Shown here piece by piece: positions 1 to 32,384 of a DNA stretch of 32,384 bases. Position numbers and translations under genes: made by a program. Each line of letters opens with the position of its first letter. Position 1 is the stretch's first letter. The notes below the pieces were generated by a model. That model had not been told where the DNA came from, did no database searches, and was given only the letters and a program-made list of their open reading frames with translations. This DNA comes from an uncultured Oscillospiraceae bacterium (GTDB taxonomy: Bacteria; Bacillota; Clostridia; Oscillospirales; Oscillospiraceae), in the NCBI GenBank assembly GCA_947630395.1, contig CANRHK010000004.1, positions 1 to 32,384 of the forward strand, in the 5' to 3' direction.

Positions 1-1
1 G

Positions 2-169
2 TTCGGCTATCTCATGATGATCGTGCTCGGGAACTCGGTGAGCGCCGTCTTGCTGCACCTTGCCGCCATGTTCCTGCGCATTCAGCCCAAGCAGAGCGAA
101 GAGCCCAAGCAGGACGAAGAACCCAAGCAGAACGAAGAGCCCAAGCATGGCGAAGAGCCGCAACCGTAA
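2..169 (+). CDS. C-terminal fragment of a membrane protein with a repetitive charged tail (5' end outside window)
   Basis: Open frame from window start: FGYLMMIVLGNSVSAVLLHLAAMFLRIQPKQSEEPKQDEEPKQNEEPKHGEEPQP*, hydrophobic segment then EEPKQ-type repeats; followed by a terminator hairpin. Confidence 0.6.
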   Translation, partial: FGYLMMIVLGNSVSAVLLHLAAMFLRIQPKQSEEPKQDEEPKQNEEPKHGEEPQP

Positions 170-205
170 AATTCGAAGCATAAAAGTAAGGTGCCGCAGG
201 GCGCC

Positions 206-233
206 GCCGCGGGCATCCGCCCGCGGCTTCTTT
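206..233 (+). terminator. Intrinsic terminator
   Basis: GCCGCGGGC-ATCC-GCCCGCGGC perfect 9-bp stem followed by TTCTTT, just after the stop codon at 167-169. Confidence 0.7.
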
Positions 234-282
234 GCGTCTGCCTGTCCTCTGAAAATTTCCCCCGTCAGGGCCATTCTGACGG

Positions 283-311
283 TTGAAAACAGGCGGAAAG
301 TGTTGTATAAT
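283..311 (+). promoter_or_regulatory. Sigma-A-type promoter for the pseudouridine synthase gene
   Basis: TTGAAA (283-288) - 17 bp - TATAAT (306-311). Confidence 0.8.
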
Positions 312-362
312 TTGTTTGTTGCGCCATTTCGCGTACAAAGATGGCGCGGAGGGAGGCGGAAG

Positions 363-1246
363 ATGGCGCGGCTCGAGCTGTCTGTGACGGCGGATCTGGC
401 GGGGCGCACCGTCCGCTCCCTGCTGAAATACGAGCTGGGGCTCTCCACAGCCCTGATAAACCGCCTCAAGCGCACGGAGACCGGCCTGACCCTCAACGGG
501 ACGCGAGTCTTCACCAGCGCGGTGGTCCAGGCCGGCGACCTGCTGGCGGCGGATCTGTCGCCGGGGAGCGTGCCGCGGAAATTCCGCCCGTGGCTATGGA
601 GCTGGACATCCGCTTTGAGGACGAGCACCTGCTGGTGCTGAACAAGCCCGCGCCCCTGGCGGTGATCCCCTCCTCCCTGTCCCCGGTCGAGGCCACGCTG
701 GCCAACGGCCTGGCCCACTACCTGGGCCCCGGCTTCTCCTTCCACCCGGTGAACCGGCTGGACCGGGGCACCACCGGCCTCATGGCAGTGGCCAAGAATG
801 GCTACGTCCACGACCGCCTGCGGCGGCAGCTCCACACGGACGCCTTCCGCCGTGAATATCTGGCCGTCTGTGTGGGGACGCCTGATCCCCCGGAGGGGCG
901 CGTCGACCTCCCCATCGCCCGGGCCCCCGGCTCGGCCCTGAAGCGGCAGGTGGACCCGGCGGGCAAGCCGGCGGCGACGAACTACCGGGTGCTGGAAATC
1001 CGAAGCCCCTTCTCCCTGGTGGCGCTGACGCCCCGGACGGGCCGCACCCACCAGATCCGGGTCCACATGGCGGCCTTGGGCTGTCCTCTGGCCGGGGACT
1101 GGCTCTACGGCACCGAGGACCGGAATTTGATTGCCCGCCCCGCCCTCCACGCCGCCCGGCTGGAACTGCTGCACCCCGTGACGGGACAGGCCCTCTCCCT
1201 CTCCGCGCCGCCCCCGGCGGATATGACTACTTTACTGGAGCGTTGA
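363..1246 (+). pseudogene. RluA/RluD-family pseudouridine synthase with S4 domain, split by an apparent frameshift near 555-562
   Basis: S4-like N-terminus MARLELSVTADLAGRTVRSLLKYELGLSTALINRLKRTETGLTLNGTRVF in one frame, catalytic domain (HPVNRLDRGTTGLM..., GRTHQIRVHMAALGCPLAGDWLYG) in the -1 frame; promoter and RBS (ggaggcggaagATG) intact. Confidence 0.8.
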
Positions 1247-1250
1247 CCGT

Positions 1251-2207
1251 ATGGCAGAGCTGATTTTTCTGGATCTGGAATGGAATACCACCTTCTACCG
1301 CCGGGACGGGGAGAGACTGCCCTTCCACGAGCTGATCGAGGTAGCGGCCATCAAGGTGGACCAATTCACCGGCGCCATGCTGGACTCCTTCCACAGCTAC
1401 GTCCACCCCAAGGTCGGCCGCAAAATCGAAAACCGCACCCTCCGCCTGCTGCCCTACGGGAAGGAGGAGCTGAAGGCCCTGCTGGCGGAGGCCCCCACCT
1501 TTCTGGACATGGGCCCCGCGTTCCTCCGCTGGTGCGGGGACAACCCCGTGTTCATCGAGTGGGGCAACAACGACGTGGAGGTGCTGCTGAAGAACTTTGA
1601 GTTCCACCGTATCTCCTTCGACGCGGGCTGGAAGTGCCAGTTCTACGACCTCCAATACATGTACCAGAAGCTCTTCGGCGGGGATCTGGGCATGCAGCCC
1701 TCCCTGGAGAAGGCGGTCACGGATCTGGAGATGGACACGGATCTGGACTTCCACAGCGCCTGGAACGACACATTCTACACCGTCATGGTCTACCAGACCA
1801 TGCTGGACAGATTTGAGGGCCTGACCCTCTTCCACAAGCCCCCCAAGCCCAAGGGCCCGCCGCCCCTGTGGGAGCTGGATCTGGGCGTCTTTGACAGCCG
1901 CTGGGACTGCAAGAACCGGCCGGAGGTGACCCGGCCCGTCTGCCCCCTCTGCGCCCAGGCCGTCTCCCCGGGCCGCTGGGTCCGCACCGGCCCCACCGAG
2001 CAGGTCCAGCGCTGCAAGTGCCCCGAGCACCGGCGGCTGTATCTGGTGATCACCTCCGAGAAGGAGGACGGAACGTGGCACGCCAAAACCGCCATCTACA
2101 AGGACGCCGGCCCCATCGCCGAGCGCTTCCGCAGGGCCTCCCAGAAGCGGCGGGCGGACCAGCTCCGCTCCAAGCAGGCCATAGAGAAGAAGCAGGCCGC
2201 GTCATAG
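1251..2207 (+). CDS. DEDDh-type 3'-5' exonuclease family protein with Cys-rich C-terminal segment
   Basis: MAELIFLDLEWNTTF (D-x-E), IEWGNNDVE, DLDFHSAWNDTFYTV (H...D) exonuclease motifs; C-terminal CPLC...CKC. Confidence 0.8.
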   Translation: MAELIFLDLEWNTTFYRRDGERLPFHELIEVAAIKVDQFTGAMLDSFHSYVHPKVGRKIENRTLRLLPYGKEELKALLAEAPTFLDMGPAFLRWCGDNPVFIEWGNNDVEVLLKNFEFHRISFDAGWKCQFYDLQYMYQKLFGGDLGMQPSLEKAVTDLEMDTDLDFHSAWNDTFYTVMVYQTMLDRFEGLTLFHKPPKPKGPPPLWELDLGVFDSRWDCKNRPEVTRPVCPLCAQAVSPGRWVRTGPTEQVQRCKCPEHRRLYLVITSEKEDGTWHAKTAIYKDAGPIAERFRRASQKRRADQLRSKQAIEKKQAAS

Positions 2208-2316
2208 GCATAGGTTGTATTGCGGGAAACCATAAAAGGAGCACCCATCCGGTCGCTCGACAGGATCGAAACAATACTGCCACAGGGCAGCTGCCAAACA
2301 GGGGTGCAACAAACAC

Positions 2317-2360
2317 AACAGCCATACTCGGGCATTTGTTCGGGTATGGCTGTTCTTTTT
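2317..2360 (+). terminator. Intrinsic terminator
   Basis: ACAGCCATACTCG ... CGGGTATGGCTGT inverted repeat followed by TCTTTTT. Confidence 0.8.
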
Positions 2361-2385
2361 ATCTGTCTCTATGTTGTGAACTGAA

Positions 2386-3234
2386 TTACCGAAAGCTAAC
2401 TTTGAAATCTGCCATCCGCCGGAGGAGGGCGATCTCCTCCCCGTGGCCCGCGTCGTCGGTGGGGGTCTCCAGCAGGAACGGCAGGTCCCGCAGCGCCGGG
2501 TGGGTGATGCAGCGGACAATGGCCTCCGTGCCCAAGGTCCCCTCCCCGATGCGGGCGTGGCGGTCCTTTTTTGCACCCAGGGGGTTCATGCTGTCGTTGA
2601 TGTGGACGGCCTTCAAGCGCGAAAGCCCGATGACCCGGTCAAACTCCGCCAGCACCCCGTCCAGGTCCCCGGCGATGTCGTAGCCCGCGTCGGACACGTG
2701 GCAGGTGTCCAGGCACACCCCCAGCTTCTCCCGGCACGCCGCCATGTCCAGAATCATCCGCAGCTCCTCGAACCGTCCGCCGATCTCGCTGCCCTTGCCC
2801 GCCATAGTCTCCAGCAGCACGGTGGTGGCCTGATCGGGCCTCACCACCCGGTCCAGCATCCCCGCGATGAAGCGGCAACCCGCCTCCACCCCCTGGCCCA
2901 CGTGGCTGCCCGGGTGGAAGTTGTAATAATTCCCCGGCAGGTGCTCCATGAGGGCCAGGTCCTCCCCCATCATCCGCTCCGCCAGCGCCCGGATGCCCTC
3001 GTCCCGTGAGCAGGGGTTCATAATGTAGGGGGCGTGGGCCACAATGGGGCCGAAGGCATTTTTTTCCAGCAGCTCCCGCAGCTTCCCCAGGTCCGCCGGG
3101 TCGGCGGCCTTGGCCCGGGCGCCCCGGGGGTTCCGGACAAAGCACTGGAAGGTGTTGGCGCCGATGTGCAGCGCCGTCTTTCCCATCCTGTAAAATCCTC
3201 CTGCGGAGGACAGGTGTGCGCCCAGATATGTCAT
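2386..3234 (-). CDS. nfo: Deoxyribonuclease IV (endonuclease IV)
   Basis: MTYLGAHLSSAGGFYRMGKTALHIGANTFQCFVRNPRG..., VCLDTCHVSDAGYDI, HINDSMNPLGAKKDRHARIGEG are hallmark Nfo motifs. Confidence 0.93.
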   Translation of the reverse strand: MTYLGAHLSSAGGFYRMGKTALHIGANTFQCFVRNPRGARAKAADPADLGKLRELLEKNAFGPIVAHAPYIMNPCSRDEGIRALAERMMGEDLALMEHLPGNYYNFHPGSHVGQGVEAGCRFIAGMLDRVVRPDQATTVLLETMAGKGSEIGGRFEELRMILDMAACREKLGVCLDTCHVSDAGYDIAGDLDGVLAEFDRVIGLSRLKAVHINDSMNPLGAKKDRHARIGEGTLGTEAIVRCITHPALRDLPFLLETPTDDAGHGEEIALLRRMADFKVSFR

Positions 3235-4559
3235 AGCAGCTTCTCCTTTGCGTAATCCAGCAGAATTTCTCTGTCGTTGGGGAGTGTTTCGTCAATCACC
3301 AGCTCCAGCAGGGCGCTGAGGCACCTCCCCACCGCCGGCCCCCGGAGGCCCAGGGCCATGACATCGTTTCCCTTCACCGCCAGCTGCCGCAGGGTGAAGC
3401 AGTCCCCCTGCTCCAGCACCAGGTTCAGCAGCGCCTCCCACTGGTCCAGGAGCCCCAGCCTGTCCCGGAACCGCTCCGCCTGGGCCAGGTTGTCCGCCCG
3501 CTTCACCTCCAGCAGCAGCCGCACCGTCTCCTCCCCGTACCGGGAGAGATTCCGCCGGACGGCTTTCTCGCTGAGGGTCAGGGGCGCGTCGTGGCGCTCC
3601 ACCAGGGTGAGGATGGTCCTCTTGCTCTGGTGATCAAACCGCAGCCGGTCCAGGATGGCCGACCCTTTCTCCACGCTCTTGCGCCAGTGGCCGTAGAAGT
3701 GGCCCCGGCCCTCCCCGTCTACGGTGAAGGTGTCCGGCTTGCCCAGGTCGTGGAGCAGCAGGGTCCAGCGGAGAACCGGCCAGGGCTTTGCCGCCGCCAC
3801 GGCTCTGGCGGTGTGCTCCCACACGTCGTAGCAGTGGTAGGGGCTGCGCTGGTCGAAGCCTACGGCGGGCAGCACCTCCGGCAGGGGCACCCCCAGCACG
3901 TCCGGGTAGCTCAGCAGCACCTCCAGCACGTGCTCCCCCAGGAGTACGCCGGTCAGCTCCTCCCGGATCCGCTCGGTGGCGATTTTCCGCAAAAGCGGGG
4001 CGCACCGGCGGATGGCGCTGTCCGTCCCCGGCTCGATGGAGAAGCCCAGCCTGGAGGCGAAGCGGAGGCCCCGGAGAATCCGCAGCGCGTCCTCCTCAAA
4101 GCGCCTCTCCGCCTCCCCCACCGCCCGGAGGACGCCCCTCTCCAGGTCCTCCCGGCCCCCGAAGGGGTCGGCGATCTCCCCCCGAAGGTCCATGGCGATG
4201 GCATTCACCGTGAAATCCCGGCGGGCCAGGTCCTCCCGGAGGGACCGGGTGAAGGTGACATGGTCCGGGTGGCGGCTGTCCAGATAGGTCCCATCCACCC
4301 GGTAGGTGGTGACCTCCACCCCCCTGCCGCCGCCCACGGTGACGGTGCCGTGCCGGAGTCCGGTGGGCAGGGCCCGGGGCGCGAAGAGCTCCACCACCGC
4401 CTCCGGCAGGGCGCCGGTGGTCACGTCCCAGTCCCCGGGCGTCCGCCCCAGCAGCATATCCCGCACCGCGCCGCCCACGCACCAGGCCTCATAGCCCGCG
4501 GCCTCCAGCCGCGCCATGATTTCACGTACCTCAGCAGGCAGTTCCCGCACCGGCCTCAC
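3231..4559 (-). CDS. cca: CCA tRNA nucleotidyltransferase with HD domain
   Basis: CVGGAVRDMLLGRTPGDWDVTT nucleotidyltransferase motif, RRDFTVNAIAMDLRGEIADPFGG, HD motif LLLHDLGKPDTF; GTG start; 4-bp overlap with nfo. Confidence 0.92.
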   Translation of the reverse strand: MRPVRELPAEVREIMARLEAAGYEAWCVGGAVRDMLLGRTPGDWDVTTGALPEAVVELFAPRALPTGLRHGTVTVGGGRGVEVTTYRVDGTYLDSRHPDHVTFTRSLREDLARRDFTVNAIAMDLRGEIADPFGGREDLERGVLRAVGEAERRFEEDALRILRGLRFASRLGFSIEPGTDSAIRRCAPLLRKIATERIREELTGVLLGEHVLEVLLSYPDVLGVPLPEVLPAVGFDQRSPYHCYDVWEHTARAVAAAKPWPVLRWTLLLHDLGKPDTFTVDGEGRGHFYGHWRKSVEKGSAILDRLRFDHQSKRTILTLVERHDAPLTLSEKAVRRNLSRYGEETVRLLLEVKRADNLAQAERFRDRLGLLDQWEALLNLVLEQGDCFTLRQLAVKGNDVMALGLRGPAVGRCLSALLELVIDETLPNDREILLDYAKEKLL

Positions 4560-4632
4560 CCCGCTTCATCAAAATTTCCGTCTCAAGATTATTTTTCCTG
4601 AAAATCAGCCATAGTATTACTACAAATACCGG

Positions 4633-4661
4633 TTGCGTAAAGCGATTTCCTATAGTATAAT
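4633..4661 (+). promoter_or_regulatory. Sigma-A-type promoter for murC
   Basis: TTGCGT (4633-4638) - 17 bp - TATAAT (4656-4661). Confidence 0.7.
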
Positions 4662-4719
4662 ATAAAATTGCAAAAAAGGCAAATACCGGCTTCCGCCGTT
4701 TTGGGAAGGATCTATTCCT

Positions 4720-6093
4720 ATGCTCCATATTGATACATTGATTCAGCACTACATCGCCCCCGGCCGGCGGGTCCATCTGTCCGGCATCGGCGGCGTCTCC
4801 ATGTCCCCCCTGGCCGAGGTACTCCACGGCATGGGCCTCCTGGTCCAGGGCAGCGACATGCATGAAAGCCCGGTGGTGGACCACCTCCGCTCCCTGGGCA
4901 TTCCCGTGGCCATCGGCCACTCTGGCCAGGCCATCCATGGCGCGGAGTTCCTGATCCGCACCGCCGCCATCCACGACGATAACCCGGAGATCACCACCGC
5001 CCGGGCCAATGGCATCCCCGTCTTCGAGCGGGCGGAGGCCTGGGGCGCCATCATGCAGCAGTATGAGAACGCCCTGTGTATCTCCGGCACCCATGGCAAG
5101 ACCACCACCACCTCCATGTGCACCCACATCTTCATGGCCGCCGGCCAGGACCCCACTGTCATGATCGGCGGCACCCTGCCCATGCTCCACAGCGGCTACC
5201 GGGTGGGCAAGGGCGACACCATCATCCTGGAGTCCTGCGAGTACCGCAACAGCTTTCTCTACTTCTTCCCCACCGTGGCGGTAGTGCTGAACGTGGGGGC
5301 CGACCACCTGGACTTTTTCAAGGATCTGGACGACATCAAGGCGTCCTTCCGCCGCTTTGCGGGGCTGGTGCCGCCGGACGGCCGGATTGTGGCCAACGCC
5401 GACGACCCCGGCGCCATGGACGCTCTCAAGGGCATGACGCTCTTCACCTTCGGCCTCTCGGAGGGCGCGGAGTGCCGCGCCGTGGACCTCACCTGGCATC
5501 AGGGCATGCCCGACTTCGACGTGGTGGTGGATGGGGAGTTCTACACCCACCTGTCCCTCCGCGTGCCGGGGCGGCACAACGTGTACAACGCCCTGGCCGC
5601 GGCAGCCGCCTCCTATGTGCTGGGTGTGAAGGGCGAGGCCGTAAGGGCCGGTCTGGCGGCTTTCTCCGGCACCGGCCGCCGCTTCGAGCACAAGGGCTCC
5701 TACCACGGCGCGGAGGTCTACGACGACTACGCCCACCACCCCGCCGAACTCCACGCCCTGCTGGAGACCGCCATGAGTCTGGGCTATGAGCGGGTGATCT
5801 GCGCTTTCCAGCCCCACACCTACACCCGCACAAAATCCCTCTTTGACGACTTCGTCCGGGAGATGAAGGTGCCGGACCTGGTGGTGCTGGCGGAGATCTA
5901 CGCCGCCCGGGAGCAAAACACCATTGGCATTTCCTCCGCCGATCTGGCGGCACAGATCCCAGGCAGTATCTTCTGCCCCACCCTCCAGGACACCGAGCGG
6001 GTGCTGCGGGAGACCGCCCGGCCGGGGGACTTGATTCTCACCGTCGGCGCGGGGGATATTTTCACTGTGGGGGAGAATCTGGTAAAAGGATAA
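4720..6093 (+). CDS. murC: UDP-N-acetylmuramate--L-alanine ligase
   Basis: VHLSGIGGVSMSPLAEVL, ISGTHGKTTTTSM, LESCEYRNSFLYFFPTVAVVLNVGADHLDFF, YDDYAHHPAEL. Confidence 0.95.
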   Translation: MLHIDTLIQHYIAPGRRVHLSGIGGVSMSPLAEVLHGMGLLVQGSDMHESPVVDHLRSLGIPVAIGHSGQAIHGAEFLIRTAAIHDDNPEITTARANGIPVFERAEAWGAIMQQYENALCISGTHGKTTTTSMCTHIFMAAGQDPTVMIGGTLPMLHSGYRVGKGDTIILESCEYRNSFLYFFPTVAVVLNVGADHLDFFKDLDDIKASFRRFAGLVPPDGRIVANADDPGAMDALKGMTLFTFGLSEGAECRAVDLTWHQGMPDFDVVVDGEFYTHLSLRVPGRHNVYNALAAAAASYVLGVKGEAVRAGLAAFSGTGRRFEHKGSYHGAEVYDDYAHHPAELHALLETAMSLGYERVICAFQPHTYTRTKSLFDDFVREMKVPDLVVLAEIYAAREQNTIGISSADLAAQIPGSIFCPTLQDTERVLRETARPGDLILTVGAGDIFTVGENLVKG

Positions 6094-6105
6094 GCCCACT
6101 TACAT

Positions 6106-6144
6106 TGGGTGCCCTGGGGCCGGAGGCCCCAGGCGCCCTTTTTC
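6106..6144 (+). terminator. Intrinsic terminator of murC
   Basis: GGGTGCCCTGGGGCC-GGA-GGCCCCAGGCGCCC followed by TTTTT. Confidence 0.85.
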
Positions 6145-6161
6145 TTCTTGCGGGAGGAAAC

Positions 6162-6301
6162 ATGTCAAACTGGTTTACCATCGAAGAAATCGACGGCGGC
6201 ACCTGGGCCATCAGCGAATACCGGCACTGGGAGGAGGCCCACAGCTACCTGCTCCTGGGGGCGGCGTGTTTGACTTCGGGGACTTTCAAATCCACATTTA
6301 A
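6162..6301 (+). pseudogene. Internally deleted MBL-fold metallo-hydrolase remnant
   Basis: MSNWFTIEEIDGGTWAISEYRHWEEAHSYLLLG is a typical MBL-fold N-terminus, interrupted at ~6260; in the adjacent frame GGVFDFGDFQIHI*(TAA 6299-6301) resembles a family C-terminus. Confidence 0.65.
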
Positions 6302-6326
6302 CTTTTCCCCCACGGGCGCATATACT
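6298..6326 (+). promoter_or_regulatory. Putative promoter for the SOD-like gene
   Basis: TTAACT (6298-6303) - 17 bp - TATACT (6321-6326), 31 bp before the ATG at 6358. Confidence 0.5.
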
Positions 6327-6357
6327 GGGTATATCATATCTGAGAAGGAGACTTGGA

Positions 6358-6990
6358 ATGAACCAGACTTTCCCCTTCCAGTCCGACGCACTGCCCTACA
6401 GCTACGCCGCCCTGATGCCCTACTGTGACGCCAACACCCTCTACTTCCACCACGACCAATACTACACCGACGCGGTGTACCGGCTCAACAAACTGGTGGT
6501 GGCCCACCGGCTCACCGGCCTGGATCTGCGCCAGCTCCTCACGGAGAAGATCGCCCTCCCGCCGGATCAGCTCAGCGTCCTCCGGGACACCGCCGGCCTG
6601 GTGTTCAACCACCAGTTCTACTTCGGCTGCGTCTGCACCGCCGCCGGCGCCCCGCCCATCAACCCCCTCACCCAGGCCCTCGTCACCACCTACGGCTCCA
6701 TCGACGCTTTCCGCCAGCTGATGGTGGAGGCGGCCCAGAGCGCCGTCGGCTCCAACTGGCTCTGGCTGGTCTCCGAGGGCCGGAAGGGGATCCACCTGGT
6801 GATCACCCCCAACAACTTGGCTGTGGATCTGAACTCCGTCTCACCCATCCTGGGGGTGGATCTGTGGGAGCACGCCTACTTCACCATGAACCACTTCGAT
6901 ATCGCCGCCTATGTCCGCTGCTGGTTCCGCTTCATCGACTGGGAGGCCGCCAACCGGCGGTATGAGGCCTCTCTCACAGCCTGGAAATGA
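6358..6990 (+). CDS. Divergent Fe/Mn superoxide dismutase family protein
   Basis: LPYSYAALMPYCDANTLYFHHDQYY, FNHQFYF, SNWLWLV, PILGVDLWEHAYF; four metal-ligand positions (H, H, D, H) retained. Confidence 0.85.
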   Translation: MNQTFPFQSDALPYSYAALMPYCDANTLYFHHDQYYTDAVYRLNKLVVAHRLTGLDLRQLLTEKIALPPDQLSVLRDTAGLVFNHQFYFGCVCTAAGAPPINPLTQALVTTYGSIDAFRQLMVEAAQSAVGSNWLWLVSEGRKGIHLVITPNNLAVDLNSVSPILGVDLWEHAYFTMNHFDIAAYVRCWFRFIDWEAANRRYEASLTAWK

Positions 6991-7020
6991 TTCTTCCTCC
7001 CTGATTTGGAGAAAATATAC

Positions 7021-7050
7021 TTGACAGACAACCCACCGGCGTGATATAGA
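7021..7050 (+). promoter_or_regulatory. Putative promoter for the DegV-family gene
   Basis: TTGACA (7021-7026) - 18 bp - TATAGA (7045-7050). Confidence 0.6.
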
Positions 7051-7122
7051 TGAGAAGGAAAAACTGCGGCATCACGCGCCGCCGGTACATCGTACATAAA
7101 ATGCTCGAAAGGACACCACCCC

Positions 7123-7986
7123 ATGGTCAAAATCAAAATTTCCAGCGACTCCACCGCCGACATTCCCCAAAACTACTGTGACGGGCTCGGCATCTCCGTC
7201 CTCCCTCTCACTCTCCTGTATGAAGGCAAGGAGTACCGGGACGGCATCGACATGACCCCCCAGGAGCTCTACAAGATTCTGGACTCCTCCGCCGAGCTGC
7301 CTGTCTCCGCCCAGGTGGCCTCTCACCTGTACACCGAGCTCTTTGAGGGGGCCTGGAGGGCCGGCTTCACCGACCTCATCCACACCTCCATCAACGCCAA
7401 GGGTTCCGGCACCTATCAGGCCGGGTGCATCAGCCGGGACATGTTCTACGAGGACCACCCGGAGGCAAAGGACAGCTTCCGCATCCACCTCATCAACTCC
7501 GGCACCTACTCCATGGGCTACGGCATCCCCGTCATCGAGGCCGCCCAAATGGTCCGGGAGGGCGCCCAGCCCGACGCCGTCATCGCGCATATCCGGGACT
7601 GGGTAGACCACGCCCGGCCCCTCTTCGTGCCCCTGAATCTGAAGTGCGTGAAGAAGTCTGGCCGCATCTCCCCCGCCGCCGCTTTCCTGGGGGACGCCAT
7701 CGGCCTGAAGCCCCTGATCACCTTCGAGGACGGCGAGGCCAAGATCATCGGCAAGGCCAGGGGCGAACACAAGGCCTACCAGGCCCTTCTGGACACCTGC
7801 CTCAGGGAGCGCAAGCCCGGCAGCAATTACGCCATCGTCTACGGCAACAACCAGGAGGCCTATGAAGCCGTCAGGGCCGCCTGCGCCGAAAAGATGGACC
7901 AGCCGCCCATGACGGAATATCATGTGGGCTGCGTCATCGGCATCAACACAGGCCCCAACATGGTGGGGCTGATCTATCGCCGGTAA
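7123..7986 (+). CDS. DegV family (fatty-acid-binding fold) protein
   Basis: KISSDSTADIPQNYCDGLGISVLPLTLLYEGKEYRDGIDMTPQELYKIL and TSSxxAK-like SINAKGSGTYQAG. Confidence 0.9.
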   Translation: MVKIKISSDSTADIPQNYCDGLGISVLPLTLLYEGKEYRDGIDMTPQELYKILDSSAELPVSAQVASHLYTELFEGAWRAGFTDLIHTSINAKGSGTYQAGCISRDMFYEDHPEAKDSFRIHLINSGTYSMGYGIPVIEAAQMVREGAQPDAVIAHIRDWVDHARPLFVPLNLKCVKKSGRISPAAAFLGDAIGLKPLITFEDGEAKIIGKARGEHKAYQALLDTCLRERKPGSNYAIVYGNNQEAYEAVRAACAEKMDQPPMTEYHVGCVIGINTGPNMVGLIYRR

Positions 7987-8005
7987 CCGCCGGCCGACAG
8001 CATGT

Positions 8006-8040
8006 AAAAAGAGCAGAGGCGCTCGCCTCTGCTCTTTTTT
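8006..8040. terminator. Bidirectional intrinsic terminator between convergent genes
   Basis: AAAAAGAGCAGAGGC-GCTC-GCCTCTGCTCTTTTTT near-perfect palindrome with A and T runs. Confidence 0.9.
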
Positions 8041-8053
8041 GCCGTTTTTGCCG

Positions 8054-10069
8054 TCAGTCAATGCCCAGCTGGATCCACAGGTCATTATAGAGCTTCCGCG
8101 TCTCCTGGGGCAGGCAGACGTACATCTCGCAGCGGTCCAGGACCTCGTCGGGGGCGGCCATGATCTCGTAGATCTCCGGATCCAGCTCCTCCTCGTACTG
8201 CTCCTCGTACCACGCCGGGTACTCCTCCAGGGCCTCCTTGTTGGGGCTGGCGTACCAGATGTAGTCCATGTTCCGCAGGTTGCACTCCTTGGAGGCCAAG
8301 AAGTTGATCCACTTCATGGCGTTGTCGAAGTGGGGCGCGTCCTTCAGCACGCACATGGCGTCCACGAACCAGTTGGAGCCCTCCTTGGGCACCACGAAGG
8401 CCAGGTCCTCGTTGTTCTCCAGCATGACAAGATAATCACCGGCGTAGTAGGTGGCGATGGCGGCGTTGCCGCCCTCCATGGTCTGGAACACCTCGTCCAT
8501 GACCTTGCCCTGGTACACACCCCGCCGGGCGGCGTCCTCAATGAGGGCGTATGCCTCCCGGATCTCCGCCTCGTCCGTGGTATTCACCGAGTAGCCCAGG
8601 TACATGAGGGCGATGCCCAGGGCGTCCCGGGAGTTGTTGATGAGCAGCACCTGCCCGGCGTACTTGTCGTCGTACAGGCAGGACCAGCTGTCGATCTCCT
8701 CGTCCACCATGGTGGTGTTGTAGATGATGCCCACGGTGCCCCAGGTGTAGGGCACGGTGTACTTGTTCTCCGGGTCGTAGGGCAGGTTCTTGAAGCGGTC
8801 GTCGATCTGGGAGAAGTTGGGGATCTGGCTGTAGTCCAGCTCCTCCAGCATATCCTCCTCAATAAGCTGGGAGATCATGTAGTCCGACGGTACCACCACG
8901 TCGTAGTCCGCGCCGCCGTTTTCCAGCAGGGAGTACATGGTCTCGTTGGAGTCGGTGGTCTGATAGTTGACCCGGATGCCGGTGGCCTCCTCGAACTCGT
9001 CGATCAGGTCCTCGTCGATATACTCGCCCCAGGAGCACACGTTCACCACCGGCTGGCTGGTGGTAAAGGCGGTCAGAGATACCACCGTCACCACAAAGGC
9101 CACGCAGGCCGCCAGGGCGGCGGCCCGGCGGAAGGCCCTCCCCCTCCGGGTGCCCAGCCACTCCCGTGCCTGCTCCACCCACCGGGGCTGGCGCACCGGT
9201 TCGAAGCTGGCCCGCTTCGCGGCGATCTTGGCCTGATGGGCCTCACGGATGTTGTTGATGACCAGAATGATCAGCACCGCCAGGAACATGAGGGTGGACA
9301 CCGCATTGATCACCGGCGTCACCCGCTTCTTGGTCATGCCGTAGATGGTCATGGCCAGGGTCTGGGTGGAGGATCCGGCGGTGAAGTAGGAGATGACGAA
9401 GTCGTCCACCGACATGGTGAAAGCGATCAGCGCGCCGGAGACGATGCCGGGCTTGATCTCCGGCAGAATCACCTTCCAGAACGCCTGCATCCATGTGCAG
9501 CCCAGGTCCTGGGCCGCATCCACCAGATTTCTGTCCATCTGGCGCAGCTTCGGCGCCACGTTCAGGATGACGTAGGGGATGTTGAAGCACACATGGGCAA
9601 TCAGCAGGGTCCCCAGGCCCAATGTCAGGCGGGTGGGCAGCTCCACGGCGCTCTGGACGCCGTTGAACCACCTGGCGAAGCCGCCCCAGCCATTGAAGAA
9701 CGCCACGAAGAACAGGCACAGGCTGACGCCGGTGACGATGTCCGCGTTCATCATGGGGATGTCGTTGACCACCAGGATGGGGTCCCGCCACTTCCGGGAC
9801 AGGCTGTAGATGCCGATGGCGGCGAAGGTGCCCGCCACGGTGGAGATAAGGGTGGCCAGCAGGGACACCAGCAGGGTGGTGGCCACGCTCTCAATCACCA
9901 ACCGGTTGTGGAACAGCTCCCCATACCACTTCAGGGAGAACCCCTGCCACACGGCGGAGGAGTCCCCGGCGTTGAAGGAGAAGAAGATCAGCAGGAAGAT
10001 GGGCAGATACAGGAACAGGAACACGAGGCCGATCAGGGCCCGGCCTCCGGCGCGGCGCTGCTTTCTCAT
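8054..10069 (-). CDS. Spermidine/putrescine ABC transporter: PotC permease fused to PotD substrate-binding protein
   Basis: N-terminal PotC permease (EAA-like loop AAQDLGCTWMQAFWKVILPEIKPGI), additional TM segment, then PotD domain (NVCSWGEYIDEDLIDEFEEATGIRVNYQTTDSNETMYSLL...) in one uninterrupted ORF. Confidence 0.92.
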   Translation of the reverse strand: MRKQRRAGGRALIGLVFLFLYLPIFLLIFFSFNAGDSSAVWQGFSLKWYGELFHNRLVIESVATTLLVSLLATLISTVAGTFAAIGIYSLSRKWRDPILVVNDIPMMNADIVTGVSLCLFFVAFFNGWGGFARWFNGVQSAVELPTRLTLGLGTLLIAHVCFNIPYVILNVAPKLRQMDRNLVDAAQDLGCTWMQAFWKVILPEIKPGIVSGALIAFTMSVDDFVISYFTAGSSTQTLAMTIYGMTKKRVTPVINAVSTLMFLAVLIILVINNIREAHQAKIAAKRASFEPVRQPRWVEQAREWLGTRRGRAFRRAAALAACVAFVVTVVSLTAFTTSQPVVNVCSWGEYIDEDLIDEFEEATGIRVNYQTTDSNETMYSLLENGGADYDVVVPSDYMISQLIEEDMLEELDYSQIPNFSQIDDRFKNLPYDPENKYTVPYTWGTVGIIYNTTMVDEEIDSWSCLYDDKYAGQVLLINNSRDALGIALMYLGYSVNTTDEAEIREAYALIEDAARRGVYQGKVMDEVFQTMEGGNAAIATYYAGDYLVMLENNEDLAFVVPKEGSNWFVDAMCVLKDAPHFDNAMKWINFLASKECNLRNMDYIWYASPNKEALEEYPAWYEEQYEEELDPEIYEIMAAPDEVLDRCEMYVCLPQETRKLYNDLWIQLGID

Positions 10070-10941
10070 AGCATCACCGCCTGTTCATTGCCCTCGCCAA
10101 AGTGGTTCATGACGAGCATACAAATCACCACAATGACCATCATCACCATGGAGATGGCGGCCCCCAGATGGGGGTTGTAGGCGCCGCCCAGGAACTGGTT
10201 CTCAATGAGGTCGCCCAGCATCATGGAGGTGCCGCCGCCCAGCAGCCGGGAGATGGCGAAGGTGGACACCGAGGGGACGAACACCATGGTCACCCCGGAG
10301 AGGACCCCCGGCAGGGACAGGGGCAGGGTCACTCGGCGGAACACGTTCACGGTGTCGGCCCCCAGGTCCTGGGCCGCCTCCACCAGGGACTTATCCATCT
10401 TGCTCAGCACCGAGTAGATAGGCAGAATCATGAAGGGCAGATAGTTGTACACCATGCCCAGCACCACCGCGCCGGGGGTGCGGATCATCTGGAAGTACTC
10501 GATATTCCGGCCGGTCATACTGTTGTAGAGGGCGATGACACCCAGCTTCCGAAACAGCTGGTTCAGAAGGCCGTTGTTCTCCAGGATGGACATCCAGGAG
10601 TAGGTGCGCAGCAGGAAGTTCATCCACATGGGCAGCATGATCAGCGCCATGGCCACCCGCTGGAAGCCCTCCCCCTCCCGGGCCATCATGTAGCTGACCG
10701 GATAGCCGATAAGGAGGCACACCGCCGTGGCAATGAGGGCCAGCCAGAAGGACCGGGTGAACACGCTGACGTACAGCCCCATGCCGGTGAAGTTCTCCAG
10801 GGTGAACTCCATGGCCTCCCCCGTCTCCGTGGACACGGTGACGGTGAGGGAGTAGACCAGCATGATGACGATGGGGATGACCACAAAGATTGCCATCCAG
10901 ACCACATAGGGGACGGCGAAGAGGGAGCGCTTATTCTTCAT
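10066..10941 (-). CDS. potB: Spermidine/putrescine ABC transporter permease PotB
   Basis: [34 protein letters not shown]..., [28 protein letters not shown]; overlaps neighbours. Confidence 0.9.
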
Positions 10942-12094
10942 CTCCGTCCGCCGCCTCCTCATCCAGCTCGTCATATTCCTCGGAATAGGACGAATAGTCG
11001 CCGAACATGCCGGAGTACTTGCTCTTCTTCATGACGTGGAAGCCGTCGGGGTCAATCTTGATGCCGATGTGGCTGCCCACGGGGCAGAAGTCGGTGGTCT
11101 GAATCAGCCACTTGAAGCCGTAGAAGTCCACGATGGTGTCGTAGTGGACCCCTTTGAAGGTGACGGCGGTGACGGTGCCCTTCAGCTGGCCCCGGTCCTC
11201 GGGGACGATATCCACATCCTCGGGCCGGATGACCACGTCCACGGCCTCGTCCTTCTCAAAGCCGCCGTCCAGGCACTGGAACTTCCGGTTGAAGATCTCC
11301 ACCACCCCGTCGGCGCACATGACGCCGTCGATGATGTTGCTCTCGCCGATGAAGTCCGCCACAAAGGCGTTCCTGGGCTCGTTATAAATGTCCTCGGGAG
11401 TACCGATCTGCTGGATGCGGCCGCCGTCCATGACCACCACGGTGTCGGACATGGCCAGGGCCTCCTCCTGGTCGTGGGTCACGTAGACGAAAGTGATCTC
11501 CATCTCCTGCTGAATGCGCTTCAGCTCCTGCTGCATGTCCTTGCGCAGGCGCATATCCAGCGCCCCCAGGGGCTCGTCTAAGAGCAGGACCTTGGGCCGG
11601 TTCACCAGGGCGCGGGCGATGGCCACCCGCTGCTGCTGGCCGCCGGACAGGGCGGTCACAGGCCGCTTCTCATATCCCTTCAGGTTCACGATCTCCAGCA
11701 TCTCCAGAACTCTGGCGCGGATCTCATCCTCGGGCACCTTCTCCTTGTGGCGGCCGCCGTCCTTGTCCAGGACGGTCTGGCCCATCCGCAGGCCGAAGGC
11801 CACGTTCTCGAACACGTTCAGGTGCGGGAACAGCGCGTAGCGCTGAAACACCGTGTTGACCAGCCGCTTGTGGGGCGGCACATCGTTGATGCGCTGGCCG
11901 TCAAATAAAACGTCCCCAGAGGTGGGCGACAAAAAACCGCCAATGATACGAAGCGTGGTGGTCTTGCCGCACCCGCTGGGGCCCAGCAGCGTGAGGAACT
12001 CCTTGTCATTGATGTAGAGATTGATGTGGTCAAGCACGATGTCGTCGCCATAGGACATAACGCAGTCCGACAGACGGATCAGCTCTTTGGACAT
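10931..12094 (-). CDS. potA: Spermidine/putrescine ABC transporter ATP-binding protein PotA
   Basis: Walker [10 protein letters not shown], signature [15 protein letters not shown], Walker [17 protein letters not shown]-like C-terminus. Confidence 0.93.
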
Positions 12095-12199
12095 TTATCC
12101 TCCCCCATTCCTTTTCTGAATATTTGCCCGTTTGGGCGTAGAAAATTGCCTGTTCCCCGCGGGGCTTTTCTTTTCCCCTGCCGGAAATAGGCAATGGAT

Positions 12200-12228
12200 A
12201 CTATATCTGTTTTGTGTCGAATTGTCAA
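12200..12228 (-). promoter_or_regulatory. Sigma-A promoter for potA operon
   Basis: On minus strand TTGACA (12228-12223) - 17 bp - TATAGT (12205-12200). Confidence 0.8.
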
Positions 12229-12352
12229 TAAAAATATCGTGAAAATTTCTAAAACAACATGGAGAGCGCCTTTCGGACGCCGGCCGAAAGGCCGCCGCCG
12301 GAAAACGGGAGAATTCCCGGGGTCTCCCGCTCTTTTCCCGGCCCATCGCAGA

Positions 12353-12384
12353 AACGCCCGGAGGGATAGCGTCCTCCGGGCGTT
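12353..12384 (-). terminator. Possible terminator between sigE and potA
   Basis: AACGCCCGGAGG / CCTCCGGGCGTT 12-bp perfect stem; short U-rich tail (TTTC) only, so uncertain. Confidence 0.45.
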
Positions 12385-12410
12385 GTTGTTCGTACTAATA
12401 GATTGGCACA

Positions 12411-12501
12411 TCGTCACCGTGCGGAAATGTTGGTATCGCAGCATGTCAGGAGCGAGTTTAAAGTTCTTTTTGGATACTTTTTCTTTCAAGAAAAAGTATC
12501 A
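12411..12501 (-). repeat. Dispersed stem-loop repeat, family C copy 1
   Basis: CCGTCACCGTGCGG...AAAGTTCTTTTTGGATACTTTTTCTTTCAAGAAAAAGTATC; similar at 17273-17365 and reverse-complemented at 18992-19080. Confidence 0.85.
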
Positions 12502-13212
12502 GCTCATCCTCAGAATCTCCCGCTTCAGCCGGCAGATGATCCGCTTCTCCAGCCGGGAGATGTAGGACTGGGAGATGCCCAGCCTGTCGGCCACCTCCTT
12601 CTGGGTCTGCTCCTTGTGCCCGTTCAGGCCGAAGCGCAGGGTGATGATCTCCCGCTCCCTGTCCGACAGCTTGGCAATGGCCGCGCTCAAAAGCTGCCTA
12701 TCCACGTCCGCCTCAATGGGCCGCATCACCACGTCCGGGTCCGTGCCCAGCACGTCGCTGAGCAGCAGCTCATTGCCGTCCCAGTCGGTGTTCAGCGGCT
12801 CGTCCAGACTCACCTCGCTGCGCTGGGAGGCGCTCTTGCGGAGGTACATCAGAATCTCATTTTCAATGCACCGGCTGGCGTAGGTGGCCAGCTTGATGTT
12901 CTTGTCCGTGCGGTAGGTGTTGATGGCCTTGATAAGGCCGATGGTGCCGATGGAGATCAAGTCCTCAATGTTGATTCCTGTGTTCTCAAACCGTCGGGCG
13001 ATGTACACCACCAGCCGCAGATTCCGCTCGATGAGGATCTGGCGCACGTCCTCCTCCCCGGCGTCCAGGCGGGCAAGGATCTCCGCCTCCTCCTCCCGGC
13101 TCAGGGCCGGGGGCAGAGTGTCGCTGCCGCCGATGTAGCAGATGGCCTCCGGCGGCAGAAGTCCCAGCCGGATCAGGATCCGCCACAGGGCGATTTTCCA
13201 CTTATGCCGCAT
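12499..13212 (-). CDS. sigE: RNA polymerase sporulation sigma factor SigE
   Basis: [63 protein letters not shown]; adjacent to spoIIGA. Confidence 0.92.
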
Positions 13213-14053
13213 GCCGCGCCTCCCTTTCTCCGCCCCAGAGGGCATTGGCCCCGCCCCCGGATACCGCCGTGGGCGACAGGGCCACCGTGATACTCCCCAG
13301 CTCCCTGCCGTCTATGGTCACCCGATCCGCCGTGAAGCACAGCAGCAGTCCCCCGCTGACGCCCACCGCCCGGTAGGGCAGCAGCCGGAAGCCGGCCCCC
13401 AGGCGTGAAAGACACGCCGCCGGGCCCTCCCGCTCCAGGCGGGAGAGGATCTCCCGCTCCCCCGGCGTCCAAAGGGCGTCCAGGGCGGCGCAGTACACCG
13501 TCAGCACCGGCGCGCCGGTGAGGCCGTCGGTGAGGGTGTGGCCGGTGTCCAGCAGGGCCGTCAGGGAGGCCCGGCGGCCGTTTCGCTCCACCAGCGCCCG
13601 GCAGAGCCGCCCCGCAGTCGCGTGGCGGGCCCCGCCCCGGAAGGTCACCGACAGCATAAGGAAGCAGCCGCCCCCGGCCAGGAAGAACACCCGCCAGTCC
13701 AGGCTCTGCAAAAACGCGGCGCCGCCGGATCGGAGCGCCTGTCCCGCCCCCACCACGGCGCCGCACATGGTGCAGGAGAGTAGGAAGAACAGCAGCAGCT
13801 GCCGCAGAAAGGTCCCCTGCCTCCCGTAGGCCAGATACACCAGCCCCGCCGCCGCCAGCAGGGCCGGCAGCGTGCCGCCCAGGGCTCCCAGCGCCGGCAG
13901 GGCGCAGAGAGCGCCGTATGTACCGCCGATCGCCGCCGCCCCCAGCAGCCTCCCCCGCCGCACCGCCAGTCCGGACACCCGGGCCGTCACGTACAGCGCC
14001 AGGGCGTCGGCCAGAAAATTCAGCAGGAACGCCTCGTCCAGATAGACCACCAT
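13202..14053 (-). CDS. spoIIGA: Sigma-E processing peptidase SpoIIGA
   Basis: Five-TM-like N-terminus [25 protein letters not shown], aspartic-protease-like [17 protein letters not shown]; overlaps sigE start. Confidence 0.9.
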
Positions 14054-14089
14054 CCGCTTCTCCTCCTTCCGTCTTTCTCCCGGCAGGGA

Positions 14090-14410
14090 CTAGTATAGCC
14101 CTGTCCGGGGGAGATTTCCTGTCGGAACGGGGGCGGGGGCATAGAAAAAGCCCGCCGGGAACCGGCGGGCCGAGGTTTGGACGGGCATATATGGTCCTGA
14201 CACCCCAGGAGGGGCATGGTTACTGCCCATCCCTATGACAAGCCACAGAATAAAAGCGAGGTACAGCGCCAGAACAACCAGCAAGATGATCAGCAACAGC
14301 TTGACGGGGCGGGACAGCTTCCTGCGTCCCAAAATCAGTATGAGGATCCCCGCGGCAAAAGCGATAATTGCTATCGCAAGCGTCACATAGTTCAGTAAAA
14401 AATCAAGCAT
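14090..14410 (-). CDS. Small membrane protein, unknown function
   Basis: MLDFLLNYVTLAIAIIAFAAGILILILGRRKLSRPVKLLLIILLVVLALYLAFILWLVIG..., two hydrophobic segments; RBS-like GAAGGGGGAC upstream. Confidence 0.6.
   Translation of the reverse strand: MLDFLLNYVTLAIAIIAFAAGILILILGRRKLSRPVKLLLIILLVVLALYLAFILWLVIGMGSNHAPPGVSGPYMPVQTSARRFPAGFFYAPAPVPTGNLPRTGLY
14092..14125 (-). promoter_or_regulatory. Putative Spo0A-type spoIIGA promoter
   Basis: On minus strand CCGACA (14125-14120) - 22 bp - TATACT (14097-14092); TGTCGGAA on the plus strand resembles a 0A box (TGTCGAA) and overlaps the -35. Confidence 0.45.
14145..14170 (-). terminator. Intrinsic terminator located inside the 14090-14410 ORF
   Basis: Minus strand GCCCGCCGG-TTC-CCGGCGGGC followed by TTTTT. 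Confidence 0.75.
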
Positions 14411-14424
14411 TGCTGTCCCCCTTC

Positions 14425-15504
14425 TCATCTCAGCGCAAAATCCAGATACACCGGGTTGTGGTCGCTCCAGCGGAAGCCGGTGTCCGCCACCTTGGCCTCC
14501 AACACCTCCACGTTGGCAGAGACGATGAACCCGTCCACGGTGACACAGAAGTCGTCGTCCCCGTAGGGCCGGTCGGCGTTGCGGCAGGAGGGCACCGGGT
14601 TTTCCCCGTCAAAGGGCGCTACGATGGAAAGCCCCACCGGGATGATCTCCGCCGGGATGGGCTGGGCCCAGGTGTAGTCCGGCCCGGTGACGCCGAAGGT
14701 TTTTCCGCCGTCCCCCAGCAGGTCCTTGTTGAAGTCGCCTCCGGCGAGGCACCAGTTCCCTTTCTCATATTCCGCCAGCATGTCGGCAAAGAGCATCTCC
14801 AGCTGGTCGTTGGCGATGGTGCCGTCGCTGGTGTAGGCGGAGAGGTGCAGGTCGTAGAGCACCAGCTCCTTCCCGCCCGCCGCTGGGATGTGCTGGACGG
14901 AGTAGCACCGATCCAGATCCAGCAGCTTCATGAAGCCGCCCTCAATGGGCAGGCTCCGCCGGAAAGCGGAATCGATGGGCCGGCTGGAAAACACCGCAAG
15001 CCCCGCCTGGTTGGCTCCGTGGGGCTCGGTCAGCGGCCAGAAGAGGTAGGGGCTGTCGTAGTTCTGTGCGAACACGCAGTTTACATAACGCCCATTCAGC
15101 TGCTCCTCTATGTACGCCAGCTCGTCGATGTGGTGGCTGCGGGTGCCGTCCACGTCAATCTCCTGCATCAGCAGAAAATCCGGTTCCAGCGCGGTGACCG
15201 CCTCCACGGCGCCGCCCAGGTTCTCGCAGACCCCCTCTGCGGACCGGGCCCGGCTCTCGGCGCCGCCGTCCATGAAGAAGCTGTAGTCGTCGCTGTAGGC
15301 CCCGAAGCCCACGTTGTAGGAGGCAATCCGATAGGTCTCCCCCGCCGTGAGATCGCCCTCCGCCGCGCCGCCGGCGGACGCCACCTCCAGCGGCAGGCTG
15401 TCCTCCAGCCGGTAATAGTCCAGAAATACGTAGGCCACATATCCGCCCACCGCCAGCACCAGGGCCAGCAGGACACAAAAGGCGATTTTCAGTGCCTTTT
15501 TCAA
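14425..15504 (-). CDS. Endonuclease/exonuclease/phosphatase (EEP) family protein, membrane-anchored
   Basis: N-terminal TM, RIASYNVGFGAYSDDYSFFMDGG, LLMQEIDVDGTRSHH, LAGGDFNKDLLG, RWSDHNPVYLDFAL. Confidence 0.85.
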   Translation of the reverse strand: MKKALKIAFCVLLALVLAVGGYVAYVFLDYYRLEDSLPLEVASAGGAAEGDLTAGETYRIASYNVGFGAYSDDYSFFMDGGAESRARSAEGVCENLGGAVEAVTALEPDFLLMQEIDVDGTRSHHIDELAYIEEQLNGRYVNCVFAQNYDSPYLFWPLTEPHGANQAGLAVFSSRPIDSAFRRSLPIEGGFMKLLDLDRCYSVQHIPAAGGKELVLYDLHLSAYTSDGTIANDQLEMLFADMLAEYEKGNWCLAGGDFNKDLLGDGGKTFGVTGPDYTWAQPIPAEIIPVGLSIVAPFDGENPVPSCRNADRPYGDDDFCVTVDGFIVSANVEVLEAKVADTGFRWSDHNPVYLDFALR

Positions 15505-15953
15505 GTTGCGGTCCGCTCCTTCCCGGTGATTTCCGCCACATCTACCCGGTACACCGCCGTTTTGGCCATCATGGCGGCGGCGTACTTCTCAAAGCCGGCC
15601 ATGTCCTTCGGACAGTATTTCCGCGTGATGGCCTCCAGAGCCGCCCACTTCTCGTCCTCGTCCTCCACCCGCACGGCACGGCCCCGGATATTGGCGGAGC
15701 GGTAGTTGACGGAGAAATGGGCGAGGCCGGTGACCTCCGCCGCCGTCAGCGTCACCTGGGGCCAGCGCACCAGGCAGGCAACCTTTTTCCCTTCACAGGC
15801 GCAGTGGAAGTAGACCTTCTCCCCCACTCGCGCCGGAGAGACGGGTACGGCGTAGCCCCCCTCCCCATCGTACATGGACAGCACGGCATAGGGCGCTTTG
15901 TCGAACACCGCCCAAGCAAAAGCGGCGTCACGCTCCCGATCGGTTCTTCTCAA
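15501..15953 (-). CDS. Pyridoxamine 5'-phosphate oxidase / flavin-binding split-barrel family protein
   Basis: LRRTDRERDAAFAWAVFDKAPYAVLSMYDGEGGYAVPVSPARVGEKVYFHCACEGKKVACL; TTG start with strong AGGAGG RBS. Confidence 0.75.
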   Translation of the reverse strand: MRRTDRERDAAFAWAVFDKAPYAVLSMYDGEGGYAVPVSPARVGEKVYFHCACEGKKVACLVRWPQVTLTAAEVTGLAHFSVNYRSANIRGRAVRVEDEDEKWAALEAITRKYCPKDMAGFEKYAAAMMAKTAVYRVDVAEITGKERTAT

Positions 15954-16015
15954 GGTATGTACCTCCTGATTCAGTCGTTTTATAGAAACAGCGCGGCGCG
16001 GGGCCGCGCTCCTGT

Positions 16016-17245
16016 CTATGCTTTCGGCGACAAGTTCCGGGCCGCCCGCAGGATGCTCCAGGCAGGGACGGGCTCCGGCAACCGCATTTTGAACGCCATC
16101 CGCGGGGTCTTCGGCTCCCGGAGAGGCAGGCCGTCCATGTCCTCCATCAGGGGGACCTGAAAGGCGAAGGGCTTTGTGTCCGGCCCCACCAGCTCCAGGG
16201 TATCCCCGGCGGCGAACTTGTTCCGCAGCGTCAGAGTGGCGAGACCCGCTGTGTCGCAATCGGTGACAAGCGCTACCACCTGCCAGTCCCGGATGTACCG
16301 GGCATCCTCATAGAACTGGCCGGGATAGCCGTAGTAGAAGCCTGTCGAATACACCCGGTGGCTCACGTGCTCCACCTCGTCCCGCCAGACGGGGTCCGCG
16401 GGCCGTCCGGCCCACACATCGTCGATGACGTGGCGGTAGGCCCCGGTGACAATGGCGGCGTAGTAGGCGCTCTTGGCCCGCCCCTCAATCTTGAGGCTGT
16501 CCAGGCCCGCGTCCATCAGCTCCCCCACATGGTCGATCATGCACATGTCCCGGGAGTTGAGGATGTAGCTGCCTTTCCCGTCCTCCATGACGGGGAAATA
16601 CTCCCCGGGCCGCTTCTCCTCCATAAGATAGTACTTGTAGCGGCAGGGCTGGGCGCACTCCCCCCGGCTGCCGTCCCGGCCGGTCATATAGTTGGAGAGG
16701 ACGCACCGGCCGCTGTAGCTGACGCACATGGCCCCGTGGACGAAGGCCTCCAGCTCCAGGTCCGCCGGGGTCCGCTCCCGGATCTCCCGGATCTCCCGCA
16801 GGCTCAGCTCCCGGGCCAGAATCACCCGCTTAGCCCCCAGATCGTACCAGGCCCGGGCGGCGGCGTAGTTGGACACGCTGGCCTGGGTGGAGATATGGCG
16901 CTCACAGCGGGGGGCGTATCGCCCCGCCAGGGTGAAGGCCCCCATATCCGCCACAATGAGGGCGTCCACGCCGCTGCCGTCCAGCAGCTCCAGCCAGGCG
17001 GGCAGGGCGTCCACCTCCCCATTGCGGGGCATGGTGTTGACGGTAACATGGACCCGGACGCCATGGCTGTGGGCGAATTCCACCGCCCGGGGCAGCTCCT
17101 CCGGAGAGAAATTCCCCGCGAAGGAGCGCATCCCAAAGCTGCTGCCCGCCAGATACACGGCGTCCGCGCCGTAGAGCACCGCCATTTTCAGCCGCTCCAT
17201 GTCCCCCGCCGGGGCGAGGAGCTCGGGCTTCCTCCTCCGCAACAT
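16016..17245 (-). CDS. U32 family peptidase (collagenase-like)
   Basis: KPELLAPAGDMERLKMAVLYGADAVYLAG, LEAFVHGAMCVSYSGRCVLSNYMTGRDGSRGECAQPCRYKY. Confidence 0.92.
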   Translation of the reverse strand: MLRRRKPELLAPAGDMERLKMAVLYGADAVYLAGSSFGMRSFAGNFSPEELPRAVEFAHSHGVRVHVTVNTMPRNGEVDALPAWLELLDGSGVDALIVADMGAFTLAGRYAPRCERHISTQASVSNYAAARAWYDLGAKRVILARELSLREIREIRERTPADLELEAFVHGAMCVSYSGRCVLSNYMTGRDGSRGECAQPCRYKYYLMEEKRPGEYFPVMEDGKGSYILNSRDMCMIDHVGELMDAGLDSLKIEGRAKSAYYAAIVTGAYRHVIDDVWAGRPADPVWRDEVEHVSHRVYSTGFYYGYPGQFYEDARYIRDWQVVALVTDCDTAGLATLTLRNKFAAGDTLELVGPDTKPFAFQVPLMEDMDGLPLREPKTPRMAFKMRLPEPVPAWSILRAARNLSPKA

Positions 17246-17272
17246 CCTTTGCTCCCCTCCTCCCGCGCAGTA

Positions 17273-17365
17273 CCGTCACCGTGCGGCCGCACCGCCCCGC
17301 GGCAGGCACCGCAGAGCGAGAGTAAAAGTTCTTTTTGGTTACTTTTTCTTTCAAGAAAAAGTAAC
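17273..17365 (-). repeat. Dispersed stem-loop repeat, family C copy 2
   Basis: CCGTCACCGTGCGG...GTAAAAGTTCTTTTTGGTTACTTTTTCTTTCAAGAAAAAGTAAC. Confidence 0.85.
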
Positions 17366-18627
17366 TAGCCGCCTAACTGGGCAAGGGTGCGGTTGTGGCC
17401 GGCCAGGGTCTCGTTGAAGATGTGCTTGCCGTCGGCGCCCTTCACATAGAAGTAGTACTTGGTGCTCGCGGGGCTGAGGGCCGCGCCGATGGAGGAGAGG
17501 CCCGGATTACAGATGGGAGTGGGGGGCAGTCCGGTGTGGAGATACAGATTATAAGGGCTATCCAGGCCGGTGTAGTCCGCCTGGGTGATCTCACGCCCGG
17601 CGGCGTAGACCAGGGACGCGTCGATTTGCAGCAGATAGTGGGTCTCCCCGTCGTTCTCCAGGCGGTTATAGATGACGGAGGAGATGTTGGCCCGGTCGCT
17701 GCCGTCGGTCTCCCGCTCAATCAGGGAGGCAATATTGATAATCTTGCTCAGATCGTAGCCCCGGGCCTCCGCCGCCTCAAAGAGCTCCACCAGCTCGCCG
17801 TTGTCCAGCACCTTGGATTTGAAGTTGGAGAGCATGGACTTGAACGCCCGCTCGGGCCGGCCGCCCACATAGAAGTTGTAGGTGTCCGGGAACAGATAGC
17901 CCTCCAGCCGGCTGGCATTGCCCAGGTCCGTGTTGTCCACAAAGTCGTAGTCCTCAAAGACGTAATTTGCGGCGGTCTCCGTCAAATCCTCCACCGTGCC
18001 CACGCCGTTCTCCGCCAGCAGGTCGATGATCCGGGCCACGGAGTAGCCCTCTGGGATCGTCACGTTCACCGTCTCCGCCTTGGCGTCGCTGGTGGTGGGC
18101 CGCATATAGCGGATCAGGGCCATGTAGTCCATCTGTGTATTCAGGGTATAGGTGCCCTCCTCAATCTTCCTGTCGCCGTGGTAGAACCAGGCGAACAGGC
18201 GGAAGAACCACTTGTACTGGATAAGGCCCTTCTCCTTCAGGGCGCCGGCCACCTTGTCCATGTCGTAGTAGGTGACCTCCTCGGTTTCGCCGTCCTCGTT
18301 GGTCTCCGTCACAACCTCCTTGATCCAGTCCTCCTCGACCTTGAAGGAGATCTCCTCGTAGACGCCGCCGTTTTTATTGAGGGAGCAGAAGTCGTTGGCC
18401 AGCATCCAGCCTACACTGGCAAAGACCATGGAGGACACCGCCACAATCACCACCCAGATGACGATGGCGAGGATCGGATTCATCCGCTTCTTTTTCTTCT
18501 TCTTTTTCTTTTTGGCCGTGCCCTGGGGGGCGGAATCGGACCGGGGCCGGCTCTGGCCGGAGGCGGCCTGCCGCCGGACCTCCCTGGCGTCCCAACTGGT
18601 GGTGTGGCTGCGATCGTCGTTCATCAT
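17365..18627 (-). CDS. mltG: Endolytic murein transglycosylase MltG
   Basis: TIPEGYSVARIIDLLAENGVG, RLEGYLFPDTYNF, IASLIERET, VIYNRL, SPYNLYLHTGLPPTPICNPGLSSIGAALSPASTKYYFYV. Confidence 0.92.
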   Translation of the reverse strand: MMNDDRSHTTSWDAREVRRQAASGQSRPRSDSAPQGTAKKKKKKKKKRMNPILAIVIWVVIVAVSSMVFASVGWMLANDFCSLNKNGGVYEEISFKVEEDWIKEVVTETNEDGETEEVTYYDMDKVAGALKEKGLIQYKWFFRLFAWFYHGDRKIEEGTYTLNTQMDYMALIRYMRPTTSDAKAETVNVTIPEGYSVARIIDLLAENGVGTVEDLTETAANYVFEDYDFVDNTDLGNASRLEGYLFPDTYNFYVGGRPERAFKSMLSNFKSKVLDNGELVELFEAAEARGYDLSKIINIASLIERETDGSDRANISSVIYNRLENDGETHYLLQIDASLVYAAGREITQADYTGLDSPYNLYLHTGLPPTPICNPGLSSIGAALSPASTKYYFYVKGADGKHIFNETLAGHNRTLAQLGG

Positions 18628-18725
18628 GGAGCGAACTCCTCCTTTTTGCTTCGGTGTGGGGCCGCCGCCGGATCGCCGGCGGCAAAATTATTTTTATGGG
18701 CAAGCTACATTCCGTCCCGCCGCCA

Positions 18726-18734
18726 CATAGGATA
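18726..18734 (+). promoter_or_regulatory. Possible sigma-K-like -10 element upstream of the Cys-rich peptide gene
   Basis: CATAGGATA fits CATANNNTA; ~32 bp before ATG; no clear -35 confirmed. Confidence 0.35.
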
Positions 18735-18765
18735 GTGCAGACTGACAAGAGAGGTGACGAAATCT

Positions 18766-18948
18766 ATGTGGAACAACGGAAACGACTGCTGCTGCCTGTG
18801 GATCATCCTGATTGTGATCGTGCTGTGCTGCTGCTGCAACCACGGCAGCTGGAACGGCAACAACGGCTGCGGCTGCTGCAATGGCGGCAGCAACGGCTGC
18901 GGGTGCTGCAATGGCGGCAACAACGGCTGCGGCTGCGGGTGCGACTGA
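18766..18948 (+). CDS. 60-aa Cys/Gly/Asn-rich small membrane protein
   Basis: MWNNGNDCCCLWIILIVIVLCCCCNHGSWNGNNGCGCCNGGSNGCGCCNGGNNGCGCGCD*; RBS GAGGTGACG; own terminator at 18965-18989. Confidence 0.75.
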   Translation: MWNNGNDCCCLWIILIVIVLCCCCNHGSWNGNNGCGCCNGGSNGCGCCNGGNNGCGCGCD

Positions 18949-18964
18949 CGGTACATAGCGGGCG

Positions 18965-18989
18965 AAGGGGGCGCAATGCGCTCCCTTTT
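18965..18989 (+). terminator. Intrinsic terminator of the Cys-rich gene
   Basis: AAGGGGGCGC-AAT-GCGCTCCCTT then TT. Confidence 0.7.
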
Positions 18990-18991
18990 CC

Positions 18992-19080
18992 ATACTTTTT
19001 CTTGAAAGAAAAAGTATCAAAAAGAACTTTATTCTCCCTGCCAACCCAGTGCGGAATCTATATTTCACACCCGGTAACGG
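18992..19080 (+). repeat. Dispersed stem-loop repeat, family C copy 3 (opposite strand to copies 1 and 2)
   Basis: ATACTTTTTCTTGAAAGAAAAAGTATCAAAAAGAACTTT...GTGCGGAATCTATATTTCACACCCGGTAACGG. Confidence 0.8.
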
Positions 19081-19131
19081 CATCCTCTTCTCACCGAAGG
19101 AGCGTATCGGAGCAGCGCCCGCACCCGCCTC

Positions 19132-19848
19132 TCATGCCCACTTCTCCTGTATGACGTGGACCAAAAACAGGGGCAGCTTCATCATCCGGCCAATCCGGCT
19201 GGGGTTGGTCACCAGCCGGTGGAACCACTCCAGGCCCAGCCGCTGGAACACCTCCGGGGCCCGCTCGACCTCCCCGGAGAACACGTCCAGGCAGCCCCCC
19301 AGGCCCACCAGCAGTTGGGCGCCGCTGGCGGCGCCGTTCTGGCGCATCCACTTCTCCTGCTTGGGCGCGCCCAGGCAGACAAACACCACGTCCGCGCCGC
19401 TCGCCCGGATGGCCTCCGCCACCGGGCCGTCCTCCTGGAAATACCCATCGTGGGTGCCCGCGATATTCAAACCCGGATACTGCCGGCGGAGGTTCTCCGC
19501 CGCCTTCTCCGCCACGCCGGGCTTGGCCCCCAGGAGGAACAGGGACTTGTCGCTCCCCGCCATGCGCTCCATCAGCGCCTGGGCAAAGGAGATGCCGGTG
19601 ACCCGGCCCTTCAGGGGCGTGCCCAGGATTTTGGCGCCGTAGATGACGCCGATGCCGTCGGCCAGCACCAGATCCGCGCCGTTCACCGCCGCGGCGGCCT
19701 CGGGGTCCTCCCGGCAGATCTCCACGATCTCCGGGTTGGGGGTCACGGCGTAGTGGACCCCTTCCGTGTTCATCAGGCGGACGCCCTCGGCCGCCGCCTG
19801 ATCCAGCGTCATATTGTCAAACCCCACGCCCAATACCTGGATCCGCAT
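19132..19848 (-). CDS. WecB/TagA/CpsF family glycosyltransferase
   Basis: MRIQVLGVGFDNMTLDQA, VTPNPEIVEICR, ADGIGVIYGAKILGTPLKGRVTGIS, VCLGAPKQEKWM, VGLGGCLDVFSGEVERAPE. Confidence 0.92.
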   Translation of the reverse strand: MRIQVLGVGFDNMTLDQAAAEGVRLMNTEGVHYAVTPNPEIVEICREDPEAAAAVNGADLVLADGIGVIYGAKILGTPLKGRVTGISFAQALMERMAGSDKSLFLLGAKPGVAEKAAENLRRQYPGLNIAGTHDGYFQEDGPVAEAIRASGADVVFVCLGAPKQEKWMRQNGAASGAQLLVGLGGCLDVFSGEVERAPEVFQRLGLEWFHRLVTNPSRIGRMMKLPLFLVHVIQEKWA

Positions 19849-19891
19849 AGGGTTCCCCCCTCCTATCAAGCCAAATTTTGCTGTACAGCAG

Positions 19892-19920
19892 AGTATATCA
19901 CATCTTTTCCCGCTTGTCTA
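19892..19920 (-). promoter_or_regulatory. Putative promoter for the TagA-type gene
   Basis: Minus strand TAGACA (19920-19915) - 17 bp - TATACT (19897-19892). Confidence 0.6.
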
Positions 19921-19936
19921 CGGAAAAAGCGGCGGC

Positions 19937-21244
19937 TCAGCCACGCTCCTCCCACCTGCGCCGGCGCTGCTGCCGGCGGCGGCGGTGGACGCTTCGCAGA
20001 TCCCGGGCCAGCTCAATGCCCTCGCACAGATCACTCATGACGTTGTACAGTTCGTCGGACCACTCCAGGTTCCGCCCGGAGAGGCCCCGCCGGTAGTTCT
20101 CCTCCACCACGCCGTAGCGCTCCCAGGCCCGGCGGACGCTGTCCTCCCAACTGAGGTAGAGCCGGTCCATGGCCCCCTGGCCCACGGCGCGGAGAAGGCC
20201 CCTATCCTGGCCCACCCGCTCCAGCAGGGCCGTCAGGGAGGCGGCGTTCTCCTCCATGAGGAAGGCGTCCACCCCGTCCGTGACGCCCTCGGCGGCGCAG
20301 GAGCCCGTTATCAGAGCGCTGGCCAGGCCGCAGGCCGCCGCCTCCCGCACCACGATGCCGTTGGTGTCGAAGGTGGAGGGAAACAGGAACAGATCCGCCA
20401 TGCAGAAGTAGGCCCGCAGCCGCTGCCTATCCCGCTCGGCCCCGGTGAAGGTGCAGACATCTGTTAGGTTTAATTCCTTTACAGCGTCCTCCATCTCCCG
20501 GCGCTCCATGCCGTCGCCCACCAGGAGCATCCGGAATGGCTTCCTCTGGGCCTTCAGCGCCGCCAGGGCGTCCAGGATGATGCGGATGCCCTTGTACCAC
20601 ATCATCCGCCCCACAAAGAGGTACACGGGCGTCTCCGGCGCGATGCCCCACTCCTCCCGGAGGGCCTGGACCTCCGCCTCCGGCACCCGGCCTCTGGGAA
20701 AGTCCACGCCGTTTTCCATCACCACGTAGCCCCCCTCGTAGCCCAGGCCGCGCAGGTTCTCCCCGGCCCCCCGGCTCACCACCCACACCTCATCGGCGGC
20801 GGAGATGTTGTCCGCCAGGAGCTTAATAGCCGCCTGCTGGAGGATCTGGCCGGAGATGGCGTTGCGGATGTCAATATCAAACTTGGTGTGGTAGGTGAAG
20901 ACCATGGGCACGTCCATCTGCTCCCGCAGCGTCCGGGCCATGGCGTTGGACATGACGGGACAGTGGGAGTGGATGATATCCGGCCCGGCCTCCTTCAGGG
21001 CCTCCAGCGTCCGCACGCTGAAGGGGTAGCCCGCCCGGTAGCCCACCAGCTTGGTGGTGTCCACGCTGCGGTAGCGCAGCACCGGAAATGGGTAGTCGTC
21101 CACCACGTCCGGGTACTCGGGCACCGCCACCACGGCGCTGCCCAGCCCGCCCTGGATGATCCGGGCGTAGTTCACCACCGCGTTGGCCACGCCGTCGATG
21201 GCGGGGGGAAAGGAGTCGTTGAGAAGACAGACTTTTTTCGGCAT
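19937..21244 (-). CDS. Glycosyltransferase family 4 (diacylglycerol glycosyltransferase-like)
   Basis: MPKKVCLLNDSFPPAIDGVANAVVNYARII, HSHCPVMSNAMARTLREQMDVPMVFTYHTKFD, LFVGRMMWYKGIRIILDAL, LFLFPSTFDTNGIVVREAAACGL. Confidence 0.9.
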   Translation of the reverse strand: MPKKVCLLNDSFPPAIDGVANAVVNYARIIQGGLGSAVVAVPEYPDVVDDYPFPVLRYRSVDTTKLVGYRAGYPFSVRTLEALKEAGPDIIHSHCPVMSNAMARTLREQMDVPMVFTYHTKFDIDIRNAISGQILQQAAIKLLADNISAADEVWVVSRGAGENLRGLGYEGGYVVMENGVDFPRGRVPEAEVQALREEWGIAPETPVYLFVGRMMWYKGIRIILDALAALKAQRKPFRMLLVGDGMERREMEDAVKELNLTDVCTFTGAERDRQRLRAYFCMADLFLFPSTFDTNGIVVREAAACGLASALITGSCAAEGVTDGVDAFLMEENAASLTALLERVGQDRGLLRAVGQGAMDRLYLSWEDSVRRAWERYGVVEENYRRGLSGRNLEWSDELYNVMSDLCEGIELARDLRSVHRRRRQQRRRRWEERG

Positions 21245-21403
21245 GGGACACCTCCCGATGATCGCGCCGCCAGCGGCGGCGGAAGCTTCTTTCACTGCAA
21301 CAGTATACCAGAAAATTTTCCCGCCGTCTTTAAGAATTTATAAAGATTTTGGATTTTTTGCCGTTGGCCGCGGGCCGGTCCCCGTGGGAGGGGCCCTTTT
21401 CCG

Positions 21404-21432
21404 TTGCAAAAGCCGCCCCGCCGTGGTACAAT
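21404..21432 (+). promoter_or_regulatory. Promoter for HAD hydrolase gene
   Basis: TTGCAA (21404-21409) - 17 bp - TACAAT (21427-21432). Confidence 0.65.
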
Positions 21433-21463
21433 GGGGAAAACACATCCCCGGAGGAACACCGTG

Positions 21464-22087
21464 ATGCTGATTTTCGACCTGGACGGCACCCTCATTGACT
21501 CCAACGGCGTCTGGCAGGAGGTGGACAGGATCTTCCTCGCCCGCCGGAACGCCCCCTACACCCAGGAGTACTACAACGGCGTGGCCCACACCATCCTCTC
21601 CAACTGCGCCGTGTTCACCAAGGAGTACCTCCACCTGGAGGAGAGCTGCGAGGAGATCATCGCCGAGTGGATGGAACTGGCCGGGGACGCCTACCGGCAC
21701 ATCCCCATGAAGCCCTACGCCCGGGAGTACCTGGTCCGCTGCCGGGAGACGGGCCGCCGGATGGCGTTATTTACCTCCTGCGTGCCGGACCACTACCGGG
21801 CGGCTCTGGCGCACCACGGGTTGTTCCCCTACTTTGAACGGATCATCTCCGCCCAGGAGCTGGGGGTGGACAAGAAGTCCCCGGACGTGTTCCGGAAAGT
21901 GGCGGAGCTGCTGGGGGTGCGGCCCCGGGAGTGCGTGCTGTTTGACGACTCTCTCTCCGCCTGCAAGGCCGCCAAGGCGGCGGGCATGACCGTGGTGGGC
22001 GTCCGGGACAACTTCATGGCGGGCACCGGGGCGGACATGCGGGAGATCTGCGACCAGTACATTGAAAGCTTTGCGGATCTGCTGTAA
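21464..22087 (+). CDS. HAD family hydrolase
   Basis: MLIFDLDGTLIDSNGVW, ALFTSC, KKSPDVFRKVAELLGVRPRECVLFDDSLSACKAAKAAGM. Confidence 0.9.
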   Translation: MLIFDLDGTLIDSNGVWQEVDRIFLARRNAPYTQEYYNGVAHTILSNCAVFTKEYLHLEESCEEIIAEWMELAGDAYRHIPMKPYAREYLVRCRETGRRMALFTSCVPDHYRAALAHHGLFPYFERIISAQELGVDKKSPDVFRKVAELLGVRPRECVLFDDSLSACKAAKAAGMTVVGVRDNFMAGTGADMREICDQYIESFADLL

Positions 22088-22104
22088 TCTCTTATCAAAA
22101 AACA

Positions 22105-22149
22105 AGCGCAGACGCGGGGAGCCATCCAGCCGCGTGTGCGCTCTTTTTA
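22105..22149 (+). terminator. Intrinsic terminator of HAD gene
   Basis: AGCGCAGACGCGG...CCGCGTGTGCGCT then CTTTTT. Confidence 0.8.
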
Positions 22150-22201
22150 TGATTTATTAAATCGGCATTATCTAATTGCCGGTTTAATTTGCCGGAGTAA
22201 T

Positions 22202-22332
22202 AAAGAGGGCCATCGGTCCTCTTTCGCGCATTTTTGGCCACTTTTTGTGCGCGCAAAAAGTGGCCCAGGGCGGAGGAAGCTCAAAAGAAAATAAGGGACC
22301 CGGGAGGGGCCGGAGGCCCCTGAATGACAGTC
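22202..22332. repeat. Three-hairpin structured repeat, copy A
   Basis: H0 22202-22224, H1 GGCCACTTTTTG/CAAAAAGTGGCC 22236-22265, H2 GGGGCCGGAGGCCCC 22306-22320; same order and spacing as 30234-30362. Confidence 0.75.
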
Positions 22333-22350
22333 CGTCCCCCACGGAAACAG

Positions 22351-22379
22351 TTGACCGGCGGCAGAAAATGGAGTACAAT
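22351..22379 (+). promoter_or_regulatory. Promoter for pcrA/uvrD-like helicase
   Basis: TTGACC (22351-22356) - 17 bp - TACAAT (22374-22379). Confidence 0.75.
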
Positions 22380-22417
22380 ATATTGTGGTTCGTATTTCAG
22401 GAGAGAGAGAGAAACCC

Positions 22418-24877
22418 ATGACGCAGGATTTTGTCAATCGATACATCGCCGCCCGCAGGGCGGTCATCGCCCGCCGCTACAAGAGAATGAACCCCCGCCA
22501 GCTGGAGGCGGTGCTGGCCACCGAGGGCCCCCTGCTGCTGCTGGCCGGGGCCGGCAGCGGCAAGACCACCGTTCTGATCCACCGTGTGGATAACCTGCTG
22601 ACCTTTGGCCGGGGCAGCGACACCGGCGAGGTTCCCGACTGGGCCACGGAGGAGGACCTGCAATTTCTGGAGACCTTCCCCGACCAGCCCGCCCCGGAGG
22701 ACTGGAAGCGGGCCATCCGCCTCTGTGCGGTGGAGCCCGCCGCCCCCTGGTCGGTCATCGCCATCACCTTCACCAACAAGGCCGCCGGGGAGCTGCGGGA
22801 GCGGCTGGAGAAAATGTGCGGCCCCGCCGCCCACGACATCTGGGCCGCCACCTTCCACAGCGCCTGTGTGCGGATTCTCCGCCGGGACGTGGAAAAACTG
22901 GGCATCGGCCTGGACAGCCGCTTCACCATCTACGACACCGACGACAGCCGCCGGGTCATCCGGGACGTGGTGAGGGACATGGGCCTGAACGAGAAGGAGT
23001 TCCAACCCCGATCCGTCCTGGCCATCATCAGCCGGGCCAAGGACAGGGACAGGAGCCCCGACGAGTTCGCCCGGGACGCCCGATCCTCCCACGACTGGCG
23101 CCTGCCCCGTATCGCGGAGATCTACGCCGGCTACCAGCGCCGCCTGCTGGAGGCCAACGCCGTGGATTTCGACGACATTGTCCGCTACGCCGTCCACTTG
23201 CTGCGGCAGGACGAGGAGGTCCGGGCCCACTATCAAAGGAAATTCCGCTATGTGCTGGTGGACGAGTACCAGGACACCAACTACCTCCAGTACCAGCTCT
23301 CCCGTCTGCTGGCGGGGGGCTATGAGAACCTCTGCGTGGTGGGCGACGACGACCAGTCCATCTACCGCTTCCGGGGGGCGGACCTGGAGAACATCCTCAG
23401 CTTTGAGAAGCAGTACCCCGGCTGCCGCACCATCCGGCTGGAGCAGAACTACCGCTCCAGCCAGAACATCCTGGACGCCGCCAACGCGGTCATCAAGAAC
23501 AACGTGGGCCGCAAGGGCAAGAACCTCTGGACCCGGAGCGGGCCGGGGGATAAGGTGCTGGTGCGCACCGTCACCAGCGAGAGCGACGAGGCCAACTTTG
23601 TGGCCGGGAAGATTATGGAGTCCTTCGGCCGGGGCGGCCACTGGCGGGACAGCGCGGTGCTCTACCGCATGAACGCCCAGTCCAACGCCCTGGAGATGGC
23701 CCTCAAGCGCAACGGCGTGCCCTATAAGGTCTACGGCGGCATGAAGTTCTTCGACAGGGCCGAGGTGAAAGACATGCTGGCCTACCTCTGCGTGGTGAGC
23801 AACAGCGCCGACGACCTGCGCCTGCGGCGCATCATCAACGTGCCCGCCCGGGGCATCGGCCCCACCACCGTGGAGAAAGCCGCCCAGATCGCCGCCCGGG
23901 AGGAGACAAGCCTCTATGACGTAATGCACCGGGCGGGGGAGTACCCGGCGCTGAAAGCCGCCGGCGGGCGGCTCCAGGCGTTTACCGCTCTCATTGCCGA
24001 GCTGCGGGCTCTGGCGGAGAGCATGGAACTGCCGGACTTCTACGACGCGGTGTGTGAGAAGACCGGGTACGTGAAAGCCCTGGAGGAGAAGAACGACATG
24101 GAGAGCCGGGGCCGGCTGGAGAACGTGCGGGAGCTGCGATCCAGCATCATCGGCTTCCTGGAGACGGATCCGGAGGACGCGTCCCTGGCGGGCTTTTTGG
24201 ACAGCGTGGCCCTGTACACCGACCTGGACGACGCGCCGGAGAACGGCGACTGTGTCTCCCTCATGACCATCCACAGCGCCAAGGGCCTGGAGTTCCCCAA
24301 CGTCTACGTGGTGGGCATGGAGGAGGGCGTCTTCCCGGGCACCCGGGCCATAGGGGAGCCGGAGGACATGGAGGAGGAGCGCCGCCTGTGCTACGTGGCC
24401 ATGACCCGGGCCAAGGAGCGCCTTGTCATGACCGCCGCCCGGCAGCGGATGCTCTATGGCCGCACCAGCAACAACCCGCCCTCCCGCTTCCTGGAGGAGC
24501 TGCCGGAGGATCCCATCCTCTGGCAGGGCAAGGAGCAGGCCCCGGCCCGCGGCAGCTGGGACAGCGGCAGCAGCTGGAGCGGCAGCGCTTTCGGCAGGAC
24601 CGACTCCACCGCGCCCGGCAAGGAGCGCCCCGCCGCCGTCCGGCCCCAGCGCCCCCGCCGCGTCTGGAACAGCGGCTATACCGCCCCCGCCGCCCATACC
24701 GCGCCGCTATTGCAGCTCCAGGGGGGCGACGCCGTCCGCCACCGGACCTACGGGGAGGGGATGGTGCTGTCCGTGCGGCCTATGGGCAACGACGCCCTCG
24801 TGGAAATCGCCTTCAACGGCGTGGGCACCAAGCGGCTGATGCTGCGCTCCGCCGGGGAGCATCTGACAAAATTATAA
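22418..24877 (+). CDS. pcrA: ATP-dependent DNA helicase, UvrD/PcrA family
   Basis: LLLLAGAGSGKTTVLIHRVDNLL, AITFTNKAAGELRERL, VDEYQDTNYLQYQLSRLL, VVGDDDQSIYRFRGAD, LMTIHSAKGLEFPNVYVVGMEEGVFP. Confidence 0.93.
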   Translation: MTQDFVNRYIAARRAVIARRYKRMNPRQLEAVLATEGPLLLLAGAGSGKTTVLIHRVDNLLTFGRGSDTGEVPDWATEEDLQFLETFPDQPAPEDWKRAIRLCAVEPAAPWSVIAITFTNKAAGELRERLEKMCGPAAHDIWAATFHSACVRILRRDVEKLGIGLDSRFTIYDTDDSRRVIRDVVRDMGLNEKEFQPRSVLAIISRAKDRDRSPDEFARDARSSHDWRLPRIAEIYAGYQRRLLEANAVDFDDIVRYAVHLLRQDEEVRAHYQRKFRYVLVDEYQDTNYLQYQLSRLLAGGYENLCVVGDDDQSIYRFRGADLENILSFEKQYPGCRTIRLEQNYRSSQNILDAANAVIKNNVGRKGKNLWTRSGPGDKVLVRTVTSESDEANFVAGKIMESFGRGGHWRDSAVLYRMNAQSNALEMALKRNGVPYKVYGGMKFFDRAEVKDMLAYLCVVSNSADDLRLRRIINVPARGIGPTTVEKAAQIAAREETSLYDVMHRAGEYPALKAAGGRLQAFTALIAELRALAESMELPDFYDAVCEKTGYVKALEEKNDMESRGRLENVRELRSSIIGFLETDPEDASLAGFLDSVALYTDLDDAPENGDCVSLMTIHSAKGLEFPNVYVVGMEEGVFPGTRAIGEPEDMEEERRLCYVAMTRAKERLVMTAARQRMLYGRTSNNPPSRFLEELPEDPILWQGKEQAPARGSWDSGSSWSGSAFGRTDSTAPGKERPAAVRPQRPRRVWNSGYTAPAAHTAPLLQLQGGDAVRHRTYGEGMVLSVRPMGNDALVEIAFNGVGTKRLMLRSAGEHLTKL

Positions 24878-24987
24878 TCTGGAAAAAACGCGCGGAAAAG
24901 CGGGAACCTTTTCCCCGCTCCTCCGTCTAATAGGACGAGCCCGCGAAAAGCGGACACGGAACATATCAAAAATATTTGGAGGTACTG

Positions 24988-25488
24988 ATGATGAAGCGTT
25001 TTGTGAAATTCCTGGCCCCAATGCTGGTGCTGGTTCTGCTCCTCACCGCCTGCGGCGGCAACAGCGGCGGCGACAGTGGCGCCCAGGCCCCCGATCTGAC
25101 CAAGTACTACGAGGACTACATGGCGTCCCTGGGGGAGGGCAACGCCCCGATGATGATGGATCTCACCGAGGACGAGGGGCTGATGGGCACCTACTATCCC
25201 GGCCTCACAGACGTGGAGACCAAGCAGCTGGTGGTGCGGATGCCCGCCATCACCGGGCAGGCCTTTGAGTTCGCCCTGGCCGAGGCGGCGGACGCCGACG
25301 GCGCGAAGACCGTTGCGGATATCTTCCAGAACCGCATCGACAGCCAGATGAGCGACACCATGATGTACCCCGCCACCATGGAGGCGTGGCAGGCCGCCAA
25401 GGTGATCACCCACGGCAATGTGGTGGCCCTGATTGTCGCCGGCGAGGGTATGGAGGACGCCGTCCCCACGTTTGAGGCCCTGTTTTAA
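24988..25488 (+). CDS. Short lipoprotein, DUF4358-like
   Basis: Lipobox VLLLTACGG; C-terminal domain similar to the lipoprotein at 28111-29145; RBS GGAGG. Confidence 0.75.
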   Translation: MMKRFVKFLAPMLVLVLLLTACGGNSGGDSGAQAPDLTKYYEDYMASLGEGNAPMMMDLTEDEGLMGTYYPGLTDVETKQLVVRMPAITGQAFEFALAEAADADGAKTVADIFQNRIDSQMSDTMMYPATMEAWQAAKVITHGNVVALIVAGEGMEDAVPTFEALF

Positions 25489-25503
25489 GAGAAAATGAAT
25501 GGC

Positions 25504-25527
25504 GGGGCAGCTCTCCTGGGCTGCCCC
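25504..25527 (+). other. Intergenic stem-loop in the acyltransferase cassette
   Basis: GGGGCAGC-TCTCCTGG-GCTGCCCC perfect 8-bp stem, no U-run immediately after. Confidence 0.6.
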
Positions 25528-25570
25528 CTGTCCGGTTTTGAGAGACATAAAAGAGAGGTAAGGGCCGCCT

Positions 25571-26956
25571 ATGATTTTCTCCGACCTGCCGTTCCTGTTC
25601 TTCTACATCATGACCTGCCTGCTGGTCTACAAGATTGCGCCCCTGAAGCTGCGCAATCTGGTGCTGCTGATCTTCAGCCTGTTCTTCTACGGCTGGGGCG
25701 AGCCGGTGTACATCCTTATCATGTTCTTCTCCATCGCCGTCGACTACACCCACGGCATGCTGGTGGAGAAGTGGCGCAGCAACGACAGGCGAGCCAGGGC
25801 CGTGGTGGCCTCGTCCGTGATCTGCAACCTGGGGCTGCTGGTGTTCTTCAAGTACTGGGACTTCCTGATGACCAATATCAACGCCCTCACCGGCCTCGGC
25901 CTGCCGGTGCTGGGCCTGTCCCTGCCCATCGGCATCAGCTTCTACACCTTCCAGACCATGAGCTACACCATCGACGTCTACCGCCGGGACGCCCCGGCCC
26001 AGAGGAATCCGGTCACCTTCGGCGCCTATGTGACGCTGTTCCCCCAGCTCATCGCCGGCCCCATCATCCGCTACAAGTCCGTGGCGGACCAGCTGGAGAG
26101 CCGCAGTGAGAATCTGGAGAAATTCACCGCCGGTATCCGCCGCTTCACGGTGGGCATGGCCAAAAAGGTGCTTCTGGCCAACGCCATTGGCCAGTTGTGG
26201 GACGCGGCCAAGGGGACGGAGGAGCTGACGGTGGCCATGGCCTGGCTGGGCATCGCCGCCTACGCTTTCCAGATCTACTTCGACTTCTCCGGCTACAGCG
26301 ACATGGCTATCGGCCTGGGGAAGCTGTTCGGCTTCGACTTCCTGGAGAACTTCAACTACCCCTACATCTCCAAGTCCGTGGTGGAGTTCTGGAAGCGGTG
26401 GCACATCTCCCTGACCACCTGGTTCCGGGAATATGTGTACTTTCCCCTGGGCGGCAACCGGGTGCCAAAGTGGAAGTGGATCCGCAACATCCTCACTGTC
26501 TGGATCCTCACCGGCGTCTGGCACGGGGCCGGGTGGAACTTCCTGTTCTGGGGCCTCTACTACGCGGTGTGGATGCTGGCGGAGCGGATGTTCCTGGGCA
26601 AGTGGCTGGAGAAGCTCCCCAATGCGCTGCGGCACATCTACACCATGGCCATCGTGCTGGTGGGCTGGGCCCTCTTCGACCTCACGGACCTGCGCCAGCT
26701 GGGGAGCTATCTGCTGACCATGTTCGGCCAGGGGCGGCTCTGGAGCGCCGGGACCGGCTACTATCTGCGCAGCTACCTGCCCATGCTGGTGATTCTGACC
26801 GCGGCCTCCACACCCCTTGGAAAGCGGGTGTGGGCCAAGCTGGGGGAGAGAACCCAGGCCATTCTGGAGCCCCTGCTGGTGCTGGGAGCGCTGGTGCTCT
26901 GCACCGCCTCCCTGGTGGACGCCAGCTACAACCCGTTCCTCTATTTTCGTTTTTAA
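25571..26956 (+). CDS. MBOAT family O-acyltransferase (AlgI/DltB-like)
   Basis: Multi-TM; LFPQLIAGPIIRY, YAFQIYFDFSGYSDMAIGLGKLFGFDFLENFNYPYISKSVVEFWKRWHISLTTWFREYVYFPLGGNR, GVWHGAGWNFLFWGLYY. Confidence 0.93.
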   Translation: MIFSDLPFLFFYIMTCLLVYKIAPLKLRNLVLLIFSLFFYGWGEPVYILIMFFSIAVDYTHGMLVEKWRSNDRRARAVVASSVICNLGLLVFFKYWDFLMTNINALTGLGLPVLGLSLPIGISFYTFQTMSYTIDVYRRDAPAQRNPVTFGAYVTLFPQLIAGPIIRYKSVADQLESRSENLEKFTAGIRRFTVGMAKKVLLANAIGQLWDAAKGTEELTVAMAWLGIAAYAFQIYFDFSGYSDMAIGLGKLFGFDFLENFNYPYISKSVVEFWKRWHISLTTWFREYVYFPLGGNRVPKWKWIRNILTVWILTGVWHGAGWNFLFWGLYYAVWMLAERMFLGKWLEKLPNALRHIYTMAIVLVGWALFDLTDLRQLGSYLLTMFGQGRLWSAGTGYYLRSYLPMLVILTAASTPLGKRVWAKLGERTQAILEPLLVLGALVLCTASLVDASYNPFLYFRF

Positions 26957-26969
26957 GGAGGTGTGTGAC

Positions 26970-28070
26970 ATGACGAAACGAGTATCCCAGTGGGCCACGG
27001 CCATCCTCTTCTGCGGCTTTCTGACCCTGTTCGGCGTGCTGCACATCGTACTGCCCGACAGGGAGTTCTCCCCGGTGGAGAACCGGACGCTGGCCCAGTT
27101 CCCGTCTTTCAGCTGGCGGGCCCTCCGGGAGGGGGACTTCACCGCCGGTCTGGAGAAGTATCTGGCGGACCAGTTCCCCCTGCGGGACAGCTGGATCGGG
27201 CTCAAGACCCGGTATGAGTGGCTGCTGGGCAAGCGGGAGTTCCACGACGTGTACCTCTGCGGCGACGTGCTGATCTCCAAGATCACCGACACCAGCCGGG
27301 CGGAGAGCGGCCTGGGCTACATCAAGAAGCTGGCGGACAAGACGGACATTCCCGTCTACGTGGGCCTCATTCCCACGGCGGCGGAGATCTGGCGGGACAA
27401 GCTGCCGGCGGGCGCGCCGTCTTTCGACCAGCTGGCCTATCTGGACGAGGCGAAGGCAGCCGGCGGAAACTGGGTGGACATGTACGGCGCACTCGACCCC
27501 CACGCGGAGGAGCGGATCTACTACGCCACCGACCACCACTGGACCAGCCTGGGGGCCTACTACGGCTACACCGCCGTGGCGGAGGCCATGGGCTTTACCC
27601 CGGCCCCCCTGGGGGAGGCCACGGTGGCCTCCGACCAGTTCTACGGCACCCTCTACTCCACCTCCGGCGTCCACTGGCTGGGGCCGGAGACCATCGAGCG
27701 CTACCGTGACAGCGAGGGCATTACGGTGGAGGACCCGGTGAAGGGGGAGACCCACGGCCTCTACGTGGACAGCTACCTCAGCGAGAAGGACAAGTACTCC
27801 TCCTTCATGGGCGGCAACACGCCCCTCTATATTGTGACAAACCCCAGCGCCGCCTCCGGCGAGACGCTGCTGGTGGTGCGGGACAGCTACAGCGACAGCC
27901 TGGCCCCCTTCCTCACGGACCTGTTTCAGGAGATCCACCTGATGGATCTCCGCTACAACCGGCAGTCTGTGGCTCAGTACGCCGAGAGCATCGGCGCGGA
28001 TCGGATCCTGGTGTGTTATAGCGTGGAGAACTTCGTCAAGGATGCGGATACCGTCTTTCTGGGGCAGTAA
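26970..28070 (+). CDS. DHHW family protein (AlgJ/AlgX/DltD-like partner of MBOAT)
   Basis: N-terminal TM; YYATDHHWTSLGAYYGY motif; LVVRDSYSDSLAPF (DS motif). Confidence 0.88.
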   Translation: MTKRVSQWATAILFCGFLTLFGVLHIVLPDREFSPVENRTLAQFPSFSWRALREGDFTAGLEKYLADQFPLRDSWIGLKTRYEWLLGKREFHDVYLCGDVLISKITDTSRAESGLGYIKKLADKTDIPVYVGLIPTAAEIWRDKLPAGAPSFDQLAYLDEAKAAGGNWVDMYGALDPHAEERIYYATDHHWTSLGAYYGYTAVAEAMGFTPAPLGEATVASDQFYGTLYSTSGVHWLGPETIERYRDSEGITVEDPVKGETHGLYVDSYLSEKDKYSSFMGGNTPLYIVTNPSAASGETLLVVRDSYSDSLAPFLTDLFQEIHLMDLRYNRQSVAQYAESIGADRILVCYSVENFVKDADTVFLGQ

Positions 28071-28110
28071 CCGCGGGGAACTCCCCATACGACAGAAAGG
28101 AAACGAAGTG

Positions 28111-29145
28111 ATGAAAAAGATATTTTCCCTCCTCCTGGCGCTGGCCCTGGTGCTGAGCCTCGCGGCCTGCGGCGGCGGGAATCAGAACGCCGGCGGCAAC
28201 AACAATGGCGGAAACAATCAGCAGCAAAGCGATACCAACGGCGGCAACAGCCAGAAGGACCCCGCCGGCAATAGCGGCGGCGGCCAGACCCCCGGCGACA
28301 ACGATGGCGACAGCGATGACAGCCAGACTCCCGGCGACGGCGGTGGAGAGGGAGCCAATCCCGGCGGCGCGATCATCCCCAAGCCGGACGGCGGCGGGGA
28401 CGGTTCCGGCGGGGAGCAAAACCCCGGTGAGGGGGAGACGAAGCCCCCGGCCGTGGAGCTCAACTACACAGATATCACCCTCCGGAAGGAGGGGGAGACC
28501 CTCCGGCTTCAGCCACAAGGCCTGACGGGGGCCTACGCCGGCGAGTATACCAGCAAGGACGAGGCCGTGGCGACGGTGGACGCGAACGGCACCGTCACCG
28601 CCGTGGCCCCCGGCACCACCACGGTCACGATCCACGTGGAACACGAGAGCGGCCAGTACGACTTCACCTGCATCGTCCGCTGCAAGTGGGAGAAGGCCCC
28701 GGAGTCCCAGGAGAAGCCCGATCCCCGGCCGCCGGCAGCCGGCGCCCCCTCTGTCAGCGACTTTTTCGCCACCCTCTCTCAGAGCTACGACGGCGTGAGC
28801 AGTCTGGCCGCCGTGGAGGGCGAGGTGCTGGAGGCGAAGTATCCCGGCCTGGCCTCCGCCGCCGGTGTGGAGCAGGTGCTGGTGATGGAGCCGGTGATCA
28901 GCATGTCCTCGGTGGCTGTCGCGCTGGTGAAGCTGTCCGACAGCGCCTCGGCCTCGGATGTCCAGGCGGTGAAAGCCATCCTCCAGGGGCGAATTGACCA
29001 GCAGGCGGCGGGCGGCGCCTACTACCCCGCAGCCATGGAGATATGGGGCCAGGGCAAGGTGGTCTCCACCGGGAAATATGTGGGTATGTTTGTCCACAGC
29101 AGCGCCCAGTCCATGGCGGACCTCTTTGCCTCCACCTATGGTTAA
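28111..29145 (+). CDS. Long-armed lipoprotein: low-complexity linker, Ig-like (BIG2-type) domain, DUF4358-like C-terminus
   Basis: Lipobox LSLAACGGG, ~95-aa G/N/D/P-rich linker, DEAVATVDANGTVTAVAPGTTTVTIHVEH (BIG2-like), C-terminus paralogous to 24988-25488. Confidence 0.8.
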   Translation: MKKIFSLLLALALVLSLAACGGGNQNAGGNNNGGNNQQQSDTNGGNSQKDPAGNSGGGQTPGDNDGDSDDSQTPGDGGGEGANPGGAIIPKPDGGGDGSGGEQNPGEGETKPPAVELNYTDITLRKEGETLRLQPQGLTGAYAGEYTSKDEAVATVDANGTVTAVAPGTTTVTIHVEHESGQYDFTCIVRCKWEKAPESQEKPDPRPPAAGAPSVSDFFATLSQSYDGVSSLAAVEGEVLEAKYPGLASAAGVEQVLVMEPVISMSSVAVALVKLSDSASASDVQAVKAILQGRIDQQAAGGAYYPAAMEIWGQGKVVSTGKYVGMFVHSSAQSMADLFASTYG

Positions 29146-29296
29146 TCCTCCGGCAATTAAATAGAATCTCCCCGTTAATATCTTTTGCGCTCACCCTGCG
29201 GTCTGTCTTGTCTAAACCGGACCTGCTCCCGTGTATGAGGCGAAGCGGCTAACCAAGGCTGTTTACCAGGGGTGCGGGGGCAAGACTGTGAATGCG

Positions 29297-30016
29297 CTAT
29301 TTGCTGATGTCGGGGATTCTCGCCAGGACCGCCTCCAAATCACGGAACGTGCCGTGGGGGTAAGGGGCGATGGGATGATTGTCCGGATTCTCTATGTAGT
29401 TCGTCACCAGGAAGGCCGACATGCCTGTCTCGATCGCCGCCATGTCGTCCACCGGGTTATTTCCGATCATCAGGCAGTTGGGGGCTTCCATCCCGATGGT
29501 CTTCAAAATATCCCGGTAATAATCCACATTGGGCTTGCTGTGGCGGCAGTTCTCATATGTGGTCACCAGGTCGAAGTCCTCCGCCGTGAGGCCTACCCAG
29601 GCCAGCCGGGTCTCGATCGCCGTCAGCGGAAAGATTGGCGTGGTGGCCAGCACCAGGCCGTAGCCCTTGGCCCGGAGGCCGTCAATCAGCTCCCCCCTGT
29701 CCACGTTCTCCTTCAGCACGGATCGCACGCTGTCAAAGTCGTGGAGATAGAAGTCCTCCAGGTGGCTCTCCAGGCTCAGAGCCTGGATGCCCAGCTCCTT
29801 GGCGAACACATTCCAGAAAAGCTGGCGGTTGGTCATCGCGCCGTCGTTGGCTACCATGGCCATAGTGCCCTTCCAGATGGCCTTGCTTATCTTCTCCCCG
29901 TCAAGCCCCAGAGGCGTCATGTGGCGGACTAGGGCGGAGAAATAGCTTTTGATAAAGTCGTCCTGGAAAAAGGGCACCAGGGTGCCGTCCAAGTCAAACA
30001 GGATGGTTGTCAGCAT
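29297..30016 (-). CDS. HAD family hydrolase
   Basis: MLTTILFDLDGTLVPF, VLATTPIFP, HSKPNVDYYRDILKTIGMEAPNCLMIGNNPVDDMAAIETGM. Confidence 0.9.
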   Translation of the reverse strand: MLTTILFDLDGTLVPFFQDDFIKSYFSALVRHMTPLGLDGEKISKAIWKGTMAMVANDGAMTNRQLFWNVFAKELGIQALSLESHLEDFYLHDFDSVRSVLKENVDRGELIDGLRAKGYGLVLATTPIFPLTAIETRLAWVGLTAEDFDLVTTYENCRHSKPNVDYYRDILKTIGMEAPNCLMIGNNPVDDMAAIETGMSAFLVTNYIENPDNHPIAPYPHGTFRDLEAVLARIPDISK

Positions 30017-30054
30017 GATTGCTTCATCTCCTCAGCCGCCTTATTTTTATCTGG

Positions 30055-30083
30055 ATTATACCAAATTCTTTCCCGTCTGGCAA
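30055..30083 (-). promoter_or_regulatory. Promoter for HAD gene at 29297-30016
   Basis: Minus strand TTGCCA (30083-30078) - 17 bp - TATAAT (30060-30055). Confidence 0.75.
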
Positions 30084-30122
30084 GTGTCGGTTGGGTAATC
30101 CATGCCAAGGGCGGCCACTAAT

Positions 30123-30166
30123 ATAAGTTTGCAGGGACCCAAGAGGTCCAGGCAAACTTATTTTTT
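30123..30166 (+). terminator. Orphan intrinsic terminator-like nested hairpin
   Basis: ATAAGTTTGC-ag-GGACC-CAAGA-GGTCC-ag-GCAAACTTAT then TTTTT; no plus-strand gene immediately upstream. Confidence 0.7.
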
Positions 30167-30233
30167 ATGCCCTGGGGAGGTGAAAAGGGTCTGGCTGGCT
30201 ACATATCAAGGACCTAAACATCAAATCAGGATT

Positions 30234-30362
30234 CCAAAGGACGAAGCCCTTTGGTGCCCTTTTGCCTACTTTTCCGGCAAGGGAAAAGTAGGCCAGGGTT
30301 GCCACGGCAGTGGCAAAGAGAAAAAGACCACCCCAGGGGCCGGAGGCCCCCGCGGCAGTCCA
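30234..30362. repeat. Three-hairpin structured repeat, copy B
   Basis: H0 CCAAAGG/CCTTTGG 30234-30254, H1 GCCTACTTTTCC/GGAAAAGTAGGC 30264-30293, H2 GGGGCCGGAGGCCCC 30336-30350. Confidence 0.75.
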
Positions 30363-30376
30363 ACGCAAAGTAAGCC

Positions 30377-31084
30377 TTAATTCCCTTTTTCCCGAACCCG
30401 GCAGATCATCCTGTACGCCAGTACCCCAAGAAGGCTTACCGCCGTGGTGGCGAGAAATACCGCCAGGGCGGTCATATACTCCTCCTCGCCAAGGGCGTTG
30501 CCTCCCACAGTGGAGGTGACAACGGAGGGCAGGCGGGCCACCGCCGTAATGAACACCCAGTTGGCCAGGGGCAGGTCCGTCAGCCCCACAAAGTAACAAA
30601 GCAAATCCTTGGGCGTGCCGGGCAGGAAAAAAACAAGAAACACCCAGAAGGTGAGCCGCTTCTCATTTTGCAGGAATTTCACCGACTTCAGTTTCTCCAG
30701 GGAGAAGAATACCTCCGCCAGCCGCTGCCCCAGCTTTCGCACCGCCAGGAACACCGCTACGCTGCCCACCAGAATGCCGATGACGCAGAGGAGTGTGCCC
30801 TCCACGGCCCCGAAGGCGTAGCCCGCCGCGATCTCCAGAGGCTCCCCGGGGATGATGGCCACAATCACCTGGAGGATAACCATGCCCACAAAGACAATGT
30901 GGGCCCACAGCCCCCGCTCGTCTACCCAGGCCCGGAACTTGTCCGGCTCCCCGGCAAAGCGGATCAGAGGCCGCCCCGCGAACCACGCCACCAGCAGGGA
31001 CAGCACCACAAAGAGGCCGAGTCCAACGCCGATGATGATTTTTTTCTGCTTGTTAGTAAAGCTGCGCTTGTCACGCAAGGTCAA
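30377..31084 (-). CDS. VTT-domain (TVP38/TMEM64, DedA-like) membrane protein
   Basis: VIVAIIPGEPLEIAAGYAFGAVEGTLLCVIGILVGSVAVFLAVRKLG, FLPGTPKDLLCYFVGLT. Confidence 0.88.
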   Translation of the reverse strand: MTLRDKRSFTNKQKKIIIGVGLGLFVVLSLLVAWFAGRPLIRFAGEPDKFRAWVDERGLWAHIVFVGMVILQVIVAIIPGEPLEIAAGYAFGAVEGTLLCVIGILVGSVAVFLAVRKLGQRLAEVFFSLEKLKSVKFLQNEKRLTFWVFLVFFLPGTPKDLLCYFVGLTDLPLANWVFITAVARLPSVVTSTVGGNALGEEEYMTALAVFLATTAVSLLGVLAYRMICRVREKGN

Positions 31085-31740
31085 TCAGTCCGTTTCTCTC
31101 TATGTTTCGGTTTGGCTGGGGCGACGGCCCGGCCGGCCCGTGGGAACAGCTTCTGTAGGAGAAGCCCCACGGCGAGGCCGATTGCCGCGCCCAGGGTGTT
31201 GCTGACCAGGTCCCGGCCGTCAAAGGAGCGGCCCAAGGGCATCTGTAGGAATTCCACGGCGACGGAGACCGCCAGCGCCAGGGGGAGGGCTTTCCAGCCC
31301 AGCCGGGGCCACAGCAGGCGCAGAAACAGGCCCAGGGGCAGGAACAGCAGCAGATTCCCGATGGCCTCGCCCCGGAGAAAGCCGCCGAAGTGGAGGCTGT
31401 AGTTCCACCGGCTCACATCCAGGAGGGGCAGGTCCGACAGGGAGGGGCCGCCCTGGTGGCGGAGGAGCCAGTACCAGATGTCCACTAGGAAGTTGTGGGG
31501 CGTCAGCACCAGGGCCCACAGGGCCGCGGCGTAGCCGGTGAAGAGGGCCATGGCCAACTCCCGGGGCCAACCGGTCCGGCGGCGGCGGAGATATTTTCGC
31601 GTCAGGAGACAGGCAAGCGCCGCCAGCAGGGCCACAGGGAGGATCTGGAGCAGATAGCCGATGTAGGTGTTGAAGAAAAAGTACTGGAAGTGCATGGCCG
31701 AGCCCCAGGGCTCGTCGAAGAAGTAGTAGTAGATGGTCAC
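31081..31740 (-). CDS. VanZ family protein
   Basis: GEAIGNLLLFLPLGLFLRLLWPRLGWKALPLALAVSVAVEFLQMPLGRSFDGRDLVSNTLGAAIGLAVG; probable GTG start. Confidence 0.85.
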   Translation of the reverse strand: MTIYYYFFDEPWGSAMHFQYFFFNTYIGYLLQILPVALLAALACLLTRKYLRRRRTGWPRELAMALFTGYAAALWALVLTPHNFLVDIWYWLLRHQGGPSLSDLPLLDVSRWNYSLHFGGFLRGEAIGNLLLFLPLGLFLRLLWPRLGWKALPLALAVSVAVEFLQMPLGRSFDGRDLVSNTLGAAIGLAVGLLLQKLFPRAGRAVAPAKPKHREKRTD

Positions 31741-32093
31741 GGCGGGTTCCCTCCCGGTATGCAGGCTTCTAAGGCCCATTATACAGAAAAAAGCGGAAAA
31801 GGGAAGCGCAAAATCCATAAGATTTCTTTAAGACTTTTTGAAGGTCCGCCCCCGCCGGGAGTCCCTTATGCAGCCTGATGGATGATCACGGGCAGGCTTA
31901 AAATAATCATAAGATTTCAAATTTTTACAGAACTTTTTGTAGCTTATCTATTCTGATATATCAAATAAAATCTTACAAATTGCAATTATTTTAAATTCAT
32001 CAATATCCACAATTATATATTGTTAGTAACAATCCCGCCCCTCCCCGGCTACTCTGCCAGAGACGGGCGGGATTTGCTGGATAAGCGCAAGGG

Positions 32094-32384
32094 CTACTTC
32101 CTCCCCACCGCCTGATGGTACTTATCCATCAGCGCCTTGACGTTGGCCTTGGAGGCGGTCTTGCGGCCCATCAGCACCTCCAGCCAGTAGTCCGGCATGT
32201 TCAGGCCGATATCCGCCACAGCATTGGCAACGGTGACCTCCTCCGGCGTCCTGGTGGCGATGCTCGCGTAGTCCGGGCAGCAGTACCCCCGGATGGACCG
32301 GGTGTCCACCGCAAACATCCGCCGCTTCACCTGGTTATCGTAGTTGCCCTCGATGACGGTGATGGTCCTGCCCACCACCTTCTC
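32094..32384 (-). CDS. C-terminal part of a probable CHAP/amidase-type cell wall hydrolase (5' end outside window)
   Basis: EKVVGRTITVIEGNYDNQVKRRMFAVDTRSIRGYCCPDYA resembles the end of CHAP domains; open to window edge. Confidence 0.5.
   Translation of the reverse strand, partial: EKVVGRTITVIEGNYDNQVKRRMFAVDTRSIRGYCCPDYASIATRTPEEVTVANAVADIGLNMPDYWLEVLMGRKTASKANVKALMDKYHQAVGRK

Follow-up and report, generated by a model that had tools for sequence, protein, structure and literature searches.

An MBOAT-DHHW acyltransferase pair bracketed by DUF4358 lipoproteins in an uncultured Oscillospiraceae bacterium

The window analysed here, a 32,384-nucleotide stretch of contig CANRHK010000004.1 from an uncultured Oscillospiraceae bacterium, contains an MBOAT acyltransferase and a DHHW protein with a lipoprotein gene on either side, raising the question of what two lipoproteins could contribute to such an enzyme pair. 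The cassette of this gut bacterium would most likely decorate a polymer of the cell surface with small acyl groups, acetyl being the probable one. What is new here concerns the lipoproteins: the DUF4358 domain they carry travels with acyltransferase enzymes across the Bacillota, and is even fused to them.

The MBOAT-DHHW pair

All four genes lie on the plus strand in the order originally predicted: a short DUF4358 lipoprotein (166 aa, 24988–25488), an MBOAT O-acyltransferase (461 aa, 25571–26956), a DHHW-family SGNH acyltransferase with an N-terminal signal anchor (366 aa, 26970–28070) and a long lipoprotein with Big_2 and DUF4358 domains (344 aa, 28111–29145). The intergenic gaps are 82, 13 and 40 nt, respectively, and the MBOAT stop, which reads TAAGGAGG, does contact the DHHW ribosome-binding site as had been noted. 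Promoter and terminator scans gave results near chance level.

The MBOAT protein matches PF03062 (E 6.5e-26, 91.8 bits, Pfam cut-off 27) and DltB chains in the PDB (E about 3e-25). Its predicted catalytic His (codon 26522–26524) is found in VWHGAGW, with WHG common to every MBOAT among the named relatives; the role of this His is known from PatA and DltB (PMC12148441). The C-terminus is NPFLYFRF, in which the hexapeptide FLYFRF (26936–26953) follows the FXYXXF motif present in every named relative, an acyl-Tyr shuttle whose motif, function and mechanism are known from PatA and DltX (PMC12148441). The SGNH partner immediately downstream is an exported-type protein that matches PF14286 (E 6.7e-34, 118.2 bits, Pfam cut-off 25) and also the Pfam ALGX profile (E 2.5e-10, 40.9 bits), with Bacillus cereus PatB1 as the best PDB match (5v8d, E 5.8e-19; 4nzk, E 1.4e-18). 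Alignment with 20 relatives reveals D188, H189, H190, S306, D326 and R328 to be invariant, and W191 and Y329 nearly so. These residues fall in the DHHW motif of block V (codons 188–191, 27531–27542), in RDSYSD, where the predicted catalytic Ser306 (27885–27887) aligns with the DS of PatB1, and in DLRY (27945–27956), corresponding to the DXRY block II motif of the DHHW family (PMC9487903).

Every catalytic motif checked is present in the two enzymes and, because these include FXYXXF on the MBOAT itself, we assign the pair to the PatA/PatB1 type of MBOAT-SGNH acyltransferase and not to the Dlt system. The original prediction of an MBOAT-SGNH acylation pair is thereby upheld, but its comparison with AlgJ and DltD needs correction, the nearest characterised relative being PatB1.

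Two DUF4358 lipoproteins

The outer genes had been proposed to encode paralogues on the basis of similarity seen by eye. Direct BLASTP aligns the two proteins at 35% identity over 85 residues (E 3e-9), so the similarity is real, and both score above the Pfam cut-off of 25 for DUF4358 (PF14270), the short lipoprotein with 47.1 bits (E 3.1e-12, envelope 25156–25437) and the long with 26.0 bits (E 1.2e-5, 28861–29094); we accordingly class them as DUF4358 paralogues. Each has a signal peptide and a lipobox, LTAC in the short form (Cys codon 25051–25053) and LAAC in the long. The long lipoprotein also contains an Ig-like Big_2 spacer (PF02368, E 4.4e-10, 28489–28644), which had been overlooked. 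AF2 modelling of residues 34–166 of the short lipoprotein gave a pLDDT of 96.3 and a pTM of 0.90; in the long form residues 17–107, a predicted disordered linker, are mostly under pLDDT 50, and the Big_2 and DUF4358 domains mostly around 90. The idea of a short-arm and a long-arm protein fits this domain layout, as well as the short and long combinations that recur in relatives, but any specific role of the lipoproteins in acylation is putative.

The predicted DUF4358 fold is alpha/beta. A Foldseek comparison of the model with the PDB returned no significant structural match (best E 0.086), so a mechanism cannot be read from the structure, and a search of PDB sequences with the DUF4358 profile gave chance hits only. 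Across all contexts the domain keeps an E (95%), a Y-x-P (88/94%) and a G (94%). Of the open-licence papers searched, a single one names DUF4358, in a proteomics table, and none names PF14270. A function as a DltX-like acyl carrier was ruled out, the MBOAT bearing its own FXYXXF motif.

Linkage and fusion of DUF4358 to acyltransferases

Neighbourhood analysis bears out a conserved linkage, so that, with the homology of the lipoproteins established as well, the original prediction withstands both of its own refuting conditions examined here. In the class Clostridia, with the window's own family, the Oscillospiraceae, excluded, 24 of 30 sampled DUF4358 genes adjoin a same-strand DHHW gene, compared to about 0.14 expected by chance, and 14/19 DUF4358 loci in the other classes of the phylum Bacillota do likewise. 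Within the family, 33 DHHW loci from 31 genomes are located within 6 kb of a DUF4358 gene, which nearly always shares their strand and precedes them by about 2.4 kb; the family's DHHW loci without DUF4358 inside 6 kb number 91 of 124. Among 80 named relatives DUF4358 is found immediately upstream of the MBOAT in 56. The cultivable Flavonifractor plautii ATCC 29863 (L203) carries DUF4358, MBOAT and DHHW genes. The 12–13 close MBOAT-DHHW pairs that form a clade are mostly without a neighbouring DUF4358, which is therefore not strictly needed in cis.

What is conserved is DUF4358-MBOAT-DHHW, to which the classical arrangement adds a GDSL-type SGNH enzyme, so that relatives have two SGNH enzymes (GDSL and DHHW) per MBOAT; the usual operon, GDSL(SGNH)-DUF4358-MBOAT-DHHW, is seen in eight class loci. 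L260 and L267 are examples of loci with DHHW, GDSL and DUF4358 in one operon. Of 71 GDSL matches in the family's DUF4358 regions, 69 are no more than 300 bp away from the DUF4358 gene. All 81 GDSL sequences compared have the catalytic S, G, D and H, and 80 of them the N, which places the enzymatic work in the SGNH partners. In the family to which the window belongs, this GDSL-DUF4358 half is usually encoded elsewhere in the genome; the window locus has no GDSL gene, and its genome carries a GDSL-DUF4358 pair on contig C31. Only close relatives have the exact bracket, in which another DUF4358 gene follows downstream (L168, L173, L175, L176, L178 and L179, with L168 and L181 on the same contig; partly in L182), and it is missing from L143, of the same genus, and from L174, L177 and L180. 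Limited as it is to the window's clade, the bracket was rejected as a conserved unit; it is a local duplication.

Fusions tie the domain to the enzymes directly. A triple fusion, DHHW-GDSL-DUF4358, forms a single protein in three genomes (L254–L256, Pfam-confirmed; in L254 at 5786–8251 on the minus strand), and a DUF4358-ALGX fusion follows MBOAT-DHHW in two others (L257, by Pfam; L258, by a profile made in this analysis), giving five fused ORFs of DUF4358 with SGNH domains in total. DHHW and GDSL are themselves fused at L278. Fusions of DUF4358 to transglutaminase-like domains (Transglut_core) of secreted type occur as well and speak for a binding or targeting module of more general use, not an SGNH-only adaptor. 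In a tree, DUF4358 domains cluster by partner enzyme (16 changes vs 84.5 when shuffled), suggesting co-evolution with the enzyme rather than a shared ligand. The coupling of DUF4358 to SGNH/MBOAT acylation enzymes is well supported.

Putative assembly and comparison with known systems

We think it probable that the cassette is a surface-polymer acylation machine in which the DUF4358 lipoproteins, tethered to the membrane and without catalytic function, are partners docked on the SGNH enzymes. The MBOAT would draw an acyl group from the cytoplasm, probably the acetyl of acetyl-CoA, attach it to the Tyr in the FXYXXF at its own C-terminus and present it outside the membrane, where Ser306 of the DHHW protein would accept it for transfer to a polysaccharide of the wall or capsule. 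Docked DUF4358 lipoproteins would keep the exocytoplasmic complex assembled or deliver the acceptor polymer to it. In most other lineages a single DUF4358 would serve the MBOAT, the DHHW protein and the GDSL-type enzyme; in the window's lineage, with the GDSL-DUF4358 half elsewhere, the MBOAT-DHHW half would have gained two DUF4358 copies at different reach, one near the membrane, the other carried by a long Ig-like arm. A broader proposal, whose chances we put a little under even, is that DUF4358 may play the part of AlgF throughout the Bacillota without being structurally related to it: a dedicated non-catalytic subunit that brings MBOAT, DHHW and GDSL together in a surface-polymer acylation machine of four components, so far not recognised as one system. 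The window would then show a derived form, with two copies of different reach in place of the single one or in addition to it.

The variety of partners would also suit a CBM-like module that binds polymer or wall and directs several unrelated surface enzymes to one ligand, instead of acting as a protein-protein adaptor: DUF4358 is found next to MBOAT-DHHW, next to GDSL and in fusion with Transglut_core, its long form is carried on a Big_2 arm and a few residues are kept over all contexts. We consider this unlikely, however, given that SGNH enzymes are at the centre of both fusions and operons and the tree clusters by partner. The GDSL protein of the full system could instead be an opposing O-acyl esterase, with DUF4358 regulating the balance of acyl addition and removal. 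Peptidoglycan O-acetylation systems with dedicated de-O-acetylases exist, and the GDSL_2 proteins have an intact catalytic Ser-Asp-His, though by sequence a hydrolase and a transferase are indistinguishable here. The DHHW-GDSL-DUF4358 and DHHW-GDSL fusions look more like sequential or cooperating transfer, as by AlgJ and AlgX, making the esterase somewhat unlikely.

Extracellular lipoprotein acetylation exists in Bacillus, and the lipoproteins here, adjacent in gene order, exported and sometimes duplicated, might themselves be the acyltransferase substrates, modified for example on exposed residues or at the N-terminus; the cis fusions to a transferase or to transglutaminase-like domains are hard to explain on this basis, and we regard it as highly improbable. 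We give scarcely any credence to an ordinary MBOAT-SGNH pair with lipoprotein neighbours by chance: the family DHHW loci without a nearby DUF4358 and the absence of the bracket from a same-genus genome would be in keeping with it, but it is refuted by the class-wide linkage statistics, the recurrence across the phylum and the five fused ORFs.

Docking of DUF4358 on SGNH enzymes remains our preferred reading. Linkage and fusion to MBOAT-DHHW and GDSL give DUF4358, a Pfam family without assigned function, a first concrete, testable role, and suggest that the surface-acylation machine shared by many gut Bacillota has components beyond the two proteins of the PatA/PatB model. Surface acylation of this multi-part kind bears on lysozyme and on immune recognition of commensals.

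Of the characterised systems, B. cereus PatA1/PatB1 likewise combines an MBOAT with a DHHW protein, and the window's DHHW protein resembles PatB1, an O-acetyltransferase of secondary cell wall polysaccharide, in block V, in the DXRY of block II and in the DS nucleophile; passages of PMC9487903 describe the pair without DUF4358 or GDSL partners. PatA/PatB of Gram-negative peptidoglycan O-acetylation is alike in the MBOAT catalytic His, the C-terminal FXYXXF shuttle and the adjoining SGNH transferase, but PatB is of a different SGNH family (DUF459/PatB) and the system is described without a DUF4358-like partner. The DltB/DltD/DltX system of teichoic acid D-alanylation also relays from MBOAT to SGNH via acyl-Tyr, and the window MBOAT aligns with DltB structures. 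A Dlt assignment was nevertheless rejected, the MBOAT reaching 156.9 bits against a cut-off of 375 for the NCBIfam DltB equivalog TIGR04091; the partner is DHHW rather than DltD, and the MBOAT itself ends in the shuttle peptide FLYFRF, in place of a separate DltX. CcsH/CcsI, a Clostridial MBOAT/DHHW pair proposed to O-acetylate exopolysaccharide, is tied to the ccsZAB cellulose synthase operon (PMC7710045, which mentions lipoprotein 0 times), whereas the window cassette has no synthase.

The closest parallel in number of roles is with alginate AlgI/AlgJ/AlgF/AlgX and cellulose WssH/I/G/F, in which an MBOAT, two SGNH proteins and one non-catalytic mediator would correspond to MBOAT, DHHW, GDSL and DUF4358; the ALGX profile match of the DHHW protein adds to the likeness, while the second SGNH enzyme is GDSL_2 and not AlgX with its CBM. 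AlgF is a proven non-catalytic mediator between two SGNH proteins and consists of two beta-sandwich domains (PMC10641220), in contrast to the predicted alpha/beta fold of DUF4358. The best reading, by analogy, is that DUF4358 would work like AlgF with a different predicted fold, and not as a member of the AlgF family.

The four-gene cassette

Four co-directional genes on the plus strand occupy positions 24988-29145, with intergenic gaps of 82, 13 and 40 nt. The first (24988-25488) encodes a lipoprotein of 166 residues with a DUF4358 domain (PF14270; Pfam E 3.1e-12), the second (25571-26956) an MBOAT protein (E 6.5e-26), the third (26970-28070) a DHHW protein (E 6.7e-34) that also passed the ALGX profile, and the fourth (28111-29145) a lipoprotein of 344 residues that combines a Big_2 domain, overlooked in the original prediction, with a DUF4358 match of 26.0 bits, weak and above the cut-off of 25. 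The DUF4358 regions of the short and long lipoproteins align over 85 residues with 35% identity (BLASTP, E 3e-9). That two related lipoproteins flank the MBOAT and DHHW genes, as originally observed, is thus confirmed by the gene layout, the Pfam domains in both and the BLASTP match.

Directly upstream (22385-24877) lies a PcrA/UvrD helicase gene; a related helicase also stands upstream in close relatives, e.g. locus L173, a conserved neighbourhood with no evident functional link. Antisense ORFs over the helicase (22397-24697, minus strand, 766 codons) and MBOAT genes (25406-27292, minus strand, 628 codons) look like by-products of codon usage at high GC rather than genes.

DUF4358 as a companion of SGNH enzymes

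Among 101 Oscillospiraceae genomes, 60 contain DUF4358 and 85 contain DHHW. DUF4358 lies within 6 kb of 33 of the 124 DHHW loci among the matches listed, in 31 of the 56 genomes having both, and at almost all 33 it precedes DHHW by about 2.4 kb on the same strand, the distance of one MBOAT gene. MBOAT is present in the region of 28 of 125 DUF4358 loci inspected, nearly always in the order DUF4358-MBOAT-DHHW. DUF4358 is directly upstream of MBOAT in 56 of the best 80 named relatives (Oscillibacter, Dysosmobacter, Flavonifractor, Pseudoflavonifractor, Intestinimonas and Lawsonibacter, all Oscillospiraceae), a sample in which the window's clade is over-represented, since the search started from aligned DUF4358-linked DHHW proteins; in 15 relatives whose upstream sequence exceeds 1.5 kb, other genes stand there, e.g. 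recombinases or uridine kinase, and no DUF4358.

A census of 130 DUF4358 ORFs in family regions found only a GDSL-type SGNH hydrolase beside 61, MBOAT and DHHW beside 24, all three beside 5, MBOAT only beside one and MBOAT with GDSL beside one; a transglutaminase-like domain is fused to 13 and close to one; the remaining 24 lack all of these partners. Of the 71 GDSL matches in these regions, 69 lie within 300 bp of DUF4358, and in 65 cases DUF4358 follows the GDSL gene on its own strand. All 81 GDSL sequences retain the catalytic Ser, Gly, Asp and His, and 80 retain Asn. In the window's own genome, contig C31 carries GDSL paired with DUF4358 (L016) and contig C17 a fusion of DUF4358 with a transglutaminase-like domain. 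The DUF4358 domain tree (195 rows, 102 columns, few forks resolved) sorts by context, with 16 changes against 84.5 in shuffles, and the Transglut_core-fused domains form a separate branch. DUF4358 is N-terminal to Transglut_core in secreted lipoproteins of several relatives, the window's genome included, at L017:5052-6281 (minus strand, own genome), L172, L134, L148 and L149. An orphan DUF4358 lipoprotein on short contig C163 of the same genome (L019:3152-3685, minus strand), with no MBOAT, DHHW or GDSL on that contig, groups with the MBOAT-linked domains in the tree.

Outside the family, 24 of 30 DUF4358 places in a class-wide sample have DHHW within 6 kb on the same strand, against about 0.14 by chance. 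The typical operon is GDSL-DUF4358-MBOAT-DHHW (L259, L260, L262, L265, L267, L269, L270, L271). Behind the MBOAT gene of L254, L255 and L256, one ORF of 767-822 residues unites DHHW, GDSL and DUF4358, all three Pfam-confirmed in each. At L257 and L258 DUF4358 is fused to an ALGX/DHHW-like SGNH domain in the gene that follows MBOAT-DHHW (Pfam run on L257). At 19 loci from other classes of Bacillota, MBOAT and DHHW occur at 14 (8 of these also with GDSL, which at L278 is fused to DHHW), GDSL only at 4 and none of these at one. The MBOAT, DHHW, GDSL and transglutaminase profiles were derived from these same loci, and key cases were Pfam-confirmed. Given this linkage and the fused ORFs, DUF4358 is a phylum-wide companion of SGNH enzymes, by gene order and independent-looking fusions. 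At L272:7733-8929 (minus strand), a stand-alone gene for a transglutaminase-like protein replaces GDSL in front of DUF4358-MBOAT-DHHW.

One or two DUF4358 units

In the DUF4358 tree the window's two lipoproteins are placed apart: the short copy joins further short copies (87, not starred) and the long copy those long copies that belong to L175, L176 and L182 (100*). Other long copies make up another group. Short and long copies flank MBOAT-DHHW in the window, L168/L181 (one contig), L173, L175, L176, L178 and L179, stand in tandem upstream in L153 and are joined in one double-domain protein in L160. Since such combinations recur in three layouts, yet L143 (same genus), L174, L177 and L180 have no long copy behind DHHW, two DUF4358 units per MBOAT-DHHW pair is a recurrent but optional state.

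In an MBOAT tree built by a fast method, with some long branches, the window MBOAT belongs to a clade (100*) of 12 rows, every one of them with DUF4358. Four MBOATs encoded elsewhere in the window's genome, without DUF4358, lie near the base or outside. The same genome has two other MBOAT-DHHW pairs on short contigs C202 (L021) and C154 (L020) that carry no DUF4358, and in this tree the MBOATs of both lie outside the DUF4358-linked subfamily.

A putative acyl relay and comparison with known systems

MBOAT-SGNH acylation is of an already known kind. The window MBOAT ends in NPFLYFRF, an exact FXYXXF, and this motif and the WHG histidine are present in every MBOAT found among the 80 named relatives. 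In PatA, which has the same motif on the MBOAT itself, the hexapeptide Tyr is auto-acylated and the SGNH partner then takes over the group from it, whereas in Dlt systems the motif is carried by a separate microprotein, DltX (PMC12148441). Three features of the DHHW protein, its block V (DHHW), block II (DLRY) and Ser306, are fully or almost fully conserved among 20 relatives and correspond to the motifs of the family as given for B. cereus PatB1 (PMC9487903); its best PDB match is also that protein (5v8d, E 5.8e-19). The MBOAT falls below the DltB equivalog cut-off. Because of these motifs, the PatB1 match and the failed DltB cut-off, the pair appears to be a PatA/PatB1-like MBOAT-SGNH acyltransferase.

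Alongside the directly observed families, motifs, gene order and fusions we place a putative relay, in which MBOAT would acylate its own C-terminal Tyr, the group would pass on to Ser306 of the DHHW protein, and a surface polysaccharide, the presumed acceptor polymer, would become acylated, probably with acetyl-CoA as donor. The literature searched, with subscription journals and preprints mostly outside it, yielded no description of DUF4358 as a conserved, sometimes fused part of such systems or of the GDSL-DUF4358-MBOAT-DHHW operon, no mention of PF14270 and a single incidental mention of DUF4358; the one paper in which MBOAT, GDSL, operon and Firmicutes occur together deals, going by its title and abstract, with eukaryotic enzymes.

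An AlphaFold2 model of the DUF4358 domain (pLDDT 96.3, pTM 0.90) has an alpha/beta fold that matches none of 350,542 PDB chains significantly; one Glu (95%), a Tyr-x-Pro (88/94%) and one Gly (94%) are conserved across all contexts. In the long lipoprotein a disordered linker (residues ~17-107) is predicted to precede Big_2 (~121-191) and DUF4358 (~215-343). The main rival reading makes DUF4358 a polymer-binding module, for which the transglutaminase fusions speak. The best-supported reading, by analogy with AlgF, is that DUF4358 may be a non-catalytic coupling subunit: AlgF acts as mediator for AlgJ and AlgX, both SGNH proteins, and does not bind alginate (PMC10641220). The likeness would be one of role, as the AlgF fold is unlike that predicted for DUF4358, a difference which, on the model, rules out that DUF4358 is itself an AlgF.
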